The notes under the pieces: model-generated | Seen by the model: the letters and a program-made list of their open reading frames with translations, nothing else | Databases searched by the model: none | What the model was told of the DNA's origin: nothing | Origin: an uncultured Bacteroidales bacterium | GTDB lineage: Bacteria; Bacteroidota; Bacteroidia; Bacteroidales; Paludibacteraceae | DNA length: 51,348 nucleotides | Assembly (NCBI GenBank): GCA_903901975.1 | Contig: CAIUTB010000157.1 | Coordinates: 1-51,348 of the forward strand | Direction of reading: 5' to 3' | Position numbers and translations under genes: made by a program | Shown: piece after piece, positions 1-51,348 of the stretch | Layout: every line of letters starts with the position of its first letter | Position numbering within the stretch: position 1 is the stretch's first letter

Positions 1-62
1 GCACTCTTTTTTTACGCTAATTAAACACGAAAAACACAGTTTTGCATGCTAAAATAACCTAT

Positions 63-95
63 TAGTTTACACATAGTTTACAAATAGTTTACAAA
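63..95. repeat. three 11-bp tandem direct repeats (TAGTTTACAMA)
   Basis: Three adjacent copies are seen: TAGTTTACACA at 63-73, TAGTTTACAAA at 74-84 and TAGTTTACAAA at 85-95. They end 12 bases before the ATG of the integrase remnant at 108. Short direct repeats beside an integrase gene are typical of arm-type recombinase-binding sites, so that role is inferred. A promoter or operator role is also possible. Confidence 0.6.
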
Positions 96-107
96 AGCAG
101 CGAACAA

Positions 108-227
108 ATGAAAAGAACCATGGTCAATTTTGAACCTTGTACTAGAAATTTTAAAAGCAATGGGTATGCTCAAGTTTATATTCGTGCCATCAAGGTTAAA
201 GAAGTGCAATACATTACCACTTCTTAA
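108..227 (+). pseudogene. N-terminal remnant of a tyrosine recombinase (39 codons)
   Basis: ATG at 108 opens a 39-codon frame ending in TAA at 225-227. Its last half (GYAQVYIRAIKVKEVQYITT) fits the beta-strand pattern of the arm-DNA-binding N-terminal domain of Bacteroidota phage and transposon integrases, where an 'IYLR(I/V)TV(N/D)G' strand is followed by the 'ELST' strand. No SAM-like core or catalytic domain follows: the next 250 bases hold an unrelated gene on the other strand. It is either a truncated integrase or a small protein that only resembles one. Its place near an attachment-site-like tRNA end supports the first reading. Confidence 0.45.
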
Positions 228-239
228 AGTTCCAAACTT

Positions 240-479
240 TTATTTGAACTTAAGGTGTTCAAATTTTATATATTTGCTTTCATAGTCAGCACACATACTT
301 CCTAAACGACCAATCTCACGAGTATATTCATTGTCTGCAGATTGTTCATCCAATGAACCATTAGTAGTTGCTTCATGGATTAAAGCATCTACATACACAT
401 TTGCGTTATCAAATGTTACGGGATCATTAATGCTGGTAATATTTTCAAATTTCTTTTCCATAAATTCATCTAAAATCAT
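240..479 (-). CDS. small acidic protein, third gene of the higBA-type operon
   Basis: This 79-aa acidic protein has no signal peptide or membrane segment. It follows the XRE antitoxin gene on the same strand by 8 bases, so it is very probably co-transcribed. The middle (FDNANVYVDALIHEAT...) and end (NEYTREIGRLGSMCADYESKY) resemble the helical N-terminal segment of long HigA antitoxins (COG5499), which has a 'Y..AL..I..L' helix followed by a 'L...YE..HY' helix. In those proteins the segment is fused ahead of the HTH domain; here it would be a separate polypeptide. That comparison is from memory and inferential. Alternatively it is an unrelated small accessory factor. Confidence 0.7.
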   Translation of the reverse strand: MILDEFMEKKFENITSINDPVTFDNANVYVDALIHEATTNGSLDEQSADNEYTREIGRLGSMCADYESKYIKFEHLKFK

Positions 480-487
480 TAAATAGA

Positions 488-820
488 TTAGAAATGTATC
501 GGATTCAAATCTACCGACAAGCCTAATGCACTGGCAATGCGGTAAAATGTAGATACTTTGGGTTCAGTTTTACCGTTCTCAATGCGTGAAATATACGATT
601 TGTTTGAACCTACACGTTTGGCAAGTTCATCCTGAGTAAGATGTGCATTTTTACGGGCATTTTCAATAAGTTGTCCGGTAAAAAATGCCTGTGCTTGTTC
701 CGTGAATTTTTCTCTCGAAGCCGTTCCTACTAGACCATATTCCTTATCAAGTGTTTCGTTCACAGTTGGATAATTTCTAACTTTATCCATGTTTATTTTT
801 TTTCTGTCTACTTTATTCAT
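488..820 (-). CDS. higA: XRE-family HTH antitoxin (HigA-like)
   Basis: This 110-aa protein has a Cro/C1-type helix-turn-helix at residues 53-101. The recognition region SNKSYISRIENGKTEPKVST is typical of XRE repressors, and the stretch before it (residues 35-58) is helical and charged. Its ATG overlaps the toxin stop codon (ATGA at 817-820), the usual translational coupling of toxin-first higBA operons. The expected role is to neutralise the upstream toxin and to repress the shared promoter, where a palindrome lies (1168-1189). An internal Met at residue 11 is an alternative start, but the overlapping ATG is better supported. The symbol rests on family and gene order only. Confidence 0.85.
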   Translation of the reverse strand: MNKVDRKKINMDKVRNYPTVNETLDKEYGLVGTASREKFTEQAQAFFTGQLIENARKNAHLTQDELAKRVGSNKSYISRIENGKTEPKVSTFYRIASALGLSVDLNPIHF

Positions 821-1137
821 AAAAAGTTCTCCATTAGTTTTTGTGCTATTGCGATTTGTTTATCGTAATCTCCAGTTGTTTTTTTGATAAAACCGTTCAA
901 TAAAACAATTTCATTTGCATTTATAAAGTTATCATTATCAATGGCAAAAAGTATAATTCTGTATTCATTGTCAACTGATATGCGCATTTCATAGAAATCA
1001 GTATTTACAAGACTTTTTACGAATTTCGTACTAACATTTTTTTCTGTACGAATATATTCGAAAACATAATCCACTTTTTTCTTAGCCCTAGTATTGAGCG
1101 AATTATAAAATGATTCAAATGCTTGTGTCTTGTACAT
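817..1137 (-). CDS. higB: RelE/HigB-type mRNA interferase toxin (Gp49-like)
   Basis: This 106-aa protein of the RelE/HigB fold carries the family core: a strand with YEMRISVDNEYRIILFAI, then IVLLNGFIKKTTGDYDKQIA and a final helix of the type 'A..L...F'. It matches phage-derived Gp49-like HigB proteins, which cut ribosome-bound mRNA. The start is taken at 1137 (MYKTQAF). The upstream ATG at 1149 lies at or before the predicted transcription start given the -7 box at 1154-1161, so transcripts would not carry it. It is the first gene of a three-gene operon and is coupled to the antitoxin by a 4-base overlap. A RelE-type toxin with a different name is equally possible. Confidence 0.85.
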   Translation of the reverse strand: MYKTQAFESFYNSLNTRAKKKVDYVFEYIRTEKNVSTKFVKSLVNTDFYEMRISVDNEYRIILFAIDNDNFINANEIVLLNGFIKKTTGDYDKQIAIAQKLMENFL

Positions 1138-1153
1138 TATTCTTTCCATGATG

Positions 1154-1189
1154 CAAAGATAATTACAAAGTTGCTCAACTGTGCAACTT
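1154..1189 (-). promoter_or_regulatory. promoter and operator palindrome of the higBA-type operon
   Basis: Read on the minus strand, TATCTTTG (complement of 1154-1161) matches the Bacteroidota -7 box TAnnTTTG. A TTG (complement of 1184-1186) lies 22 bases upstream as a loose -33 element. Between and over them is the palindrome AAGTTGC-N8-GCAACTT (1168-1189). An inverted repeat covering the promoter of a toxin-antitoxin operon is the expected binding site of the XRE antitoxin. Confidence 0.65.
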
Positions 1190-1267
1190 TTTCATTTAAT
1201 TTTCATACCACAGTGACTATTTAACAAATAATTTGTAAAATTAGTATCGTAGCGAAGCAACCGTACC

Positions 1268-1295
1268 ACGAGTTCGAATCTCGTAGCTTCCGCCA
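1268..1295 (+). other. 3' end of a tRNA-Ser-like gene (probable attachment-site fragment)
   Basis: The sequence holds a perfect T-arm (ACGAG, loop TTCGAAT, CTCGT, at 1268-1284), then an acceptor 3' strand AGCTTCC (1285-1291), discriminator G and encoded CCA (1293-1295). The required 5' strand GGAAGCT and a D-arm are absent upstream, so this is not a whole tRNA. AGCTTCC with discriminator G fits Bacteroidota tRNA-Ser. A 3' tRNA fragment followed by a terminator is what remains at the distal end of an element integrated into a tRNA gene; the intact gene would lie left of the window. Confidence 0.7.
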
Positions 1296-1297
1296 GG

Positions 1298-1330
1298 ACG
1301 CCGATTTCAGAAATGAGGTCGGCGTTTTTA
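1298..1330 (+). terminator. rho-independent terminator after the tRNA fragment
   Basis: The stem ACGCCGA (1298-1304) pairs with TCGGCGT (1319-1325) and is followed by a T run to 1329. It lies 3 bases after the CCA, the usual place for a tRNA terminator. This supports the fragment being the original chromosomal side of a tRNA locus. Confidence 0.8.
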
Positions 1331-1405
1331 TTGAAATCATTGTACAGTATAGCAATAGCCTCTGAAATTATGGGTTATACATTATGAATTATGCATTAGT
1401 TTTTG

Positions 1406-1413
1406 TACTTTTG
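1406..1413 (+). promoter_or_regulatory. -7 promoter box of lysS
   Basis: TACTTTTG matches TAnnTTTG and lies 26 bases before the chosen lysS ATG. No clear TTG was found at the -33 position. It places the transcription start near 1420, which favours the ATG at 1440 over the TTG at 1422. Confidence 0.55.
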
Positions 1414-1439
1414 CAGTAATTTTGTATGATAAAGAGATT

Positions 1440-3167
1440 ATGAGCTTAGAACTTAGTGAACAAGAACAATTCAGACGTCAAAGTCTGGACGAATTACGCA
1501 ATTTAGGCATTGACCCCTACCCTGCCGCACTGTACCCAACCGATACATTTTCAACCAATATAAAAGCTGAATTTAGAGACGACGAAAGCGGTAAACCTGT
1601 TTGTGTTGCCGGTCGTATTATGAGCCGTCGCATTATGGGAAAGGCTTCTTTCATTGAATTACAGGATTCCAAAGGTCGTATTCAGGTGTATGTAAGTCGT
1701 GATGATATCAGCACCGACAAGCAACCCGAAATGTACAACCTGGTTTTCAAAAAACTATTGGATATTGGCGATTTTATTGGGATTAAAGGCTTTATTTTTC
1801 GCACCCAAATGGGCGAAATCAGTGTTCATGCACAAGAGATGACCGTGCTTAGTAAATCGCTTCGCCCGCTGCCCATCGTGAAATACAAAGACGGCGTGGC
1901 ATTTGATGCTTTCGAAGACCCTGAACAACGCTACCGACAACGATATGTTGATTTAGTGGTAAACGAAGGTGTAAAAGAAATTTTCCTGAAACGGACTAAA
2001 GTATATCAATCGATGCGCGATTATTTCAACACCGAAGGATATATCGAGGTCGAAACCCCAATTTTACAATCGATTCCCGGCGGCGCTTCGGCTCGTCCGT
2101 TTAGCACGCATCACAACGCGTTAGACATGCCACTTTACCTGCGTGTGGCCGACGAGTTGTACCTCAAAAGACTTATTGTAGGTGGCTTTGAAGGCGTGTA
2201 CGAATTTTCCAAAAACTTCCGCAACGAAGGCATGGACCGCACACACAACCCTGAATTTACTGCCATGGAAATATATGTAGCTTACAAAGACTACAACTGG
2301 ATGATGACTTTCACCGAAAACATGATTGAAAAAATCTGTCAGGATGTGAACAGTACAAACGAAATTACGGTTGGCGATAATGTTATCAGCTTTAAAACGC
2401 CATTCAAACGTATCAGTATGATGGATTCTATCAAAGAATTTACCGGTATTGATATCAATGGCATGGACGATGTGCAACTTCGAGAAGTGTGTAAACAATT
2501 GCACATTGAAGCTGACGAAACCATGGGAAAAGGCAAGTTGATTGACGAAATATTCGGTGAAAAATGCGAAGGAAACTATATTCAACCTACTTTTATCACC
2601 GATTATCCACGTGAGATGTCACCACTTTGCAAGCGTCACCGCGACAATCCGGAACTTACAGAACGTTTCGAGTTAATGGTAAACGGGAAGGAACTGGCTA
2701 ATGCCTATTCGGAACTTAACGATCCGATTGACCAACTTGGACGCTTCCAGGAACAACTGAAACTAAGCGAAAAGGGCGACGACGAAGCCATGTTTATCGA
2801 TATGGACTTTGTGCGATCGTTGGAATATGGTATGCCTCCAACTTCCGGAATGGGAATCGGTATGGATCGTTTGGTTATGCTGATGACCGGTCAGGTGGCT
2901 ATTCAGGAAGTACTTTTCTTCCCACAAATGAAAGCTGAAAAAGTAGCCAAAAAAGATGGGGTTGATAAATTCATCGCCTTAGGAATACCTGAAGCATGGG
3001 TGGAAGTAGTTCAAAAAGCTGGTATAGTTATGGTAGCTGATTTAAAAGGATTGAATCCAAACAAATTTCATCAGGATATTTGCGGACTGAATAAAAAACA
3101 TAAAATGGGGCTTACCAACCCTTCGAAAGAGGATGTGGCAGAATGGATTGAAAAAGTAAACATGTAA
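1440..3167 (+). CDS. lysS: lysine--tRNA ligase, class II
   Basis: This cytoplasmic enzyme charges tRNA-Lys with lysine using ATP. Translation starts at ATG 1440 (MSLELSEQEQFRRQSLDELR), giving 575 aa, the usual length in Bacteroidales; the in-frame TTG at 1422 is less likely. In order it has an N-terminal OB-fold (VAGRIMSRRIMGKASFIELQ), the class II core with motif 2 (EFSKNFRNEGMDRTHNPEFT) and motif 3 (GMGIGMDRLVML). The C-terminal helical extension (about the last 75 residues, with ALGIPEAWVEVVQKAGI) is characteristic of Bacteroidota LysS. gpsA and pgi follow on the same strand, an order conserved in Bacteroidales. Nothing looks damaged. Confidence 0.97.
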   Translation: MSLELSEQEQFRRQSLDELRNLGIDPYPAALYPTDTFSTNIKAEFRDDESGKPVCVAGRIMSRRIMGKASFIELQDSKGRIQVYVSRDDISTDKQPEMYNLVFKKLLDIGDFIGIKGFIFRTQMGEISVHAQEMTVLSKSLRPLPIVKYKDGVAFDAFEDPEQRYRQRYVDLVVNEGVKEIFLKRTKVYQSMRDYFNTEGYIEVETPILQSIPGGASARPFSTHHNALDMPLYLRVADELYLKRLIVGGFEGVYEFSKNFRNEGMDRTHNPEFTAMEIYVAYKDYNWMMTFTENMIEKICQDVNSTNEITVGDNVISFKTPFKRISMMDSIKEFTGIDINGMDDVQLREVCKQLHIEADETMGKGKLIDEIFGEKCEGNYIQPTFITDYPREMSPLCKRHRDNPELTERFELMVNGKELANAYSELNDPIDQLGRFQEQLKLSEKGDDEAMFIDMDFVRSLEYGMPPTSGMGIGMDRLVMLMTGQVAIQEVLFFPQMKAEKVAKKDGVDKFIALGIPEAWVEVVQKAGIVMVADLKGLNPNKFHQDICGLNKKHKMGLTNPSKEDVAEWIEKVNM

Positions 3168-3250
3168 ATAAGGAGACAAGGAAACAAGGGACAGAAAATT
3201 GAGGTATCGCCTCTTTTACTCGTTTTCTTGTTTACTCGTTCACTAAAAAA

Positions 3251-4249
3251 ATGATTAACGAAAAAAGTAAAATAGCGGTTTTAGGTGGAGGCAGTTGGGC
3301 AACAGCTATAGCAAAGATTTTGCTTACCAATGCTGACAGCATAAACTGGTACATGCGCCGTCAGGATCAGATTGACGAATTTGTTCGTCAAAGCAAAAAT
3401 CCATCCTACCTTACCGGAGTAAGTTTTGATACAGACCGAATACACTTTACCAGCGACATAAATAAAGTAGTTCGTACATCGGATATTCTTGTTTTTGCAA
3501 TGCCATCGCCTTTTATTAAACAGCATTTAAAGAAGCTGAACCGAAAGTTGAATAACAAGATGATTATTTCGGCTATAAAAGGAATTGTTCCGGACGAAAA
3601 TTTAATTGTTTCCGACTATTTTGAACAGGTTTTCAATGTGCCGAAAGATAATATCGCTGTATTGGCTGGTCCCTGTCACGCAGAAGAAGTAGCACTTGAA
3701 AGACTATCCTATCTTACATTAGCTTGCACATCACGTGACACAGCCCGGATTTTAGCTCAACGTTTCTCCACCAATTTTATTCACACTTCAATTAGTGATG
3801 ATATCATGGGAATTGAATATTCATCCGTAATGAAGAATATTTATTCAATTGCGGCGGGTATTTGTCATGGTTTAAAATACGGTGATAATTTTCAGGCAGT
3901 GTTGATTTCAAATGCTATTCAGGAAATCAGTCGTTTTTGTAATGCTACAAATCCACTTCACCGTGATATTAATGAACCTGCCTATCTGGGCGATTTATTA
4001 GTAACAGCATATTCTAAATTCAGTCGTAACAGGCTTTTTGGAAGTATGATTGGAAAAGGATATTCGGTAAAAACTGCTCAAATTGAAATGGAAATGATTG
4101 CAGAAGGCTATTATGCTACCAAAACAATTCACGAGTTAAACGAGAAATATCAGGTGAATATGCCGATTGTGGATTCAATATTTGAGATACTCTACAATCG
4201 GATTTCCCCCATTATGGAAATAAAAAAACTATCGGATAAGCTGAATTAA
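3251..4249 (+). CDS. gpsA: NAD(P)-dependent glycerol-3-phosphate dehydrogenase
   Basis: This 332-aa cytoplasmic enzyme makes sn-glycerol-3-phosphate from dihydroxyacetone phosphate for phospholipid synthesis. The Rossmann dinucleotide loop is at residues 9-17 (AVLGGGSWA). K110 lies in SAIKGI, the substrate-site signature GPCHAEE is at 140-146 (usually GPSHAEE), and the catalytic lysine K195 lies in [14 protein letters not shown]. It starts 83 bases after lysS. That gap holds only a weak GAGG/CCTC hairpin (3201-3213), so it may be read from the lysS promoter. Confidence 0.96.
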
Positions 4250-4256
4250 AAGTCAG

Positions 4257-4270
4257 CCCCCTAAAAGGGG
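4257..4270. repeat. CCCC-TAAAA-GGGG palindromic repeat
   Basis: CCCCCTAAAAGGGG lies just after gpsA. It is one of several short GC-rich palindromes in otherwise AT-rich intergenic DNA; others are at 4330, 28220, 29564, 29630 and 39066. Confidence 0.6.
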
Positions 4271-4329
4271 AATTAAACAAAAACAAACATATATATATTC
4301 AAATAATTATTAAATCAATGCTCACAATT

Positions 4330-4352
4330 CCCCCCTTTAGGGGGTTAGGGGG
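4330..4352. repeat. CCCCCTTTAGGGGG palindromic repeat before pgi
   Basis: CCCCCCTTTAGGGGG followed by TTAGGGGG, 11 bases before the chosen pgi ATG. An upstream in-frame ATG at 4318 would translate through this repeat, which argues against that start. Confidence 0.6.
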
Positions 4353-4362
4353 CCTTAAAATT

Positions 4363-5706
4363 ATGGAAACTATTAAATTATCTATCGACAAAGCATTTGG
4401 ATTTGTATCTGAACAAGCTGTAGCCGGTTACAAAGCACAAATAGCAGAGGCTAATGCTGCTTTACACAATGGAACCGGAAAAGGAAGTGACTTTTTAGGC
4501 TGGTTGAATCTGCCAACTTCAATAGATGATGCTTTTTTAAGCGACATTGAAAACACAGCCAAGATTCTTCGCGAAAATTGCGAAGTAGTAGTTGTAATCG
4601 GTATTGGTGGTAGCTATCTTGGTGCAAAAGCGGTTATAGATGCGCTGTCAAACAGCTTTGACTGGCTTAAAACCGAACGTAAATCACCTGTTGTGGTTTA
4701 TGCCGGACAAAACATTGGTGAAGACTACCTGTACGAATTGCAGGAAATGTTGAAAACCAGGAAATTCGGGATCATTTCTATCTCAAAATCAGGTACAACT
4801 ACTGAACCAGCGTTGGCATTCCGGTTGCTGAAAACTCAGTTGGAAGAACAACAGGGTAAAGCAGCTGCACAGAAACTGATTGTAGCTGTAACTGACAAAG
4901 CTCGTGGTGCATTGCGTACACTGGCTGTTCAGGAAGGCTACAAAACCTACGTGATTGAAGACAATATCGGTGGTCGCTATTCTGTTCTTACTCCGGTTGG
5001 ATTGCTTCCTATCGCCGTTGCTGGATTTGATATCCGTCAGTTAATTGCCGGAGCAGTAAAAATGGAAACTCTTTGCGGAACTGAAACTCCGTTTGAAGAA
5101 AATCCGGCTGCACAGTATGCTGCTGTTCGTAACGAACTTTACAAATCAGGTAAAAAAATTGAAATTCTGGTAAATTTCCATCCTAAAATGCACTTTGTTG
5201 CAGAATGGTGGAAACAACTTTACGGCGAAAGCGAAGGAAAAGACAATTTGGGTATTTTTCCAGCTTCAGTTGATTTCACAAGCGATTTACACTCTATGGG
5301 ACAATGGATTCAGGAAGGCGAACGCAGCATTTTCGAAACTGTTATTTCAATTAAAGAAAGCAATAATACCAAGATTTTCCCGAACGACGAAAGCAACCTG
5401 GATGGCTTGAACTTCTTAGCCGGAAAAAGGGTTGACGAAGTAAATAAAATGGCTGAACTCGGTACTATGATTGCTCATATCGATGGCGGGGTTCCGAATT
5501 TGAAAATCGAATTGCCCAAATTAAACGAATATTATTTGGGTCAATTGCTTTATTTCTTCGAAAAAGCCTGCGGTATCAGTGGCTATGTGTTGGGAGTAAA
5601 TCCATTCGATCAACCGGGTGTTGAAGCGTATAAGAAAAATATGTTCGCCTTGCTCGAAAAACCGGGATTCGAAGAAGAAACGAAAGCAATTAAAGCAAGA
5701 ATCTAA
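4363..5706 (+). CDS. pgi: glucose-6-phosphate isomerase
   Basis: This enzyme interconverts glucose-6-phosphate and fructose-6-phosphate in glycolysis and gluconeogenesis. With the start at 4363 ([10 protein letters not shown]) it is 447 aa, the short bacterial form usual in Bacteroidales. The sugar-phosphate-binding loops are present: [13 protein letters not shown] at 79-91, [15 protein letters not shown], and [14 protein letters not shown]. The active-site helix region [12 protein letters not shown] is also there. The upstream in-frame ATG at 4318 reads through a GC-rich palindrome and is rejected. A strong terminator follows at 5728-5761. Confidence 0.96.
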
Positions 5707-5727
5707 TTTACTTTTTTAAATGCATAT

Positions 5728-5761
5728 AAAAGTCCTGAAAACGTTTGTTTTCAGGACTTTT
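5728..5761. terminator. bidirectional terminator between pgi and the phosphatase gene
   Basis: A 15-base perfect stem (AAAAGTCCTGAAAAC at 5728-5742 with its complement at 5747-5761) and loop GTTT lies between convergent genes. The A and T flanks give a T tract on either strand. Confidence 0.9.
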
Positions 5762-5783
5762 CGTTTTAAATTAGAGAGAATCC

Positions 5784-7223
5784 TTATTTTACAATAAAAA
5801 GTGCGTGATCAGTCTGGTTATTTAAATTCAATTCAGCACTGTAAAGTCCTTTTGGCAGATTTTTCAAGGATAAATTATAGTTGAATTCAGATTCAGATTT
5901 GTCTGCAACAAATCTCTTCAGTTCTTTTCCATTTAAGTCCAGAACCCGCAAGTTTACTTTCCCGTTTTGTTCCGATACGTATTTTAATCGGAATTGTCCG
6001 TTGTTCGGATTAGGAATCACATCAATTTGATGAAATGTCTGAACAGCCTGTGAAATTCCGGTGGCAGATTTTTGAAGGACAAAAGTATCAATAAGTTTTC
6101 CGGTTGAATCAAAGGTTGAATCAATGAGAGTATTCCCTACTACATTAATCTTGCAAAAATGATAAGTACTTGAATACTGATCAATCATATTAGTAATCGT
6201 CCCTGTATAAAGTGGAGCTCCGGAGCCTCCACATACGATCTGGCATCTGCCCTGCGCTGCACCACTTCCATAGGTTGAAACAGGTGCTGATGCATTTACA
6301 TTAAGATTGATAGGCTTTGAACGTTCATACATATGGTCGTGACCATTGAAAATTAAATCAACCCCGTTATCATCAAATGCTTTCCACCAAGAAGTTTTGT
6401 AACTTGTCATATCTGCTGCATGAGTACCAATAGTATAAAACGGTTTGTGAAACATTACAACTTTCCATATTTTATCGGTATTGGCAGCCAGAGTCGTTTT
6501 CAACCAACTCAACTGAGAAGCATCGGTAGGGACTTCAGAGTTAAGCACTATAAACACAGCATTCCCATAATTGAAAGTATAATATTGTTTGTTATTCGGA
6601 AGAATGAATTGAGATAAAAAGGTCGCTTCATTTCCACTTACATTGCTGTCATGATTGCCTTCGCAATGATATAGAAGTTTCTGACTAATCAAATTTGTTC
6701 CGCTTGAGAACCAGGTATCCCAGTTAGTACCTGTACCTGAATTTGCAGTAACATCACCTGAAAATAGTCCAAAATCACTATTTTTAGCTTTGGCAAGGTT
6801 GGCCACAGTTTGCCAAATCGTCATATTAGTACGGCTGTCGCCCAATACCAAAAAGGAGAATTTATTTGCCGGATCATTTGAAGAGGTCTGGTAAGTCAAA
6901 TCAGTACTCCATGTCGAGGTGGATGAGTCATAAATTTGATAATGAATGGATGTAGCTGGATTCATTGTTGGAAAAGTGTAATCAAAAAAGTATCCCGTAT
7001 AAGCTGTGCGCTTTGCAGGTGTAAATGTTCCTTTTTCGTAAGTATTTGTCAATCCCCACTTAATCTGGTCGGTAGTTCCTGTATTTTTCCAGGTCACAGT
7101 AAGTCCTGTCAATGGATTACCTGTACTTCCCCATCGTACAAAGGTATTAGCGGCTTTAATTACTCCTAAAGAGCAGAAAATAGTGAGCAATATAAATAAT
7201 TGAATTCTTTTCATATTTTTCAA
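5784..7223 (-). CDS. type IX-secreted purple-acid-phosphatase-like metallophosphoesterase
   Basis: This 479-aa secreted enzyme has a signal peptide at residues 1-25 (ending VIKAA). A fibronectin-III-like N-terminal domain of the purple acid phosphatase type covers about 26-115, and a calcineurin-like phosphoesterase domain about 120-370. Metal ligands are visible: D129 (GDSR), D157 (SGD), N190-H191-D192 (GNHD), H259 (FHKP), and H295 and H297 (GHDH). Residues about 405-479 form a type IX secretion C-terminal sorting domain (NPNNGQFRLKY...LPKGLYSAEL...LFIVK). It should be exported by Sec and then carried to the surface by the Por system. The substrate is not predictable; phosphomonoesters are likely. 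An alternative start is Met4. Confidence 0.9.
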   Translation of the reverse strand: MKNMKRIQLFILLTIFCSLGVIKAANTFVRWGSTGNPLTGLTVTWKNTGTTDQIKWGLTNTYEKGTFTPAKRTAYTGYFFDYTFPTMNPATSIHYQIYDSSTSTWSTDLTYQTSSNDPANKFSFLVLGDSRTNMTIWQTVANLAKAKNSDFGLFSGDVTANSGTGTNWDTWFSSGTNLISQKLLYHCEGNHDSNVSGNEATFLSQFILPNNKQYYTFNYGNAVFIVLNSEVPTDASQLSWLKTTLAANTDKIWKVVMFHKPFYTIGTHAADMTSYKTSWWKAFDDNGVDLIFNGHDHMYERSKPINLNVNASAPVSTYGSGAAQGRCQIVCGGSGAPLYTGTITNMIDQYSSTYHFCKINVVGNTLIDSTFDSTGKLIDTFVLQKSATGISQAVQTFHQIDVIPNPNNGQFRLKYVSEQNGKVNLRVLDLNGKELKRFVADKSESEFNYNLSLKNLPKGLYSAELNLNNQTDHALFIVK

Positions 7224-7362
7224 ATGTTTAATTTCAAAATTGGGCGTAAAAATAGAATAAGTTTTTGATATGAATGAATTTCAATTTGTATTTTAATCAT
7301 ATTATACAAAAAATCAGATAATTAGTAGATAATTGTGTACAATAATACAAGAGCTTCAATAA

Positions 7363-7395
7363 AAAAGTTGTAAAACCTGAGGTTTTACAACTTTT
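7363..7395. terminator. bidirectional terminator-like hairpin
   Basis: A 15-base stem (AAAAGTTGTAAAACC at 7363-7377 with its complement at 7381-7395) and TGA loop, flanked by A and T tracts. On the minus strand it ends the lipoprotein transcript from 7989. The rest of 7224-7440 shows no other structure. Confidence 0.85.
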
Positions 7396-7440
7396 CATTT
7401 AAAAATCATACTTTAGTAAGTTTTATGCTGAAAATTACAA

Positions 7441-7989
7441 TTAATTAAGAGTTTGATTTTTAGCCTTTTTGATTGGTGTTTTCAAGACAAAACTTGTAGA
7501 ATTTGTGCCAATAAACGTTCCTCCGTCAAAAGTTGCATCAGAAAATAATGTAAAACTGATTTGCGCATTATCCGACTCCTTTAAAGCAATATATTTGAAA
7601 GGAAAATAAAGATTCAGGACACTGGTTTTAAATATAAACTTACCTTTAGAATAGTTCGATGCAGTTGAATTAAAAACAGAATCCAAAGAGTTTTTACCGG
7701 GAAGTAATAATCTGGTTGAAGTAGTATCGGAACGATTTATAGTGTATGATGTCAGATTGTTTGAAAACCCGTTTAACAATACACGAAAGGTCACGGTATC
7801 GCCTACACTTATTGAATCGAGCATATAAACATCTGCTACATCAGTGTATTTTGCTGACAATGTATCATTTTTATTGGTTAGAGGCTTTGTAACAAACGAA
7901 ATCTGTGGTGTGTAATTTGATGTACTTGTCAAATCACAAGCCGAAAAAACGGTGCAAATGAGCAATATTATTATAAAATATGATTTCAT
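7441..7989 (-). CDS. hypothetical lipoprotein
   Basis: This 182-aa protein has an N-terminal signal peptide and a lipobox ending in Cys17 (CTVFSAC), followed by Asp. The mature part is Thr/Ser/Asn-rich, beta-strand-like, and has no cysteine or catalytic motif I recognise. It probably sits in the outer or inner membrane facing the periplasm or the surface. It may be read together with the phosphatase gene downstream, but a terminator-like hairpin separates them. A TAnnTTTG-type box on the minus strand (complement of 8093-8100) would give a leader of about 100 bases. The function is unknown. Confidence 0.8.
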   Translation of the reverse strand: MKSYFIIILLICTVFSACDLTSTSNYTPQISFVTKPLTNKNDTLSAKYTDVADVYMLDSISVGDTVTFRVLLNGFSNNLTSYTINRSDTTSTRLLLPGKNSLDSVFNSTASNYSKGKFIFKTSVLNLYFPFKYIALKESDNAQISFTLFSDATFDGGTFIGTNSTSFVLKTPIKKAKNQTLN

Positions 7990-8215
7990 TTTAATAGCAG
8001 TTTTGATTTAAACAGGATTCTTACTTAATGGATGTATATAGCAATAAAACGGTTGTGAATTGAAAAAATTTCATCTATTTTGAAAACCATTGCAAAAATA
8101 CACAAAATAATTCAAACAACCTTAATTTTTCTGTAGAATAATCGATTTTATAAGTAGAAACTACACCATACGTGAATAAACCAAAAACAAAAAGCCAAAA
8201 AACGTCATAAATTTG

Positions 8216-8288
8216 TCGGGGTGACAAGATTCGAACCTGCGACCTCTACGTCCCGAACGTAGCACGCTACCAACTGCGCTACACCCCG
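8216..8288 (-). tRNA. tRNA-Pro(CGG)
   Basis: The minus strand reads a complete cloverleaf: acceptor CGGGGTG pairing with CACCCCG and discriminator A, D-arm, an anticodon arm CTACG-TTCGGGA-CGTAG with anticodon CGG, and T-arm GCAGG-TTCGAAT-CTTGT. CCA is not encoded. Divergent flanks of 226 bases to the left and 201 to the right hold no other gene. Confidence 0.95.
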
Positions 8289-8465
8289 ATATTTCTGGAA
8301 TTGCAAATTTATTGTTATTTTTGAAAATAAAAAAATCAGCATTATCAAAAAAGCACCATGATTTAAGACTAATACTACTTATTCCAAACAAGCAAAAATA
8401 AGAGTCTTTCTTTAAATTTTTGCTTAAAGCCAATTGAAAACAGAGATTGTAACTGACAAAATCAG

Positions 8466-8473
8466 TATCTTTG
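8466..8473 (+). promoter_or_regulatory. -7 promoter box of the HAD-hisD-hisC cluster
   Basis: TATCTTTG fits TAnnTTTG and lies 16 bases before the HAD hydrolase ATG. A TTG at 8447-8449 is 16 bases upstream, closer than the usual 19-21. The leader would be very short. Confidence 0.5.
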
Positions 8474-8489
8474 CAGAAAATTAGAATAG

Positions 8490-9212
8490 ATGTTTTCAAA
8501 AGAAATAGAAAAATTCATAACCGATAAGAATTACCCTTCATTTGAGCCAAAAGCAGTATTTTTCGACATGGATGGTGTATTATATGATTCGATGAAAAGT
8601 CATGCTAGTGCATGGGTTAGAGCTATGAATGAATCAGGTTTGCCCTTCACCGAACAGGATGGATATTTGAACGAAGGACGCACCGGTGCTTCAACCATTG
8701 ATGGGGTTTTCGTTCAGATTTATGGAAGGAATTCAACTGAAGATGAAAAACAAGCGATTTACAGCCTGAAATCCAACTACTTTGAAGCGAACGGAAAAAC
8801 AGAAACAATACCTTATGCCTTAGAATTATTGAGGAAAATACAATCACAAAATATTGAAATATATTTAGTTACTGGCTCGGGGCAGACAACTCTTTTGCAA
8901 GGCCTGGAGGATCATTTTCCGGGTGTATTTGTAAAAGAAAAAATGGTAACGGCTTTCGATGTAAAAAATGGTAAACCTCACCCTGAACCCTATTTAATGG
9001 CACTGAAAAAATCAAAACTGAAGCCATGGGAAGTGATAGTGGTTGAAAATGCTCCTTTGGGAGTTGAGTCTGCTACAATGGCTGGTTTACTAACCCTGGC
9101 CGTAAATACTGGTCCACTGGCACCGGAAGTTCTGTCGGACAGTGGAGCCAGTATAGTTTTCAGCGGTATGAAAGAACTGTATGAAAAATGGGACAAAATT
9201 ATAACGAACTAA
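8490..9212 (+). CDS. HAD-superfamily hydrolase, beta-phosphoglucomutase-like subfamily
   Basis: This 240-aa soluble phosphatase or phosphomutase of the haloacid dehalogenase fold has motif I FFDMDGVLYDS, with the nucleophile Asp and the acid/base Asp two residues on. A helical cap follows (about residues 40-105). Motif II is the Thr in YLVTGSGQ, motif III the Lys in KNGKPHPEPY, and motif IV VVENAPLGVESATMAG. It lies 31 bases before hisD on the same strand and appears to lead that transcript. That makes a histidinol-phosphate phosphatase role conceivable, but nothing in the sequence proves it. A sugar-phosphate phosphatase is the default guess. Confidence 0.85.
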   Translation: MFSKEIEKFITDKNYPSFEPKAVFFDMDGVLYDSMKSHASAWVRAMNESGLPFTEQDGYLNEGRTGASTIDGVFVQIYGRNSTEDEKQAIYSLKSNYFEANGKTETIPYALELLRKIQSQNIEIYLVTGSGQTTLLQGLEDHFPGVFVKEKMVTAFDVKNGKPHPEPYLMALKKSKLKPWEVIVVENAPLGVESATMAGLLTLAVNTGPLAPEVLSDSGASIVFSGMKELYEKWDKIITN

Positions 9213-9243
9213 CTTTTTGTTGTAACATTCAAATTAAAGCAAT

Positions 9244-10560
9244 ATGCAACTAATTAAATATCCAAGTCGTGAGGAATGGTCTACGATTCTAAAACGACCT
9301 GTTTTTGACACAACAACTCTGTTTGGAACTGTGCAGGAAATACTGGATGATGTGCGTAAACGAGGCGATAAAGCCCTGAAAGAAATAACATTGCAATTTG
9401 ACAAGGTCAAAATCGATATTTTCGAAGTTACAAAAGAAGAAATTGCAGAAGCTGAAACTCAGATTTCGATGAATCTGAAACAGGCAATTGAAATGGCACG
9501 TCGCAATATCTGGAAATTCCACTCAGAACAACAACACGAAATGCCAGAAATTCAGACTTCTCCCGGGGTTTATTGTTGGCAAAAATCAGTTGCTATTCAA
9601 AAAGTAGGACTTTATGTTCCGGGTGGTACAGCGCCACTCTTTTCAACTGTACTGATGTTAGCCGTTCCTGCACAAATAGCTGAATGTAAAGAAATCATAC
9701 TTTGCACACCTCCAAACAAAGAAGGAAAAATTCATCCTGCCATATTATATGCTGCTAAAGTTGCAGGTGTGCATCGTATTTTTAAGTTGGGAGGTTCGCA
9801 GGCTATTGCTGCAATGGCTTATGGAACTGAATCCGTGCCAAAGGTTTATAAAATTTTTGGACCGGGAAACCAGTATGTCACCGCGGCCAAACAATTAGTT
9901 TCATTACACGATGTGGCCATTGATATGCCGGCAGGACCTTCGGAAGTTGAAATTATAGCCGATGAAACTTCGAACCCCGTTTTTGTCGCTGCCGATTTGC
10001 TTTCACAGGCTGAGCATGGTGCTGATAGTCATACAATTTTAATTACCGTTTCCGAAAAAATAATCGAACCGGTTATGGAACAAATTGAACTGCAACTTGA
10101 AAAACTACCACGCAAAGAAATTGCTAAAAAAGCATTGGAAAATAGTAAAATAATTTTACTAAAAACGCTGGAAGAAGCTGTAGAAATGACCAATGACTAT
10201 GCACCGGAGCATTTGATTATTTCTACCCGCTTTTATTTGGGGGTTGCACAGAATATCGTGAATGCCGGATCTGTTTTTCTGGGAAATTATTCCCCCGAAA
10301 GTGCAGGAGATTATGCTTCCGGAACAAATCATACCCTGCCAACAAACGGCAATGCAAAAGCATATAGTGGTGTAAATCTGGATAGTTTTGTTCGTAAAAT
10401 CACTTTTCAACAACTAACTCAGGAAGGTCTTACCAATATAAGTAATGCAGTAATATTAATGGCTGAAAGCGAAGAGCTGATGGCTCATAGCAATGCAGTA
10501 AAAGTGCGACTAAATGAAGAAAGGGAAGTGGTAGTTATTGAAAGCCGCCACCCACGCTGA
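9244..10560 (+). CDS. hisD: histidinol dehydrogenase
   Basis: This 438-aa enzyme catalyses the last two steps of histidine synthesis, oxidising histidinol to histidine with two NAD. Conserved family stretches are seen: [28 protein letters not shown], and [15 protein letters not shown] with a zinc-ligand His. The C-terminal [26 protein letters not shown] and TNHTLPT segments are also present. hisC follows after a repeat-filled gap of 133 bases. hisG, which heads this operon in many Bacteroidales, is absent here. Confidence 0.96.
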
Positions 10561-10617
10561 TTTTAGTTAACAGTTAGCAGCAGCGAGTTAGCAGTAGGCA
10601 GTAGGCAGAATGAAATG

Positions 10618-10687
10618 AGTAATATCGGCGAAGCCAAATAACGTGAGCGAAGCGAACAAATATCGTGAGCGAAGCGAACAAATAACA
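10618..10687. repeat. three AGCGAAGC-type tandem units between hisD and hisC
   Basis: Units of about 22 bases are seen: a diverged AATATCGGCGAAGCCAA, then ATAACGTGAGCGAAGCGAAC and ATATCGTGAGCGAAGCGAAC, ending just before the hisC start. The same core recurs near 1250-1258 and 41337-41400. A GCAGTAGGCAGTAGGCAG stretch precedes it (10588-10608). Confidence 0.75.
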
Positions 10688-10693
10688 ATGTAT

Positions 10694-11725
10694 ATGAATT
10701 TAGAAAAACTTTTACGCGAAAATATACGTTCCCTTCAACCTTACTCGTCAGCACGTGACGAATTTAAGGGTGAAGCTTCGGTGTACCTGGATGCGAATGA
10801 AAATCCCTACAATGCCCCATTTAATAGATATCCTGATCCCTTACAGTGGGAAGTAAAGGCGGAAATTTCAAGAATTAAACACGTTCCGCCTGAGAATATT
10901 TTTCTCGGAAATGGTAGCGATGAACCCATTGATTTACTTTATCGTGCATTTTGTGAACCACGACTGGATAATGTGGTTGCTATCGAACCTACCTACGGAA
11001 TGTATAAAGTTTGTGCCAATATAAACGACGTGGAATACCGCAAAGTGCTGCTTGATGAGAATTTTGATTTTACGGCCGATAAATTACTGTCAGCGACCAA
11101 TCTTTGTACAAAAATAATCTGGCTTTGCTCACCGAATAATCCAACCGGAAATAGCCTCAATAGCAAGGAGATAATTAAATTATTGGAGTCTTTTGACGGC
11201 ATTGTTGTGTTGGATGAGGCCTATATTGATTTTTCTTCGGGTAGTAGTTTTTTAGACAAACTAGCTTTATACCCGAATTTGCTGATCCTTCAAACTTTTT
11301 CAAAAGCCTGGGGCAGTGCGGCTATCCGACTCGGAATGGCATTTGCCTCAACGGAGATTATTTCTGTTTTGAATAAAATAAAATATCCTTATAACATCAA
11401 TATTCTCACTCAGAAACAGGCAATTAAAACTATTCAGTCGGCTATTCAAGTGAAAGATTGGGTGGAAATTCTGCTTGAGGAACGAACAAAGCTTATTGAT
11501 TCCTTGAAAGAATTAGAAATTGTTCAACATATTTACCCTACCGATTCAAACTTCGTTCTGCTAAAGGTCAATGATGCCAATGAAATTTACAAGTATCTGG
11601 TTGACAAAGGAATTATTGTTCGAAACCGATCATCTGTTTCCCTATGTCTGGGCTGTCTGCGAATTACTGTAGGAACTCCTGAAGAAAATAACACTTTGAT
11701 TCAGGCATTGAAATCAGTTTCATGA
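10694..11725 (+). CDS. hisC: histidinol-phosphate aminotransferase
   Basis: This 343-aa PLP-dependent aminotransferase converts imidazole acetol phosphate and glutamate to histidinol phosphate. The start at 10694 ([20 protein letters not shown]) aligns with the usual N-terminus; ATGs at 10688 or upstream in the repeat are less likely. Visible fold-I motifs are [37 protein letters not shown] and the PLP lysine in [17 protein letters not shown]. It shares ATGA with the next gene, so the two are coupled. It belongs with hisD, but hisB and the rest of the pathway are not in the window. Confidence 0.95.
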
Positions 11726-12432
11726 GACAAAGGATAATTCACTTATCAATTTTGTTTACTTTCTCTATAATGAGCTTTGCAAGTCATAAAGTTTATGTTA
11801 TTCACGGATTTGGTGGATTTAAGCTACAAATGAGCAAAATCAATAACTGTTTATTGAAAGAAGGTTATGCAACAAAAAATTATTCTTACCATTCTTTATC
11901 AAAAGATATTGATAGTGTTGCCAAAGAACTTTTTATAAAAATAAAAGCTGAGAAAATCGATACAGTTTCGTTTGTTACCCATTCAATGGGAGCATTGGTT
12001 GTTAGATCTCTGTACAAAAACATTGTCTCGAAAGCTGAATTTCCTTTTATTTACAGAATTGTTATGGTTGCTCCACCAAATAAAGGAACAGAAGTGGCAA
12101 ACATTTACTCCTGCAAATTAACCCGATTCTTTTTTGGTCCTAATGTCAATAAGCTTAAAACCGGTGACAATTGTTTTGCAAAAAGTCTGCCAGTTCCGGA
12201 TTGTGAAGTAGGTATCATTGCTGGGATGAAAGGTAAGAAACCGTGGTACAATCCATCATTAAAAGATGACAACGATGGAAACGTTTCTGTGAATCTGACT
12301 ACATTGGGAATTGAAAAAGATGCTGTAAAAATACATTCTACACATAATTTAATGACCATTCAGACAAAAGTCTGCAAATTGATTGTATCATTTATGAAAA
12401 ATGGAGCTTTTGACAAAGAATTCCTGTTTTAA
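11722..12432 (+). CDS. exported alpha/beta-hydrolase, lipase-like
   Basis: This 236-aa protein has a signal peptide (residues 1 to about 20, ending SFAS). It then shows an alpha/beta-hydrolase start ([11 protein letters not shown]) with the oxyanion HG, and the nucleophile elbow [13 protein letters not shown] (Ser in HSMG). Candidate acid and base residues lie in [10 protein letters not shown] and IHSTHNLM. The segment [11 protein letters not shown] is common in triacylglycerol lipases and palmitoyl-thioesterase-like hydrolases. It overlaps hisC by 4 bases, so it is translated from the his transcript although it has no evident link to histidine. The substrate is unknown. Confidence 0.85.
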
Positions 12433-12500
12433 AGGTATTTGCATAGTTTAAGTAGTTGGAAATAAATATTGTAGTATAATTAGGTACTAACAATGATAAG

Positions 12501-12683
12501 AATGGAACGCGGATTTTCACTGATATAGCGGATTGTAAAACGGATTGTCATCTCGCCCCGGACGAGATGATTTTCAGACATTTATAGTCTTATCAGTCAT
12601 GCTTGCATGACTAAAATCCGATTTATAACCGTTTAATTTAAATCCGTAATTATCCGCTAAATTCGTGAAAATCTGCGTTCTAT
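12501..12683. repeat. 180-bp composite palindrome (MITE-like or dispersed intergenic repeat)
   Basis: The left arm (12501-12547, GAACGCGGATTTTCAC then TAGCGGAT then ACGGATT) is matched in reverse complement by the right arm (12641-12683: AATCCGT, ATCCGCTA, GTGAAAATCTGCGTTC). Inside are two short hairpins: CATCTCG-N7-CGAGATG (12548-12568) and AGTCATGC-TT-GCATGACT (12595-12612). It fills most of the 348-base gap 12433-12780. No ORF is present. Similar GCAGATTTTCACGGAT-type repeats are scattered in Bacteroidota genomes. Confidence 0.8.
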
Positions 12684-12780
12684 ACTTTTTGTAAAATACG
12701 ACTTGATATTTTTCCGATTACTTAGTTGTTTTACAAACATCAGATTATCAGGAAAGAAACTTATATTGATAACTATTTTC

Positions 12781-13599
12781 ATGAAATCAACTGTAATTTT
12801 TCTCTTTATCTGTTATAGCTTTACTATCTCTGCTGAATTATATAACGGAAAAATAATTTCAAAAGGAAATCAAACTCCTGTTGAATACGCAAATATCGGT
12901 ATTCCGAATAAAAACACAGGTACAACTTCCGATGCAGCCGGGAATTACAGCATCAACCTACCAGACGAATTCAACAACGACACACTCCGAATTTCAAGTA
13001 TTGGATTTGAAACCCGAAATATAATCATCAGAGATTTTATTAATCTAAAGAGCAATAATATCGAGCTTTCTGAAAAAATCTATAATCTCAGCGAAACAGT
13101 AATTATTCCAAAACTCTTTAAAGAAATGGTATTAGGTGTAAAAACCAAATCAAAAAGTATTCAGGCAGGATTTAATGAGCATATTTTGGGTAAAGAAATG
13201 GGTGTTATTTTAGCAATACGGAAATCAGCCAAGCTGAAGAAAATCAATCTTAATATAGCTACCTGTAATTTTGATACAATCTTTTACCGTATCAATGTGT
13301 ATGAAGTGAGAAACTTGTGGAAAAAAGATTTTGTAAATGTTTTAAAGACTCCATTGTATATCAATATCCCTAAAGACAAAGTAAAAAGTACTGTAACCAT
13401 CGATATCGAAAACAGTGATATATGGGTTAATGGAAATTGTTTGGTTACAATTGAGTACGTTAGGGATTTAGGCAAAGGTCAACTTCACTTTTGTGCAGGT
13501 ATAGGTAATAGTACATATCATCGGGAAACAAGTCAGGGAAAATGGTCATCTGTACCTATTGGAATTGGATTGAATGTTATTGCTGATGTTGAATATTGA
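12781..13599 (+). CDS. exported protein with CarboxypepD-regulatory-like domain
   Basis: This 272-aa protein starts at 12781 (MKSTVIFLFICYSFTISAE) with a clear signal peptide; an in-frame upstream ATG at 12703 would bury it. Residues about 20-105 form the beta-sandwich carboxypeptidase-regulatory-like domain common in Bacteroidota (GKIISKGNQTPVEYANIGIP, GTTSDAAGNYSI, DTLRISSIGFETR). This domain is normally the N-terminal cap of TonB receptors. Here it is followed by about 165 residues of predicted beta structure with no plug or barrel of receptor size. Homologous stand-alone proteins are usually called carboxypeptidase-like regulatory proteins of unknown function. Confidence 0.85.
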   Translation: MKSTVIFLFICYSFTISAELYNGKIISKGNQTPVEYANIGIPNKNTGTTSDAAGNYSINLPDEFNNDTLRISSIGFETRNIIIRDFINLKSNNIELSEKIYNLSETVIIPKLFKEMVLGVKTKSKSIQAGFNEHILGKEMGVILAIRKSAKLKKINLNIATCNFDTIFYRINVYEVRNLWKKDFVNVLKTPLYINIPKDKVKSTVTIDIENSDIWVNGNCLVTIEYVRDLGKGQLHFCAGIGNSTYHRETSQGKWSSVPIGIGLNVIADVEY

Positions 13600-13626
13600 T
13601 AATTAAGACCAAATCTAATCATTAAT

Positions 13627-13893
13627 ATGCCTGCAGATTTATCCAAATTACCCAATATCTGAAAAGACACAGCTTCGAAACTCAAACAAGCCGGAATAAA
13701 TTCAGCTGAAGATTTTAGAGCTATTGGTGCTGAGCAAGCATTTTTGAGACTTCAGGTGCTAGATCCGGGTGCATGTATTTAATTGCTTTAGGGGTTGGTA
13801 GGAGCTGTTGAAGGAATTTAGGACAAAGACTTAAGTCAGGCGAAAAAACAAAAATTACATGAGTTTTATAAAATGACAAAATTAACTCATTAA
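13627..13893 (+). pseudogene. TfoX C-terminal-domain protein, pseudogene with four in-frame stops
   Basis: Reading from ATG 13627 gives 89 codons with no frame change. The translation matches the TfoX C-terminal domain along its length: LSKLPNI then a stop, KDTASKLKQAGINSAEDFRA, IGAEQAFLRLQVLDPGACI, stop, LL, stop, GLVGAVEGI, stop, DKDLSQAKKQKLHEFYK. The family usually has a Gly after LPNI, 'NMLY' after the cysteine pair and 'IRWHDL' near the end, so the stops replace conserved positions. The codons are TGA, TAA, TAG and TAG. The protein would be a small DNA-binding-like domain related to competence regulator TfoX. It is dead unless the stops are read through. Confidence 0.8.
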
Positions 13894-13909
13894 ATTTTAT
13901 TAAATCATT

Positions 13910-13939
13910 TTGGAACTCTTTCAAAAAACATTACTTTTG
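13910..13939 (+). promoter_or_regulatory. promoter of the MaoC-like gene
   Basis: TTG (13910-13912) and TACTTTTG (13932-13939) are separated by 19 bases, a textbook Bacteroidota promoter. The start is expected near 13946, before the ATG at 13994. This excludes the in-frame start at 13958 only weakly. Confidence 0.75.
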
Positions 13940-13993
13940 CGCAAAATCTAACAAAATGTGCAGGTTTCTGCAAAAAATTACATTATAATCAAG

Positions 13994-14458
13994 ATGAGTA
14001 AAATTATTATTAATAGCTTTGAGGAACTAGAAAAATTTATCGGTAAAGAAATAGGTATTTCGGATTACATCACTATCTCGCAGGAACAAATCAATCTATT
14101 TGCCGACGCCACATTAGATCATCAATGGATACACGTTGATACAGAAAGAGCTAAAGTTGAAAGCCCTTTCAAATCGACCATTGCACATGGTTATTTAAAT
14201 ATCTCAGTTCTACCTTACCTTTGGGAACAAATAGTTGAAGTTCGTAATTCTAAACTTACTGTCAATTACGGTATTGAAAGTTTGCGTTTTAATCAACCCG
14301 TATTAGTTAACAGTCAGATAAGAGTGCATGCCAAGCTTAAATCTTTAAAGAATTTACGGGGCATTTCGAAAGCAGAAATCGAAGTATCGTTGGAAATTAA
14401 AGACAACAAAAAATCAGCGTTGGATGGAACCATCGTATTTTTATATCATTTTGTTTAG
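13994..14458 (+). CDS. MaoC-like hot-dog (R)-specific enoyl-CoA hydratase-type protein
   Basis: This 154-aa protein starts at 13994 (MSKIIINSFEELEKFIGKEI). It has the single hot-dog fold of the MaoC/NodN family, with the active-site Asp/His pair in FADATLDHQWIHVD and the conserved TIAHGYLNISVLPYLW hydration helix. Members hydrate trans-2-enoyl-CoA, or act on related acyl thioesters. It has its own promoter and no operon partner (172 bases to tatA), so the pathway is not fixed by context. Confidence 0.9.
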   Translation: MSKIIINSFEELEKFIGKEIGISDYITISQEQINLFADATLDHQWIHVDTERAKVESPFKSTIAHGYLNISVLPYLWEQIVEVRNSKLTVNYGIESLRFNQPVLVNSQIRVHAKLKSLKNLRGISKAEIEVSLEIKDNKKSALDGTIVFLYHFV

Positions 14459-14629
14459 GGACTCATTATTAGTCTTTTAATTTTCGATTTACTGCTTCTG
14501 AATTTATAAATTCTTAATCCGATAAGCAAAAAAAACATAAATCAAATGATTTCCTCTTTTTACTTGTAAAAATGGAAATCAAGTTGTATTTTTACAGTCC
14601 TATATCAAAAATAATTAAAACACGTTATT

Positions 14630-14857
14630 ATGAACCACTTATTATTTATTGACGCTCCAATTGTCATTGTAGTTGCTTTGATTTTCTTATTATTATTTGG
14701 TGGAAAGAAAATTCCGGAACTAATGAAAGGATTAGGAAAAGGAGTGAAAAGTTTCAAAGAAGGATTGAACGAAGTAGAAAATGAAATAAAAGACGTAACG
14801 AAAGAAAGCCCAAAGGAAGAACCTAAGGACGACAAAAAAGAATCTGCTAAAAAATAA
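14630..14857 (+). CDS. tatA: Sec-independent translocase subunit TatA/TatE
   Basis: This 75-aa protein is the pore-forming subunit of the twin-arginine translocase. One membrane helix (residues 9-24, [14 protein letters not shown]) leads into the conserved hinge and amphipathic helix ([20 protein letters not shown]), followed by a charged Lys/Glu/Asp tail. Its stop overlaps the tatC start as TAATG, so the two are coupled. No tatB is present, as in the minimal TatAC systems of many bacteria. Confidence 0.95.
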
Positions 14858-15666
14858 TGAGTAGGCCGATTGAAAGTGAAATGACTTTTTGGGATCATTT
14901 AGATGATTTACGGAATACCTTGTTTCGGATTGCCGGATTTGTTGGGATAACTTCATTGGTATTTTTCGCTTTTATGAAGTGGATTTTCGATCATATAATT
15001 CTGGCACCTTCCCGTAATGATTTCTTTCTATACCAATGGTTTAATGAGCTCAGCAAAAAAATCCCCTACTTCCCTGATTTTATAAGTGGCACGTTTAATG
15101 TGAAGGTCATAAACATTAATCTGGCTTCGCAGTTTCTGGTTCACCTAACTTCTTCTTTATGGTTTGCACTGGTATTCAGCTTTCCCTTTGTTATTTATCA
15201 ACTTTTTCTGTTTATTAAACCGGCACTTTATGCGAATGAAAGAAAAAATGCCGGAGGAGTTTTTCTCTTTGGAAACATATTGTTTTATCTTGGAGTTGCG
15301 GTAGGATATTTATTCCTTTTCCCGCTGACTTTACGGTATTTAGCCGGTTACCAACTCAGCAAATTTATCGAACAAAGCGTATCGTTGGATTCGTATATGA
15401 ATACCTTCCTAATGGTTTGTTTCTTTATGGGATTGGTATTTGAATTACCCATTGTTGCCTGGTTTTTGTCCCAGTTAGGTATTTTGTATCGAGATTTTTT
15501 TAATAAATATAGAAGGCATGCTTTCTTTTCTCTATTTGTAATTGTAGCTATATTTTCGCCAACAGGTGATCCACTTACCATCATGTTATTTTTTATACCC
15601 ATTTATGCACTTTGGGAAATGAGTGCCTTTGTGGTAAAGAAAAAACCAGAAGAGTCTGAACAATAA
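14857..15666 (+). CDS. tatC: Sec-independent translocase subunit TatC
   Basis: This 269-aa polytopic protein is the twin-arginine signal receptor. The N-terminal signal-binding segment EMTFWDHLDDLRNTLFR is typical (E..F.DHL.ELR.R). Six hydrophobic segments follow, including LWFALVFSFPFVIYQLFLFIKPAL and the conserved later helices around MVCFFMGLVFELPIVAWFL and IFSPTGDPLTIMLFFIPI. It is coupled to tatA. Two Tat-type gene products lie directly downstream, suggesting a dedicated export unit. Confidence 0.96.
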   Translation: MSRPIESEMTFWDHLDDLRNTLFRIAGFVGITSLVFFAFMKWIFDHIILAPSRNDFFLYQWFNELSKKIPYFPDFISGTFNVKVININLASQFLVHLTSSLWFALVFSFPFVIYQLFLFIKPALYANERKNAGGVFLFGNILFYLGVAVGYLFLFPLTLRYLAGYQLSKFIEQSVSLDSYMNTFLMVCFFMGLVFELPIVAWFLSQLGILYRDFFNKYRRHAFFSLFVIVAIFSPTGDPLTIMLFFIPIYALWEMSAFVVKKKPEESEQ

Positions 15667-15731
15667 ATATTTATTGACAGATTAATTTATTAAGATTATT
15701 CGATTTAACTCATTGACAATATTAATTCAAT

Positions 15732-16667
15732 ATGAAAAGACGTGATTTTTTTAAATCAGCCGCACTGGTTGGTCTTACATCAGTAATCAAAACTGATTTA
15801 TTTGGTACTGCAGTAAAATCCGGTTCTGTAGCCGTTCACTCAGAACCCGATTTGGTTGCCGTAATGGGTGGCGAACCCGAAGCTATGCTTCTGCGAGGGT
15901 TGAAAGAATTTGGCGGCATAAAAACCTTTGTAAAAAAAGGGCAGAAAGTGGTGATCAAACCGAATATCGGTTGGGATAGAACTCCTGAACTGGCAGCTAA
16001 CACAAATCCTGATCTGGTCGCTGCACTGGTAAAACAATGTAAACTTGCAGGAGCTTCCGAAATTTTGGTTTTCGACCACACCTGCCACGATTGGAAAAAA
16101 AGTTATACCAACAGCGGTATTGAAGCTGCTGTAAATGCTGCCGGAGGTAAAATGGTTCCTGGAAATGATGAATCTTTTTACCGCGATGTTCAAATTCCAA
16201 ATGGGGTAAAAATGACAAGCAATAAAATTCATCAAGCAATTCTCGATTGCGATGTCTGGTTTAATGTTCCCATTTTAAAACATCACGGTGGTGCCAAAAA
16301 CTCTATTTCGATGAAAAACCTGATGGGAATTGTTTGGGACAGAAAATTCTTTCACAAAAATGATCTCCATCAATGTATTGCCGATATTGCTACCAGCCAT
16401 AAAAAACCAGCATTGAATATCGTTGATGCCTACCGTATTATGAAATCAAACGGACCACAAGGAAAATCGGAGGCTGATGTAGTGCTGCTTAAATCACTGA
16501 TTATTTCGCCCGATTTTGTAGCTGCCGATACAGCAGCATTAAAAATGTTTTCACAAGTTCAACCCACCGATATTAAAGATGTTCGGCATATTGAGCTTGC
16601 AGAAAAAGCACATGTTGGAACGATGAATCTGGAAAGTTTAAACGTTAAACGCATAAAAATGAATTAA
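15732..16667 (+). CDS. Tat-exported DUF362 protein
   Basis: This 311-aa protein has a twin-arginine signal at the start (MKRRDFFKSAALVGLTSVIK), with the motif RRDFFK and a weak hydrophobic core. The rest is a DUF362 domain, seen in GQKVVIKPNIGWDR, VFDHTCHDW, CDVWFNVPILKHHGGAKNSISMKNLMG and DVVLLKSLIISPDFVAADTA. DUF362 proteins are often fused or adjacent to ferredoxins and are thought to act with iron-sulphur electron carriers, but the reaction is unknown. This one keeps no ferredoxin domain of its own. It lies 65 bases after tatC and 78 bases before a polyferredoxin gene, on the same strand. Confidence 0.92.
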   Translation: MKRRDFFKSAALVGLTSVIKTDLFGTAVKSGSVAVHSEPDLVAVMGGEPEAMLLRGLKEFGGIKTFVKKGQKVVIKPNIGWDRTPELAANTNPDLVAALVKQCKLAGASEILVFDHTCHDWKKSYTNSGIEAAVNAAGGKMVPGNDESFYRDVQIPNGVKMTSNKIHQAILDCDVWFNVPILKHHGGAKNSISMKNLMGIVWDRKFFHKNDLHQCIADIATSHKKPALNIVDAYRIMKSNGPQGKSEADVVLLKSLIISPDFVAADTAALKMFSQVQPTDIKDVRHIELAEKAHVGTMNLESLNVKRIKMN

Positions 16668-16677
16668 TTAATTGTCA

Positions 16678-16723
16678 AATTTCCAATTTCCAATTAAAAA
16701 TATTCCATTGGAAATTGGAAATT
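16678..16723. repeat. 17-bp inverted repeat between DUF362 and polyferredoxin genes
   Basis: A perfect stem of 17 bases (16678-16694 with 16707-16723; arms built from AATTTCCAATTTCCAAT) and a 12-base loop. There is no T tract, so it is not a classic terminator. A third partial copy (AATTGGAAATT) at 16728-16738 runs up to the next gene. Confidence 0.75.
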
Positions 16724-16745
16724 GATTAATTGGAAATTATCATCT

Positions 16746-18275
16746 ATGAAATATCTTAAGAAAATCCGTGTCGGATTGTCACTCCTTTTTTTTATTCCCA
16801 TCCTGTTATTTTTCCTTGATTTTACGGGGAAATTGCCTACTCAGTTACATCAATTATTGAGTATTCAGTGGATTCCTGCATTATTGTCAATGGACTTCAT
16901 CATTTTAGGGGTTTTACTTTTACTGAGCTTATTATTCGGTCGGATTTATTGTTCTGTCATTTGTCCACTCGGTGTTTTTCAAGATATTGTTACCTGGAAG
17001 ACACGCCTTTTTCGCAAAAAAAAGAAATTCCGCTACGAATATGCCAAACCACAAAACTGGATCCGATATTCCATTTTGGCACTTACTATTATCGTATTTA
17101 TTTTTGGAAGTTCATTTCTGGTTTTATTACTCGACCCATACAGTACTTTCGGAAGAATCAGTTCTCAGTTATTTCGTCCTTTAGTTATTTTTGCCAATAA
17201 TGGTTTATCTCATTTGCTGGGCAAAACAGGCAATTATTCCGTTTATGAAGTAAAGCAACTAAGCTTTATTCCACTGGCCTTCAGTCTTGCGTTTTTATTT
17301 TTCTTAGTTGTAACAACCATGTCCTGGACTAAAGGTCGTTCATATTGCAATACAATTTGCCCCGTTGGTACAGGATTAGGCTTACTATCAAAATTCTCAA
17401 TATTCAGAATAGCAATAAACGAATCATCGTGTGTTCGTTGCGGTGCTTGTGAGCGTAAATGCAAATCACAATGCATTGATAATGATACAATGAAAATTGA
17501 TGAGACTCGTTGTGTGAGTTGTTTTGATTGTTTGTCATCCTGTAAAAAAGACAGTATTCATTACGAATACCGATATAAGAAACAAACTACCAGTGTTACA
17601 GAACCAAAAGTAAGTTCGGGTAGAAGAACATTTTTATTGACTACGGGTGCAATTATTAGCACTGCTGCATTTGCAAAGCCCAGAAAAATTATTTCAAAAA
17701 ATGATTCTATTCTTTCGCGTATGCCCATTATGCCTCCGGGAGCAGGAAGTATGGAGCATTTTAAGACTCATTGTACCGCTTGTCAGATATGCATTACCAA
17801 ATGCCCCATGCAAGTATTGAAACCTGCTGCACTCCAATATGGTATTTCTGGTATCACACAACCACATTTGGTATTTTCTACCGAAGTTTTTTGCAGCTAC
17901 GATTGTAATATTTGTACAACCGTTTGCCCTACCAGTGCATTAAAAAAACTTCCGATTGAAGAAAAGAAACTGGCTCAAATCGGCGTTGCTAAATTCCGGA
18001 AGGATAAATGTATTGTTTTCACAGAAGAAAAAGATTGTGGGGCATGTTCAGAGCATTGTCCTACACAAGCCGTACACATGATTGATTATAAAGACGGACT
18101 TACAATTCCTGAAGTCACACAAGATCTATGCACCGGTTGCGGGGCTTGTGAATCAATTTGTCCTTCAAAACCCTATGTTGCAATTTACGTTGAAGGCGTA
18201 AGTACACAACTCAAAGCTAAAAAACCAACCGATGCTAAAAAGTTTGATAAGAAAATTGATGATTTTGGGTTTTAA
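16746..18275 (+). CDS. NapH-NapG-like membrane polyferredoxin with internal Tat motif
   Basis: The protein has 509 aa from ATG 16746. Residues 9-28, 43-64, 107-130 and 172-192 are four membrane helices, with the NapH/CcoG-type motifs CSVICPLG (69-76) and CNTICPVG (201-208). Two 4Fe-4S sites follow (Cys 229, 232, 235, 239 and 256, 259, 262, 266). At 291-310 comes SGRRTFLLTTGAIISTAAFA, a twin-arginine signal with a hydrophobic stretch. The rest carries four more cysteine clusters (343-353, 383-394, 431-438, 462-472), as in NapG/MauM ferredoxins. The likely role is quinol oxidation with electron transfer to a periplasmic partner. Its place after tatAC and the Tat-exported DUF362 protein supports export of the C-terminal half. 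The terminal oxidoreductase is not in the window. Confidence 0.88.
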   Translation: MKYLKKIRVGLSLLFFIPILLFFLDFTGKLPTQLHQLLSIQWIPALLSMDFIILGVLLLLSLLFGRIYCSVICPLGVFQDIVTWKTRLFRKKKKFRYEYAKPQNWIRYSILALTIIVFIFGSSFLVLLLDPYSTFGRISSQLFRPLVIFANNGLSHLLGKTGNYSVYEVKQLSFIPLAFSLAFLFFLVVTTMSWTKGRSYCNTICPVGTGLGLLSKFSIFRIAINESSCVRCGACERKCKSQCIDNDTMKIDETRCVSCFDCLSSCKKDSIHYEYRYKKQTTSVTEPKVSSGRRTFLLTTGAIISTAAFAKPRKIISKNDSILSRMPIMPPGAGSMEHFKTHCTACQICITKCPMQVLKPAALQYGISGITQPHLVFSTEVFCSYDCNICTTVCPTSALKKLPIEEKKLAQIGVAKFRKDKCIVFTEEKDCGACSEHCPTQAVHMIDYKDGLTIPEVTQDLCTGCGACESICPSKPYVAIYVEGVSTQLKAKKPTDAKKFDKKIDDFGF

Positions 18276-18353
18276 AAGCTTAAAAGTTAAAAAAGAAGGT
18301 TTATAAGCCTCAATGCTTGAACGTTTAATGTTTCAAAATTGCTGAAAAAAAAC

Positions 18354-18361
18354 TATCTTTG
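18354..18361 (+). promoter_or_regulatory. -7 promoter box of the LysE-type gene
   Basis: TATCTTTG fits TAnnTTTG 24 bases before the ATG at 18386. The nearest TTG (18339) is too close for a standard -33 element. Confidence 0.5.
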
Positions 18362-18385
18362 CAATGGAAACAATAAAAGCATAAA

Positions 18386-19009
18386 ATGTTTGAGATTATT
18401 ATAAAGGGAATTTTGATAGGTTTATGTATTTCGGTACCATTGGGTCCAATCGGGATGCTTACTATTCAACGGACCTTAAATCGTGGTCAGAAACATGGCA
18501 TTGCTACCGGTTTGGGTGCTACGACTTCCGATTTGATTTATACCATCATCACCTTATTCTTTTTGAGTTTCGTACTTGATTTTATTGAAGCACATCGCTT
18601 CGTCATACAACTTGTCGGCAGTTTGGTTGTAACGTATTTTGGTTGGTATATTTACCAGAGTAACCCGGCTACACAACCGAAGCCGAACGAAACGGTTAAA
18701 CATAGTCTTCCGGGTGATTTTTTTACGTCCTTTGGCCTGACTTTTTCTAATCCACTGGTTTTATTTGTACTGATTGCCCTCTTTGCCCGCTTCGAATTTA
18801 TAAATAACACTACCACCTTATTTGTTTCAATTATTGGCATTACGTCAATTTTAGGCGGTGCTTTGCTATGGTGGAGTTTACTGACTTTTTTAGTAAGTCG
18901 TTTTAAGGACAAACTTAACATGAGAGAATTGAAAATTATTAATCAAATAACCGGAGTGATAATAATTCTCATTGGTTGTGTTGGTTTAATTCTTTGTTTG
19001 ATAAAATAG
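18386..19009 (+). CDS. LysE/RhtB-family amino-acid exporter
   Basis: This 207-aa inner-membrane protein has six hydrophobic segments. The N-terminal LysE signature is clear: a first helix followed by VPLGPIGMLTIQRTLNRGQKHGIATGLGATTSDLIY. The FGLTFSNPLVLFVLIALF motif of the fourth region matches 'NPK...F' of the family. It should export amino acids or related metabolites. It stands alone between two transcription units with its own promoter and a following terminator. Confidence 0.92.
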   Translation: MFEIIIKGILIGLCISVPLGPIGMLTIQRTLNRGQKHGIATGLGATTSDLIYTIITLFFLSFVLDFIEAHRFVIQLVGSLVVTYFGWYIYQSNPATQPKPNETVKHSLPGDFFTSFGLTFSNPLVLFVLIALFARFEFINNTTTLFVSIIGITSILGGALLWWSLLTFLVSRFKDKLNMRELKIINQITGVIIILIGCVGLILCLIK

Positions 19010-19011
19010 AA

Positions 19012-19042
19012 AAGCCAACGCGTTATCGCAACGAATTGGCTT
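19012..19042. terminator. terminator-like hairpin after the LysE-type gene
   Basis: AAGCCAA (19012-19018) pairs with TTGGCTT (19036-19042) across a 17-base loop. It lies between convergent genes. The T tract is weak. Confidence 0.55.
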
Positions 19043-19090
19043 ATTATTAATCCTTTAGAAGATTAATAAACAAAATGTATTATTGTTCGA

Positions 19091-19615
19091 TTAAGAAACT
19101 GAACCTTCTGATTTCTCTTCTCTAATAGTCGATTTTCCATTACACGAAAAGGCGTTTAACATCTCTTCCTTCGACATTTTCCCACTGATCCAGATTAAAC
19201 TTATTTCATTTTTATCCTTGCTAACGATAAGCATATCAGCATTATCCTTTCCTGAAAGGCGGTAGTAAATATGAACACGCTCCCCTTTATCACGAGCTTC
19301 GATAGCGGTTATAAATTTTCCGTCTTCAATCACTTTATCCAGTTCCTGTATAAAAGTTTTAGACAGGACAGAGCCTTTATCTTCCAGTGTCAGAATCTTG
19401 ATGGATTTCATCTTTGAAGCCAACTCTTTGTTTTGGCTATTGCTACTATGTTTTCCTATTATTGAACCTAAATTCATCATACCACCACCAACAGTTACGG
19501 CAGTAAATCGTTCGTCTTCACTATACTTATCAAAAAGTGATTGAAGAGTTTGTGCCTGTGTTGCCACAACAATAAGTAGATAAGCAACCAAAGTCAACAT
19601 TTTTTTCATATTCAT
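19091..19615 (-). CDS. DUF4252 exported protein
   Basis: This 174-aa protein has a signal peptide (residues 1-22, ending ATQAQ). The family pattern is LQSLFDKYSEDERFTAVTVGGGMMNLG near the start, then MKSIKILTLED, IYYRLSGKDNADMLIVSKD and ISLIWISGKM. DUF4252 proteins of Bacteroidota are usually encoded with an ECF sigma factor, as here. It is the third gene of that operon, 2 bases after the anti-sigma gene. The molecular role is unknown; the context suggests an envelope-stress output or sensor. Confidence 0.88.
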   Translation of the reverse strand: MNMKKMLTLVAYLLIVVATQAQTLQSLFDKYSEDERFTAVTVGGGMMNLGSIIGKHSSNSQNKELASKMKSIKILTLEDKGSVLSKTFIQELDKVIEDGKFITAIEARDKGERVHIYYRLSGKDNADMLIVSKDKNEISLIWISGKMSKEEMLNAFSCNGKSTIREEKSEGSVS

Positions 19616-19617
19616 TA

Positions 19618-20130
19618 TTATTTATATTGTAATTTATTTTGTATTTCATCCATTCTTTCTTTTACACTCGAAAGTTTATTAATCGGATGTAAGTTATTTC
19701 TTACTTTTTCAATATTTTGCATCGGTTTCATACTTCTGTTCAACACATCGTTCACCTGATTCAGTTTTTTATCAGCATATTTTTCGGCAAATTCTGTATC
19801 CTGAATTTTAGCTCCACTCACCACTGCGAAATTTTCTGGCTGTTTTGGATATTTTACCCACAATGCAATTAATAATGATGCAGCAACTCCAGTATAAATA
19901 AAGGTCTGAATCCACATACGCTTCACTTTTTTTTGCTCCGGGAGAATTTTCAGATCCGGCTTGTTAGCTTTTTCCTTTAACTCCTCATCAAAAGTCACAA
20001 ACATAGCTCGATACAGTTCGTGTTCTGGCAAAACTGCTGAAGTCCTAAAATACTGCTTCAGTTCGCTTTCTTCAGCAAGCGTTGTTTCGCCCCGAAAGTA
20101 TTTTTCCAATAAATCACTAGCTCTTTCCAT
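19618..20130 (-). CDS. putative anti-sigma factor, single-pass membrane protein
   Basis: This 170-aa protein has an N-terminal cytoplasmic helical part (LLEKYFRGETTLAEESELKQYF, a pattern seen in many Bacteroidota anti-sigma factors). One membrane helix follows at about residues 76-92 (FIYTGVAASLLIALWV), and then a periplasmic tail of about 75 residues with heptad-like repeats. Its start overlaps the ECF sigma gene by 14 bases, the usual sign of a sigma/anti-sigma pair. It has no zinc-binding HxxxCxxC motif. Confidence 0.85.
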   Translation of the reverse strand: MERASDLLEKYFRGETTLAEESELKQYFRTSAVLPEHELYRAMFVTFDEELKEKANKPDLKILPEQKKVKRMWIQTFIYTGVAASLLIALWVKYPKQPENFAVVSGAKIQDTEFAEKYADKKLNQVNDVLNRSMKPMQNIEKVRNNLHPINKLSSVKERMDEIQNKLQYK

Positions 20131-20638
20131 ATACTGTTTGGTCTATTCGTTTTTGTTCCATTATTATCTTTTCTCTGATTTTCTGTCGTGCTCTTGAAAG
20201 ATTTACGGTTACGGCATTTTCGGTAAGCGTGGTTATATATGCGATTTCACTAAGTTCCATTCCTTCTACATCCCGCATCCTTATTATTGTTCGTTGTAAT
20301 TCAGGCAAATTATCAATCAAGATTTTAACCCGACGAACCAAATCCTTTTGTTCCGTTTGTTGATGCGGATTTAACTCAATATAAGCTATCTCGGGAGCTA
20401 ATTCCTGTTCATCTCGTTGTTGGCGAATAGAATCCAAACATAAATTCCGCATTGCACGCATCGTAAACGCGGGTATATTCTCCACTTCGTCCAAACTACC
20501 TCGCTTTTCCCACAATTTTACAATCAAGTCCTGCACAGCATCCTGTGCCGAATCAGCATTCCGTAATATCGATTTTGCCAATCGAAAAAACTTGTCGGAC
20601 AGCGTGATAACCTGATTATTAAACTGTTTTGAATCCAT
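20117..20638 (-). CDS. ECF-family RNA polymerase sigma factor
   Basis: This 173-aa protein has the two ECF domains: sigma region 2 at about residues 10-80 (FRLAKSILRNADSAQDAVQDLIVKLWEKR, FTMRAMRNLCLDSIR) and region 4 at about 110-160 (LPELQRTIIRMRDVEGMELSEIAYITTLTENAVTVNLSRAR, helix-turn-helix). It is first in a three-gene operon with an anti-sigma factor and a DUF4252 protein. It is probably autoregulated and responds to an envelope signal. No standard housekeeping box was found in front. Confidence 0.94.
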   Translation of the reverse strand: MDSKQFNNQVITLSDKFFRLAKSILRNADSAQDAVQDLIVKLWEKRGSLDEVENIPAFTMRAMRNLCLDSIRQQRDEQELAPEIAYIELNPHQQTEQKDLVRRVKILIDNLPELQRTIIRMRDVEGMELSEIAYITTLTENAVTVNLSRARQKIREKIIMEQKRIDQTVYGKS

Positions 20639-20773
20639 TCGGCTTATTCTGTATCTAATCTAAAAAAAACAATGTTTTATGATTAATATTAACTCAACAA
20701 TTCGGAAACTAAAACCTTTTAATAATCAGTTCTACATATAAGACGAAAATAACAAAAAATTATTACATTCTGT

Positions 20774-20790
20774 TGAGAAAATATTTCTCA
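20774..20790. promoter_or_regulatory. palindrome TGAGAAA-N3-TTTCTCA in a divergent intergenic region
   Basis: A 7-base perfect inverted repeat near the middle of the 306-base gap 20639-20944, between the divergent sigma-factor and 7TM-HD genes. It is a candidate operator. The rest of the gap is AT-rich, with a T11 run at 20879-20889 and no gene. Confidence 0.35.
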
Positions 20791-20944
20791 GCCACAGTGT
20801 CAGAATAAACTATCAGGAGTAAACTAATTGTTATTTCATGCAAAAATAGGGAAAGTCTGGCGGATAATGTTTTTGCTCGTTTTTTTTTTGTAATTTTCGG
20901 CTGTTTTAGTATGCATACTTTCTTAACATAAAAATGCTAAGGTT

Positions 20945-22993
20945 ATGAAAATAAATTTATCGGAAACTCAGATTCAGAATTTCAAAATAATTGGGTTATT
21001 TACCTGTTTATCAATACTGATCGTATTACTTTATCCAACCGAAGACAGCTTTAAATATCAGTTTGAAATTGGGAAACCCTGGTCGTATGAGTTAATAACA
21101 GCCTCGTTTGATTTTCCAATTTATAAAAACGAGCAGCAATTAGCGAAGGAAAAAGTAGAAATTCTGAAAGATTTCACTCCCTATTACAAGATTGATACCG
21201 CATTAGTGAGTAAACAGTTACAAAAACTGACTGATGACTTACAGCAGAATAAAGATATTCAGGGTCATACAATGACATATATTCGGAAAAAATTCAAAGA
21301 CATTTATTCTGTTGGAATAATTTCAGCAACTGAATATAATAATTTACTAAGCGATAAACGGACCAAAATTTCATGTATTCTACCGAATCGACTTACGCAT
21401 ATTAGGCAGTTGGAAACTGTGTTGACACCACGAACTGCTTATGAACAAATAACTGCCAATGCTCCTGTTACGCTAAAGGATTATAATATCAACAAGTACC
21501 TGACCGAAAATCTGACTTTTGATAGCCTTACAACTGTTATTTCAAAAAATGAATTATTAAAAAATCTATCGATTACCTCCGGTATGCTGCAATCTGGTGA
21601 GCGCATTATCGATCGGGGCGAAATAGTATCATCAAATTCTTTTCAAGTATTAAATTCACTAAAGATAGAAACCGAAAAAAGAAAATCGAGTATCCAACAA
21701 TCTTCGGTGGTGATATTAGGGGAGATTATCATGACTTTCGGCTTAATCTCATTGTTCTTTTTATACATTTATCTCTTCCGTCCCCGTATATTCGAAGTAA
21801 CGAGTCATGTGATTTTTATCTTATTACTTATTTTAATGATAATAAGTCTCACTTCCTTTACTATCAGCTTTACCTCATCAAGTTATTATATTGTACCTTT
21901 CGCATTGTTACCAATCATTATCCGGGTATTTTTTGATTCCCGAACAGCTTTATTTGCTCATATCATAACGGTGCTGATTATTTCATTTATGGTGGATAAT
22001 GCATTTCAGTTTATTCTTTTGCAAATTACGGTGGGTATGGCGGCAGTTTCTAGTCTGAAGGATATGTCGCAACGCTCTCAGCTGGCTCAAACGGCTTTGT
22101 ATATATTTTTGAGTTACGTTCTTATGTATGTAGCCTTTGAATTAATTTCGGAAGGCGATATTAACCGAATTGATTGGCATTACATTATCTTTTTCGGCTT
22201 GAGCAGCGTTTTCTTGCTTTTTGCCTATGTTTTGATTTATATTTTTGAGAAAATATTCAATCTGGTTTCGAGTGTTACCTTGGTTGAACTCACCAACATA
22301 AACAGTGATTTGATGATGCAATTTTCAGAACGTGCTCCCGGAACTTTCCAACACTCCCTACAGGTTTCAAATCTGGCTACCGAAGCAGCCAAAAAAATCA
22401 ATGCAAATAGTCTGCTGGTTCGTACCGGTGCGCTTTATCACGACATTGGAAAAATGAAACACCCTGAATATTTTATTGAGAATCAGCTTGGTGGTAAAAA
22501 TCCGTTATCGGAAATTGATTATGAAGATGCTTCGCAAATTGTAATTAATCATGTGAATGACGGCATTGAAATTGCCAAGAAAAGCCATTTACCTGAACAA
22601 ATTATTAAGTTTATCAGTTCGCACCATGGAACAAGTAAAACCAAGTATTTTTACTATTCATATATCAATGCAAACCCTGATAAAAAGCCGAATGACGAAA
22701 TTTTTACCTATCCGGGACCCATTCCAAATAATAAAGAAACGGCAATTCTAATGATGGCCGATGCTGTTGAAGCCCGTTCGAGAAGTTTGACAGAATATAC
22801 CGACGAAAGCATCAGCGAAATGGTTGAAAACATGATTGATAACCAGATTGCTGAAGGAGAATTTAAGGATGCACCTATTACTTTCCGTGATGTAGAATTA
22901 GTTAAAGCGGTTTTCAAGGAAAAAATCAAAAACATTTATCACAACCGGATAAAATATCCTGAAATAACTAAAATTACTCCTCCCAACCCCTAG
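20945..22993 (+). CDS. pgpH: 7TM-HD phosphodiesterase (PgpH/YqfF family)
   Basis: This 682-aa membrane protein has a first helix (about 16-30), then an extracytoplasmic domain of the 7TMR-HDED type (about 35-240) with the family segment SGMLQSGERIIDRGEIV. Seven membrane helices follow (about 255-440), and then a cytoplasmic HD domain with SERAPGTFQHSLQVSNLATEA and TGALYHDIGKMKHPEYF (HD near residue 499). Later metal and substrate residues lie in SSHHGTSKTKYFYY. Characterised relatives degrade cyclic di-AMP. No diadenylate cyclase gene is in the window. It ends at a strong terminator. Confidence 0.92.
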   Translation: MKINLSETQIQNFKIIGLFTCLSILIVLLYPTEDSFKYQFEIGKPWSYELITASFDFPIYKNEQQLAKEKVEILKDFTPYYKIDTALVSKQLQKLTDDLQQNKDIQGHTMTYIRKKFKDIYSVGIISATEYNNLLSDKRTKISCILPNRLTHIRQLETVLTPRTAYEQITANAPVTLKDYNINKYLTENLTFDSLTTVISKNELLKNLSITSGMLQSGERIIDRGEIVSSNSFQVLNSLKIETEKRKSSIQQSSVVILGEIIMTFGLISLFFLYIYLFRPRIFEVTSHVIFILLLILMIISLTSFTISFTSSSYYIVPFALLPIIIRVFFDSRTALFAHIITVLIISFMVDNAFQFILLQITVGMAAVSSLKDMSQRSQLAQTALYIFLSYVLMYVAFELISEGDINRIDWHYIIFFGLSSVFLLFAYVLIYIFEKIFNLVSSVTLVELTNINSDLMMQFSERAPGTFQHSLQVSNLATEAAKKINANSLLVRTGALYHDIGKMKHPEYFIENQLGGKNPLSEIDYEDASQIVINHVNDGIEIAKKSHLPEQIIKFISSHHGTSKTKYFYYSYINANPDKKPNDEIFTYPGPIPNNKETAILMMADAVEARSRSLTEYTDESISEMVENMIDNQIAEGEFKDAPITFRDVELVKAVFKEKIKNIYHNRIKYPEITKITPPNP

Positions 22994-23006
22994 TAGACAG
23001 AAAAAT

Positions 23007-23041
23007 AAAATCCTCCAAATTCTAATGATTTGGAGGATTTT
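23007..23041. terminator. bidirectional terminator after the 7TM-HD gene
   Basis: AAAATCCTCCAAAT (23007-23020) pairs perfectly with ATTTGGAGGATTTT (23028-23041) across a 7-base loop, between convergent genes. Confidence 0.9.
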
Positions 23042-23059
23042 CAATTTATACTTGTAATA

Positions 23060-23788
23060 CTAATCTAACTTTACTGTAATTTTCTTCGCAATTTTAAGTG
23101 CAGTTGTCATTGTACTCAAGTCGGTATCCAAATTACCATCAGCACCCGAATAATGACTGTGACCAATTACTTTCAACACATATTCCGGAGTTGGACTTGC
23201 AGTATCAATATCTGCGGAATAAACCAAAGCCGGTTGGCTGGACGTTTTGTATTCTTTGTCATTCATATATTTGTCGTTTGTCCAGTATTCATTCCAGTCC
23301 CAGGACTGATTTAATTCCAGCATGATTTTATATTTTCCGTTCAGCGGTTTTTCAGTTTTAGAATGTAAAATAAACGAAGCCGATGGAGTTGCACCGGTAT
23401 AGGCATCAGCCACCGGTTGTTTTGGAGTTGGCATATAGGTACCAAATTCATTCTTCTCTCCACGCTGATGAGCCCAAAAAGGCAAAGTGGCAGGACGTTG
23501 AATCTCGCCCGCTTGCCAACGACCGGTTTTACGGCTCGCTCGTTTAAAAACGCCTTTCCCGATGCTTTCCGATACATATAAGGTCTGAATATAATTACCC
23601 TTTTCGTCGGCTAACCAAACTGCAAAAAGCGGATGATTATGTTCAACTCCTTTTTCAAACTGAATAGTCAGACTTGTACCGGCATTGTTCGAGCCATAGT
23701 TTTCCTGCGAAAAAACTTCTTTTTTCTTTTGTGCTGAAATTGCCATCGCAACAAACAAAGCTACAATTATTAATACTTGTGTTTTCAT
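23060..23788 (-). CDS. DUF2271 exported protein
   Basis: This 242-aa protein has a signal peptide (residues 1-19, ending AISAQ). The DUF2271 pattern is seen in TLYVSESIGKGVFKRASRKT, RPATLPFWAHQRGE, and ELNQSWDWNEYWTNDKYMNDKEYKTSSQPALVYSA. In other bacteria DUF2271 proteins are often found with iron-regulated or flavin-modified membrane proteins, but their role is unknown. It follows a TonB-dependent receptor gene by 34 bases on the same strand, so the two likely act together in uptake at the envelope. Confidence 0.87.
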   Translation of the reverse strand: MKTQVLIIVALFVAMAISAQKKKEVFSQENYGSNNAGTSLTIQFEKGVEHNHPLFAVWLADEKGNYIQTLYVSESIGKGVFKRASRKTGRWQAGEIQRPATLPFWAHQRGEKNEFGTYMPTPKQPVADAYTGATPSASFILHSKTEKPLNGKYKIMLELNQSWDWNEYWTNDKYMNDKEYKTSSQPALVYSADIDTASPTPEYVLKVIGHSHYSGADGNLDTDLSTMTTALKIAKKITVKLD

Positions 23789-23822
23789 ATTATAAACTAT
23801 AAATTATGAACTATAAACTGAT

Positions 23823-26225
23823 TTAAATTTTAATTATTATGCCGATAGTTGGCAAAATTGTTCCCGCAAAGTTATCAATATTGCGTAATACATATTTCGA
23901 AGGATCTGTCGGATCAGAAACCGGTGAATATACTTTGTTACCATTTGCATCTGGCACTCCATTGTCCAAATTTGTATAATTAGGTGCTCCCTGAGTTTTA
24001 AAATTGTATACATTTTGAATATCGGTATAAAAATTTAACACCCATTTTTTGAAATAGAATTCCTTATCAATTCGCAAATCCAATTGATGAGTGTCAGGCA
24101 GTCGGTTTTTATTGAAATTGCTATAATCAAGAATGGGTTGTTTTGTTATATCCCAAACTGATTTATAATATGAAGCCGAACTGATTGCAGTGTAAGGAGC
24201 ACCACCCACAAACCTCCAACGGGCAGCCACATTCCAGTTTTTTGGCAATTTATAACTGGCAATTAAGTTTAATAGTTGGCGAGTATCCCATGAAGAGGAT
24301 AGGTATTCACCTGCCGAATTTGTAAATTCACTCCGAAAATAGGTGTAGGTAGCAGTAATGTTCAATTTCTTCATTTCCATAATTTTGTATAAGATTTCGA
24401 CTCCGTAGGCGCGACCTTTTCCTGTTGAAACAATTTCCTCATCACCCACTTGGCCAAATGCAGTTCCTTTGCTGGCAATACTCAAGCCATCGGCCACTGA
24501 AAGCGGATAATAATTGTAGGATTTGTAAAAACCTTCCACACTTAAGCGCATGTTTTCCATGGGGCGATATTCAAAACCGGCTATGGCCTGATCGGAAACT
24601 GTGTATCTGAGGTTTTCGTTTTGATTGACTAAAACTCCTGCCGAATTTCTATATCCGAGGGTTGTATAAGCCGGTTGTTGTGCATAATGACCTACATTCC
24701 CATTAAAATCAAATTTATCGGAAAGTGCATACGAAACCGAAAACCGTGGTGACAACTGATTGAGAGGATTCAACATGTTTTGATTGAAATCGATTCCTGA
24801 GGTGTTTATTCCAAACGAAAGTTTCAATTTATCTTCAAGCAACTCTTTCGAAGCCTGAGCAAAAGCCTGATAACCAAATAAACCAATGGTAGTATTGTAA
24901 GACAGATTTGAGACAACATTATTAAAGTAAATCTGACGACTTGTTGAATTAGTATAATGCGAGTATTTCAGACCGCCACCAAACGATAGTTTCACAGGTA
25001 AATCGGGGTAATTCCGTTCGAAGCGCAATTTATTTTCTGCCTCATCCGATTTGTAATCCGATGTTTTAGCTTTCGTTTCGTCGTTATCCAGATACTTGAA
25101 ATTGGTATTGCGAAGCATATTGCGGCTCAACACCCAGGTATCATAATGCGTATCGGCAAAATGTTTGTAAACCGCACCAACCGTATAATTCCATTGTATA
25201 TAGGTTGGTAAATAAGCCAACAAATAGGCCTGACTTTCGGTTGGATTCTTAATTCCCAGATTCAGCGCATCGTTATCAATAGCACCTATTCCTAAAAAAG
25301 TAATTTCATTTTTTTTGTCAATCTGCGTTTTTACTTTTACCTGAAAATCATTGTAAGTTGGCAAAAAAGGCAAACCAATAGCAGCAAAAAGGAATTGCAG
25401 ATATGATTGACGAGCCGAAATGATAAAGGTGGTATTTTTCCCAAGAGGACCATCCAACGTGAGAGCCGCATCCGAAGCACCAACCGATAGTTTGGAATGC
25501 AAACGGTCTTTACTGCCGTCCTTTTCTTTAATATCCATCACCGAACTCAAGGCATTGCCTTTATCGGCAGGAAATGCACCGGTATAAAAGCTGATGTTGC
25601 TCACAAAATCGGGATTGATAACACCCACTGTTCCGCCCGACGAACCTTGAGTGGCAAAGTGATTGATAACCGGAATCTCAATACCATCGAGATAGAAAAC
25701 GTTTTCCGACGGACCGCCACCACGCACAATGAGGTCATTTCGGTTCGGATCGGTAGCACCAACACCCGGCAAGGTTTGAATTACTTTCGAAACATCGCGG
25801 TTCGCACCGGCCGTTTTCTCAATTTCCTGAACACCAATGGTCAGTACCGAAATGGGACTTTCAATTTTCTTAAGATTCAGATTTTGACGCACCGTTACTT
25901 CCTTTAATTGTACAGCGGTTTCGTCCACCGGAATATCAATAAATGTGGTTTGATTTCCCTGAACCTGAATTTCGGATGAAACAGTAGTTTTATACCCTAT
26001 CAAACTAATCACTAAGCGTTTGAAACCTGGCTCGATTCCTGTGAAAATATAATTTCCGTCGAGGTCGGAAGTAGAACCTATATTGGTTCCCTGAACTAAG
26101 ATCGATGCAAATTCAAGTGCCTGGTTGGTTTTTGAATCGTAAACTCTACCTTTAATTACACCTTTTTGGGCAAAAATCTGAAATGAAATAAGAAAAATTA
26201 TTGAAACTAAACTAAATTTCTTCAT
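23823..26225 (-). CDS. TonB-dependent outer-membrane receptor
   Basis: This 800-aa protein has a signal peptide (1-19), then a carboxypeptidase-regulatory-like domain (about 22-110, GVIKGRVYDSKTNQALEFAS). The plug domain is about 115-225 (KVIQTLPGVGATDPNRND, IVRGGGPSENVFYLDG). The rest is a 22-strand barrel ending with hydrophobic IGIIIKI. It is a shorter TonB receptor, not a SusC of about 1000 aa, and no SusD follows. With the DUF2271 partner it probably imports an iron-related or small-molecule ligand. No TAnnTTTG box was seen in the 140 bases upstream. It may depend on a special sigma factor. Confidence 0.94.
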   Translation of the reverse strand: MKKFSLVSIIFLISFQIFAQKGVIKGRVYDSKTNQALEFASILVQGTNIGSTSDLDGNYIFTGIEPGFKRLVISLIGYKTTVSSEIQVQGNQTTFIDIPVDETAVQLKEVTVRQNLNLKKIESPISVLTIGVQEIEKTAGANRDVSKVIQTLPGVGATDPNRNDLIVRGGGPSENVFYLDGIEIPVINHFATQGSSGGTVGVINPDFVSNISFYTGAFPADKGNALSSVMDIKEKDGSKDRLHSKLSVGASDAALTLDGPLGKNTTFIISARQSYLQFLFAAIGLPFLPTYNDFQVKVKTQIDKKNEITFLGIGAIDNDALNLGIKNPTESQAYLLAYLPTYIQWNYTVGAVYKHFADTHYDTWVLSRNMLRNTNFKYLDNDETKAKTSDYKSDEAENKLRFERNYPDLPVKLSFGGGLKYSHYTNSTSRQIYFNNVVSNLSYNTTIGLFGYQAFAQASKELLEDKLKLSFGINTSGIDFNQNMLNPLNQLSPRFSVSYALSDKFDFNGNVGHYAQQPAYTTLGYRNSAGVLVNQNENLRYTVSDQAIAGFEYRPMENMRLSVEGFYKSYNYYPLSVADGLSIASKGTAFGQVGDEEIVSTGKGRAYGVEILYKIMEMKKLNITATYTYFRSEFTNSAGEYLSSSWDTRQLLNLIASYKLPKNWNVAARWRFVGGAPYTAISSASYYKSVWDITKQPILDYSNFNKNRLPDTHQLDLRIDKEFYFKKWVLNFYTDIQNVYNFKTQGAPNYTNLDNGVPDANGNKVYSPVSDPTDPSKYVLRNIDNFAGTILPTIGIIIKI

Positions 26226-26365
26226 ACCTGAATTATTTTTTTCTTTGTAATTTATAATTCTTAAACAAGCAGTATGAAGAATTGTTTAACCATTTAAATA
26301 AATGGTACTATAGAAATTTTCTATTAACAATTATATTTATCAAATTTGTATCACTTTAAGAACAA

Positions 26366-26908
26366 TCAACTTTTTACTGACAACTTTCTGACAGCGTCAT
26401 ATGCAGGAAGGAGATAACCATTTTCGAAACGGCAAAGCAGACATATATTGCCAACCGGCTTGGCATTTACCCACTCCAGATTTAATTCTTTGCCTTCGTA
26501 AGTCATTCTTGTCAAAAAGGATTGACCGACCTTGAAAAGAAAATCGTAATCCTGCGTTTCGAAAAACAGCTTCATTTTATCAAATTCTTCTGCTTCAAAT
26601 TCACACTGATAAACTGCCAGCTCAGCACATTCGGTGCGAAGGTACAGGGCCTTTTCTTTTAATGCCGGCGAAAAGCTTTTCTGAGACTTGAATTGAGAAG
26701 AGGGAATTTTGCCAGTAAATAGCACTTCGCCATCCTGTCGTATAACAATTTCCGAAATATGCCCGGCAAGTAATTGTGATACATGAATCTGATCGTTGAA
26801 ATGATAAAAATCTTCCCAGTTATTGAAAATAGTGGCATCCTTGGGCATATAACTGCCAAGGCTTAGTTCGGCTGCAATGCCTTTCAGGGTGATGTGGATA
26901 GTGGACAT
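26366..26908 (-). CDS. hypothetical protein coupled to an aminotransferase
   Basis: This 180-aa soluble protein has no signal or membrane helix. It is rich in aromatic residues and Glu, and I do not recognise a domain. It starts at the aminotransferase stop codon (TAATG overlap), so it is translationally coupled and probably works in the same process. Features such as NNWEDFYHFNDQIHVSQLL and YDFLFKVGQSFLTRM suggest an alpha/beta fold. It is the last gene of the ACT-ligase-aminotransferase cluster. Confidence 0.8.
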   Translation of the reverse strand: MSTIHITLKGIAAELSLGSYMPKDATIFNNWEDFYHFNDQIHVSQLLAGHISEIVIRQDGEVLFTGKIPSSQFKSQKSFSPALKEKALYLRTECAELAVYQCEFEAEEFDKMKLFFETQDYDFLFKVGQSFLTRMTYEGKELNLEWVNAKPVGNICLLCRFENGYLLPAYDAVRKLSVKS

Positions 26909-28203
26909 TAATGAGCAAGTTTAAATTGAGTTAACCTTTCTTCCAACACATCCATTTGATTCATCCTCACAAACGAAACACAGGCACGCAGTCCGTTAGG
27001 GTTTTCGCTGCCGGTGATGGCTAGCGATATGGCGCTGATGCCATAATACAGAAATTCTTTCATCAGTTCGCCACTTGTCATACCGGGAAACGCTATAGTA
27101 AAATAAAAACCATCGGCCAACGGTCGGTCTTCGTCGTTATAAACAATATAAAAGCCGTATTTCAAAAATAATGCTTTCATTATTTTTGCTTTCTCACCGT
27201 AAGCATGAAGCCCGGTAATAAAATCTATTTCGCCATCGTTGACGGCTTTCAGCATAGCAGCTAAAGCGTATTGCGCTGTATGCGAGGTTCCCGCAGTGGT
27301 TACGTACAACACGCCATACGAAATGAAATGTCCAAGTATATCATTGCTAAAATAGTTTTTCAGATTCGGATAATGACGGGTGCGAAGTTTCTCCGAAATG
27401 ATCATCATACCAATACGTTGACCGGCATAACTAAAAATCTTGGAAGCCGAAAGCAATAAAATATAATTATCAGTATAGCGGGAAACGCTTGGTTGAAAGG
27501 GCGCAATACCCGGCTGACCGTAATGTTGGCGAAAATCCATACCAAAATAAGCTAAATCTTCCACCACGATGACATCATATTTGGTTGTCAGTTCGCCGAT
27601 TATCTGCAATTCGCGCTCGGTAAGGCTTATCCAGGATGGATTATTGGGTGACGAATAGCAAATCGAACATACATTTTCTTCTGCCAGAAACGATTCCAGC
27701 TTCTCTTTCAGTTTTTCCCCACGGAAATTTAAAATATCGAAATGTTTGAACGGGACACCGATAATCTGTAATTGCGATTTATTAACCGGAAATCCCGGGT
27801 CGATAAACAAGGTATATGGTTTTTCAGGATTTGTGCGTGCAGCAGCCAGCAAGGCTGCAAAACTTCCCTGCATCCCACCCACCGTGGGGATACAATTCAA
27901 TGGTGTAACATCCAGATTGATAAACAGCTTGGCAAATCGGGCAATCTCAGTTTTGGCAAACGGAATGCCTTCAATATGCGGATATTGCGTGGCAAGTCCT
28001 TTATCCAGTGCTTCTTTTTCGGCTGCAATGGCTATGGCCGAAGCAGGCAAACCGGGTATTCCCATTTCCATGTGAATAAATTCCACACCACTTTGTTCCT
28101 CAATCTGCGAAACAAGTTTTCCTACTTCACGTATTGATAAACCTGTTATATCGGGCTCACCAAACTCTGTAAAAAGCGAATCGACAAGTTCTTTCTTTAT
28201 CAT
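26908..28203 (-). CDS. PLP-dependent class I/II aminotransferase
   Basis: This 431-aa fold-type I enzyme shows SSPNNPSWISLTERE (substrate/PLP-binding Asn region), VVEDLAYFGMDFR (Asp binding the pyridine ring, then Tyr), and the Schiff-base lysine in LLSASKIFSYAGQRIGM. It has a longer N-terminus than HisC-type enzymes. It lies 41 bases after the phenylacetate-CoA-ligase-like gene on the same strand, separated by a CCCC palindrome. The context suggests transamination of aromatic or branched amino acids to 2-oxo acids during amino-acid fermentation or synthesis. Substrate specificity cannot be read from the sequence. Confidence 0.88.
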   Translation of the reverse strand: MIKKELVDSLFTEFGEPDITGLSIREVGKLVSQIEEQSGVEFIHMEMGIPGLPASAIAIAAEKEALDKGLATQYPHIEGIPFAKTEIARFAKLFINLDVTPLNCIPTVGGMQGSFAALLAAARTNPEKPYTLFIDPGFPVNKSQLQIIGVPFKHFDILNFRGEKLKEKLESFLAEENVCSICYSSPNNPSWISLTERELQIIGELTTKYDVIVVEDLAYFGMDFRQHYGQPGIAPFQPSVSRYTDNYILLLSASKIFSYAGQRIGMMIISEKLRTRHYPNLKNYFSNDILGHFISYGVLYVTTAGTSHTAQYALAAMLKAVNDGEIDFITGLHAYGEKAKIMKALFLKYGFYIVYNDEDRPLADGFYFTIAFPGMTSGELMKEFLYYGISAISLAITGSENPNGLRACVSFVRMNQMDVLEERLTQFKLAH

Positions 28204-28219
28204 TTTTTTTCTTTTAAGT

Positions 28220-28242
28220 CCCCTTAAGGGGGATTTAGGGGG
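28220..28242. repeat. CCCC-TTAA-GGGG palindromic repeat
   Basis: CCCCTTAAGGGGG followed by ATTTAGGGGG, between the aminotransferase and ligase genes. Same family as at 4257, 4330, 29564, 29630 and 39066. Confidence 0.6.
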
Positions 28243-28244
28243 CT

Positions 28245-29555
28245 TTATTTTTTCCTATTATCAATCACCCTCACTGCTTTTCCTTCACTTCTGGCAATGG
28301 TTTTTGGTTCAACCAAGGTGACTTTCACGCTTAAACCAATAGCACTGTTAAGTGCATGTTCAATTTTCTTAGATAGGTTTTGCAAGTCACGTATGGTTTC
28401 CATCATGTTAGCTTCATCCAGTTCCACTTTCAATTCCAGCGTGTCCAGATTATTGATTTTATCCACATAAAGCATATAATGAGCGCTGGTTTCGCCCATT
28501 TCGAGCAATACGTGTTCAATTTGTGATGGAAATAAATTTACTCCCCGAATAATCAACATATCGTCGCTTCGTCCTGTAATCTTTTTCATGCGTACAGTTG
28601 TTCGACCACATTCACAGGTTGAACGATTCAAGGTTGACAAATCACGAGTATTGTACCTTAGCAAAGGAATTCCTTCTTTTGTCAGGGTAGTGAAAACAAG
28701 TTCACCTTCTTCGCCATCAGGCATCGGTTGTTTTGTGTCAGGATGCACAATTTCGGGAAAGAAGTGATCTTCATGAATGTGCAATCCGGTATGACATTCA
28801 CAATCATTGGCCACGCCCGGTCCCATAATTTCACTCAAACCGTAAATATCATAGGCTTTAATACTCCATTTTTTCTCAAGCTCTAACCGCATATTTTCAG
28901 TCCAGGGCTCTGCACCAAATACGCCAATTTTTAATTTCAAATCAGCCAGTGAATAAGCATTCTCAGCCAGAGCTTCAGCCAAATGCAGTGCATAAGAAGG
29001 TGTACAGGCCAAGACAGTAGAACCATAATCGGCCATCAGTTGCAATTGCCGACGGGTGTTGCCTCCCGAAACTGGTATGACTGTTGCGCCAATAGTTTCA
29101 GCACCATAATGAACACCCAATCCACCGGTAAATAATCCGTAACCATAGGAAACCTGCATTATATCGCTCGACGAAATTCCAGCCATAGACAAACAACGAG
29201 CCAACACTTCACGCCAATTTTCGATGTCATTTTGGGTATAGCCTACCGTTGTAGGTTTTCCGGTCGTACCGCTTGAAGCATGAATACGCACGATATCTTT
29301 CATCGGCACTGCAAAAAGACCGAACGGATAATGGTCGCGTAAATCATTTTTGTAGGTAAACGGTAGTTTCACAATATCATCAATAGATTGAATGTCTGAA
29401 GGCTTCACCCCCATTTCGTCCATCCTTCGGCGATAAAAAGCTACATTGTCATATACCTGTTGAACTAATTGTTTCAGTCTTTCGCTTTGTAATATCCGCA
29501 TATTCTGGCGGCTCATGCACTCTATTTCCTTATTCCAGATCATTTTAAATTTCAT
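28245..29555 (-). CDS. paaK: phenylacetate--CoA ligase-like adenylate-forming enzyme
   Basis: This 436-aa ANL-superfamily ligase has the AMP-binding P-loop HASSGTTGKPTTVGYT, A5-type motif YDIYGLSEIMGPG, a zinc-site-like Cys-rich part CECHTGLHIHEDHFFPE and STCECGRT, and the C-terminal AMP-binding lid region (SDDMLIIRGVNLFPSQIE). The family activates aryl or arylacetic acids with ATP and CoA, and the reaction can run toward ATP. Together with the downstream aminotransferase and upstream ACT gene this resembles the aromatic 2-oxo acid/aryl-acetate pathway unit of Bacteroidales. The indolepyruvate ferredoxin oxidoreductase genes that often accompany it are not in the window. The start is at 29555 (MKFKMIWNKEIECM); Met5 is also possible. 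Confidence 0.92.
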   Translation of the reverse strand: MKFKMIWNKEIECMSRQNMRILQSERLKQLVQQVYDNVAFYRRRMDEMGVKPSDIQSIDDIVKLPFTYKNDLRDHYPFGLFAVPMKDIVRIHASSGTTGKPTTVGYTQNDIENWREVLARCLSMAGISSSDIMQVSYGYGLFTGGLGVHYGAETIGATVIPVSGGNTRRQLQLMADYGSTVLACTPSYALHLAEALAENAYSLADLKLKIGVFGAEPWTENMRLELEKKWSIKAYDIYGLSEIMGPGVANDCECHTGLHIHEDHFFPEIVHPDTKQPMPDGEEGELVFTTLTKEGIPLLRYNTRDLSTLNRSTCECGRTTVRMKKITGRSDDMLIIRGVNLFPSQIEHVLLEMGETSAHYMLYVDKINNLDTLELKVELDEANMMETIRDLQNLSKKIEHALNSAIGLSVKVTLVEPKTIARSEGKAVRVIDNRKK

Positions 29556-29563
29556 AATTATTA

Positions 29564-29648
29564 CCCCTAACCCCTAAAGGGGAACAGAGTTACTAATGTT
29601 TGATGAATATTGATAATACTATTATAGTTCCCCTTTAGGGGCTAGGGG
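29564..29648. repeat. inverted pair of CCCCTAAAGGGG repeats
   Basis: The first copy (29564-29582, CCCCTAACCCCTAAAGGGG) and the second (29630-29648, CCCCTTTAGGGGCTAGGGG) are reverse complements of each other but for one base, with 47 bases between them. They occupy most of the 93-base gap between two co-oriented genes. Confidence 0.75.
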
Positions 29649-30068
29649 TTATTTTAATTCTGCTTCACTGATCGATTTCAATCCGTTTGTCTTTATCACT
29701 TCCAGGGCTTTCTCCCCATTATCGGTACGTAGCATTAAAATAGATTTACTCCCAAAGCTGAAGGCATAAACATATTCAATACAAATATCAGCAGCAGTAA
29801 ATAAATCGAGGATATGCGACATAGAACCTGGCTTAGCAGGCATTTCGAGTGAAAGAATGTCATGTACACGCACCGTAAAATGTTCGGTTCGAAGTGCTTC
29901 CAACGCTTTTTCCGGTTCAGAAACGATGGCACGTAGAATCCCGTAATCACTTGAATCGGCTACTGTAAGTGCTATGATATTGATGTTATGTATCGCTAGA
30001 ACGGCCAGAATTTCATTCAGATGACCGGTTTTATTTTCGAGGAAAACGGAGAGTTGGCGGATTGTCAT
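29649..30068 (-). CDS. ACT-domain protein
   Basis: This 139-aa protein is made of two ACT modules: residues 1-66 (IRQLSVFLENKTGHLNEILAVLAIHNINIIALTVAD) and 70-139 (VHDILSLEMPAKPGSMSHILDLFTAADICIEYVYAF). ACT domains bind amino acids to control metabolic enzymes. No catalytic domain is attached, so it probably binds an amino acid and regulates the ligase or aminotransferase encoded behind it. It is first in the minus-strand cluster. A TAAATTTG box (complement of 30100-30107) is a likely -7 element. Confidence 0.92.
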   Translation of the reverse strand: MTIRQLSVFLENKTGHLNEILAVLAIHNINIIALTVADSSDYGILRAIVSEPEKALEALRTEHFTVRVHDILSLEMPAKPGSMSHILDLFTAADICIEYVYAFSFGSKSILMLRTDNGEKALEVIKTNGLKSISEAELK

Positions 30069-30227
30069 GCTATTATTTTTTTGAGATTTAAAGGACTTGC
30101 AAATTTATAAAATTTAGTCCAAAAAAAGTTCATTTACAACAAGTATTTAAAGAAATATTTCCGGATTAGTTTAACTATATAGAAATTATTAAAATCAGCG
30201 GTTTGAAAAATTCCGAGAAGCTATATA

Positions 30228-30258
30228 TTGGCAACAGGCAAAAAATTTGTACTTTTGT
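30228..30258 (+). promoter_or_regulatory. promoter of the SpmA/SpmB-type gene
   Basis: TTG at 30228-30230 and TACTTTTG at 30251-30258 are separated by 20 bases, the standard Bacteroidota layout, 39 bases before the ATG. Confidence 0.8.
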
Positions 30259-30296
30259 ACTCAATGAGGGTTTATGCCCAATAAATTAAGCACACT

Positions 30297-31529
30297 ATGA
30301 TTCTAAATTATATCTGGATAGGTTTTCTGCTGATTGCTTTTGTTGTTGCCTGCGTACAACTTATTTTCTTCGGAAATACGCAGATTTTCTCGGATATAAT
30401 GACTGCAGCTTTCGGCTCAGCTAAGTCTGGTTTTGAGGTTTCACTGGGATTAACAGGAGCATTATCGCTGTGGTTGGGTGTTATGAAAATAGGTGAAAAA
30501 GGTGGTGTATTAGAAAGATTATCGCATGTGGTAGCACCCTTTTTTGTCAAGATATTCCCCGAAATTCCCAAAGGTCATCCGGCACTGGCCAGTATGTTTA
30601 TGAACCTGTCGGCTACCATGCTGGGGCTGGATAATGCCGCGACGCCCATGGGACTGAAAGCAATGCGTGAAATGCAGGAACTGAACCCCGAAAAAGATAA
30701 GGCTTCGAATTCCATGATATTGTTTTTGGTATTGAATACAGCAGGACTGACATTGATTCCTGTAAGCATACTGGTTTACAGAGCTCAACTTGGTGCAATT
30801 AATCCGGCTGACGTGTTTATCCCCATTCTACTGGCCACCTTTATTGCTTTTGTAGCGGGACTTATAAGTGTAGCAATTATTCAGAAAATTAATCTTTTCA
30901 ACCGGGTGGTAATGGGCACCTTGGGTGGAATCTCCTTGTTAATTGTCGGTATTATCTATTTTTTAAGTGGATTACCCAAAGAGCAAATTGCTCAATACTC
31001 AGGATTTGCTGCTAATTTTATACTCTTTTCAATAATTATCAGCTTTATAACCATGGCATTAATCAAAAAGATAAATGTGTATGATGCTTTTATTGAAGGA
31101 GCAAAAGAAGGATTTCAGGTTGCCATTGGAATCATACCCTATCTAATTGCCATATTGGTAGCAATCGGTATGTTTCGCGCTTCGGGTGCAATGACTTATA
31201 TGGTTGATGGAATTCGCTGGGCGGTATCACTCACAGGGATCAATACTGAATTTGTGGATGCTTTGCCAACTGCTTTAATGAAACCGCTGAGTGGCAGTGG
31301 AGCGCGTGGCATGATGATAGAAACCATGAAATTGCATGGGGCTGATTCATTTGTGGGAAGGCTTTCCAGCATTATTCAGGGCTCTACTGACACAACATTT
31401 TATATCATAGCCGTTTATTTTGGATCTGTTGGAATAAAAAATACCCGATACGCTATTCTTTGTGGACTTTTTGCTGACCTGGTAGGTATTACAGCAGCTA
31501 TTTTATTAGGTTATTTATTTTTCCATTAA
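30297..31529 (+). CDS. nucleoside-recognition (Gate) membrane protein, SpmA-SpmB fusion type
   Basis: This 410-aa polytopic protein is made of two Gate-domain halves. The first (about 40-195) matches SpmA (GVMKIGEKGGVLERLSHVVAPFF, LDNAATPMGLKAM). The second (about 265-405) matches SpmB (EGFQVAIGIIPYLIAILVAIGMFRASGA, SGSGARGM, QGSTDTTFYI). In spore formers SpmA and SpmB are separate and help core dehydration. In non-sporing Bacteroidota the fused form is common and is presumed to be a transporter or channel of unknown substrate. It lies 6 bases before ybeY and is probably co-transcribed with it. Confidence 0.92.
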   Translation: MILNYIWIGFLLIAFVVACVQLIFFGNTQIFSDIMTAAFGSAKSGFEVSLGLTGALSLWLGVMKIGEKGGVLERLSHVVAPFFVKIFPEIPKGHPALASMFMNLSATMLGLDNAATPMGLKAMREMQELNPEKDKASNSMILFLVLNTAGLTLIPVSILVYRAQLGAINPADVFIPILLATFIAFVAGLISVAIIQKINLFNRVVMGTLGGISLLIVGIIYFLSGLPKEQIAQYSGFAANFILFSIIISFITMALIKKINVYDAFIEGAKEGFQVAIGIIPYLIAILVAIGMFRASGAMTYMVDGIRWAVSLTGINTEFVDALPTALMKPLSGSGARGMMIETMKLHGADSFVGRLSSIIQGSTDTTFYIIAVYFGSVGIKNTRYAILCGLFADLVGITAAILLGYLFFH

Positions 31530-31535
31530 ATTCAC

Positions 31536-31952
31536 ATGATACAGTATATTGCTGAAGACCTTAAACTTCCAACGCTTGAAAAACAAAAAATCAATCGCTG
31601 GATAAAAGAAACAGCTGCTGAATATGAAAAGAAAACCGGCGATATAGCCTTTATTTTCTGTTCAGATGAACGCATACTGGAAGTCAACAAGCAATACCTG
31701 AAACACGATTATTACACCGATATCATTACATTTGACTACAGCGAAGGCAAGATAATTTCGGGCGATATATTTATAAGTTTGGATACCGTTCAATCGAATG
31801 CTACTGTATTTAAGGTAAGTTTTGAGGAGGAATTAAAGCGCATTTTGATTCATGGAATTCTGCACTTATGTGGTCAGGAGGATAAAACTCCGGAATTACG
31901 ATTGCAAATGACTGAAAAAGAAAACTCTGCTCTTCAAAGATATAGCTACTGA
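31536..31952 (+). CDS. ybeY: endoribonuclease YbeY (16S rRNA maturation)
   Basis: This 138-aa metalloenzyme is needed for 3' processing of 16S rRNA and ribosome quality control. The family core is clear: IAFIFCSDERILEVNKQYLKHDYYTDIITFDY, GDIFISLDTVQSNA and the zinc motif region ILIHGILHLCGQED (HGxLHLxG). The usual third zinc His after G-x-x-D/E is not found at the canonical place (GQEDK rather than GYDH), a variation worth noting. It follows the Gate-protein gene by 6 bases. Confidence 0.94.
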   Translation: MIQYIAEDLKLPTLEKQKINRWIKETAAEYEKKTGDIAFIFCSDERILEVNKQYLKHDYYTDIITFDYSEGKIISGDIFISLDTVQSNATVFKVSFEEELKRILIHGILHLCGQEDKTPELRLQMTEKENSALQRYSY

Positions 31953-32075
31953 TAGGATTTTAAACAATTTATCGAAGTGAGTTATACTTTTGCTACAATG
32001 TCAGTATTTTTGCAATAATAAGTTAAATATCACGTCCGTTCAAAGACCTTTTTATCATCATTGAAAGAATATCAT

Positions 32076-32083
32076 TACTTTTG
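32076..32083 (+). promoter_or_regulatory. -7 promoter box before the outer-membrane assembly block
   Basis: TACTTTTG fits TAnnTTTG 83 bases before the ATG at 32166. Two similar boxes lie upstream (TACTTTTG at 31985-31992 and TATTTTTG at 32005-32012). None has a well-spaced TTG, so which is used is uncertain. Confidence 0.4.
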
Positions 32084-32165
32084 TTGCTGCAAATTTTGTC
32101 GGGTGATAAAATTAAAACGAAAAATATCCGTTCTAAATCTGATTACTTAAGATCATTGAAACAGC

Positions 32166-32834
32166 ATGAAATTCAGACTATTTAGATTATTTATTTTCAA
32201 CGTTTTTGTTTTTATTACAATCCCGATAGTGGCCCAGGAAATCACTCCAAAAGTGGAATATAAGGCTGAAATTGGTATAATCGGTGGTGGTTCGTATTAT
32301 CTTGGTGATGCCAGCAGTACGAAATTTGATTTTAAAACTTTAGGAGGCTTTTTTCGATACCGAATCAATAACAGAATAGCAGTGAAAGCTGAAATGCAGC
32401 ATACAAGTGCAACATGGATCAGTGGTAAAAATAATAATGGAGTTATTACAGCCGACTTGACCGGTGAATATAATTTTTTTGAGTTAGAATACGACCCCTA
32501 TAAACGCCTGAGTAAAATTTATTCACCCTATATTTTAGCTGGGGTTGGGTTAATGAATTATGATTACCAAGCGGTAAATATGACAAATCCAAGTTTCGTA
32601 TTTGGGTTGGGAATGAAACTAAAGCTAGGTAACAGGATGAATGTAAATTTGCAATGGTCGAATCGTTTATTGTTTGCTGATAATTTGGAAGGCAATACGA
32701 TATACGATAATACAAACAAACTGAATGGTTCAAATATCTTTAATAACGATTTGTTATCGACACTAACGGTAGGTTTCAGCTTCGATATTTGGAAAAAAGA
32801 ATGTAACTGTATGAATTTCCACAAAGAGAAATAA
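32166..32834 (+). CDS. outer-membrane beta-barrel protein, DUF6089-like
   Basis: This 222-aa protein has a signal peptide (residues 1-24, ending PIVAQ). An 8-stranded-barrel-like body shows alternating aromatic/glycine strands (GIIGGGSYYLGDASSTKFDF, YSPYILAGVGLMNY, GLGMKLKLGNRMNVNLQWSN). It sits directly before uppS and bamA, the position of DUF6089 proteins in Bacteroidales, and is expected to reside in the outer membrane. Its function is unknown, but the context ties it to envelope assembly. Confidence 0.85.
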   Translation: MKFRLFRLFIFNVFVFITIPIVAQEITPKVEYKAEIGIIGGGSYYLGDASSTKFDFKTLGGFFRYRINNRIAVKAEMQHTSATWISGKNNNGVITADLTGEYNFFELEYDPYKRLSKIYSPYILAGVGLMNYDYQAVNMTNPSFVFGLGMKLKLGNRMNVNLQWSNRLLFADNLEGNTIYDNTNKLNGSNIFNNDLLSTLTVGFSFDIWKKECNCMNFHKEK

Positions 32835-32854
32835 GGCAGGAAAATTAAAGTAAG

Positions 32855-33580
32855 ATGTCATCATTAAAAGATAAAATAGACAGTTCAAATTTACCCAAAC
32901 ACATTGCCATAATTATGGATGGAAATGGTCGTTGGGCTGCCGAACGGGGTTTCGACAGGGTTATTGGTCATCAACATGGTGTAACTTCAGTACGGGAAAT
33001 AACTGAAGTGGCTGCCGAAATTGGAATCGAATATTTGACACTATATACTTTTTCAACTGAAAACTGGAGTCGCCCGCAATATGAAGTGGATGCACTTATG
33101 GAGCTGTTGGTTGACACCATAGAAAAAGAAACACCAACACTCAACAAAAACAATATCCGGTTAATGGCAATTGGCGATATAAGCAGAATGCCGGGAAATG
33201 CTGAAGAAAAGCTTAAACGCTGCATTCATCAAACGTCTAAAAATACCGGGTTAACTTTGGTACTGGCTTTGAGCTATTCATCACGTTGGGAAATAACCAA
33301 TGCATTAAAAAATATCAGTAAAGAAATTGAAGCCGGCAAACTGAAAACCGGAGAAATAAATGATGAACTGATTAGTAATCATTTAACTACAAAGGGAATA
33401 CCTGATCCAGATTTATTAATCCGCACAAGCGGAGAAGTACGAATCAGTAATTTTTTGCTTTGGCAAATTGCTTACACTGAATTATACTTTACAAATACAC
33501 ATTGGCCGGCATTCAGACAAGAGAGTTTTTATGAGGCAATTATCGAATTTCAAAAACGAGATCGTCGATTTGGCAAATAA
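32855..33580 (+). CDS. uppS: isoprenyl transferase (undecaprenyl diphosphate synthase)
   Basis: This 241-aa cis-prenyltransferase makes the C55 lipid carrier for peptidoglycan and O-antigen. The signature starts [19 protein letters not shown], with the catalytic Asp in MDGNGRW. It continues with [15 protein letters not shown] and the C-terminal [28 protein letters not shown]. The length is normal. It lies 20 bases after the beta-barrel gene and 39 before bamA, so one operon is likely. Confidence 0.96.
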
Positions 33581-33619
33581 AAATTTTAAAATCCCTTACT
33601 TGCGACACCCTACAAAATT

Positions 33620-36271
33620 ATGCAATACAAACTTTTTTCTTTCATTTCATTCATTTTTTTCATTGTCCAATTTACGACTGCTCAAACAAGCTTAGAAAAA
33701 GACACGAGCAGCTTACCTGTAATTGAGTACTCGAATGCCACTCCAAAATATGAAATTGCCGCAATAACGGTGACCGGAGCTGCAAATTATGAGGATTTCG
33801 TATTAGTCGGATTCTCCGGATTGTCAGTTGGTGACCAGATTAATGTACCCGGCGATGCAATTACCAACGCGGTTAAACGATTTTGGAAACAAGGTCTTTT
33901 CGCAGATGTAAAAATATATGCCACCAAAATTAAAGATGGCAAAATCTGGTTGAATATTGCCTTGAAAGAGCGTCCCAGAGTCTCTGACATAAAATACGTT
34001 GGACTGAAAAAGACCGAAATTGAAGAACTTGAATTGCGTATAGGCATTGTAAAAGGGAATCAGATTACGCCTAATATTTCTGACCGTGCTAAAAAGGTGA
34101 TTGATAAATACATGGAAGAAAAAGGATTCTTAAATGTATTGGTCAATGTATATCAGAAAAATGATCCGGCAAAAGCAGGCTACGTAATTGTGGAAGTGAA
34201 TGTAGACAAGAAAATGAAAACTAAAGTTCATTTACTTACATTTATTGGAAACAAGGCTTTATCGCATAACCAGATAAATCAGGTTATGAAAAAAACAAAT
34301 GACAATAATATCCTGAATTTCTTCCGCACCAAAAAATTTGTAAGGGAAGAATATGAAAAAGACAAAAAAGCTGTAATTGACAAATACAACGAAATTGGAT
34401 ACCGCGATGCATTTATATCCTCCGACAGCGTAGTAGCTTTTGACGAGAAAACAGTAAATGTGTATATGACTATCAATGAGGGTAAAAAGTATTTTTACCG
34501 GAGCATGAAGTGGATTGGAAATACCATTTATCCCTATGATTATCTGAATTCCATTTTGAATATCAAAAAAGGGGATGTTTATAATCACAAAAACTTGTTG
34601 GCCAGACTGGAATCCGACGACGATGCAGTTGCAAAATTATATCAAAACCGTGGTTATTTATTCTTCCAGATTGATCCCGTTGAAGTTCATATTGATGGCG
34701 ATTCCATAGATTTTGAAATGCGGATGTACGAAGGCAAACCGGCAACCATTAATGAAATTGGAATTAAGGGAAACAGTCGTGTTTATGAGCACGTAGTTCG
34801 TCGTGAGCTGCGTACCAAACCGGGTGAATTATACAGTCAGGAAGCCATTATGCGTTCATTGCGCGAATTAGCTCAAATGGGACATTTCGATCCTGAAAAG
34901 ATTAAACCTGATATTCAACCCGATCCTGAAAACGGAACTGTAAATATTAATTACGAACTGGAAACCAAAGGAAGCGATCAGGTAGAGTTTTCCGCCGGAT
35001 GGGGTTCTACCGGCATTGTGGGAAGTATTGGTCTGAAATTCAGCAATTTTGCTATTCAGAACCTGTTCAAACCCGAAACCTATCGTATTGTTCCACAGGG
35101 TGAAGGTCAAACACTGACATTGAACGGAAGAACAAACGGACAATCGTATACCTCGGTAAGTCTTTCATTCCTTGAACCATGGTTAGGGGGTAAACGCCCG
35201 AACTCACTTTCTGCGTCCATCTATTATTCTGCTCAGGCAACCGTGAGTGACCGTTATTCATCCAATTACAGCAACTACATTAACCAAATGTATAGTGGGT
35301 ATGGAGGGGGTTATGGAGGGGGTTATGGCAACAATAGCAGTAGCTACAGCACAATGTATCAAAGCGAAATTGACCCGAACAAATATATGCGTACGCTTGG
35401 AGCTTCACTTGGTTATGGAAAACGCTTGAACTGGCCGGATGATTATTTTGTATTTCAGGGTGAATTATCATATCAGTTGTTTATGCTTAGCAAGTGGTAT
35501 TATTTGCCACCGTTGACTGATGGTAAGTATAATAACTTCAGCCTTAACCTGACATTGAGCCGTAATTCTATTGATAATCCGATTTATACACGCCGTGGAT
35601 CTTCATTCTCGCTGGGCTTGAAAATCACACCACCTTATTCATCATTGAACGGTGGACAAGTGAATGGGAAACTTTATTCCGACCCAACCATGACGAATGC
35701 CGATCGTTATCGTTTCCTCGAATATCATAAATGGACTTTCACCGGAAAAATGTTTACTCCGTTAACTCCGGATGATAAACTGGTATTAATGGGACGTGTT
35801 ATGTTCTCGTATTTGGGTGATTATAATGAAAATGTTCGTTCTCCTTTTGAAACATTCTATATGGGTGGTGACGGTATGTCGAGCTACACAAGTTATGGAA
35901 CGGATTATATTTCCATGCGTGGTTATTCAAATGGTTCATTAACCCCATACGATACAAGAGTAGGAACAAACGTGGGTTACTTGTACAATAAATTCACCAT
36001 GGAATTACGTTATCCACTTTCTTTGGAACAATCGGCTACAATTTATGCCCTGACATTCCTCGAAGCAGGAAATTGTTTTAATCAAATGTCGAACAAAAAT
36101 GGCAATGGCTATAATCCATTTGACCTGAAGCGTTCGGCAGGTGTAGGTGTTCGTATTTTCTTACCCATGTTCGGAATGATGGGTATTGACTGGGGTTACG
36201 GATTTGATAAAGATAATACCGGAAAAACCAGTGGTAGTCAGTTCCACTTCGTGCTAGGACAGGAACTTTAA
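33620..36271 (+). CDS. bamA: outer-membrane protein assembly factor BamA
   Basis: This 883-aa protein has a signal peptide (1-21), then five POTRA repeats (about 45-450; for example ITVTGAANYEDFVLVGFSGL, IKGNSRVYEHVVRRELRTKPGELY). The 16-strand Omp85 barrel follows, with the conserved VEFSAGWGSTGIVGSIGLKF and a C-terminal QFHFVLGQEL. It inserts beta-barrel proteins into the outer membrane. An unusual low-complexity loop rich in Gly and Tyr lies near residues 555-575 (SGYGGGYGGGYGNN), probably facing outside. skp-type chaperone genes follow. Confidence 0.96.
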   Translation: MQYKLFSFISFIFFIVQFTTAQTSLEKDTSSLPVIEYSNATPKYEIAAITVTGAANYEDFVLVGFSGLSVGDQINVPGDAITNAVKRFWKQGLFADVKIYATKIKDGKIWLNIALKERPRVSDIKYVGLKKTEIEELELRIGIVKGNQITPNISDRAKKVIDKYMEEKGFLNVLVNVYQKNDPAKAGYVIVEVNVDKKMKTKVHLLTFIGNKALSHNQINQVMKKTNDNNILNFFRTKKFVREEYEKDKKAVIDKYNEIGYRDAFISSDSVVAFDEKTVNVYMTINEGKKYFYRSMKWIGNTIYPYDYLNSILNIKKGDVYNHKNLLARLESDDDAVAKLYQNRGYLFFQIDPVEVHIDGDSIDFEMRMYEGKPATINEIGIKGNSRVYEHVVRRELRTKPGELYSQEAIMRSLRELAQMGHFDPEKIKPDIQPDPENGTVNINYELETKGSDQVEFSAGWGSTGIVGSIGLKFSNFAIQNLFKPETYRIVPQGEGQTLTLNGRTNGQSYTSVSLSFLEPWLGGKRPNSLSASIYYSAQATVSDRYSSNYSNYINQMYSGYGGGYGGGYGNNSSSYSTMYQSEIDPNKYMRTLGASLGYGKRLNWPDDYFVFQGELSYQLFMLSKWYYLPPLTDGKYNNFSLNLTLSRNSIDNPIYTRRGSSFSLGLKITPPYSSLNGGQVNGKLYSDPTMTNADRYRFLEYHKWTFTGKMFTPLTPDDKLVLMGRVMFSYLGDYNENVRSPFETFYMGGDGMSSYTSYGTDYISMRGYSNGSLTPYDTRVGTNVGYLYNKFTMELRYPLSLEQSATIYALTFLEAGNCFNQMSNKNGNGYNPFDLKRSAGVGVRIFLPMFGMMGIDWGYGFDKDNTGKTSGSQFHFVLGQEL

Positions 36272-36372
36272 ACAGTTGACAGTTAGCAGTTTATAGTTAA
36301 GAAAAAACTGGCAAAGAATTTGTTAGACAGAAATCAAATTGTATTTTTAAACCCTATTTCTCAAAAATGGAT

Positions 36373-36888
36373 ATGAAAAAACTCATTATTTCACTCTGTT
36401 TATTAGCAGGAATGACTTTCGGGCTGAATGCTCAGAAATTTGCTATGGTGGATATGGAATATATTATGAAAAATATTCCTTCTTACGAAACAGCTAACGA
36501 CCAACTGAACCAGATTTCAAAGAAATGGCAGTCGGAAGTAGATGCTCAAATGCAGGACGTTCAGAAAATGTATAAAAATTATCAAACTGAACTGGTTTTC
36601 CTATCGGATGATATGAAAACAAAACGTGAAGAAGAAATTGTGGCAAAAGAAAAAGCAGTTCAGGATTTGAAACGCAAATATTTTGGTCCTGAAGGGGAAT
36701 TATTCAAAAAACGTCAAAGCTTAATGAAGCCGATTCAGGATGAGGTATATACAGCTATTCAGGAAATTAGCAAAGAAAAAGACCTGGATCTTGTCTTTGA
36801 TAAAAGTTCGGCTATGAGTGTGATTTTCACCTCTCCAAAACTCGATATTAGCGATTCAATACTTCAAAAATTGGGATATTCAAAATAA
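36373..36888 (+). CDS. skp: OmpH/Skp-family periplasmic chaperone, copy 1
   Basis: The protein has 171 aa from MKKLIISLCLLAGMTFGLNA; the ATG six bases upstream is possible. It has a signal peptide, then a long charged helical hairpin (about 45-120) that forms the tentacles of Skp trimers, starting KFAMVDMEYIMKNIPSYETA and ending DLVFDKSS. It holds unfolded outer-membrane proteins for BamA, encoded just upstream. The gap of 95 bases has no clear terminator. Confidence 0.93.
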   Translation: MKKLIISLCLLAGMTFGLNAQKFAMVDMEYIMKNIPSYETANDQLNQISKKWQSEVDAQMQDVQKMYKNYQTELVFLSDDMKTKREEEIVAKEKAVQDLKRKYFGPEGELFKKRQSLMKPIQDEVYTAIQEISKEKDLDLVFDKSSAMSVIFTSPKLDISDSILQKLGYSK

Positions 36889-36901
36889 TTTTTTAAATTT
36901 G
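36871..36901 (+). promoter_or_regulatory. internal promoter before Skp copy 2
   Basis: TTG at 36871-36873 (inside the end of copy 1) and TAAATTTG at 36894-36901 are separated by 20 bases. This places a transcription start near 36907, 36 bases before copy 2. Confidence 0.65.
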
Positions 36902-36942
36902 CAATCCTTTTCAGGAATATTAAAAACTCAAAATAAAAAAAC

Positions 36943-37533
36943 ATGTTAAAGAAAACCGTATTATTTTTAATTTGCGCATTGCCAATCAGTTTGATGGCGC
37001 AAGAAACCAAGTTAGGTCACGTAAATTTCCAGGAAGTTTTCGCAGCAATGCCGGAACAAGCAAGCATTCAAAAAGCGTTGGACGATCAAAGTAAAGAGTT
37101 CGAAACCTACCTTACAAAAATGAATGAAGAACTTACGACAAAACTTAAAGAATTTCAGGAAAAACAAGCTACTATGCCTGAAAGTATCAAAACAACTCGT
37201 CAGAATGAATTACAGGACATTCAACAACGTATTCAGACTTTCCGTCAGACTGCAAGTTCTGATCTGGAAAAGAAACAACAAGAGCTATCGAGCCCGGTAA
37301 TGGCTAAAATCAACAAAGCGATTGCTGAAGTGGCTGCTGAAGGAAAATACCTGTACATTTTCAATTATTTACCACAGGTATTTATCTATCAGGCCCCAAG
37401 TGCTAACGATATTACAGCTGTAGTTAAGAAAAAACTTGGATTGGACAAAGTAGCTGCTAAACCTGTTGAAGTAAAATCAACAGAAGCAACTAAACCTGCT
37501 GCAGAAGCGAAACCAAGCAAAAATAAAAAATAA
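36943..37533 (+). CDS. OmpH/Skp-family periplasmic chaperone, copy 2
   Basis: This 196-aa protein has a signal peptide (1-19), then KLGHVNFQEVFAAMPEQASI and a helical hairpin rich in Gln, Glu and Lys. It closes with YLYIFNYLPQVFIYQAP and a Lys/Ala-rich tail (AAKPVEVKSTEATKPAAEAK) that the other copies lack. It has its own promoter, inside the end of copy 1, and a strong terminator after it, so it can be expressed apart from bamA. Confidence 0.93.
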   Translation: MLKKTVLFLICALPISLMAQETKLGHVNFQEVFAAMPEQASIQKALDDQSKEFETYLTKMNEELTTKLKEFQEKQATMPESIKTTRQNELQDIQQRIQTFRQTASSDLEKKQQELSSPVMAKINKAIAEVAAEGKYLYIFNYLPQVFIYQAPSANDITAVVKKKLGLDKVAAKPVEVKSTEATKPAAEAKPSKNKK

Positions 37534-37552
37534 AGTCGAATCTTTTTGGCTG

Positions 37553-37587
37553 AAAAGACTTTGATGCTTTCATCAAAGTCTTTTTTT
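37553..37587 (+). terminator. rho-independent terminator after Skp copy 2
   Basis: AAAAGACTTTGATG (37553-37566) pairs perfectly with CATCAAAGTCTTTT (37571-37584) across loop CTTT, and a T run continues to 37587. Confidence 0.92.
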
Positions 37588-37609
37588 GAATATTCTAAAA
37601 AAAAACATT

Positions 37610-38119
37610 ATGATCAGGAAATATGCACTCATTATATTTTGCGGTTTAACGCTAAGTCTTGCGGCACAGGAATCAAAATTCGGACATATCAATTCGGTAG
37701 ATATTCTCTCACAAATGCCTGAAAAAGCAAGCATTGAAAAGTCTATCAACGACCTGAATACGCAATGGAATACTGAAATCAATAAGTTGCGTGACGAGTA
37801 TTATGCCAAAATAAAAGAATATCAGGAAAAACTTTTGAAAAATATGCCTGAAAGCATTAAGGCTGCCCGTCAGAGCGAAATTACCGAACTGGAAAAGCAC
37901 ATTGCCAATACCCAAAAAGCTGCCAACGACGACCTGCAAAAGAAACAACAGGAAATGTTTGCTCCAGTGATTGAAAAAGTCAAGAAAGCTATTAGTGATG
38001 TCGGTGCCGAAAACGATTTACTTTATATTTTTGATACCAGCACACAAGGTATTATCTATCAATCGCCCAAATCGAATGATATTACTGATTTAGTAAAGAA
38101 AAAACTGAGTCTGAAATAA
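37610..38119 (+). CDS. OmpH/Skp-family periplasmic chaperone, copy 3
   Basis: The protein has 169 aa from MIRKYALIIFCGLTLSLAAQ; the upstream ATG at 37586 lies on the terminator's T run and is unlikely. It has a signal peptide, then KFGHINSVDILSQMPEKASI, a helical hairpin, and the closing strand LYIFDTSTQGIIYQSPKSND. It is most similar to copy 2 (shared QMPE(K/Q)ASI(E/Q)K, NMPESI and YQ(A/S)P segments), so the pair looks like a tandem duplication. It follows a terminator, so it needs its own start or readthrough. Confidence 0.92.
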   Translation: MIRKYALIIFCGLTLSLAAQESKFGHINSVDILSQMPEKASIEKSINDLNTQWNTEINKLRDEYYAKIKEYQEKLLKNMPESIKAARQSEITELEKHIANTQKAANDDLQKKQQEMFAPVIEKVKKAISDVGAENDLLYIFDTSTQGIIYQSPKSNDITDLVKKKLSLK

Positions 38120-38307
38120 GATTATTGCTATTAAAAAAACTTAGTTTAATTCAGTTTAATTCACTGATATAATGTATATTATACTTTTTATTTATATAGA
38201 TATTTGCTGAATTTGCGTTTTTGCTAAACGCACTGATGGAAGCAAAGTCTCTAAGACTGCTTATATCTCCGTAAACCCTTAAATGTATTTTTTAAGAATA
38301 ATAAATT

Positions 38308-38340
38308 TCCTGCAAGTCTTAAGATTTGCAGGATTTTTTT
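38308..38340 (+). terminator. terminator in the gap after Skp copy 3
   Basis: TCCTGCAA (38308-38315) pairs with TTGCAGGA (38326-38333), followed by T7. It closes the outer-membrane assembly block. The 305-base gap 38120-38424 otherwise holds only the next gene's promoter. Confidence 0.75.
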
Positions 38341-38370
38341 AATTAATAGAGCATTTTTTGCTCCAACATC

Positions 38371-38400
38371 TTGTCAATGTGCAAAATCTATTTATCTTTG
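38371..38400 (+). promoter_or_regulatory. promoter of the DUF2147 gene
   Basis: TTG at 38371-38373 and TATCTTTG at 38393-38400, with a 19-base spacer, a near-perfect match to the Bacteroidota promoter. The ATG is at 38425. Confidence 0.85.
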
Positions 38401-38424
38401 TTTGAAATTTAAAATAATAATTCT

Positions 38425-38859
38425 ATGAAGACAGTACTAACAATTGCATTTTTTATGGCATTTTCAATGGTCGGATTTGCTCAGGCCGACAAAATGGTTG
38501 GTAAATGGAAAACCATTGACGACAAAGATGGAAGTGAAAAATCCATTGTGTTGATTTTCAAAGCGACAAATGGTAAATATTACGGTAAAATTGAAAAACT
38601 ATTCAAAGAGCCGGAAAAATTGTGTACCGAATGTGAAGGTACAAACAAGAATCAGCCTATTCTGGGTATGATGATTATTAATAATCTGGTCGAAAAAGAT
38701 AGTAAACTTACCGGTGGGACTATTCTTGATCCAAAAAACGGGAAAGTATATAAATGTAATGTCAGCCTTGAAAAAGGAGGTGAAAAATTGGCAGTACGCG
38801 GTTCGCTTGACAAAAACGGTTGGATTGGACGTTCGCAAACCTGGCTACGTGCAAAATAA
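38425..38859 (+). CDS. DUF2147 exported protein
   Basis: This 144-aa protein has a signal peptide (1-20, ending VGFAQ). The family pattern is MVGKWKTIDDKDGSEKSIV, YYGKIEKLF, LCTECEGTNKNQPILGM, GGTILDPKNGKVYKC, LAVRGSLDKNGWIGRSQTW. DUF2147 proteins are small periplasmic beta-barrel (lipocalin-like) proteins of unknown ligand, common in Bacteroidota and Proteobacteria. It has its own promoter and no operon partner. Confidence 0.92.
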   Translation: MKTVLTIAFFMAFSMVGFAQADKMVGKWKTIDDKDGSEKSIVLIFKATNGKYYGKIEKLFKEPEKLCTECEGTNKNQPILGMMIINNLVEKDSKLTGGTILDPKNGKVYKCNVSLEKGGEKLAVRGSLDKNGWIGRSQTWLRAK

Positions 38860-38955
38860 ATCAGTGATTATTAAGTTGATAGAAATATCCTTATTTTTCT
38901 GCCACTTGGCATTGTGTTAAATAACTTAAAAACAGAAAAGTAACTCATAAATATG

Positions 38956-38986
38956 TTGTACAACATAAAATTAAGCTTTATCTTTG
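38956..38986 (+). promoter_or_regulatory. promoter in the gap before the nucleoside-gate gene
   Basis: TTG at 38956-38958 and TATCTTTG at 38979-38986, 20-base spacer. Transcription would begin near 38993, about 165 bases before the coding start at 39159, giving a long leader with a hairpin. Confidence 0.75.
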
Positions 38987-39032
38987 CACTGTGTTTTTCA
39001 TGGTATTAGATTTAAGGTTAATTTAAAGATTG

Positions 39033-39050
39033 GGTTGTCGTGAGACAACC
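39033..39050 (+). other. hairpin GGTTGTC-GTGA-GACAACC in a leader region
   Basis: A 7-base perfect stem with a GTGA loop starts about 40 bases after the predicted transcription start. It is followed by TTTCTTGTTTT. It could end a short RNA of about 65 bases or act as a leader structure for the next gene. A CCCC repeat remnant (39066-39085) and three TTCAAAC units (39125-39148) fill the rest of the gap. Confidence 0.5.
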
Positions 39051-39065
39051 TTTCTTGTTTTATTG

Positions 39066-39085
39066 CCCCCAAATCCATAAAGGGG
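39066..39085. repeat. degenerate CCCC...GGGG repeat
   Basis: CCCCCAAATCCATAAAGGGG, a decayed copy of the palindromic family seen at 4257, 4330, 28220, 29564 and 29630. Confidence 0.5.
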
Positions 39086-39158
39086 AAATTAAAATGAGAA
39101 TACACTAATATGTAGCACAAAAATTTCAAACTCTTCAAACTTTTCAAACACGAACCCT

Positions 39159-40088
39159 TTGAACTCAACAGCCAAGCGCTTATATAGTAGTACTAAAACT
39201 GCACTCCGCAAAGCCAAAAAGACAGTTTGGTGGCTTTTAAAGCTGATTCTTCCAATCAGTTTATTGGTCAGTTTTCTTCAATACTGGGGTATTATTGCCT
39301 GGATAGCAGGCTATTTAAAACCTATTTTCTCGCATATTGGCTTACCCGGCGAATCGGCAGTTGTTTTTATTACCAGTTTATTTGTTCCACTTTACGGGCC
39401 CATTGCCGTAATTTCCACCCTGTCTCTGAGCATACGCGAAATAACCATTCTGGCAATAATGTGTTTGATTACGCATAATCTCTTTATGGAGACTGCCATT
39501 CAGAAAAAAACAGGTTCTTCAGCCATTGCACTATTAATTCTTCGTCCGGTTATGTCATTTATTGCAGCTTTTCTGCTGAATTATTTATTGCCGGAACATA
39601 TTGGAGCTATTCATGCGGTACAAAAAAGCATAGTTTTCGGCAATATTTGGGATATGCTCATGAATTGGATGCAAACAGCAGGTTATTTATCCCTGAAAAT
39701 TGCCATAATCGTATCGGGATTAATGATTCTCCAGGGTATTCTCAAGGAATTCAATTTATTAGCATTGATTTCAAAAATATTCGCTCCACTTATGCGCATT
39801 ATGGGTCTGACTGACGAGAGTTCATTTCTCTGGTTTGTGGCTCAAACACTGGGATTGACATACGGTTCTGCAGTTATGCTGGAAGAAGTTGAAAACAAAG
39901 AGATTACACTCTATAGTGCGAATCTGCTGAATTTCCACGTTGCCATTAATCATTCACTGCTTGAAGATACCTTATTATTTGTAGCCATAGGTGTTCCGAT
40001 AGGCTGGATTACGATTCCACGTATCATTCTGGCAATAATTGTGGTATGGTGTATGAGATTACTATCAAAAAACAATTCCAAAAAATAG
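39159..40088 (+). CDS. nucleoside-recognition (Gate) domain membrane protein
   Basis: This 309-aa polytopic protein has about eight hydrophobic segments and two Gate-type halves (IIAWIAGYLKPIFSHIGLPGESAVVFITSLF; LLALISKIFAPLMRIMGLTDESS). The family includes FeoB-like gates and spore-maturation proteins; the substrate is unknown. No ATG lies near the start of the open frame: it appears to use TTG at 39159 (TTG AAC TCA ACA), since the next in-frame Met lies deep inside. An ATT upstream is the only other option. The lipoprotein gene at 40121 follows after 32 bases. Confidence 0.85.
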   Translation: MNSTAKRLYSSTKTALRKAKKTVWWLLKLILPISLLVSFLQYWGIIAWIAGYLKPIFSHIGLPGESAVVFITSLFVPLYGPIAVISTLSLSIREITILAIMCLITHNLFMETAIQKKTGSSAIALLILRPVMSFIAAFLLNYLLPEHIGAIHAVQKSIVFGNIWDMLMNWMQTAGYLSLKIAIIVSGLMILQGILKEFNLLALISKIFAPLMRIMGLTDESSFLWFVAQTLGLTYGSAVMLEEVENKEITLYSANLLNFHVAINHSLLEDTLLFVAIGVPIGWITIPRIILAIIVVWCMRLLSKNNSKK

Positions 40089-40120
40089 AATAGCCGAATT
40101 TTCAACTATTTATTACTTGA

Positions 40121-41209
40121 ATGAAAAGACTGATTCCTTATATTACGCTGCTTATTGTCCTGCTTCTAGCTGGTTGCGATGATATGAAAGACATTCCCCT
40201 ACCTATCGATCTTCCAACCACAGCGAACGAAACCGGTAAGATGTACGTGCTATCCGAAGGACTTTTCAATATGAATAACAGCAAGTTATGCTTGTTGAAT
40301 TTCGACAATCACAGCTTGAATTCAGATTATTTTCTGTTTGTAAACAACCGGAGTCTGGGCGACACGGGTAACGACATGAAAGTATATGGCAGCAAACTGT
40401 GGATTGTGATGAATGTTTCTTCTCAAATTGAAGTATTAGATTTAAAATCAGGGATTTCTATCAAACGTATAGCCTTTTTCAATGAGAATAATGTGCCCCG
40501 GCAACCACGCTATATCACATTTTCAGAGAATAAAGCTTATATCTGTTCATTCGATGGAACTGTTGCACGTATTGACACAAGTTCCTTAACGGTAGAAGCA
40601 ATTACAAGGGTTGGGAGGAATCCTGATGGTATTGCCGTAGCGAATGGAAAGTTGTATGTTTCCAATTCGGGAGGATTGGAAAAAGCTAATTACGACAGCA
40701 CGATTTCGGTAGTAAACTTGAACAGTTTTTCGGAAATAAAAAAAATAAACGTTGGAATCAATCCTTTTAAGTTGGATGTCGACAGCAAGGGTGATGTGTA
40801 TAGCGTGGTTCGTGGGAATAATTCGACCGTAAAAGCCAGTTTCTGTCGTATCAGCAGTCAGTCGGATGAAGTGATTCAAACTTTCAACAATTTGCCGGCA
40901 CTGAATTTCATTATCAAAAATGACACAGCTTATCTGTATAGTTTTAATTACAGCAACAACAGCTATTGGGTAAAAACCTTCGATTGCAAAACGGAACAGA
41001 TCATTTCCGAAAACTTTATTTCGGATGGCACTACCCTGGTAAGACCTTTCGGGATTTATATTCACCCAAACAATGGCCATGTTTATCTGACCGATGCATT
41101 GAATTATACGATCAAAGGTGATTTGTATTGTTTCAACCGGAATGGGAAATTGCAGTATAAAGTAGAAAGTGTAGGACTGAATCCAAGCACTTTAGTGGCT
41201 CTTCCCTGA
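40121..41209 (+). CDS. YncE/DUF5074-type beta-propeller lipoprotein
   Basis: This 362-aa protein has a signal peptide ending in the lipobox LLAGC (Cys19), followed by DDMKD, an acidic stretch that in Bacteroidota often directs surface display. The body has repeated propeller blades (KMYVLSEGLFNMNNSKL, KVYGSKLWIVMNVSSQIEVLDL, ITFSENKAYICSFDGTVARID, IAVANGKLYVSN, GHVYLTDALNYTIKGDLYCF). BtuG, the surface cobalamin-binding protein of Bacteroides, is of this type. Here no BtuB receptor lies next to it, so the ligand is open. It is probably co-transcribed with the Gate protein. Confidence 0.85.
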   Translation: MKRLIPYITLLIVLLLAGCDDMKDIPLPIDLPTTANETGKMYVLSEGLFNMNNSKLCLLNFDNHSLNSDYFLFVNNRSLGDTGNDMKVYGSKLWIVMNVSSQIEVLDLKSGISIKRIAFFNENNVPRQPRYITFSENKAYICSFDGTVARIDTSSLTVEAITRVGRNPDGIAVANGKLYVSNSGGLEKANYDSTISVVNLNSFSEIKKINVGINPFKLDVDSKGDVYSVVRGNNSTVKASFCRISSQSDEVIQTFNNLPALNFIIKNDTAYLYSFNYSNNSYWVKTFDCKTEQIISENFISDGTTLVRPFGIYIHPNNGHVYLTDALNYTIKGDLYCFNRNGKLQYKVESVGLNPSTLVALP

Positions 41210-41217
41210 GATTTGCT

Positions 41218-41405
41218 CCCGATGGTCATGATATTTATTTCCGTTGGAAATGTTATTTGCTCCCGTTGGTCGCGTTATTACTCCTTTCAGTCGTTATATT
41301 TTCCTTCGTGATATTATAATATCGTCCGAAGGTCAAATATCAGCGAAGCATAATATCAACGAAACGATTATCAGCGTAGCATAATAACAGCGAAACGAAA
41401 TATTT
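41218..41405. repeat. inverted array of 16-bp AGCGAAGC-type units around a central palindrome
   Basis: The right half (41337-41405) holds four units of about 16 bases of the form ATATC-A(R)CGAARC. The left half (41218-41300) carries diverged units in the opposite sense (TTATTTCCGTTGG, TTATTTGCTCCCGTTGG, GTTATTACTCC). At the centre is CCTTCG-N-GATATTATAATATC-GTC-CGAAGG (41303-41332), including the perfect 14-base palindrome at 41310-41323. It fills most of the 266-base gap before ald. Confidence 0.7.
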
Positions 41406-41419
41406 TCTTAGGTTAATGT

Positions 41420-41450
41420 TTGCTTATTTCGAGAATAGTACTTAGATTTG
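41420..41450 (+). promoter_or_regulatory. promoter of ald
   Basis: TTG at 41420-41422 and TAGATTTG at 41443-41450, 20-base spacer, 26 bases before the ATG. Confidence 0.8.
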
Positions 41451-41475
41451 TAGTCAAACTGAAGAAAATACTGCT

Positions 41476-42678
41476 ATGAAACATGATCCAAAAGAACAGC
41501 GTTCACTTTTTCCAGAAGAGTGTTTGTTACGTGAAATAGCCCGTCAACCCCGCTTATCAATAGGAATTCCCAAAGAAAATATCGAAGTTGAAACTCGTCT
41601 GGCGCTTACGCCTGAAGGTGTAGCTATTGTAACTGAAGAGGGTCATAGTGTCTACGTACAGCGAGGTGCAGGTGAAGGTATGGCTTATTCTGATCTGCAA
41701 TTTAGTGAAGCGGGTGCGTTTATGGTTGATAATGCATCCGAAGTATATGGGGCCGATATTGTGCTGAAAATTTCACCCCCGACTATTGCTGAATTGAATA
41801 TGATGCAGGATAGATCGAGTATTTTATCGATGCTGCAACTCACTAATTTGTCGGCTGAAGGTATAAAATTGATGATTAAAAAGAAATTGACAGCAATTGC
41901 GTACGAATTAATCAGGGATGAACAAAAAACATTCCCGGTAGTGAGTTCAATTTCCGAAATTGAAGGTAATACAGCAATCGCCGTAGCAGCTGAGCTGATG
42001 AGTAATGAACGAGGTGGTAAAGGAATATTATTGGGTGGAATTGCAGGAATTACTCCCACCGAAGTATTGATTTTGGGAGCAGGTATTACGGGTTCGGTGG
42101 CAGCCCGGACAGCCATTGCCCTGGGTGCACAGGTGAAAATTTTCGATCACGACATTAATAAACTCCGTAAAATTCAACATTACCTTGGTCAACAGGTTTT
42201 TACATCGGTAATACAACCTTCAGTCCTTTTCAAAGCTCTCGCTACTGCCGATGCCGTAATTGGAAATCTGCGTTATATAAATGGTTCGGAACGATTTATG
42301 GTGTCGGAAGAGTTAGTAAAAACGATGAAGCCGGGTGCTATTATTATCGATATGAGCGTGGATCAGGGTGGTTGTTTTGAAACCTCGGAATGCCGTACGC
42401 TGAAAAATCCTGTATATGAAAAACATGGTATTATTCATTATTGTGTGCCCAATATCTCGGCACGGGTAGCACGAACATCTTCCATGGCGTTGAGTAATAT
42501 TTTTGCTCCAATTTTATTGAAAATTGGTAATTCGGGAGGCGTTATACCGGCTATTAATGAAAGTTCCGGCTTCCGTCACGGCGCGTACATCTTCGGTGGT
42601 GTGCTTGTAAACCGCTTGATTGGCGATTATTATGGAATTAGTTCGAATGATATTGGATTGTTGTTGGCTGGATACTAA
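41476..42678 (+). CDS. ald: alanine dehydrogenase
   Basis: This 400-aa cytoplasmic enzyme interconverts L-alanine and pyruvate with NAD and ammonia. Family motifs are GIPKENIEVETRLALTPEGV (substrate-binding Arg and Lys region), IAYELIRDEQKTFPVVSSISEIEGNTAI, the Rossmann loop VLILGAGITGSVAARTAIALGAQV, and DMSVDQGGCFETS. An N-terminal extension of about 28 residues makes it longer than the usual 370 aa. It has its own promoter and stands alone. Confidence 0.93.
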   Translation: MKHDPKEQRSLFPEECLLREIARQPRLSIGIPKENIEVETRLALTPEGVAIVTEEGHSVYVQRGAGEGMAYSDLQFSEAGAFMVDNASEVYGADIVLKISPPTIAELNMMQDRSSILSMLQLTNLSAEGIKLMIKKKLTAIAYELIRDEQKTFPVVSSISEIEGNTAIAVAAELMSNERGGKGILLGGIAGITPTEVLILGAGITGSVAARTAIALGAQVKIFDHDINKLRKIQHYLGQQVFTSVIQPSVLFKALATADAVIGNLRYINGSERFMVSEELVKTMKPGAIIIDMSVDQGGCFETSECRTLKNPVYEKHGIIHYCVPNISARVARTSSMALSNIFAPILLKIGNSGGVIPAINESSGFRHGAYIFGGVLVNRLIGDYYGISSNDIGLLLAGY

Positions 42679-42757
42679 ATAGTTGATAATTTGAAGTTTA
42701 GAGTTTAGAATTTGTCGACTTATAATAAAATCACTAAAGCAACTCATCATCAAACAA

Positions 42758-43543
42758 TTAAAACAAAATACCCGTAAAAAAACCAAAAGTCACAATATCT
42801 TGACTTGCATTATAAATGTAAATATTTTTTTGAAAACTCAAATCTATTCCAGCTGTTAAATATAGGTTTCGATTTATTCTTAAACCATACATATAAGACG
42901 GATTGAACATCAATAAAGGACCAACTTCAAGACCATAGCGTCTATAAACTCCAACTCCAAAATCAATAGCCAGGCAAGTTAAATTATTTGAAACTGTTTT
43001 TTTGAGGAATTTCACATCAAAAATTAGATTGTCATACACACATGAAATATCATTATATGAATTTAAATATTCATATCCCACCCCCAGAGATGCATTTGAC
43101 CAAAAACGGTAACCATATAATACACTGAATTTGTAATTTTCAATTCCAATTCCTGCTTTCAGTTGGAAAATATGAAGAGGTAATTCAGTATTACTTTGTT
43201 TTTTTGTTGTTGAGATCTTTCCTTGTAATAATAATGAATCACTATTTTTTAATATATTGACTTTATTTGTTAGTGAGTTTAAAGTATTTTGTGAATCTAT
43301 GCTGTCATTTCTCTGACTATTTTCGGAAGAGTGATAATGGAATAGTCTTATATAACTCCATGCAAAAAAATATTCGCCTTTAGTTGTTTGAATCTTAATA
43401 TAGTCATTTTCTACATGTTTAATAATTTTCCCGGTTATCCAGTCACCACTATGTAATAATATTGAATCGGGTTTGATTTGTTCAGAATAAATGAAGCAAG
43501 TAAAAAAACATACATAAAATAATACTACAATCTTTTGTTTCAT
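42758..43543 (-). CDS. hypothetical exported beta-barrel-like protein
   Basis: This 261-aa protein has a signal peptide (1-20). A short domain follows (residues 24-70: DSILLHSGDWITGKIIKHVENDYIKI, FFAWSYIRLFHY) that looks like an SH3-like module, then a Ser/Asn-rich linker. The C-terminal half (about 125-261) has alternating hydrophobic strands (FSVLYGYRFWSNASLGVGYEY, LAIDFGVGVYRRYGLEVGP) ending in a terminal Phe (FFTGILF), as in outer-membrane barrels. A TATATTTG box (complement of 43593-43600) could drive it. No function can be assigned. Confidence 0.75.
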   Translation of the reverse strand: MKQKIVVLFYVCFFTCFIYSEQIKPDSILLHSGDWITGKIIKHVENDYIKIQTTKGEYFFAWSYIRLFHYHSSENSQRNDSIDSQNTLNSLTNKVNILKNSDSLLLQGKISTTKKQSNTELPLHIFQLKAGIGIENYKFSVLYGYRFWSNASLGVGYEYLNSYNDISCVYDNLIFDVKFLKKTVSNNLTCLAIDFGVGVYRRYGLEVGPLLMFNPSYMYGLRINRNLYLTAGIDLSFQKNIYIYNASQDIVTFGFFTGILF

Positions 43544-43809
43544 ATTTTCTAAATTTGTCAGAAGACTCAGGATTTTTGCAAAAACCCTTTTGCAAATATA
43601 AATATTTCATTTAAATATACATCAAAAAAAACTGTTGCTGCATTAAATTTGTTTTGTTTATTAAACTTTTTATCAAAGTGCTCCTATTTTTCGGTTGATG
43701 CGCTTATACATCTCAAATTTTTATGTAAGTTTGCATTACCAAATCATTTCTTGTAGCCGAAGTATTTCACTTTCAGTGCTGAATTTTTCATTTTTTCAAT
43801 TAAATTTCC

Positions 43810-46044
43810 ATGTCGCCAAAACAAACAGAACCGATAACTGAAGATGATCAGATTCAACTTGAATTTGAAGCCTTGCTTGAGGATTACCGCAAAACCAATC
43901 ACCGTCAGAAGATTGAACTAATCACCAAAGCATTCAACTTTGCAAAAGCAGCTCACAAAGGCATTAAAAGGCGTTCAGGTGAACCTTACATTATGCATCC
44001 GCTAGCTGTGGCACGTATTGTGGTAAAAGAAATCGGTTTGGGCTCTACTTCTATCTGTTCGGCTTTATTACATGATGTGGTGGAAGATACTGATTATACG
44101 GTTGAAGATATTGAGAATCTGTTCGGACATAAAATTGCCCAGATTGTTGATGGATTGACCAAATTATCGGGTGGTGTATTTGCCGAAAAAGCTTCTGAAC
44201 AGGCTGAGAATTTCCGTAGGCTGCTCATCACCATGTCTGAAGATATTCGAGTGATTCTGATAAAGATAGCTGACCGCCTTCACAATATGCGCACACTGGG
44301 TTCGATGCCACAGGCCAAACAATTCAAAATCGCCGGTGAAACACAATATATTTACGCTCCACTTGCCCACCGCCTTGGACTTTTCCGCATTAAAACCGAA
44401 CTTGAAAATCTCAGCTTTAAGTTTGAACACCCCGATACATTTAAAGAAATTGAAGATAAGTTAGCTGTTGACGAAGAAGCCAGGACCCTCTTTTATAAAG
44501 AATTTTCCGAACCAATAAACACAAAACTGACCGAAATGGGCTACAAGTTTAGCCTTCGTGCCCGTATTAAATCGGTTTATTCTATCTGGTTAAAAATGAA
44601 TACAAGAAACATTCCATTCGAAGAAGTGTACGATATTCTGGCGGAACGTATCATTTTTGAGCCACGTGAAGATTTGAGCGAAAAGGACCAATGCTGGATG
44701 CTTTATTCGGCCATTACCGGCATTTATAAGCCTCATCCCGAGCGTATCCGAGACTGGATAAGCACGCCAAAAGCGAATGGATACGAAGCATTACACGTGA
44801 CTGTGATGGGTCAGGGTGGCCGTTGGGTGGAAGTGCAAATCCGAAGCAAACGTATGAATGATATTGCCGAAAAGGGACTTGCAGCTCACTGGAAATATAA
44901 ATCGGGCGAAGCTGATGAATCGGAACTGGATAAATGGCTTAAAACCATCAAAGAACTGCTTGAAAATCCTGAACCGAACGCAATCGATTTTATGGATACG
45001 TTCAAACTGAATCTTTTTGCTTCTGAAATTTTCGTATTTACCCCGAAAGGCGAAATCAAAACGATTGCACTCGGTGCTACTGCACTCGATTTTGCATATA
45101 ATGTTCACTCCGAACTTGGAAATCATTGTATTGGGGCTAAAGTAAATCATAAATTAGTTCCGCTCAATTACAAACTGAATAGTGGGGATCAGATTGAAAT
45201 TCTAACATCCAAAAAACAGACACCGCAACAAGAATGGCTTGATTTTGTAACCACAGCTCGCGCTAAAACCAAACTTCGCAACTTATTTAAGAAAGAAGAA
45301 AAAGTTCTTATTTCGGAAGGTCAGAAGCAGATTGAACAAACGTTGAAAAAACTCAGCCTTCTTCCTGACAATGAGAATATTGTTCCCATTTTGAGGCATT
45401 TTAATTTCACTCAACGGAATGAATTGTATTTGCAAACAGGTAAAGGCGTACTTGATCTGAATGAAATTGAACGAATCTTCTTTAAGCCCAAAACAGAAAA
45501 TGTAATTGTAAAATATCTCAAAATGCCTTTTGTAGGGAGTTCTGATAACAAACAAGCTCCTTCAGTATCTATTGACAGTAAGGTTGACCGGAAAGTTTCC
45601 GTTAAACTTACTGAGGAAAACGCAGGGAAAACTTATATTTTAGGTGAATGTTGTCATCCCATTCCCGGTGATGACGTACTTGGTTATGTGGATGAATCGG
45701 AGAAAGTAATTGTTCACAAACGTCAGTGCAAATTGGCTGCCAAACTAAAAAGCAGCTTTGGCGAACGCATTGTAACGGTGGATTGGGCTACTCACAAAGT
45801 GCTTTCATATGTCGAGACACTTGAAATAAGAGGAATTGACAAAAAAGGTGTATTAATTGAAATACTGAAAGTTATTTCAGAAGGTTATGGTGTAAATATA
45901 AAGAAAATGAATATCGAGACCAATGCCAGCATGTTTGTCGGAAGGTTTTATATCTATGTTCACGACACTGAAGACATCAATAACCTATGCAAAAATATTA
46001 TCAAAATAAAGGAAATCAAATCAGTACAGCGGGTACAGGAGTAA
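43810..46044 (+). CDS. rel: bifunctional (p)ppGpp synthetase/hydrolase (Rel/SpoT)
   Basis: This 744-aa protein controls the stringent response. The HD hydrolase domain (about 45-170) keeps HPLAVARIVVKEI, CSALLHDVVEDTDY (HD..ED motif) and ILIKIADRLHNMRT, so the hydrolase should be active. The synthetase domain (about 240-355) includes RIKSVYSIWLKM, ILAERIIF and NGYEALHVTVMG. The TGS domain follows (FVFTPKGEIKTIALGATALDFAYNVHSELG), then a Cys/His conserved region (LGECCHPIPGDD) and a C-terminal ACT domain. A TAAGTTTG box at 43726-43733 is the likely -7 element. It is followed by a strong terminator. Confidence 0.95.
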   Translation: MSPKQTEPITEDDQIQLEFEALLEDYRKTNHRQKIELITKAFNFAKAAHKGIKRRSGEPYIMHPLAVARIVVKEIGLGSTSICSALLHDVVEDTDYTVEDIENLFGHKIAQIVDGLTKLSGGVFAEKASEQAENFRRLLITMSEDIRVILIKIADRLHNMRTLGSMPQAKQFKIAGETQYIYAPLAHRLGLFRIKTELENLSFKFEHPDTFKEIEDKLAVDEEARTLFYKEFSEPINTKLTEMGYKFSLRARIKSVYSIWLKMNTRNIPFEEVYDILAERIIFEPREDLSEKDQCWMLYSAITGIYKPHPERIRDWISTPKANGYEALHVTVMGQGGRWVEVQIRSKRMNDIAEKGLAAHWKYKSGEADESELDKWLKTIKELLENPEPNAIDFMDTFKLNLFASEIFVFTPKGEIKTIALGATALDFAYNVHSELGNHCIGAKVNHKLVPLNYKLNSGDQIEILTSKKQTPQQEWLDFVTTARAKTKLRNLFKKEEKVLISEGQKQIEQTLKKLSLLPDNENIVPILRHFNFTQRNELYLQTGKGVLDLNEIERIFFKPKTENVIVKYLKMPFVGSSDNKQAPSVSIDSKVDRKVSVKLTEENAGKTYILGECCHPIPGDDVLGYVDESEKVIVHKRQCKLAAKLKSSFGERIVTVDWATHKVLSYVETLEIRGIDKKGVLIEILKVISEGYGVNIKKMNIETNASMFVGRFYIYVHDTEDINNLCKNIIKIKEIKSVQRVQE

Positions 46045-46059
46045 GCTACAAAGATTCAA

Positions 46060-46099
46060 AAACCACAAATGGCGGATTCTCATCCGCCATTTGTGGTTT
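46060..46099. terminator. bidirectional terminator after rel
   Basis: An 18-base perfect stem (46060-46077, AAACCACAAATGGCGGAT, with 46082-46099), loop TCTC, between convergent genes. Confidence 0.95.
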
Positions 46100-46110
46100 A
46101 TAAGCATTGA

Positions 46111-46695
46111 CTATTTTACTTTATTCACTATCTGAATAACACGATCATTATGGGTATCAGTCAAATTATGCTTTACGAATAAAGCCGTTGAGATACTTGA
46201 AACTGCCAGTTTAATTTCAGCGCTGATATCATCTCTCATCCATACCCGCCCATCATTCAAACACGAAACAGCACCTATAGACTGACCGTTCAGAAAAAAT
46301 TCAAAACCAATGTATTCCATTTGCATCCAATTCGCCTGACCTTCAACCTGATTTACTCCTTTAATAACTATTTCATTCCACTTTGAGTCTTTTGCACTAC
46401 CACAAATTTTATTGTCGGATAACCTGGACTCCATAGTGTAAATCATAAAATCCCAATAATTACCGGAAACATCAATTGGGACAATAGTTCCGGCAAAAGT
46501 ATTTTTATATTCAAAAGAATAGTTCAGAAAACCTTTCAACAAAGGTAATTCACTATTTTCAAATTTTCCGATTGCAAATACATCAGCCCGTTCTTTATCA
46601 GCAGTAAATTGCGTAAAACTTAGTTTATCATGTGCATTCTTAAACTTAACAACAAAAGGAATTTCAAGTTTCGACGACCTCGGAGCTGAGAGCAC
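46111..46695 (-). pseudogene. hypothetical protein truncated at its N-terminus by an element junction
   Basis: The open frame gives 194 aa, but the first 10 or so (MLSAPRSSKL) are antisense to the conserved ATPase fragment that begins at about 46670. The native N-terminus, probably with a signal peptide, seems lost. The remaining part (IPFVVKFKNAHDKLSF to VIQIVNKVK) is a compact alpha/beta-type domain with many Asn, Asp and Trp, of unrecognised family. It reads like a normal chromosomal gene that was cut when the element to its right was inserted or rearranged. It may still be expressed as a fragment. Confidence 0.6.
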
Positions 46696-46909
46696 TTTTA
46701 AGTACTATGGCAATCAGTGTAATGTTATGGGTGAAATTTTGCTTTCCCGGTATGATCACTTTATCAGCAATCACATGCACACCCATGCCACAAGCAACCT
46801 TTCAGCTTCAGAACTTGAAGAATACTACGGAAATCGTGTTCGTTCCCGGATGCGTGAAATGTTCAACCTTATTGCATTTGACAGTGGGGCAAAGGATAAG
46901 AGGAAGTGA
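46670..46909 (+). pseudogene. C-terminal fragment of a DnaC-like AAA+ ATPase
   Basis: From 46670 the frame reads FDDLGAESTFKYYGNQCNVM, GEILLSRYDHFIS and TNLSASELEEYYGNRVRSRM, ending REMFNLIAFDSGAKDKRK and a stop at 46907-46909. FDDLG is a Walker B motif; TNLS and the RVRSRM arginine region are the sensor I and arginine-finger-like motifs of helicase-loader ATPases found in Bacteroidota phages and integrative elements. The Walker A half is missing: upstream sequence belongs to the minus-strand gene. About the last 79 residues of a protein of roughly 200 or more remain. Confidence 0.75.
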
Positions 46910-46960
46910 TGGGGATAGTTCAAATAATCTACCTATAATATATTAATACTATACGAAATT

Positions 46961-46986
46961 AATTCAAATTCAACCAAATTTGAATT
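46961..46986. promoter_or_regulatory. candidate AbiEi operator (inverted repeat)
   Basis: AATTCAAATT (46961-46970) and AATTTGAATT (46977-46986) form a 10-base perfect inverted repeat with a CAACCA loop, 27 bases before the -33 element of the abiE promoter. AbiEi antitoxins that have been studied bind inverted repeats in front of their own operon. Confidence 0.5.
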
Positions 46987-47012
46987 TTAAAGCAAATAAA
47001 TTCAATAATAAT

Positions 47013-47043
47013 TTGTTGGATCAGACAATAAAATATATTTTTG
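47013..47043 (+). promoter_or_regulatory. promoter of the abiE operon
   Basis: TTG at 47013-47015 and TATTTTTG at 47036-47043 with a 20-base spacer. Transcription would start near 47049, which rules out the in-frame start at 46980 and favours ATG 47064 or 47073. Confidence 0.75.
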
Positions 47044-47072
47044 TAGTTGAATTTAAACGCTCAATGTATATT

Positions 47073-47840
47073 ATGAATATAGATAATGGGAATAAATTGA
47101 ACCAATTGTTACAATATTGGCAACCAGGGGGTCTACTCTTTTCTGCATGGTTGAATAAAAATGGATATTCAGCCCAATTGATACAACAATATAGAAGATC
47201 AGGATGGTTTTCGATGCTAACAAGAGGAGTTATGTACAGAACGGGTGATAAACTTTCGTCTTACGCAGCAATATCCAGTTACAATACCCAATTGAATAAT
47301 AGGTTTTATGTGGGAGCTCATTCCGCATTAGAACTATCAGGATTTAATCACTACGTTCCAATGGGAAAACCAGTATTGATGATAGGATATCCAATACAGG
47401 AAAATATACCAAAATGGTTGATAAATACCGAATTTGAAAACGAACTAAAGTTCTTCTCAACGAAAACATTTCAGAACACACAACTTACAACCTTCAATAA
47501 GAGGAATTGTGAAGTACTTACTTCTGTACCTGAACAAGCATTTCTTGAATGTCTGATGTTGGCTCCGAGTCAATATGCATATATAGATTTATTTTACATA
47601 ATGGAACAACTAACGACATTGAGGGCTGAAGTTGTGCAACAGTTGCTGGAAAATACTGACAACATAAAAATAAAGCGATTATTTTTATATATGGCCGAAA
47701 AAGCCGGACATGATTGGTACTCTAGGTTAGATAAAGCTAAAATAGAATTAGGTACTGGAAAGTATAAATTAGCAGACAATGGGATTTATCTTCCTGAATA
47801 TATGATAACTATACCAAGAGAATTATACGAATATGAATGA
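47073..47840 (+). CDS. abiEi: AbiEi antitoxin, type IV toxin-antitoxin system
   Basis: The protein has 255 aa from MNIDNGNKLNQLLQYWQPGG; ATG 47064 is also possible. Its N-terminal winged-helix part (LFSAWLNKNGYSAQLIQQYRRSGWFSMLTRGVMYR) binds DNA in this family. The C-terminal domain blocks the toxin, here with YVGAHSALELSGFNHYVPMGKPVLMIG and VPEQAFLECLMLAP. The gene overlaps abiEii by 8 bases, the usual tight coupling. AbiE systems protect against phages by abortive infection and stabilise mobile DNA. The antitoxin and its operator repeat suggest autorepression. Confidence 0.9.
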   Translation: MNIDNGNKLNQLLQYWQPGGLLFSAWLNKNGYSAQLIQQYRRSGWFSMLTRGVMYRTGDKLSSYAAISSYNTQLNNRFYVGAHSALELSGFNHYVPMGKPVLMIGYPIQENIPKWLINTEFENELKFFSTKTFQNTQLTTFNKRNCEVLTSVPEQAFLECLMLAPSQYAYIDLFYIMEQLTTLRAEVVQQLLENTDNIKIKRLFLYMAEKAGHDWYSRLDKAKIELGTGKYKLADNGIYLPEYMITIPRELYEYE

Positions 47841-48738
47841 AACTTATAAAAAGCAGGTGGCTCTCTTAATTCGGATTATGCCATTGGTTTATAAAATTAC
47901 GGATTTTGCTGTTCATGGTGGAACTGCTATTAATTTATTTGTAAAAAACATGCCTCGCTATTCTGTTGATGTTGACTTAACTTATCTTCCGATAAAAAAC
48001 AGAGAGGAAAGCTTACAAGAAATCAATAATCATTTGATTGCCTTAAAGCAGCAAATTGAAAAGGCTATTCCGGGTATTCGTATTATCCCCAAACCAGCTG
48101 TACTGAAATTGCAATGTACTTATAATGGGGCAACTGTGAAAATTGAGGTGAATGGTGTCAAACGGGGTATTATTGGTGATATCGAAGAAAAGGAACTTTG
48201 TGATAAGGCTAAAGAGGAATTTAAAATGAGCTGTGTAGCTAGAATAGTCCCTTTTTCATTATTATACGGTGGGAAAATTGCTGCGGCATTAGGTCGTCAA
48301 CACCCACGCGACCTTTTTGATTATAAGTATATGGAAATTGAAGCATTTGCCGATATAAAGAATGGTTTGATTTTCTATCTTTTGGGAAGCGATAAGCCTC
48401 TTATTGAATCACTTCAACCGAATCCAATAGATCAGAAACATGCCCTTGAAAATCAATTTCAGGGAATGTCTGATGTGCCATTCGATTATGCTGATTTTGA
48501 AGCGACCCGAAAGGAGTTAATAGAACAAGTTAATCAAAACATTACGGTTGTAGATAGAGAATTTTTGCACTCTTTCGAAAGTGGCAGTCCGAATTGGGAA
48601 AAATGTTGTGCCGGTGATTTGAGTGGTTATCCTTCGATTCAATGGAAACAGAAAAATATCCAAACACTGAAGGATACTAACCCTTTAAAATTCAATAAGG
48701 GGATTGAAAAATTGAGACAATTTCTTTTTAAAGATTAA
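47833..48738 (+). CDS. abiEii: AbiEii nucleotidyltransferase toxin
   Basis: This 301-aa protein is of the DUF1814/AbiEii family. The nucleotidyltransferase motif is HGGTAINLF (residues 28-36) with the metal-binding acids in RYSVDVDLTYL (D46, D48). A conserved later motif, KIAAALGRQHPRDLFDYKY (about 149-167), carries the invariant Lys and the PRDLxD element. Relatives transfer nucleotides to target RNAs such as tRNA and cause growth arrest. No obvious inactivating change is seen. It is the second gene of the abiE operon, followed by a strong terminator. Confidence 0.92.
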   Translation: MNETYKKQVALLIRIMPLVYKITDFAVHGGTAINLFVKNMPRYSVDVDLTYLPIKNREESLQEINNHLIALKQQIEKAIPGIRIIPKPAVLKLQCTYNGATVKIEVNGVKRGIIGDIEEKELCDKAKEEFKMSCVARIVPFSLLYGGKIAAALGRQHPRDLFDYKYMEIEAFADIKNGLIFYLLGSDKPLIESLQPNPIDQKHALENQFQGMSDVPFDYADFEATRKELIEQVNQNITVVDREFLHSFESGSPNWEKCCAGDLSGYPSIQWKQKNIQTLKDTNPLKFNKGIEKLRQFLFKD

Positions 48739-48745
48739 AAAAGAA

Positions 48746-48785
48746 AAAAGCCAGACAAATGATTTTACATCATTGTCTGGCTTTT
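48746..48785. terminator. bidirectional terminator between abiEii and the integrase gene
   Basis: AAAAGCCAGACAA (48746-48758) pairs with TTGTCTGGCTTTT (48773-48785). An inner TGAT/ATCA extension is offset by one bulged base. Confidence 0.92.
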
Positions 48786-48788
48786 AAA

Positions 48789-50037
48789 TTATCCTATTGA
48801 TTTTTTCAACATCATCTGATTTCCGTCTCCAAACTTTACTTTCAGAGCCTTCATATCATCACTCACTTTTAAATCAAGAATTTTGGCATAATGCTGTGTT
48901 GTATGAAGATTTTTATGTCCCAACATCTTTGATACGCTTTCGATTGGAACACCATTTGTGAGTGTGACCGTCGTTGCAAAGGTATGACGAGCAATGTGAA
49001 AAGTCAATTCTTTATGAATGCCGCAAAGGTCAGCTATTTCCTTTAAATAGGAATTCATCTTTTGATTGCTTAGAATAGGCAATAGACGTTCCGGGTTGAC
49101 TGCTTGTGGGTGGTTGCGGTATTTGTCAAGAATAGCAGACGAAATAGGTAGTAATGGGATGTTGGAACGTGTATCTGTTTTTGGTTCGGTTAATGAAAAT
49201 CCAACGTTCTCCATCTACCCCTAATGCAATATTTGTGCGTTTTAACTTTTTCACATCAGCATAAGCTAAACCGGTAAAGCAACTGAACAGGAAAATATCT
49301 TTTACCTGATTAAGTCGATCTGTTGCAAATTCTTTATTGAACATGGTTTCAATTTCATCCTGCGATAAAAATGCCCGTTCAACTTCAACCATCCTACTTT
49401 TGTAATTTATAAAGGGATTACGATCAAGCCAGCCGTTGGCTATACAGATACGGATAATCTTGCCGAAATTCTTTATATACTTAACTGTGGTATTTTGGCA
49501 GCAATTACATTTAGTCTTTAGATAAAATTCATAACTTGTAATAAATTCATGATCTATCTTGCGGATATCAATATCGGAAACTTTGTATTTCCATTTGATA
49601 AAGTCGACGGTGTGTTTAAGTGAAGTCTCATAACGAACATGTGTTGCGGCTGCAAAATCTTTTCCTATCAGAGCTTTTACTTCATTATTGTGATTTTGAA
49701 AAATAGCAATGAGCATGTGACTGCGTTTTTCAATACCTAAAATTTTGTTACGCATGTTTTCAGCATTGACTAAATCATCATTCCGGATAAGCTCTTGCTG
49801 ATATTCAAAAATTCTGGCTTTTAGTGTGTCTAAGTAACTGTTAGTAGCCTTTGATTCGGCACTAGTACCTTTCATACAATTGCCCTCAACCGACCATTTG
49901 TCAGGATGTGTAAATCGTTTTGTGGTTAACTCGATACGTTCTCCGTCAACCGTTACTCGTAGATAGATAGGAATTAAACCGTTGGCGTTTGTTTTTGCTC
50001 TCTTTGCATAAAAGAGAATGGAAAGTTTTGCATTCAT
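48789..50037 (-). pseudogene. tyrosine recombinase (integrase), frameshifted
   Basis: The gene runs from ATG 50037 (MNAKLSILFYAKRAKT) but breaks at an A5 run on the coding strand (T5 at 49178-49182). Upstream of it the frame reads GERWIFINRTK; the continuation TDTRSNIPLLPIS lies one base out. Repaired, it gives about 405 aa: arm-binding domain (about 1-100), SAM-like core-binding domain, and catalytic domain. Catalytic parts are FLFSCFTGLAYADVKKL (the usual Arg I is Ala, as in several Bacteroidota integrases such as IntDOT, which also lacks it), HIARHTFATT (H-x-x-R), LGHKNLHTTQHYAKI (His and nucleophile Tyr). A sequencing error or programmed slippage at A5 cannot be excluded. Confidence 0.85.
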
Positions 50038-50040
50038 TGT

Positions 50041-50184
50041 GGTAACCTTTAAAGTGTTCAAAATTACATTTTCTTTGATTTACCTACAAGATGTTCAAAG
50101 ATTGAACTGCTTGATTATAAATGCTTTTCGAACAAATTCGGGTACCCGAGGCTTTAAATTCTTTGGGTAACCGAATGGGTCACC
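50041..50184. repeat. cluster of GGT(N)ACC palindromic motifs before the integrase
   Basis: GGTAACC at 50041-50047, GGGTACCC at 50140-50147, GGGTAACC at 50165-50172 and GGGTCACC at 50177-50184. The last two are 12 bases apart and the second is 25 from the third, close to helical spacing. They flank the integrase promoter and may be recombinase or regulator sites; this is inference. Confidence 0.45.
50059..50089 (-). promoter_or_regulatory. promoter of the integrase gene
   Basis: On the minus strand TTG (complement of 50087-50089) and TAATTTTG (complement of 50059-50066) are 20 bases apart. The start would be near 50053, so the ATG at 50061 would not be transcribed and the ATG at 50037 is used. 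Confidence 0.7.
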
Positions 50185-50229
50185 TAAAGATTGATTTTTA
50201 TTGAATATTATGCTTCTTTTTAAAAAGCA

Positions 50230-50263
50230 AAAAGCCCGTAAATCATTGATTTTGCGGGCTTTT
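50230..50263. terminator. terminator of tRNA-Ser
   Basis: AAAAGCCCG (50230-50238) pairs with CGGGCTTTT (50255-50263) across 16 bases, 21 bases after the tRNA 3' end on the minus strand. Confidence 0.8.
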
Positions 50264-50283
50264 ACTACATTTTGAAATGTTAC

Positions 50284-50374
50284 TGGCGGAGAGAAAGGGA
50301 TTCGAACCCCCGGTACCCTTTTGGAGTACACACGCTTTCCAAGCGTGCCTCTTAAACCACTCGAGCATCTCTCC
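50284..50374 (-). tRNA. tRNA-Ser(GGA)
   Basis: The minus strand reads a full class II tRNA of 91 bases: acceptor GGAGAGA with TCTCTCC, D-arm, anticodon arm CACGC-TTGGAAA-GCGTG (anticodon GGA), a long variable arm (TGTACTCCAAAAGGGTACC region), T-arm GGGGG-TTCGAAT-CCCTT and encoded GCCA end. Confidence 0.95.
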
Positions 50375-50430
50375 TTGCTTTTTGGGAATTGCAAAAGTAT
50401 AAAAATAAACCGAGATATTAAAATGAAAAA

Positions 50431-51195
50431 TCAGATTGCAAATAGTGATTTTGCATTTCGAGTGGTTTGGTCATCAATTTGCTGAAGGGAGCAATTATAC
50501 GTTTCAGCCAGCTTGTTGGCAATAAGCAGTGTATAAGCAGTTTCATTCCGTTTGCCACGATGTGGAACAGGCGTAAGATATGGAGAATCAGTTTCGAGCA
50601 GAATATATTTTAAATCAATTTGCCTAACAACTTCAGCTAATCCTGAGTTCTTAAAAGTTACAATTCCGTTGATTCCCAACAAAAATCCACCGAAATCAAT
50701 TATTTCATGTGCATTTTCCAACGAACCGGTAAAACTATGAAAAACACCTTTCAAACCCAAGTTTTTGTATTGTGTAAGTGCTTCCATTGTTTCACGGAAT
50801 GAATCACGGACATGAATAATTACCGGTAAATTATATGCCAATGCCCATTCAATTTGCTGTTGAAAAGCGATGATTTGTTCTTCAAGGAAAGTCTTATCCC
50901 AGTATAAATCAATCCCGATTTCACCTACAGCAATCCATTTCCGTCGTTCCAGTTCAGATTTTAGCATCGCCAGTTCTTCTCTGTAATTTTCCTTTACGCT
51001 TGTTGGGTGAAGTCCAATGGCAGCATGACAATAACCTGGATATTCAGCTTCTAAAGCCAGCATGTGAGGCAAAGTGCCACTGTCACAATTGGGTAGAATA
51101 ATATGCTCTACTCCCACTTCTTTGGCACGTTGAATGCTTTCGGAACGGTCAGTGTCAAAATCTTCGGAGTAAATATGGGAATGAGTATCAATCAT
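50431..51195 (-). CDS. tatD: TatD-family deoxyribonuclease
   Basis: The protein has 254 aa from MIDTHSHIYSEDFDTDRSES; the ATG at 51207 adds four residues. It is an amidohydrolase-fold metal-dependent nuclease. Metal ligands are H4 and H6 (THSH), the Glu in AVGEIGIDLYWDKTF, the His in VIIHVRDSF, the His in GVFHSFTGS, and the Asp in LETDSPYLTPVPHRGKRNE. TatD enzymes are 3'-5' exonucleases that act on DNA and RNA ends. Despite its name it does not belong to the Tat export system. It stands alone in front of tRNA-Ser. Confidence 0.94.
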   Translation of the reverse strand: MIDTHSHIYSEDFDTDRSESIQRAKEVGVEHIILPNCDSGTLPHMLALEAEYPGYCHAAIGLHPTSVKENYREELAMLKSELERRKWIAVGEIGIDLYWDKTFLEEQIIAFQQQIEWALAYNLPVIIHVRDSFRETMEALTQYKNLGLKGVFHSFTGSLENAHEIIDFGGFLLGINGIVTFKNSGLAEVVRQIDLKYILLETDSPYLTPVPHRGKRNETAYTLLIANKLAETYNCSLQQIDDQTTRNAKSLFAI

Positions 51196-51211
51196 TTTAA
51201 TTTTCAATTCA

Positions 51212-51348
51212 CTAGTGTCCGGTTGTTGAACCGGTTTTTGCTCTGAAACTCTTTATTATTAGTAGTTTCAGCGGTTTTTAAAATTTTTCGATTTGAATTT
51301 TTTCTTGACCTTTGCCCAAAATCAAAATTTTGGAATATGAATCAAGGA
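51212..51348. mobile_element. possible left end of an insertion sequence with a transposase start
   Basis: After tatD comes CTAGTGTCCGGTTGTTGAAC, then a hairpin CCGGTT-GTTG-AACCGG with a T5 tract (51219-51239) and a second hairpin CTGAAACT-N13-AGTTTCAG (51243-51271). An ATG at 51337 opens MNQG at the window edge. Bacteroidota IS4-type (DUF4372) elements, as I recall them, have similar ends beginning with TGTCCGG and transposases starting MN(Q/K)GK. The window stops before this can be confirmed. A simple terminator plus an unrelated gene is the alternative. Confidence 0.35.

Follow-up and report, generated by a model that had tools for sequence, protein, structure and literature searches.

The DNA analyzed in this study (hereafter, the window) is a stretch of 51,348 nucleotides from an uncultured Bacteroidales bacterium of the Paludibacteraceae. 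Its plus strand harbors a run of four genes, in the order tatA, tatC, a gene for a DUF362 protein whose N-terminus is of Tat type, and a NapH-NapG fusion gene (Table 1), flanked by a MaoC-like gene upstream and a LysE-type transporter gene downstream. The tatC of the run was the sole TatC match in its own genome, and tatA homologues adjoin tatC in related loci; the tatAC arrangement has been described as usual in Bacteroidetes (PMC3827258). A scan for promoters and terminators gave signals at chance level. Additionally, a perfect 17-bp inverted repeat with 12 nt between its arms was found at 16678-16723, within the 78-nt gap between the DUF362 and fusion genes, and is possibly an RNA hairpin or the remnant of a mobile repeat.

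Table 1. Features of the tatA-tatC-DUF362-fusion run, with positions in the window (residue numbers refer to the fusion protein; the arrow marks a candidate cleavage position)
Feature	Position	Strand	Basis
tatA, 75 aa	14630..14857	+	Named from its own sequence and its position ahead of tatC
tatC, 269 aa	14857..15666	+	Overlaps the tatA stop; Pfam TatC, 5.3e-55; TIGR00945 above cut-off
DUF362 protein, 311 aa	15732..16667	+	Pfam DUF362, 6.6e-48; N-terminal Tat-type signal MKRRDFFKSAALVGL; LarA-like fold
NapH-NapG fusion (polyferredoxin), 509 aa	16746..18275	+	Open frame; NapH and NapG family matches
NapH-like half, residues 1-275	16746..17570	+	Four helices, CX3CP motifs C69/73 and C201/205, two-cluster ferredoxin domain C229-C266
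Tat motif and TM5, residues 291-310	17616..17675	+	R294 conservation; weak TM5 hydrophobicity
Candidate signal peptidase I site A308-F309-A310↓K311	17667..17678	+	xxA↓polar pattern at the TM5 end
NapG-like half, residues 311-509	17676..18272	+	Four 4Fe-4S motifs, C343-C472

A first-pass annotation had described the frame as a fusion of NapH and NapG, and the family models bear this out: NapH models fit the first half, and the NapG and MauM/NapG models fit the second (residues 287-475 and 324-472, respectively). All family scores (54-80 bits) were far under the NCBI curated cut-offs (NapG, 70.3 vs. 269; NapH, 66.2 vs. 234; NapH/MauN, 79.9 vs. 213). The AlphaFold2 model of the fusion had a pLDDT of 84.7, with residues 279-319 mostly below 50, and five of its helices (2-24, 51-64, 104-119, 176-196, and 293-308) were chosen as TM1-5, consistent with the earlier prediction of four membrane helices ahead of the RR segment. 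The loop charges favor both ends of the NapH half lying inside. Twenty-eight cysteines were invariant in 45 aligned sequences and form seven sets of four: one of C69/73/201/205, two in the ferredoxin domain (229-266), and four beyond TM5. The two CX3CP motifs of the first set were counted as a single site to agree with the three cytoplasmic clusters of Tooke et al. The four cysteine clusters proposed to follow the RR segment correspond to the four sets beyond TM5, and the earlier total of six is replaced by seven, as predicted by motif only. Comparison of the fusion sequence with solved structures returned ferredoxin-type proteins (best 60 of 116 matches), and no Foldseek match to such structures was found at E ≤ 0.001.

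The motif SGRRTFLLTTGAIISTAAFA lies exactly at residues 291-310, as first reported, with the twin arginine at 293-294. We compared it in 80 homologue loci, which were the best 80 of at least 407 confirmed relatives (at least 589 candidate stretches) and are therefore biased to close relatives. In the window and these best 80, R294 was present in all 81 sequences, and position 293 was occupied by R in 58, K in 22, and L in one. When read by eye, 10 of the 22 K293 sequences had KRR and so keep an RR pair, and the other 12 had KR only. Thus, the RR pair, whose survey across homologues had been proposed as a check on the Tat reading, is kept in 68 of these 81 sequences but lacking in 13 (12 KR and one LR), which have the segment without the pair, the combination named in advance as speaking against a Tat signal. 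The Tat consensus is kept beyond the pair, with F at R294+2 in 68 and L at R294+3 in 66 of the same 81. Since the linker ahead of R294 was unconserved in this set, the invariance of R294 itself goes beyond chance. A second set of 29 relatives' loci plus the window, which overlaps the 80-locus set in part (L003 and L033, for example, are identical to members), had RR in 29 of 30 sequences and KR in one.

Lysine in the Tat twin-arginine motif has been reported as poorly tolerated (PMC7317946). The 12 KR-only homologues (L051, L053, L057, L059, L068, L069, L070, L074, L089, L090, L097, and L105) span Bacteroidota, Ignavibacteriota, Fibrobacterota, and Desulfobacterales and represent a natural set for KR tolerance. 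The LR sequence (L107:7989-9617, Phocaeicola oris) was the sole one of the window and best 80 of at least 407 in which the first position is neither R nor K; its genome has TatC, and its aldo/keto reductase (AKR) partner keeps RR. In two same-genus genomes (L118 and L119), the linker ahead of RR is longer than that of the window by 43 and 35 residues, respectively, indicating that linker length is free.

TM5 had the lowest hydrophobicity of the five helices in 79 of 81 sequences (the window and the best 80 of at least 407). In the window, its Kyte-Doolittle value was 1.26, compared with 2.41-2.74 for TM1-4 (Tooke et al. used a dG scale), and five K/R occur in the 26 residues from R294+14 onward. 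K or R within these 26 residues was found in 79 of the same 81 sequences. A weak TMD5 and positive charges after it have been shown to force the hand-over from Sec to Tat (PMC5449189).

In one relative from the phylum (genome G173, locus L113), the two halves are encoded as two genes, with a DUF362 ORF upstream of the split pair. The NapH ORF ends in KKKQDG, with its stop at 2986-2988, and overlaps the start of the NapG ORF (ATG at 2981), which begins with the RR segment and reads MDKSRREAIKKGFLL. Judged by this sequence, the RR segment of L113 is an ordinary N-terminal Tat-type signal.

Fusions of NapH with NapG having five TMDs and three plus four predicted clusters were described by Tooke et al. 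in 2017, and reporters placed after TMD5 of one member were exported Tat-dependently (PMC5449189). Their hosts include chloroflexi, nitrospirae, and euryarchaeota, with Latescibacteria, Caldithrix, and Anaeroarcus added in Table 5; Bacteroidetes come up once in that paper, in connection with YkuE (PMC5449189). Compared by description, the window fusion has in common with the polyferredoxin of delta proteobacterium MLMS-1 (Q1NSB0) a NapH-like then a NapG-like half in one chain with five helices, seven 4Fe-4S sites (three on the cytoplasmic side and four in the exported part, assigned by motif alone), RR directly before TMD5 (conserved with the exception of 12 KR and one LR among the window and best 80 of at least 407), a weak TMD5 (on the Kyte-Doolittle scale), and positively charged residues beyond it. 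Insertion of such fusions by both Sec and Tat is therefore not new. The first-pass annotation had considered dual targeting to be established for the Rieske proteins of actinobacteria and hardly any others; the Rieske precedent stands, but NapH-NapG polyferredoxins, which are themselves experimentally supported (PMC5449189), had been overlooked. Rieske proteins such as Sco2149 likewise begin with helices inserted by Sec and end with a helix inserted by Tat and an Fe-S domain, but differ in domain and cofactor and usually have three helices. Each half of the fusion also matches its family in the NapH and NapG of periplasmic nitrate reductase, whereas the window protein is one chain, scores below the family cut-offs, and comes from a genome in which no molybdopterin oxidoreductase was found.

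The genome sample comprised the window's own genome and those of relatives, 60 in all; 39 of these had a fusion match at E ≤ 1e-60. In 17 of these 39, tatC was located within 1.6 kb of the fusion on the same strand (coordinates compared by hand), 14 times upstream (1.0-1.5 kb) and three times downstream (340-380 nt), and DUF362 lay between tatC and the fusion in all 14 upstream cases. Within the same-genus group (61-77% identity, window included), tatC was upstream in 14 of 15 loci; in the fifteenth (G009), the contig ends 55 bases from the fusion gene. Co-occurrence of the fusion with TatC tells little because 295 of 296 phylum genomes have TatC, as do 54 of 60 relatives and 44 of 48 named genomes; the four named genomes without a TatC match (those of L070, L109, L063, and L095) are all MAGs. 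The fusion itself (E ≤ 1e-40) was present in 30 of the 296 phylum genomes, each at least 90% complete, indicating a scattered distribution.

DUF362 adjoins the fusion in 26 of 30 loci from relatives' genomes, window included. Among the best 80 of at least 407 relatives, DUF362 was directly upstream in 51 loci, with its end within 62 nt of, or overlapping, the open frame of the fusion in 46 of the 51, and a Tat-motif AKR with C-terminal 4Fe-4S motifs (domain content confirmed by Pfam for one AKR) was directly downstream in 20. The two never occurred together in these 80 loci, and neither was present in nine, three of which have fewer than 400 bases upstream. Nineteen AKR starts from this set were inspected: 17 had RR, one had RK, and in one the motif position was not visible. 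In a quick maximum-likelihood tree, with its root unplaced and its deepest forks weak, the choice between DUF362 and AKR needs one change, and the AKR rows sit in one clade of 23 (20 AKR and three neither; SH-aLRT 100).

The DUF362 protein has no iron-sulfur motif of its own, and R3 of its Tat-type signal was invariant in 37 aligned sequences. Its AlphaFold model (pLDDT 87) matched the N-terminal fold of LarA, as far as a predicted model can be compared. The partner has 12-16% identity to LarA lactate racemase but differs from it in having a Tat-type signal and no C-terminal LarA domain. A profile search against solved structures gave two matches, at E of 0.61 and 0.64. LarC is needed for the nickel-pincer cofactor. 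We did not find LarC (PF01969) in the 98.6% complete genome of the window, and it was present in 9 of 60 relatives, including 6 of the 39 with the fusion; such a cofactor is disfavored for the DUF362 protein. No paper joining DUF362 with Tat and Bacteroides or Bacteroidota was found in the open-licence literature, and the portions of it consulted for DUF362 contained no treatment of an exported redox role. A second DUF362 protein in the same genome (L124:1072-2217, minus strand, contig C161) has no signal and carries two-cluster ferredoxin motifs of its own.

With the architecture, motif conservation, and linkage read directly from the sequences, the whole is probably best explained by a NapH-NapG protein served by two translocases. 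Sec/YidC would insert helices 1-4 during translation, so that both ends stay in the cytoplasm, and TM5 would be too polar, and too basic on its far side, for Sec to finish. The four NapG-type clusters would be built in the cytoplasm before export, and the internal RR motif would pass TM5 and the folded domain to the TatAC encoded in the same run. Tat dependence of TM5 has been shown for a relative and may by analogy extend to the window protein, the topology of which we infer, as we do the direction of its electrons. The dual targeting put forward in the first-pass annotation is well supported by the conserved motif, the weak TM5 and its charges, tatAC in the run, and the split NapG starting with RR, and we consider dual Sec/Tat insertion of the fusion very likely. 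The up to seven 4Fe-4S clusters may then form a chain from the cytoplasmic face to the periplasm, with electrons entering from quinol, as they do for NapGH, or from reduced ferredoxin and ending at the co-encoded Tat-type DUF362 protein. Such an electron wire to the periplasm is likely, and the fusion probably delivers electrons to an exported oxidoreductase. Gene linkage points to the DUF362 protein as the likeliest receiver in this operon, an assignment that we propose tentatively. The points against this scheme are the 13 of 81 sequences without an RR pair, the 29 of 80 loci without an adjacent DUF362 (both for the best 80 of at least 407), and the uncertainty of AlphaFold about residues 279-319.

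The single chain is in question, since in many homologues the end of TM5 resembles a signal peptidase I site. Among 107 distinct TM5 regions from 110 sequences, [AVILSTM]xA↓[QKDENR] occurred in 94, compared with 50.6 ± 4.7 in 300 shuffles, which wipe out the hydrophobic-to-polar order, and the related sequences compared are not independent; the strict AxA↓polar form occurred in 45 (24.2 ± 4.1 shuffled), and seven regions had not even the loosest form. The A↓Q class was in excess (47 vs. 7.0 ± 2.6), whereas A↓D/E (19 vs. 17.8 ± 3.7) and A↓K/R/N, the window's own class (37 vs. 32.9 ± 4.6), were at chance level. Other residues at -1 were near or under expectation (L, V, I, T, S, and M) or mildly over it (G, 36 vs. 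25.7 ± 4.4). In a cruder count, 44 of 107 regions had Ala just ahead of the first strongly polar residue, with a helix core of 28% Ala. Twenty-five representatives below 55% identity had xxA↓polar in 20 cases, compared with 9.6 ± 2.2 in 500 shuffles (largest 19), and in one and none at the ends of TM1 and TM3, respectively, two helices expected to have the same orientation as TM5. However, the TM3 end has an excess of its own, xxL↓polar in 16 of 25 (6.3 ± 2.2 shuffled), so that such an excess is by itself no sign of cutting. At the N-terminal signal-like starts of neighboring ORFs, Q was at +1 in 41 of 53 motif-bearing starts, among 135 candidates. Taken as a sequence pattern, the TM5 end suggests a signal peptidase I site, and does so more strongly in homologues with A↓Q than in the window protein.

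The fusion might accordingly be a precursor, inserted by Sec and Tat as proposed and then cut by signal peptidase I at A310↓K311. The products would be a NapH-like, five-helix membrane protein and a periplasmic NapG-like ferredoxin, either soluble or loosely attached. This agrees with Tat export and differs on the persistence of one chain. It is favored by the excess in 94 of 107 regions and 20 of 25 representatives, by A↓Q being typical also of the neighbors' signal-like starts, and by the separate genes of L113. On the other side, the excess is carried by A↓Q and the window's class is at chance; the cruder Ala count, the equally strong excess of another kind at TM3, the seven regions without a site, and the relatedness of the sequences also speak against it, and Tat signals likely descend from cleavable ones. 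In addition, when the MLMS-1 polyferredoxin was fused to MBP in E. coli, the product was seen in the membrane at close to its full mass, and the AmiA construct was given an added cleavage site (PMC5449189). Cutting of the window protein is therefore possible but doubtful. If it occurs, the fusion would be a polyprotein fixing a 1:1 ratio. An extension of this idea, which we regard as rather unlikely, is a redox polyprotein yielding, in equal amounts, a NapH-type quinol dehydrogenase and a four-cluster periplasmic ferredoxin that serves interchangeable exported oxidoreductases, namely the LarA-fold DUF362 in most lineages and the AKR-ferredoxin in one clade. This would be the Tat counterpart of the cytochrome b/c1 precursor (fbcH) of Bradyrhizobium, which is cut; that precedent was not found among the matches listed in the open-licence literature.

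The RR segment could instead be a relic, with TM5 exported by Sec or the C-terminal half remaining cytoplasmic, as the 13 of 81 sequences without the pair (the window and best 80 of at least 407) and the short, weakly hydrophobic TM5 would allow. However, R294 is invariant within an unconserved linker, tatAC lies in the gene run, and Tat dependence was shown for a relative of the same layout (PMC5449189); we consider a relic improbable. NapH and NapG models are the top family matches, which would suit a genuine NapGH quinol dehydrogenase serving nitrate respiration, but this reading is already contradicted and scarcely credible: the scores (66-80 bits for NapH and 70 bits for NapG) compare with cut-offs of 213-269, and the neighbors are tat and DUF362. 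A Nap context was rejected, since the genome, which is 98.6% complete, gave no PF00384 (molybdopterin oxidoreductase) match, whereas 11 of 14 control genomes did, and the fusion is therefore unlikely to be part of Nap.

The two-translocase reading would extend this little-studied class of membrane proteins to gut and environmental Bacteroidota, in which translocase genes can adjoin the gene of their substrate. It would also connect DUF362 with an exported electron chain through its gene position, its fold, and, in one clade, its exchange for a different redox enzyme, and it makes testable the role of DUF362 outside the cytoplasm and the cutting of dual-targeted proteins after the Tat step. The tatAC linkage, the DUF362/AKR partners, and the native cleavage-like site of the window and its homologues were not found in the sections of the description by Tooke et al. 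considered here, and neither this linkage, nor the DUF362/AKR exchange, nor a conserved cleavage-like site was found in the open-licence literature searched. Searches of the same literature on AKR and polyferredoxin in Bacteroides, on Tat and NapH in Parabacteroides, and on the tatC neighborhood gave nothing on these points among the matches listed. The constant genetic partners of the fusion and the possible cutting site between its halves look new. We know of no experiment on any Bacteroidota member of the fusion family.

In 17 of the best 80 of at least 407 loci, from the DUF362 and AKR groups alike, a small membrane protein weakly resembling an ECF transporter component (below the Pfam cut-off; e.g., L098:6047-6586) is encoded no more than 5 kb from the fusion.
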